A stretch of 12,187 bases of DNA from an uncultured Lachnospiraceae bacterium (lineage in GTDB: Bacteria; Bacillota; Clostridia; Lachnospirales; Lachnospiraceae): positions 1-12,187 of the forward strand of contig CALWEE010000030.1 in the NCBI GenBank assembly GCA_944376975.1, read 5' to 3'. Numbering within the stretch: the stretch's first letter is position 1; each line of letters starts with the position of its first letter. This document shows, in pieces, positions 1 through 12,187 of the stretch. Below the pieces are notes generated by a model. That model was not told the origin of the DNA. It saw only the letters and a program-made list of their open reading frames with translations, and did no database searches. The translations under genes and the position numbers were made by a program.

Positions 1-235
1 GGAAGCGGAATCCCTTTTTTTCGAGGACGCGCGCCCGCGTATGGGTCTTGCGGGCCGGTTTTCGTATACGGCGGAAATCGTCCACTAAAAGCGCGGCGCG
101 GACCGATCCGTCTTCGTGGCTTACTGAAAAGAAACGGATACCATTATAACGGCACATGTTCAGGAAACGGACCGTATCCGGCCCCCAAAACCGACATATC
201 ACATAACTTTTGAAAAACCGGACGGCTTTTTCCAT
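1..235 (-). CDS. yqfD: YqfD-family sporulation protein, N-terminal part (runs off the window)
   Basis: Reading the minus strand from an ATG at 235 gives 78 codons with no stop before the window edge, so only the N-terminus is visible. The peptide begins MEKAVRFFKSYVICRFWG and continues through a segment ending KKGFRF. It follows the layout of Bacillus subtilis YqfD: an N-terminal region with a conserved Asn-x-Cys-Arg turn (NMCRYNGIRFF), then a short beta element and a basic stretch ending in a KKGFPF-like motif. YqfD is a sporulation protein made in the mother cell and predicted to be a membrane protein; its transmembrane part would lie beyond the window. A GGGAGG ribosome binding site sits 5 nt before the ATG, inside the end of yqfC, and the two genes are separated by one base, which indicates translational coupling. 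The assignment rests on the motif plus the yqfC-yqfD gene order; the molecular function is unknown. Confidence 0.8.
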   Translation of the reverse strand, partial: MEKAVRFFKSYVICRFWGPDTVRFLNMCRYNGIRFFSVSHEDGSVRAALLVDDFRRIRKPARKTHTRARVLEKKGFRF

Positions 236-236
236 C

Positions 237-500
237 TCAACCTCCCATGTACGTGATGGATTCGATACAGCCGCGTACGCACAGCTCATCGGCGTTGTAA
301 TATTGGATATCCAACGCGTGTCCCTGGACGCGCATACGCTGCTTCTTCATTCGGATAACGATCTCGTCGGGCCCGTATTTGAGCAGGCTGTCGAAATTCT
401 GGATCTTGAGCTGCTCTTTTCCGGAGAGCATGGCCACAGGAGCGTCCCGGCTTATGTCTTTTGGCAGGATCTCGCTTTCTGAAATAAATTTTTTAAACAT
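237..500 (-). CDS. yqfC: YqfC/YabP-family sporulation protein
   Basis: This is an 87-residue protein of the YabP/YqfC family, close in length to B. subtilis YqfC (about 93). The family features are visible: a PKDI segment near residue 13, a SGKEQLKIQNF block, a KYGPDEIVIRM block, then the G-x-x-L-x-I and GCIESITYM C-terminal strands. It is soluble, with no signal peptide or membrane segment. The family is expressed in the mother cell during sporulation and is the constant partner of yqfD, which follows after one base. An in-frame ATG exists further upstream at 515, but the only good ribosome binding site (GGAGAGG, 6 nt spacer) overlaps that codon and serves the ATG at 500, so I chose 500. A sigma-E-like promoter lies just upstream at 527-555. 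Family assignment is firm; the biochemical role is not known. Confidence 0.85.
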   Translation of the reverse strand: MFKKFISESEILPKDISRDAPVAMLSGKEQLKIQNFDSLLKYGPDEIVIRMKKQRMRVQGHALDIQYYNADELCVRGCIESITYMGG

Positions 501-526
501 TGCCGGCCTCTCCATGTCTTTTGTTC

Positions 527-555
527 AATGTATGAAGCCCGGACAAAAAAAATAC
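527..555 (-). promoter_or_regulatory. Candidate sigma-E-type promoter for yqfC-yqfD
   Basis: On the minus strand a CATACATT element (534-527) closely matches the sigma-E -10 consensus CATACAAT. It is preceded by GTATTTT (555-549), a partial match to the -35 consensus, with a 14-nt spacer. The predicted start lies about 20 nt before the yqfC ATG. YqfC and YqfD belong to the sigma-E regulon in B. subtilis, which fits. The -35 half is weak, so this is a tentative call. Confidence 0.45.
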
Positions 556-602
556 AAAAAAAGGATCGTAAGACGTCTGTCCGTTCTGTCTGACAGATGG
601 TG

Positions 603-636
603 AAAATCAAAAAGAGGATGTCTGAGACATCCTCTT
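603..636 (-). terminator. Rho-independent terminator after rpsU
   Basis: On the minus strand an 11-bp perfect stem (AAGAGGATGTC paired with GACATCCTCTT) with a 3-nt loop occupies 636-612. It is followed by a T-rich tail down to about 603. It lies 30 nt after the rpsU stop codon and separates the ribosomal gene from the sporulation pair. The opposite strand has no T tract after the hairpin, so it should work in one direction only. Confidence 0.92.
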
Positions 637-666
637 GACGTTTAACTTATGATCCTGTTCGGTCTG

Positions 667-843
667 TTATTTATATTTGCGCTTTCTGGCCGCTTCAGAT
701 TTCTTTTTACGTCTTACGCTCGGCTTTTCGTAATGTTCTCTCTTACGAATCTCCTGCTGGATACCAGCTTTCGCACAGTTTCTTTTGAATCTGCGTAAAG
801 CACTATCTAATGTTTCGTTTTCTTTAACGATTACGTTTGACAT
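667..843 (-). CDS. rpsU: 30S ribosomal protein S21
   Basis: A 58-codon gene encodes a small basic protein beginning [20 protein letters not shown] and ending EAARKRKYK. This is the standard S21 layout: an N-terminal strand with NE-x-(L/I)-x-x-A-L-R-R-F-K-R, a central helix with the conserved single Cys (CAKAG), the [11 protein letters not shown] block, and a lysine/arginine-rich tail. S21 binds the 30S platform near the anti-Shine-Dalgarno end of 16S rRNA and is needed for efficient initiation. An AAGGTG ribosome binding site lies 6 nt before the ATG, with a second GGGGAGG further up. It has its own promoter (921-948) and terminator (603-636), so it is probably monocistronic. Its codons are more A/T-rich than those of the neighbours, as expected of a highly expressed ribosomal gene. 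rpsU next to yqfC-yqfD is a familiar Firmicutes arrangement. Confidence 0.97.
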
Positions 844-920
844 AGCTCACACCTTACCTCCCCTCCAGCTATATATTGTGCCTATACAACTGTGGGTATA
901 TTTTTCATCGCACTATGGAT

Positions 921-948
921 AGTATAGCATATTTTCCGCTTTCGTCAA
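921..948 (-). promoter_or_regulatory. Sigma-A-type promoter of rpsU
   Basis: On the minus strand TTGACG (948-943) and TATACT (926-921) are separated by 16 nt, each matching the housekeeping consensus at five of six positions. The predicted start is near 914, giving an S21 leader of roughly 70 nt. The -35 box lies about 30 nt after the capA stop codon, and no terminator hairpin is seen between capA and this promoter, so read-through from capA is possible. Confidence 0.75.
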
Positions 949-954
949 CTGTTT

Positions 955-979
955 AAGGCCATTTTTTAAGACCATTTTT
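955..979. repeat. 12-bp tandem repeat overlapping the capA stop codon
   Basis: Two copies of a 12-mer (AAGGCCATTTTT at 955-966 and AAGACCATTTTT at 968-979 on the plus strand) differ at one base and are spaced with a 13-bp period. The second copy overlaps the capA stop codon. It looks like a small slippage duplication; no function is evident. Confidence 0.55.
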
Positions 980-2300
980 AAAATTCGACGATAAAACGGT
1001 GATCTTCATACCGGGCGGTCAGTCCGGTATCTTCAAGCAGGGAATCGACCTTGTTTTCAAATACGTCGTCTATGCGGGTTTTTTCCGCTTCATCCACAAA
1101 CTCGGAATATTCTTCCCAGTTGTCATGGACTTCTCCCACCGGAAGGACAAAAAGATCCTCCGATGTGTAATACAGATAGGTGGGCGTCAGCCTGAAACCG
1201 GTGATCTTCACGCCGCCATCGTCATTGGAGACGATCACGTCAAACAGAGCGCTCACGTCGTTATCGATGCCGAGGCCTTCGCTGTAGACCTGGCTGCCCA
1301 GGAATGTTCCAAGGGAATAGATGGCCAGCCCTTTTTTCGTTATGCCGTTTTCATCTTGCAGATCTTTTACCGTTACCGGAAGCAGGGAATAAGGGCCGTT
1401 TCCGACAACGATGTCTGCCCCCGCGTCAAAAAAGCGGTCGAACAGTTCGGTCTGATAGGTATCGGGCTGGGATACATAGGCGTCTCCGCACTGGACAAGG
1501 ACAACGACGAGATCCGCGTTTTTCGCGGCTTCTTCCACGTCTTCGCACGCCTGATCGATCTTGTCGGCGTCATAGCCATCCAGCGTATTGACGCTGTAGG
1601 CGTCTTCCTCGTCCAGATAGCCGGTCAGGCTGTTGGTATAGGATACAAAGCCGATATTGATCCCGTCAACGGCAGTGAGCGTATAGCGGGTATCGGTTTC
1701 GTTCTTAAACGTCCCGGTACTTTGAAGTCCCGCGGCGTCCAGATAGTCGATGGTGGAATCAATGCCTTCTTTCCCAAAATCCGCCGAATGGCTGTTGGCG
1801 GTCTGAAAGAAGGAAAAACCGGCGTCCCGAAGGTCTTTGGCCGCCGTCTCCGGCGCGTTGTACAGGCCGCCGGCCACGCCGTACCGGTCGTATCCTTCGT
1901 AGTTTTCATCCGGGCCCGCGAAAACACATTCCAGATCGCCGACCACAAGGGCAGGATCCTGCAGATACGAGCGGATATACCGGAAACTGTCCGAGAAGTC
2001 GAAACTATCCGACGCTTCGTCGTAGTAACGGCTCAGCTGTGGCTCCTCGAAAGTCACGCCGCCGGTAAATGTCAGGATGGTCTCGCCGGACGACGCGGGC
2101 GTCTGTCCCATGATCATGGCCTCCGTGTTCAGGTCGTCAAGAGTCACGTTATCGCGGGAGGTAAGGCGGCTGCCGCCGTCGGAAATCTCATAGCTGTACT
2201 TTCCAACGGCTTCTTCCGCGTAATGATCGGACAGTATATACAGACCGATAAAGAAGACGGCGCATATTCCGACCAGTATCAATCGTTTTATATCTTTCAC
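978..2300 (-). CDS. Membrane-anchored CapA/PgsA-like protein with a degenerate metal site
   Basis: A 440-residue protein with a single N-terminal hydrophobic segment (about residues 7-24) and a large acidic extracytoplasmic domain. The order of CapA-family (poly-gamma-glutamate capsule metallophosphatase-like) blocks is clear: LTFTGGV (77-82), VVGDLE (119-124), QTANSHSADFG (166-176), VVLVQCGDAY (266-275), GADIVVGNGPYSLLPV (294-309) and YSLGTF (328-333). Compared with the family blocks GDVM, NLE, ANNH, HWGxEY, GHHPH and YSLGNF, most presumed metal-site residues are replaced (D to G81, N to D122, N to S170, H to Q270, HHPH to N301-G-P-Y304, N to T332). Catalysis by the usual mechanism is unlikely, so a binding or structural role at the cell surface is inferred. 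The start is a GTG at 2300 with GGAGA 6 nt upstream. It follows alaS by 16 nt and is probably co-transcribed with it. The substrate is unknown. Confidence 0.85.
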   Translation of the reverse strand: MKDIKRLILVGICAVFFIGLYILSDHYAEEAVGKYSYEISDGGSRLTSRDNVTLDDLNTEAMIMGQTPASSGETILTFTGGVTFEEPQLSRYYDEASDSFDFSDSFRYIRSYLQDPALVVGDLECVFAGPDENYEGYDRYGVAGGLYNAPETAAKDLRDAGFSFFQTANSHSADFGKEGIDSTIDYLDAAGLQSTGTFKNETDTRYTLTAVDGINIGFVSYTNSLTGYLDEEDAYSVNTLDGYDADKIDQACEDVEEAAKNADLVVVLVQCGDAYVSQPDTYQTELFDRFFDAGADIVVGNGPYSLLPVTVKDLQDENGITKKGLAIYSLGTFLGSQVYSEGLGIDNDVSALFDVIVSNDDGGVKITGFRLTPTYLYYTSEDLFVLPVGEVHDNWEEYSEFVDEAEKTRIDDVFENKVDSLLEDTGLTARYEDHRFIVEF

Positions 2301-2316
2301 TGAGATTCTCCGTTCT

Positions 2317-4962
2317 TTATTTCAGCATTCCTTCAAGGACTGCCGCTGCCTCTTTCAGTGCCTGCGGGATACCCGACGGATCTTTGCCTCCGGCCTGGGC
2401 CATGTTGGGCCGTCCGCCGCCGCCGCCGCCCACGTATTTCGCGACGGCCTTGATGAGCATGCCGGCGTGGGCGCCTTTCTTTATCGCCCCGTCTGTGGCC
2501 ATGGCCATAAGGGATACTTTACCGTTAAGGTCGGACGCCAGAAGGACAACGCCTTCGCCGATCTTTTCTTTCAGCTGATCGCCCAGATTCCTCAGTTCGT
2601 TCATATCCACGCCGGATACGGCCACCGGAAGCAGGTTCACGTCGTCGACGGTCACCATCTGGCTCATTACGTCGCCCATGGCGTCTTTGGCGATCTGGTT
2701 TTTCAGTTTTTCGTTTTCTCTTTGAAGTTCTTTTAACTCTTCCTGAAGCGTCTCGATACGTTTAACAAGGAGAGTCGGCTCGCATTTCGCCGCTTTGGAA
2801 GCTTCTTTCAGATTTTCTTCCAGGGCTTCGTAGTATTCCCGCACGCCGTCACCCGTGAGCGCTTCGATACGCCGTACGCCGGCGGCGACACCGGCTTCGG
2901 ATACGATCTTGAACGTGGCGATGGATCCGGTGTTGGACACATGGGTCCCGCCGCACAATTCTTTGGAGAAATCACCCATGGAAACGACCCGCACGTTATC
3001 GCCGTATTTTTCGCCGAAAAGGGCCATGGCGCCGGTCTTTTTCGCGTCGTCCAGGTTCATGACCTTCGTGAGGACAGGAAGCCCGGCGCTGATCTCTTCA
3101 TTGACGATATCTTCCACCCGGCGGATCTCCTCCGGCGTCATGGCGGAAAAATGGGTAAAGTCAAAACGGAGATGTTTCTCGTTGTTCAAAGATCCGGCCT
3201 GTTCCACGTGATCGCCGAGGACCATTTTAAGCGCTTTCTGGAGCAGATGGGTCGCGCTGTGGTTTTTCGCCGTGGCCAGCCGTTTTTTCGCGTCGACGGT
3301 CAGATGGACCGTATCGCCTTTGCGGAACATGCCCTTTTCCACGACGCCCACGTGGCCGATCTTTCCGCCCTGGAGCTTGATCGTCTCGAGCACGCGGAAT
3401 GTACCGTCTTTGTACGTGATCACGCCATGATCCCCAACTTGTCCGCCGCTCGTGGCGTAAAACGGTGTTTTTTCGGTGAGGATCGTACCCTCCTGGCCGT
3501 CCACGAGGGCTTCAACGATGGCGTCTTCCGTGGTCAGCACAAGAATGGATGAATCGTCTTCCAGCCGGTCGTAACCGGTAAATTCGGAGGTGATGGACGG
3601 ATCGATGGACTGATAGACCGTCACGTCCGCGCCCATATAGTTGCTCGTTTTCCGGGCCTTACGCGCCTTTTCCCTTTGCTCGTCCATGGCTTTTCTGAAC
3701 CCGTCTTCGTCGATGGCGATGCCGTCCTCCTGGAGGATCTCGCCGGTAAGGTCCAGCGGAAAGCCGTAAGTATCGTAGAGACGGAAGGCGTCGTTGCCGG
3801 AAAGGACGTTTTCGCCTTTGGCGATCATGTTCGCCTTCATCTCGGACAGGATGCCCAGTCCCTGATCGATGGTCTTGTTGAATTTATCTTCTTCTTCCGT
3901 GATGACACGGGTGATGAAATTCTCCCGTTCAGCCAGTTCCGGATAGCCGTCTTTGGATACTTCGATCACCTTCAGGCTCAGTTTGGCAAGGAATTTGTCT
4001 TTGATGCCCAGGAGCCGTCCATGACGGGCGGCGCGGCGAAGGAGTCGCCGGAGCACATAGCCTCTGCCTTCATTGGACGGCATGATGCCGTCGGAAACCA
4101 TGAAGGTGACGGAACGGATATGGTCGGTGATGAGACGGATCGATACGTCGGCGGACGGATCGCTTTTGTATGTTACGCCGGCCAGACGGCAGACTTCTTC
4201 CCTCAAAGCCCGTATGGTGTCCACGTCAAAAATGGAGTCCACGTCCTGGACAACGACGGCCAGACGTTCCAGACCCATGCCGGTATCGATATTTTTATAT
4301 TCCAGCGTGGTGTAATTGCCCTTCCCGTCGTTGTTGAACTGGGTAAAGACGTTGTTCCACACTTCCATATATCGGTCGCAGTCGCAGCCCACCGTACAGC
4401 CCGGTTTGCCGCAGCCGTATTTTTCGCCTCTGTCGTAGTAGATCTCGGAACAAGGACCGCAGGGACCGGCGCCGTGTTCCCAGAAATTGTCTTCTTTTCC
4501 AAAACGGAAGATCCGGCTTTTGTCGATGCCGATCTCTTTGTTCCAAATATCAAACGCTTCGTCGTCGTCCACGTAAACAGAGGGATACAGACGGTCTTCC
4601 TCAAGACCGACAACTTTCGTCAGGAATTCCCAGGACCAGGCGATGGCTTCATGCTTAAAATAATCGCCGAAAGAAAAGTTGCCCAGCATTTCAAAAAAGG
4701 TGCCGTGACGGTCGGTCTTTCCCACGTTTTCGATATCGCCTGTCCGGATACACTTCTGGCAGGTGGTCACCCGGTAGCTCGGCGGGACTTCCTGTCTCGT
4801 AAAGTAAGGCTTAAGGGGAGCCATACCGGAATTGATCAGCAGCAAGCTATTGTCATTGTGGGGGATCAGCGAAAAGCTTTTCATTTTCAGATGTCCCTTG
4901 CTTTCAAAGAAGTCAAGGAACATTTTTCTCAATTCGTTGACGCCATATTGTTTCTTCATCAT
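2317..4962 (-). CDS. alaS: Alanine--tRNA ligase
   Basis: A full-length 881-residue cytoplasmic AlaRS, which charges tRNA-Ala with alanine and clears mischarged Ser/Gly-tRNA-Ala. The class II catalytic core occupies about 1-240, with motif 2 near RHGTFFEMLGNFSFGDYF (85-102) and motif 3 DTGMGLERL (226-234). A Cys-rich insertion typical of bacterial AlaRS spans 184-195. The tRNA-recognition helical domain follows. The editing domain carries the zinc motif halves HSATH (H568, H572) and CGGTH (C670, H674). A coiled-coil segment near 710-745 leads to the C-Ala domain with its glycine-rich KYVGGGGGGRPNMAQAGG signature. The gene starts with two adjacent ATGs (4962 and 4959). An AGGAGG site is 5 nt from the first and 8 nt from the second, so either could be used. 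It lies downstream of the his terminator with its own promoter candidates, and no T-box leader is seen. Confidence 0.98.
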   Translation of the reverse strand: MMKKQYGVNELRKMFLDFFESKGHLKMKSFSLIPHNDNSLLLINSGMAPLKPYFTRQEVPPSYRVTTCQKCIRTGDIENVGKTDRHGTFFEMLGNFSFGDYFKHEAIAWSWEFLTKVVGLEEDRLYPSVYVDDDEAFDIWNKEIGIDKSRIFRFGKEDNFWEHGAGPCGPCSEIYYDRGEKYGCGKPGCTVGCDCDRYMEVWNNVFTQFNNDGKGNYTTLEYKNIDTGMGLERLAVVVQDVDSIFDVDTIRALREEVCRLAGVTYKSDPSADVSIRLITDHIRSVTFMVSDGIMPSNEGRGYVLRRLLRRAARHGRLLGIKDKFLAKLSLKVIEVSKDGYPELAERENFITRVITEEEDKFNKTIDQGLGILSEMKANMIAKGENVLSGNDAFRLYDTYGFPLDLTGEILQEDGIAIDEDGFRKAMDEQREKARKARKTSNYMGADVTVYQSIDPSITSEFTGYDRLEDDSSILVLTTEDAIVEALVDGQEGTILTEKTPFYATSGGQVGDHGVITYKDGTFRVLETIKLQGGKIGHVGVVEKGMFRKGDTVHLTVDAKKRLATAKNHSATHLLQKALKMVLGDHVEQAGSLNNEKHLRFDFTHFSAMTPEEIRRVEDIVNEEISAGLPVLTKVMNLDDAKKTGAMALFGEKYGDNVRVVSMGDFSKELCGGTHVSNTGSIATFKIVSEAGVAAGVRRIEALTGDGVREYYEALEENLKEASKAAKCEPTLLVKRIETLQEELKELQRENEKLKNQIAKDAMGDVMSQMVTVDDVNLLPVAVSGVDMNELRNLGDQLKEKIGEGVVLLASDLNGKVSLMAMATDGAIKKGAHAGMLIKAVAKYVGGGGGGRPNMAQAGGKDPSGIPQALKEAAAVLEGMLK

Positions 4963-5001
4963 GTTTGCCTCCTGTATCGGTAAATTCGTATGATCATTCA
5001 G

Positions 5002-5030
5002 AATATGCGCGTTTTTATGCCTTCTGTCGA
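5002..5030 (-). promoter_or_regulatory. Candidate proximal promoter of alaS-capA
   Basis: On the minus strand TCGACA (5030-5025) and CATATT (5007-5002) are separated by 17 nt, matching the housekeeping consensus at five and four of six positions. The start would fall near 4995, giving a leader of about 33 nt to the alaS ATG. It is weaker than the candidate at 5072-5100 but is entirely downstream of the terminator hairpin; its -35 lies in the loop of the inverted repeat at 5014-5042. Confidence 0.45.
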
Positions 5031-5042
5031 TGAAGGCATAAA
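5014..5042. repeat. 11-bp inverted repeat in the alaS leader region
   Basis: TTTATGCCTTC (5014-5024) is an exact inverted copy of GAAGGCATAAA (5032-5042), with a 7-nt loop. It directly abuts the terminator hairpin at 5042-5071. On the minus strand it is followed by an A tract rather than T's, so it is not a classical terminator in the direction of transcription. It could be a leader stem of the alaS mRNA or a protein-binding dyad. Confidence 0.6.
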
Positions 5043-5071
5043 GAAAACTAGCAGCAGTCTGCTAGTTTTCT
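5042..5071 (-). terminator. Terminator hairpin of the histidine operon
   Basis: A 13-bp perfect stem (AGAAAACTAGCAG with its exact inverted copy) and 4-nt loop, 52 nt after the stop codon of the hisIE fusion. On the minus strand the descending arm is U-rich (TTTTCTTT), with an A-rich ascending arm, as in intrinsic terminators whose U tract is partly paired. The U tract beyond the stem is short, so efficiency is uncertain. A consensus promoter ends immediately upstream of it (5072-5100). Confidence 0.75.
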
Positions 5072-5100
5072 ATTATAAATTCATTTAAAGTCTTTGTAAA
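5072..5100 (-). promoter_or_regulatory. Near-consensus sigma-A promoter between the his operon and alaS
   Basis: On the minus strand TTTACA (5100-5095) and a perfect TATAAT (5077-5072) are separated by 17 nt. The predicted start (about 5065) falls inside the ascending arm of the terminator hairpin. An mRNA begun here would therefore carry only part of the 13-bp stem, whereas his-operon read-through RNA would carry all of it. This is probably the main promoter of alaS-capA; no other gene on this strand is placed to use it. Confidence 0.65.
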
Positions 5101-5123
5101 TACTCTTTCACGGTTTTCTTTCC

Positions 5124-6380
5124 CTAATGCCTGGCGGCCAGTTCCTTCATGATCTCTTTCCAGCTCACGTCCCGCTCGGCCATAAGGACCATCATATGGT
5201 ACAGGAAATCGCAGATCTCGTATTTCAGTTCATCCGTGTCCGGATTTTTGGCCGCGATCACGATCTCGGTCGCTTCCTCTCCCACTTTCTTCAGGATCTT
5301 ATCCAGTCCCTTATCGAAAAGATAATTGGTGTAGGAGCCTTCCTTGGGATGGAGCCGTCTTTCTTCGATGGTATCCATGACCTGCCCCAGTATGGTCGCC
5401 GGATTCGTGTCATCGTAAGCTTTTTTCATCAGATTGGTGTAAAAACAGCTTCGGTTGCCGGTATGGCAGGCCGCGCCGATCTGGGCGACTTTCGCCAGAA
5501 GGGTGTCTCTGTCGCAGTCGATCTCCATGGATTTGACATACTGGAAATGTCCGGAAGTTTCACCTTTTTTCCAGAGTGTCTGGCGGCTCCGGCTGAAATA
5601 GGTCATGCGGCCGCTGCGCACCGTCTCGTAAAAAGATTCCCGGTTCATGTAAGCCAGCATGAGCACCTCGCCGGTCTTGTAATCCTGGGTGATGACCGGT
5701 ATCAGGCCGTCGCTGCCGCATTTGAAGTCATCAAAAGAAAGGGCGCTTTCAAAACAGTTGACCTCCAGTCCTTTTTCCTTCAGTTCCGCTTTTAAAGACA
5801 TGATATCCATTTCACTGCCGTCCGTCCCCGAAAGCGGGCATATGCCGACCACGCCGTCCATGGACAGGGCTTCGGCGGCTTCATCCGCTGAGCCGAAGGT
5901 TTTGACCCAGATCACGTTGAGACGAAAATCGCGGAACATGTCCACGGCGGTTTTATTGGCGGAAACAACGCATCCGCCCGCTCCCGTGTCTTTGATGGCT
6001 CCGATGAGCGCCCGGCTGACCGGCTGCGTGTCCGGTATGCCGGCCCATATCTTATCTTTTCCGAAACGGGAGACCGCTTCTTTGAGCAGGCGGAAATCCT
6101 CCCGGGCCACAACGCCCATGACAACGCCGGCGGCTCCGGCGTAAAGGATCTTTTTCACGTCTTCCAGACGGGAATACCGTTGATAGACATACATGGGTAT
6201 ATCGGAACGGGAAGCCACGTTTTTGATCAGTTTGATCAGCCGGCCTTCCTGCTTTTCGCCCGCGGACATCCGATCCAGTATAAAGACGCCGTCCGCGCCT
6301 TCGTGTTCCATATGTATGATGTGGTCGGGACGGGTCTCCTCTCCGTCCAGACGTTCGCAAAGTATGATTTCTCTGACCAT
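5124..6380 (-). CDS. hisIE: HisF-like barrel pseudo-domain fused to HisI-HisE (PR-AMP cyclohydrolase / PR-ATP pyrophosphatase)
   Basis: A 418-residue protein, about twice the usual HisIE length of 200-215. Residues about 221-316 are HisI, which opens the ring of phosphoribosyl-AMP: the metal cluster D288, C289, D290, D292 (DCDRDTLL), C305 (ACHTG) and C312 (RSCFY) is intact. Residues about 328-418 are HisE, which hydrolyses phosphoribosyl-[17 protein letters not shown] with E368, E369, E372, then E388 and D391, is intact. Residues 1-220 align with the HisF barrel ([24 protein letters not shown], and [12 protein letters not shown] near the end of the barrel) but lack the catalytic aspartates and both phosphate loops. 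The start is the ATG at 6380, with AGAGGTG 7 nt upstream. An in-frame TTG at 6386 overlaps the hisA stop but sits only 1 nt from that site. It is the last gene of the his operon. Confidence 0.93.
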
Positions 6381-6382
6381 GT

Positions 6383-7108
6383 TCAAGCACCTCTTTCAAA
6401 TGTGGATACGGCTTCGGCAAGATGGATCTTGTTCGTATACAGCGCGGCTCCGAGTATGACGCCGTGGGCGTTCAGCTCCTGTATATCCCGGATATCCGAA
6501 AGAGAAGCGATGCCTCCGGATATGATCACGTCCATATGGGTCTTTTCTATAAATTCCCGGACGTCGTCCAGATGGGGGCCTCGGACCTCCTTGGCGCATA
6601 CCACGTCCGTATAGATCACCGTGCGTATGCCGGACAGTTCCGCCTGCTTTGCCAGGGTGATGACATTGAAATTGGTGATCTTTTCCCTGCCGTTGCTGAC
6701 GGCCATTCCCCGGTCCGCGTCAATGCCGACGAGGATCTTATCGGCTCCGAAGATACTGGCGGCTTCCTTGAGGAAACGGGGATCCTGGATCGCCTGGGTA
6801 CCGATGATGACCCGGGATACGCCCATATTGAGATAATTGTCGATATCTTTGATCGTGCGCAGTCCGCCCCCGTACTGGACCGGTATGGAAACCGTGTCCA
6901 CGATATCCTGGATCGTTTCGCCGTTGACGGGATAGCCCATGGACGCCGCGTCCAGGTCGATCAGATGGAGCATGGACGCCCCCTGCTCCTGCCAGTGCAG
7001 AGCCAGTTTTACCGGATCGTTGGTGATGATACTGTTCTGAGAATAATGCAGATCGTTGGGATTGACGGATCTGCCGTTTGAAATATGGATCGCCGCGTAT
7101 ATTTTCAT
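6383..7108 (-). CDS. hisA: HisA-like ProFAR isomerase family protein with altered active site
   Basis: A 241-residue TIM barrel of normal HisA length and clear HisA type: HLIDLDAA (48-55), [10 protein letters not shown] (61-70), QYGGGLR (78-84), VIIGTQAI (100-107), VGIDADRG (127-134), IYTD (165-168), [11 protein letters not shown] (196-206) and [12 protein letters not shown] (217-228). HisA normally isomerises ProFAR to PRFAR in histidine synthesis. Both phosphate-binding loops (GGG 80-82, SGG 197-199) and D130 are kept. The strand-1 catalytic aspartate (PAID in the family) is H8; the RDGT loop acid is A172 within CAKE; the SGW tryptophan is G140; and the VRLxQG loop is altered. The canonical reaction is therefore doubtful. 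AGGAGA lies 7 nt before the ATG. It follows hisB by 30 nt and ends 2 nt before the ATG of the HisF-like/HisIE fusion. Confidence 0.85.
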
Positions 7109-7138
7109 GACATCATCTCCTGTATGGACTTTAGTTGC

Positions 7139-7735
7139 TTAACTGAGGGCGCCCTTTGTTGAAAGGACGTCGGTGATCCGCCCATCCGGCATGAGAGCCA
7201 TGTCCAGGGCTTTCGCGAAGCCTTTGAAGGCGGCTTCGATGATATGATGGTCATTGGACCCGGCAAGCTGCCGGATATGAAGGTTCATCCCGGCGCTGTA
7301 GGATACGGCGTAGAAAAATTCCCGGACCATTTGGGTGTCCATGCCGCCTACCCGCTCAGAGGAAAAGGTCGGCTCAAAGGCCAGATACGGACGGCCGGAA
7401 AGATCCAGCGCCGTAAGGATGAGGGCGTCATCCATGGGCAGGATACACTCCCCGAACCGACGGATGCCTTTTTTGTCGCCCGCCGCTTCGCGGATCGCCT
7501 CGCCCAGGACGATGCCGGTATCTTCAATGGTATGGTGACAGTCCACATGGATGTCGCCTTTTACGGTCACGTCCAGGTCGAACAGGCCATGGCGGGCAAA
7601 ACTGTTCAGCATATGGTCAAAAAACCCGATGCCGGTATCGACGGACGCTTTTCCACTGCCGTCCAGACCGATCCGAAGGCGGATATCGGTTTCCGATGTT
7701 TTTCTTGTTATTTCAGCGATGCGTTTGTCCAACAT
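7139..7735 (-). CDS. hisB: Imidazoleglycerol-phosphate dehydratase
   Basis: A 198-residue monofunctional IGPD without the histidinol-phosphatase domain found in enterobacterial HisB. It dehydrates imidazole glycerol phosphate to imidazole acetol phosphate in the cytoplasm. The manganese-binding repeats are intact: GIGFFDHML (35-43), CHHTIEDTGI (66-75), HxxxR near 153-155, and NDHHIIEAAFKGFAKAL (161-177), with the C-terminal STKGALS. Its ATG follows the hisD stop codon directly with no gap, and a GGGGGA ribosome binding site lies inside the end of hisD, so translation is coupled. Nothing in the protein looks degenerate, which implies that its substrate, the product of HisHF, is made somewhere in the cell. 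Confidence 0.97.
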   Translation of the reverse strand: MLDKRIAEITRKTSETDIRLRIGLDGSGKASVDTGIGFFDHMLNSFARHGLFDLDVTVKGDIHVDCHHTIEDTGIVLGEAIREAAGDKKGIRRFGECILPMDDALILTALDLSGRPYLAFEPTFSSERVGGMDTQMVREFFYAVSYSAGMNLHIRQLAGSNDHHIIEAAFKGFAKALDMALMPDGRITDVLSTKGALS

Positions 7736-9037
7736 CTATTCCCCCTGTTTTTCAAAACGTACTTTGATGGAATTGGCGTGGGCCGTCAGGGATTCCGCCT
7801 GAGCGAACCGGATGATATCGTCTTTTACAGGCGCGAGGGCCTCTTTGGAATAATAAATGATGCTTGATTTTTTTATAAAATCATCAACGGAAAGGGGCGA
7901 GAAAAACTTGGCCGTTCCGTTGGTGGGCAGGACATGGTTCGGGCCGGCGAAATAATCGCCCAGCGGTTCGGAACTATACGCGCCCATAAATATGGCTCCC
8001 GCGTTTCGGATGCGCGTCATGAGCTCAAAAGGATCCGCGGTCACGATCTCCAGATGTTCCGAAGCGATCTCGTTGGCGATATCCACCGCTTCATCCAGCG
8101 AATCGGCGATCAGGATATAACCATAATTGTCCAGGGATCTTTGAAGGATATCTTTCCGGGAAAGCCGTGAAACAAAACCGTCCACTTCCCGGCTGACTTT
8201 TTTCGCCAGCTTTTCGCTTGTCGTGACAAGGATGGCGCTGGCCAGTTCGTCGTGTTCCGCCTGGGACAGCAGATCCGCGGCCACATAACGGGGATTGGCG
8301 GTTTCGTCGGCGATGACGAGGATCTCGCTGGGCCCGGCGATGGAGTCGATGCTCACAAAGCCGTAGACCGCTTTTTTCGCCAGGGCCACAAAAATGTTGC
8401 CCGGTCCCACGATCTTGTCCACTTTCGGGACGCACGCCGTTCCGAAAGCCAGCGCGGCCACTGCCTGCGCTCCACCCACTTTGTAGATCCGGTCCGCTCC
8501 CGCGATCCTGGCGGCCGCCAGAGTACCCGGATTTATCTTTCCGTCTTTTCCCGGTGGAGTGACCATGATCACTTCTGAAACGCCGGCCACTTTGGCGGGA
8601 AGGATATTCATGAGCACCGATGAAGGATAGGCCGCTTTACCGCCCGGGACATATACGCCGACCCGAGATAAAGGCGTTACCTTCTGTCCCAGGATGGAAC
8701 CGTCCGGACGGGAGTCAAACCAGCTGTACTGACGCTGCTTTTCATGATAGGCGCGGATGTTTTCGGCCGCCCGGGTGATGACGCCCATCAACTCTTCCCC
8801 CACCGCGTCGCAGGCTTCGCGGATCTCGTCTTCCGTGACTTTAATGGTCTGGGGCGTCAGGTCATACCCGTCAAACTGCCGGGTATAGTCAAACAGAGCG
8901 GCGTCGCCTTCCCGGCGTACCCGGTCGATGATGGCGTTGACCGTCTGTGTATATTGTTCATAATTATTGGGGCTTCGTTTTAAAAGATCGTCCAGAAGCC
9001 CGGATATCGTATCTTTGGATATATGGATCATTCTCAT
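7736..9037 (-). CDS. hisD: Histidinol dehydrogenase
   Basis: A 433-residue protein of standard length that oxidises L-histidinol to histidine in two NAD-dependent steps, the last reactions of the pathway. The family signature is visible: YVPGGKAAYPSSVLMN (129-144), GGAQAVAALAFGT (188-200), KIVGPGNIFVALAKK (208-222) and DSIAGPSEILVIAD (231-244). The zinc ligands Q259, H262, D361 and H420 and the catalytic pair E327-H328 are all present. The first ATG at 9037 has GGGAGG 8 nt upstream; a second in-frame ATG two codons later is less well placed. The gene follows hisG after 50 nt, the widest gap in the operon, in which I see no terminator. Confidence 0.98.
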   Translation of the reverse strand: MRMIHISKDTISGLLDDLLKRSPNNYEQYTQTVNAIIDRVRREGDAALFDYTRQFDGYDLTPQTIKVTEDEIREACDAVGEELMGVITRAAENIRAYHEKQRQYSWFDSRPDGSILGQKVTPLSRVGVYVPGGKAAYPSSVLMNILPAKVAGVSEVIMVTPPGKDGKINPGTLAAARIAGADRIYKVGGAQAVAALAFGTACVPKVDKIVGPGNIFVALAKKAVYGFVSIDSIAGPSEILVIADETANPRYVAADLLSQAEHDELASAILVTTSEKLAKKVSREVDGFVSRLSRKDILQRSLDNYGYILIADSLDEAVDIANEIASEHLEIVTADPFELMTRIRNAGAIFMGAYSSEPLGDYFAGPNHVLPTNGTAKFFSPLSVDDFIKKSSIIYYSKEALAPVKDDIIRFAQAESLTAHANSIKVRFEKQGE

Positions 9038-9087
9038 GGTGTCCGCCTCCCTAGTTCATTCTAATATACCATATTTTCAGGCCGCCA

Positions 9088-9723
9088 TCAAATCACTTTT
9101 TTCAACGCGCCGAGCAGCTGCCCGATCCGCTCGTTTTCCATCTTCATGCTCACCTGATTGACAACGATACGGGCGGAAAGGGGACAGATCTCTTCCAGCA
9201 CCTTAAGCCCGTTCTCTTTTAACGTGGTCCCGGTCTCCACAATGTCCACGATCACTTCAGATAAGCCGACGATGGGAGCCAGTTCAACGGAGCCGTGAAG
9301 TTTGATGATCTCCACGGTCTGATGTTTTTTGTGATTAAAATAGTCTTTCGCGATGTTGGGATATTTGGACGCCACGCGGATGAGCTGCTGATGTTCCAGA
9401 TATTCTCTGGCGCTTTCCGGCCCGCATACGCACATGCTGCATTTGCCGAAGCCCAGATCCATGACCTCGTACAGCTTCCTGCCTTCTTCCAGTATCGTGT
9501 CTTTCCCGACCACGCCGATGTCCGCGGCGCCGTATTCCACATAGGTGGGAACGTCGGAAGCTTTGGAAAGGAACATGCGGATCTTCAGATCCTCGTTGGT
9601 AAATATGAGCTTCCGCGTATTTTTGTCTTTCATTTCTTCCATATTGACGCCGATCTTTTCCAGAAGCTCCAGCGTCTTATAGGCGAGCCGGCCTTTCGCA
9701 AGGGCAAATGTGAGATATCTCAT
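9088..9723 (-). CDS. hisG: ATP phosphoribosyltransferase catalytic subunit, short form
   Basis: A 211-residue short-form HisG, which condenses ATP with PRPP to start histidine synthesis. It opens with [10 protein letters not shown], contains [12 protein letters not shown] (64-75), and carries the PRPP-binding loop [14 protein letters not shown] (160-173). It lacks the C-terminal ACT-like histidine-binding domain of long-form HisG (about 290-300 residues), so it depends on HisZ for activity and feedback inhibition, and hisZ is indeed next to it. The ATG overlaps the hisZ stop in an ATGA arrangement, with AGGAGG 6 nt upstream, which favours matched synthesis of the two subunits. Confidence 0.97.
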
Positions 9724-10925
9724 GGCTGTCCTCCTTCTGTCACTTCGATCTTGGATGTGCTCCCATCCGGATTGACGCTCAATATTTCCCGGATATGGAA
9801 ACGTCTGGCGTAATCGGTGTAGTCCGCCGCTTTCATATCGGGCGCGAAAAGCGTCAGCTGTACGCTCCGCCCGTTGTCTCTGAGGATGGTCGCCAGCCGT
9901 ATGGCTTCCGGCCGGTTGGACGCCGGATAAAGGAGCAGGACGTCGGTTTCGGCCTGGGCGTCGGTCAGCTTCTGGCGGATCAGCGCGGTCAGGAGCTGAT
10001 CGACCCGAACAGCCAGACCCACCGCCGGGGCGGATTTACCGAACTTCTGCAAAAGGTCGTCATAGCGTCCGCCCTGGACCACTTCTTCCCCGGTGCCGTA
10101 CGTATAGCCGCGGAAGATGATGCCGGTGTAATAATCGTATTCCGTCAGCATGCCCAGGTCAAATGTGACGTACTTTTGAAGGCCGTACGCCCCCAGGATA
10201 TCATAAAGCGCCTTCAGCCGGGAAAGGGCCGAAAGGGCCGTGGGATTTTCCGTCAGTCCTTCCGCCTGGGCAAGGATGTCGCCGCTTCCGAAAAGCTTTG
10301 GAAGGCGGATGAGCGCCTCGTTGTCGGTCAGTTCTTCAACGCCGAAATAATTTTTGTTTTCAATGCGTTCCCGCAGTTTTTGCTCCGTTTCCGGGTCAAT
10401 GCCCGCTTCTTCGATGAGTCCTTTAAAAAAGCCCACATGACCCACATCGATCTGAAATTCGTTCAGGCCGGAAGCCCGGAGCATACATACGGCAAGGGCG
10501 GTCATCTCCGCGTCCGCGTCCACGCTCCTGTCGTTGATCAGTTCCGCGCCCATCTGGGTGGATTCCTTCATCCGGCCCTGAAGGCTGGAATTGTTGATGA
10601 ACACATTGCCTGTATAGGAAAAACGCATGGGAAACGTTTCGTCCTGAAAATATTTGCTGACGGCCCGCGCGATGGACGGGGTGATATCCGGCCGGAGCAC
10701 GAGCGTATTGCCCTCCCGGTCGAAAAATTTATACATCTGATTGGAAGGGACCGACTTGTCCTGGTTAAAGATGTCAAAAAACTCAAAAGAAGGCGTCTGG
10801 ATATCGTGGTAGCCGAACTGGCCCAGCACAGCCTTCAGCCGGGCCGTGAGCCGGTTCTTCCGCGCGCATTCGCTGTTGTAGATATCCCGGACGCCCTCCG
10901 GTGTATGTATCAGTCTTTCATTCAT
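9720..10925 (-). CDS. hisZ: ATP phosphoribosyltransferase regulatory subunit HisZ
   Basis: A 401-residue histidyl-tRNA-synthetase-like protein that assembles with short-form HisG and binds histidine for feedback control. It keeps the class II fold markers: TPEGVRDIY near the start, [22 protein letters not shown], and [28 protein letters not shown] in fragments across 240-300. The C-terminal about 90 residues form a small alpha/beta domain ([11 protein letters not shown] onward). HisZ rather than HisS is chosen because the gene heads a his operon, overlaps short-form hisG, and the HisRS histidine-binding signature (LVRGLDYY type) reads LTEYDYY. An in-frame start 15 codons further up exists, but that ATG lies within the operator dyad; AAAGGCGG positioned just before the ATG at 10925 fixes the start. 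Confidence 0.93.
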
Positions 10926-10946
10926 ATGTTTACCGCCTTTGCCTAC

Positions 10947-10976
10947 TTTATTCTGATAACGTATTATCAAGCTAAA
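10947..10976. promoter_or_regulatory. Candidate operator dyad of the histidine operon
   Basis: A 30-bp interrupted palindrome: TTTA-N3-TGATAA-N4-TTATCA-N3-TAAA, with both half-site pairs exact inverted copies. It begins almost at the predicted transcription start of the his promoter and ends before the hisZ ribosome binding site, the usual place for a repressor operator. Firmicutes his genes are known to be controlled by TrpR-family repressors (YerC/HisR) in some lineages; I cannot say whether this is that motif. As RNA it would form only a weak A/U stem, so DNA binding seems likelier. Confidence 0.6.
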
Positions 10977-10984
10977 CTTGTTTC

Positions 10985-11013
10985 ATTATACAAAGCCGCG
11001 GCGCGTTTGTCAA
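10985..11013 (-). promoter_or_regulatory. Perfect-consensus promoter of the histidine operon
   Basis: On the minus strand TTGACA (11013-11008) and TATAAT (10990-10985) match the sigma-A consensus at all 12 positions with the ideal 17-nt spacer. The -35 box overlaps the recU stop codon (TGA at 11012-11010). The spacer contains an 8-bp GC palindrome (GCCGCGGC, 10995-11002). The predicted start is near 10978, giving a leader of about 50 nt, too short for a T-box or a classical leader-peptide attenuator. Confidence 0.88.
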
Positions 11014-11558
11014 GCCGGATCTTCATATCCGTCCCTGGACAGCAAGTCTTTCTGTATGCCTTCCAGATAATTCAGCGTCAGGCCTTTACGGAAGATCTCG
11101 TATCCGTCGTCGATCTCGCTCAGCTGAAAATGTTTTTTGCGGCCCAGTTTCGCCCGATTCCAAAAGACGGCCAGATCTTTAAAAGGCAGATACATATACC
11201 GGCCGGCCGAGGTAAAATGGATCAGCAGGAAAGCGATCCCCCCCTGATCCTCAAAATCCTGCATGAACAATACCTGGTGCTCATGGATATTCTGTATCGG
11301 GAAAACATCCTTCGCGCACTCTTTCGCGTCAAAACAGACGGGTATGCCCTGGACGACGCCGATATAATCCACCGTACTTTTCTGGTCAAAATAGGCCAGG
11401 GTGATGTGACGGCTTTCTTTGTCGATGGTGATCGGTTTGATCGGCGTGGGGATCTTCTGGATCAGCGCCAGATCTTTTTTTCTGTATGTTTCGTTCGTCA
11501 GATTGATCATTTCTTCCAGTTCGGAGCCGCGCAGGCCCCGGGAATTCCATGTCGCCAT
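11010..11558 (-). CDS. recU: Holliday junction resolvase RecU
   Basis: A 182-residue RecU, the Gram-positive Holliday junction resolvase used in recombinational repair and chromosome segregation. It shows the family order: WNSRGLRGSELEEMINLTN (4-22), the KIPTPIKP block (35-42), TVDYIGV (62-68), CFDAKE (75-80), IHEHQ (91-95), QGGIAFLLIHFTS (105-117) and YLPFKDLAVFW (123-133). Active-site residues D64, D77 and K79 keep the D-x12-(E/D)-x-K spacing, but the usual Glu of FEAKE is Asp. It is shorter than B. subtilis RecU (about 206) because it lacks the N-terminal extension. The ATG lies 3 nt after the queG stop; an AGGAG element about 11 nt upstream, inside the end of queG, is the likely ribosome binding site. 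No terminator is seen after it. Confidence 0.93.
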   Translation of the reverse strand: MATWNSRGLRGSELEEMINLTNETYRKKDLALIQKIPTPIKPITIDKESRHITLAYFDQKSTVDYIGVVQGIPVCFDAKECAKDVFPIQNIHEHQVLFMQDFEDQGGIAFLLIHFTSAGRYMYLPFKDLAVFWNRAKLGRKKHFQLSEIDDGYEIFRKGLTLNYLEGIQKDLLSRDGYEDPA

Positions 11559-11561
11559 AGG

Positions 11562-12187
11562 TCATCTTTCTCCTGCCTGAATAGATGTTTCTTTGTCAAG
11601 GCCCAGATTCTCCCTTACGATCCGGGCGTTGCGCTGCAATATCTTTTTCCCCCGCCATCCGGCCGCGGTGGATCGGTATCGGGTATGGAACTCCCGGTTG
11701 GTCATGGAAAGCAGCGCGGTAAGGTCGACGGCTTCCCCGGTTTCATAACCGGCCGGGATGTGGGGATTTAAAGGGCAGACCTTCTGGCATACGTCGCAGC
11801 CGTAGATCTGCTTTCCAAGGGCTCTTTTTTCCCGATCGTCAAGATCTTCTTTTTTCTGGGTGAGATAGGATACGCACCGGTAGCTGTTTATCCCCTTTTC
11901 CGTAAGGGCGCCCCCTGGACAGGCTTTGACGCAGGCCTGACAGGACAGGCAGCGGTCAAACAGATCTAACTGTCCGTCCCGGCGCGGGGACATCTCCCAT
12001 TCCGCTACCGGACGGTCCGTGAGGATCAGGCCGATATAGCATCGGGATCCGAACCGGGCGGAATAAAACAGGCCGTTTTTCATGAGACGGCCAAGCCCTG
12101 CCCGTATGGCCACATGTTTTTCGGAAAAAGGCGAATCGTCCACGAACGGAATGAACTGACAGTCCGGCAGCTCTTTCTTTATATGTC
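11562..12187 (-). CDS. queG: Epoxyqueuosine reductase-like protein, C-terminal part (5' end outside the window)
   Basis: An open frame of 208 codons enters from the window edge without a stop or a convincing start; a GTG at 12143 lies inside the conserved domain and is not the start. QueG reduces epoxyqueuosine to queuosine in the wobble base of tRNAs, using cobalamin and two [4Fe-4S] clusters. Visible features are FVDDSPFSEKH, containing the family's conserved active-site Asp, then the AIRAGLG-x3-KN motif. A first ferredoxin-like set follows (C65, C68, C71, C75, counting from the GTG; CLSCQACVKACPGGAL), then C90 (YRCVSY) and a second set (C116, C119, C123; YGCDVCQKVCPLN). The C-terminal HEAT-repeat domain of E. 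coli QueG is absent, as in short clostridial forms. Related double-cluster proteins exist, so the exact substrate is an inference. Confidence 0.8.
   Translation of the reverse strand, partial: HIKKELPDCQFIPFVDDSPFSEKHVAIRAGLGRLMKNGLFYSARFGSRCYIGLILTDRPVAEWEMSPRRDGQLDLFDRCLSCQACVKACPGGALTEKGINSYRCVSYLTQKKEDLDDREKRALGKQIYGCDVCQKVCPLNPHIPAGYETGEAVDLTALLSMTNREFHTRYRSTAAGWRGKKILQRNARIVRENLGLDKETSIQAGER

Follow-up and report, generated by a model that had tools for sequence, protein, structure and literature searches.

A HisF-derived pseudo-barrel at the N-terminus of HisIE and its probable link to HisE

Introduction

The window analysed here, a 12,187-nucleotide stretch of contig CALWEE010000030.1 from a bacterium that appears to belong to the Lachnospiraceae, carries a histidine operon in which the HisI and HisE domains are preceded, in the same reading frame, by about 220 residues. 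We asked what this N-terminal domain is, how it came to stand in front of HisIE and why it has been kept.

Results

The locus and its domains

The features of the locus are as follows.

6380-5124, minus strand: open reading frame for HisIE with an N-terminal barrel, 418 aa; stop codon at 5124-5126
5721-6380, minus strand: HisF-derived (beta/alpha)8 pseudo-barrel, residues 1-220 of the 418-aa protein (Pfam His_biosynth, E 5e-9; AF2 model; nearest folds HisF; catalytic residues gone)
6351-6353, minus strand: R10, aligned to catalytic D11 of HisF
6135-6170, minus strand: helix-3 patch, residues 71-82 (R71, E73, K76, K77, Y80, A81-G82), defined by conservation in HisE-bearing barrels
6060-6068, minus strand: R105-F106-G107 at the end of helix 4, defined by conservation in HisE-bearing barrels
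6033-6035, minus strand: P116, aligned to catalytic D130 of HisF
5439-5660, minus strand: HisI domain (PRA-CH), intact (PF01502, 124.8 bits)
5127-5384, minus strand: HisE domain (PRA-PH), intact (PF01503, 79.6 bits)
6383-7108, minus strand: hisA of the operon, adjoining the barrel-HisIE gene upstream, with His in place of the strand-1 Asp
7139-10970, minus strand: hisB, hisD, hisG and hisZ, giving the gene order Z-G-D-B-A-[barrel]IE

The 418-residue protein belongs to the HisIE family: it scored 270.5 bits against NCBIfam NF002747 (cut-off 187), and both PF01502 and PF01503 matched above their cut-offs. A separate hisF adjoins hisH elsewhere in the same genome (locus L008).

A HisF fold that has lost the HisF catalytic residues

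The AF2 model of the N-terminal domain is a full eight-stranded barrel, and structure comparison gave HisF as its nearest fold at about 20% identity. The domain falls far short of the NCBIfam profiles for HisF (TIGR00735, 32.2 bits; cut-off 294.55) and HisA (TIGR00007, 21.3 bits; cut-off 228.95). An origin from HisA was rejected because both the structure and the tree described below favour HisF, in agreement with the original prediction that these residues form a HisF-type barrel. The same prediction had R10 or E9 and P116 in place of the catalytic Asp residues, with the phosphate loops lost and the loops after strands 5 and 6, RDGT included, trimmed away; alignment with HisF places R10 and P116 at the two Asp positions and shows the phosphate loops, the loop-5 hairpin and RDGT to be missing.

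We then aligned 151 barrels with 38 free HisF proteins and 5 fused HisF domains, leaving out P0111 and removing identical rows. Both catalytic Asp residues were present in all 43 HisF sequences (38/38 free, 5/5 fused); D11 was retained in 8 of the 151 barrels, D130 in 38 and both in 6. Loop-5 positions were gaps in 149/151 barrels, the six barrels with both Asp equivalents included, and Asp was not among the six commonest residues of the barrels at the position of HisF D98; this position and the lost phosphate loops bear on binding of HisH and PRFAR. The least decayed barrels (L040, L025 and L029; best blast matches to HisF 131-148 bits) retain IIPCLDL, ..GG.R and IDLS and are without loop 5, RDGT and SGGAG. 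These comparisons suggest that the cyclase activity of the barrel has been lost.

Might the barrel have a new or remnant activity? The six barrels with both Asp equivalents speak for this, but the loss of loop 5 speaks against it, as does the outcome of a search for a conserved alternative active site: among 47 relatives, the catalytic-face loops after strands 1, 4, 5, 6, 7 and 8 are variable. We therefore rejected a conserved alternative active site, and regard catalytic activity of any kind as very improbable.

Distribution, selection and shortened barrels

A PF01502 search of 150 genomes from the Lachnospiraceae-type family found HisI in 137. Among 148 family genomes in which a HisI locus was examined, 124 had the barrel, in 21 no barrel was visible before HisI or HisIE, and 3 had a HisA-HisI fusion; a contig end cuts four of these loci and hides the barrel in one of them (G533). 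In a protein search, 119 of the best 120 of 7991 scored proteins were 404-450 aa long and one was 630 aa. The 630-aa chain (P0121) joins a complete HisA, a shortened pseudo-barrel and HisIE, in that order. Among the carriers that have a name are Hungatella hathewayi, Enterocloster bolteae, Coprococcus catus, Lacrimispora and Blautia, and the family was assigned to Lachnospiraceae from such named loci. Among the matches listed from 391 genomes of the class, strong barrel-length fused frames were all in the Lachnospiraceae-type family, and other families matched as HisF.

Selection was measured in 13 independent pairs drawn from 122 frames, with the window computed separately against L010. Median dN/dS was 0.04 from strand 1 to helix 4 and 0.106 for strands 5-8 (12-13 pairs), compared with 0.054 for the linker, 0.051 for HisI and 0.018 for HisE; these medians retain the pair L067-L139, whose barrel halves had values of 0.40 and 0.93 and which is probably misaligned. 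The window barrel gave 0.137 (dS 1.13). The barrel is under purifying selection, and the expectation that it is kept rather than simply decaying was confirmed by these values far below 1. Neutral decay or an assembly artefact has a single point in its favour, the strong variation of the second half; given the low dN/dS and a spread through the family in many named isolates as well as MAGs, we rejected a local artefact or assembly error and consider the chance of either negligible. Taking fold, lost residues and selection together, the N-terminal domain is, as judged from sequence and predicted structure, a real and conserved HisF pseudoenzyme.

In seven genera the second half of the barrel is shortened, where shortened means that no more than 104 residues follow the motif, a limit of our own just above which lie barrels with 108, 108, 112, 112 and 112. 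The shortest are predicted to fold as half-barrels, and they keep the conserved patch described below; one half-barrel form is the 330-aa P0122.

Probable origin by fusion

The barrel occupies an operon slot that in other genomes holds hisF or an active fused HisF. Fusions of HisF with HisI (L149-L152) or with HisI-HisE (the 470-aa L153) stand there in other Clostridia families, and in all five of these genomes the fused, active HisF is the only one. By comparison, a separate HisF was found in 15/15 barrel genomes checked, each match being at least 276 bits. In the tree, the split between HisF and HisA had a support of 100, and the 21 barrels clustered as a single group (SH-aLRT 96) on its HisF side. 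The group sits in an open fork with two f63 HisF proteins, one of them a trifunctional HisF-HisI-HisE protein; branches around the barrels are long and the exact sister is unsure. HisA-HisI and HisA-HisI-HisE fusions were also seen (L186-L189, L212, L213, L218), in other families and in the Lachnospiraceae-type family. Fusion of a His barrel ahead of HisI, from HisA or HisF and with or without HisE, has thus recurred in Clostridia.

The probable course is that an ancestral HisF was fused to HisI-HisE in a hisA-hisF-hisI-hisE slot, that the separate hisH-hisF pair came to supply HisF activity, and that the active site of the fused copy was lost.

The neighbouring HisA

The operon HisA of the window has His for the strand-1 catalytic Asp (AIHISNG) and is without RDG, and may perhaps be a second pseudo-barrel; against L010 its dN/dS is 0.081, indicating purifying selection. 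A eukaryote-type HisA was encoded elsewhere in 6/6 genomes whose operon HisA is altered at strand 1 (H or N) and in 3/3 genomes without an operon HisA. It was found in 0/9 genomes whose operon HisA is of the ordinary kind (two of them with strand 1 cut off) and in 0/3 HisA-HisI genomes. Genome G404 gave no PF00977 match of HisF strength, its best (99.3 bits) being a eukaryote-type HisA; the absence of HisF there may come from assembly loss.

A patch conserved where HisE is present

In 122 genomes with both the barrel and HisE, K76 (122/122), K77 (119/122), Y80 (121/122), F106 (122/122) and Arg or Lys at position 105 (122/122) are invariant or nearly so. By their spacing, E73, K76, K77 and Y80 would share one face of helix 3.

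In four genomes HisE is gone and the barrel is still there (G431, G563, G648 and G708), the last three having been chosen by ORF length (333, 362 and 389 aa) among the matches listed to the patchless G431 protein, which makes this a selection and not a census. HisI is still attached in these barrels, yet K76 (D/A/E/S), K77 (N/D/A/R) and Y80 (K/T/N/E) are replaced in 4/4, K77 once by Arg; R71 has become N/S/T/S and position 106 is Tyr in all four. D30, D36, D74, A81, G82, G107 and K197 are unchanged in 4/4. Loss of the patch amounts to only three changes on the tree, two of them on starred branches. One exception has HisE and Glu at K77 (G478), with an altered neighbouring motif. The pattern suggests that the patch contacts HisE, or something HisE needs.

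These data also bear on whether the barrel is an entrenched fold, a mere solubility or folding module that could not be removed without harm to the chain. Such a module would tolerate decay, as the faster evolution and repeated deletion of the second half indicate, and His barrel-HisI fusions recur in Clostridia; but a near-invariant, surface-type patch, lost specifically where HisE is missing though HisI remains attached, is not what this explanation leads one to expect, and we think it quite unlikely.

Loss of HisE and loss of the barrel

We asked whether HisE and the barrel disappear together. A genome-wide search for HisE (PF01503) in 15 family genomes with a short, barrel-less HisI found none (0/15), and the same search matched in 14/14 control genomes and 3/3 barrel genomes; it gave no match in G431 or in three HisA-HisI genomes. 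A HisG+HisD+HisB tree of 85 genomes required 11 changes each for HisE and for the barrel. Co-loss was seen in 7/7 independent pairs (p 0.016) with G431 coded as barrel-less and in 6 or 7 of 7 with G431 coded as barrel-present. With all four HisE-less barrels coded as present, it was seen in 4-6 of 6 pairs (p 0.03-0.125, median p 0.06), and the strict rule that barrel and HisE are always lost together was rejected on this ground. A second test, in which the patch was coded as HisE, gave 6/6, a figure that counts independent HisE changes only and is not added evidence. HisE loss and barrel loss coincide in most independent comparisons.

Because HisE-less barrels exist, retention of the barrel is not strictly dependent on HisE, and the claim becomes one of HisE loss followed by loss of the patch and the barrel rather than of simultaneous loss. 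Each HisE-less barrel lies near a relative without barrel or HisE: G398 (support 95), G498 and G429 (83 and 77). The simplest course of events is loss of HisE, then of the patch, then of the barrel. Three family genomes (G395, G418 and G462) have HisIE without the barrel, in H-A-F-IE operons.

Histidine loci with HisI in genomes lacking HisE altogether were L192-L196, L199-L203 and L222-L226. The HisE step of Desulfovibrio is reported to be carried out by a MazG-family protein (PMC5764234); by analogy, such a protein is a possible candidate to replace HisE in these genomes.

Discussion

A HisE-linked function of the barrel is probable. We put at roughly 0.7 the probability that this HisF pseudoenzyme is kept as a partner of HisE through the helix-3/helix-4 patch. 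It would work for HisE, the phosphoribosyl-ATP pyrophosphohydrolase, via R71, K76, K77, Y80, R105 and F106, the patch touching HisE or something HisE needs and thereby stabilising, positioning or regulating it; the barrel may act as scaffold, allosteric element or channelling partner. The original prediction of a partner for HisI and HisE thus stood for HisE, given co-loss and patch loss where HisE is absent, and was narrowed by dropping HisI. Counting against a HisE partner, HisIE in most bacteria works without such an N-terminal domain, and the three barrel-less HisIE genomes of the family (G395, G418 and G462) count against it too.

A different role for the patch would be docking or channelling, with HisG/HisZ or PR-ATP bound there and PR-ATP passed on to HisE. 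Release of the patch upon HisE loss is equally predicted, the patch residues are mostly basic, and the barrel gene sits in the hisZ-G-D-B operon. Proximity channelling of PRAMP is reported for A. baumannii HisIE in parts of PMC10242683, which we count in favour; all the same, we judge this platform unlikely.

To return to the HisE partner, a stronger and more tentative version, which we would not yet bet on, makes the dead barrel an obligate cofactor domain of HisE. Only the helix-3/helix-4 face would then be needed, and for that reason the (beta/alpha)8 barrel could have been cut repeatedly, in backward evolution, to a natural, functional HisF-N half-barrel.

If true, histidine biosynthesis, among the most thoroughly studied of pathways, would gain a widespread pseudoenzyme, from a gut family that is dominant and in which the gene is simply called HisIE. 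The case for an origin of TIM barrels from half-barrels was made on HisF, and half-barrels derived from HisF would here be available from nature; relatives with and without HisE would likewise offer a natural comparison that points to residues of interest.

Comparison with known systems

A search of the open-access literature found no paper on an N-terminal barrel domain of HisIE. Barrel-HisIE is not among the five his fusions given in the relevant passages of Fani et al. (PMC1963479), and the sections of a Roseburia genome paper on the same operon split, with hisF-hisH separate and hisE/I fused, do not mention the barrel (PMC7478625).

Compared with HisF of T. maritima (1thf), the window barrel is without both Asp residues, the phosphate loops, the loop-5 hairpin, RDGT and the Asp of position 98. 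HisI and HisE are intact here as in bifunctional HisIE (6j22/6j2l; HISN2, 7bgm), whereas the 220-residue barrel is an addition that goes unmarked under the name HisIE. The fused HisF-HisI(-HisE) proteins of other Clostridia (L149-L153) share the domain order and operon slot, but their HisF domain keeps both Asp residues (5/5) and is the sole HisF of the genome. Finally, unlike domain atrophy and the designed (beta/alpha)4 half-barrels as treated in parts of PMC4432964 (3tdm, HalfFLR), barrel shortening here is natural, repeated and enzyme-fused, and the conserved patch is kept.
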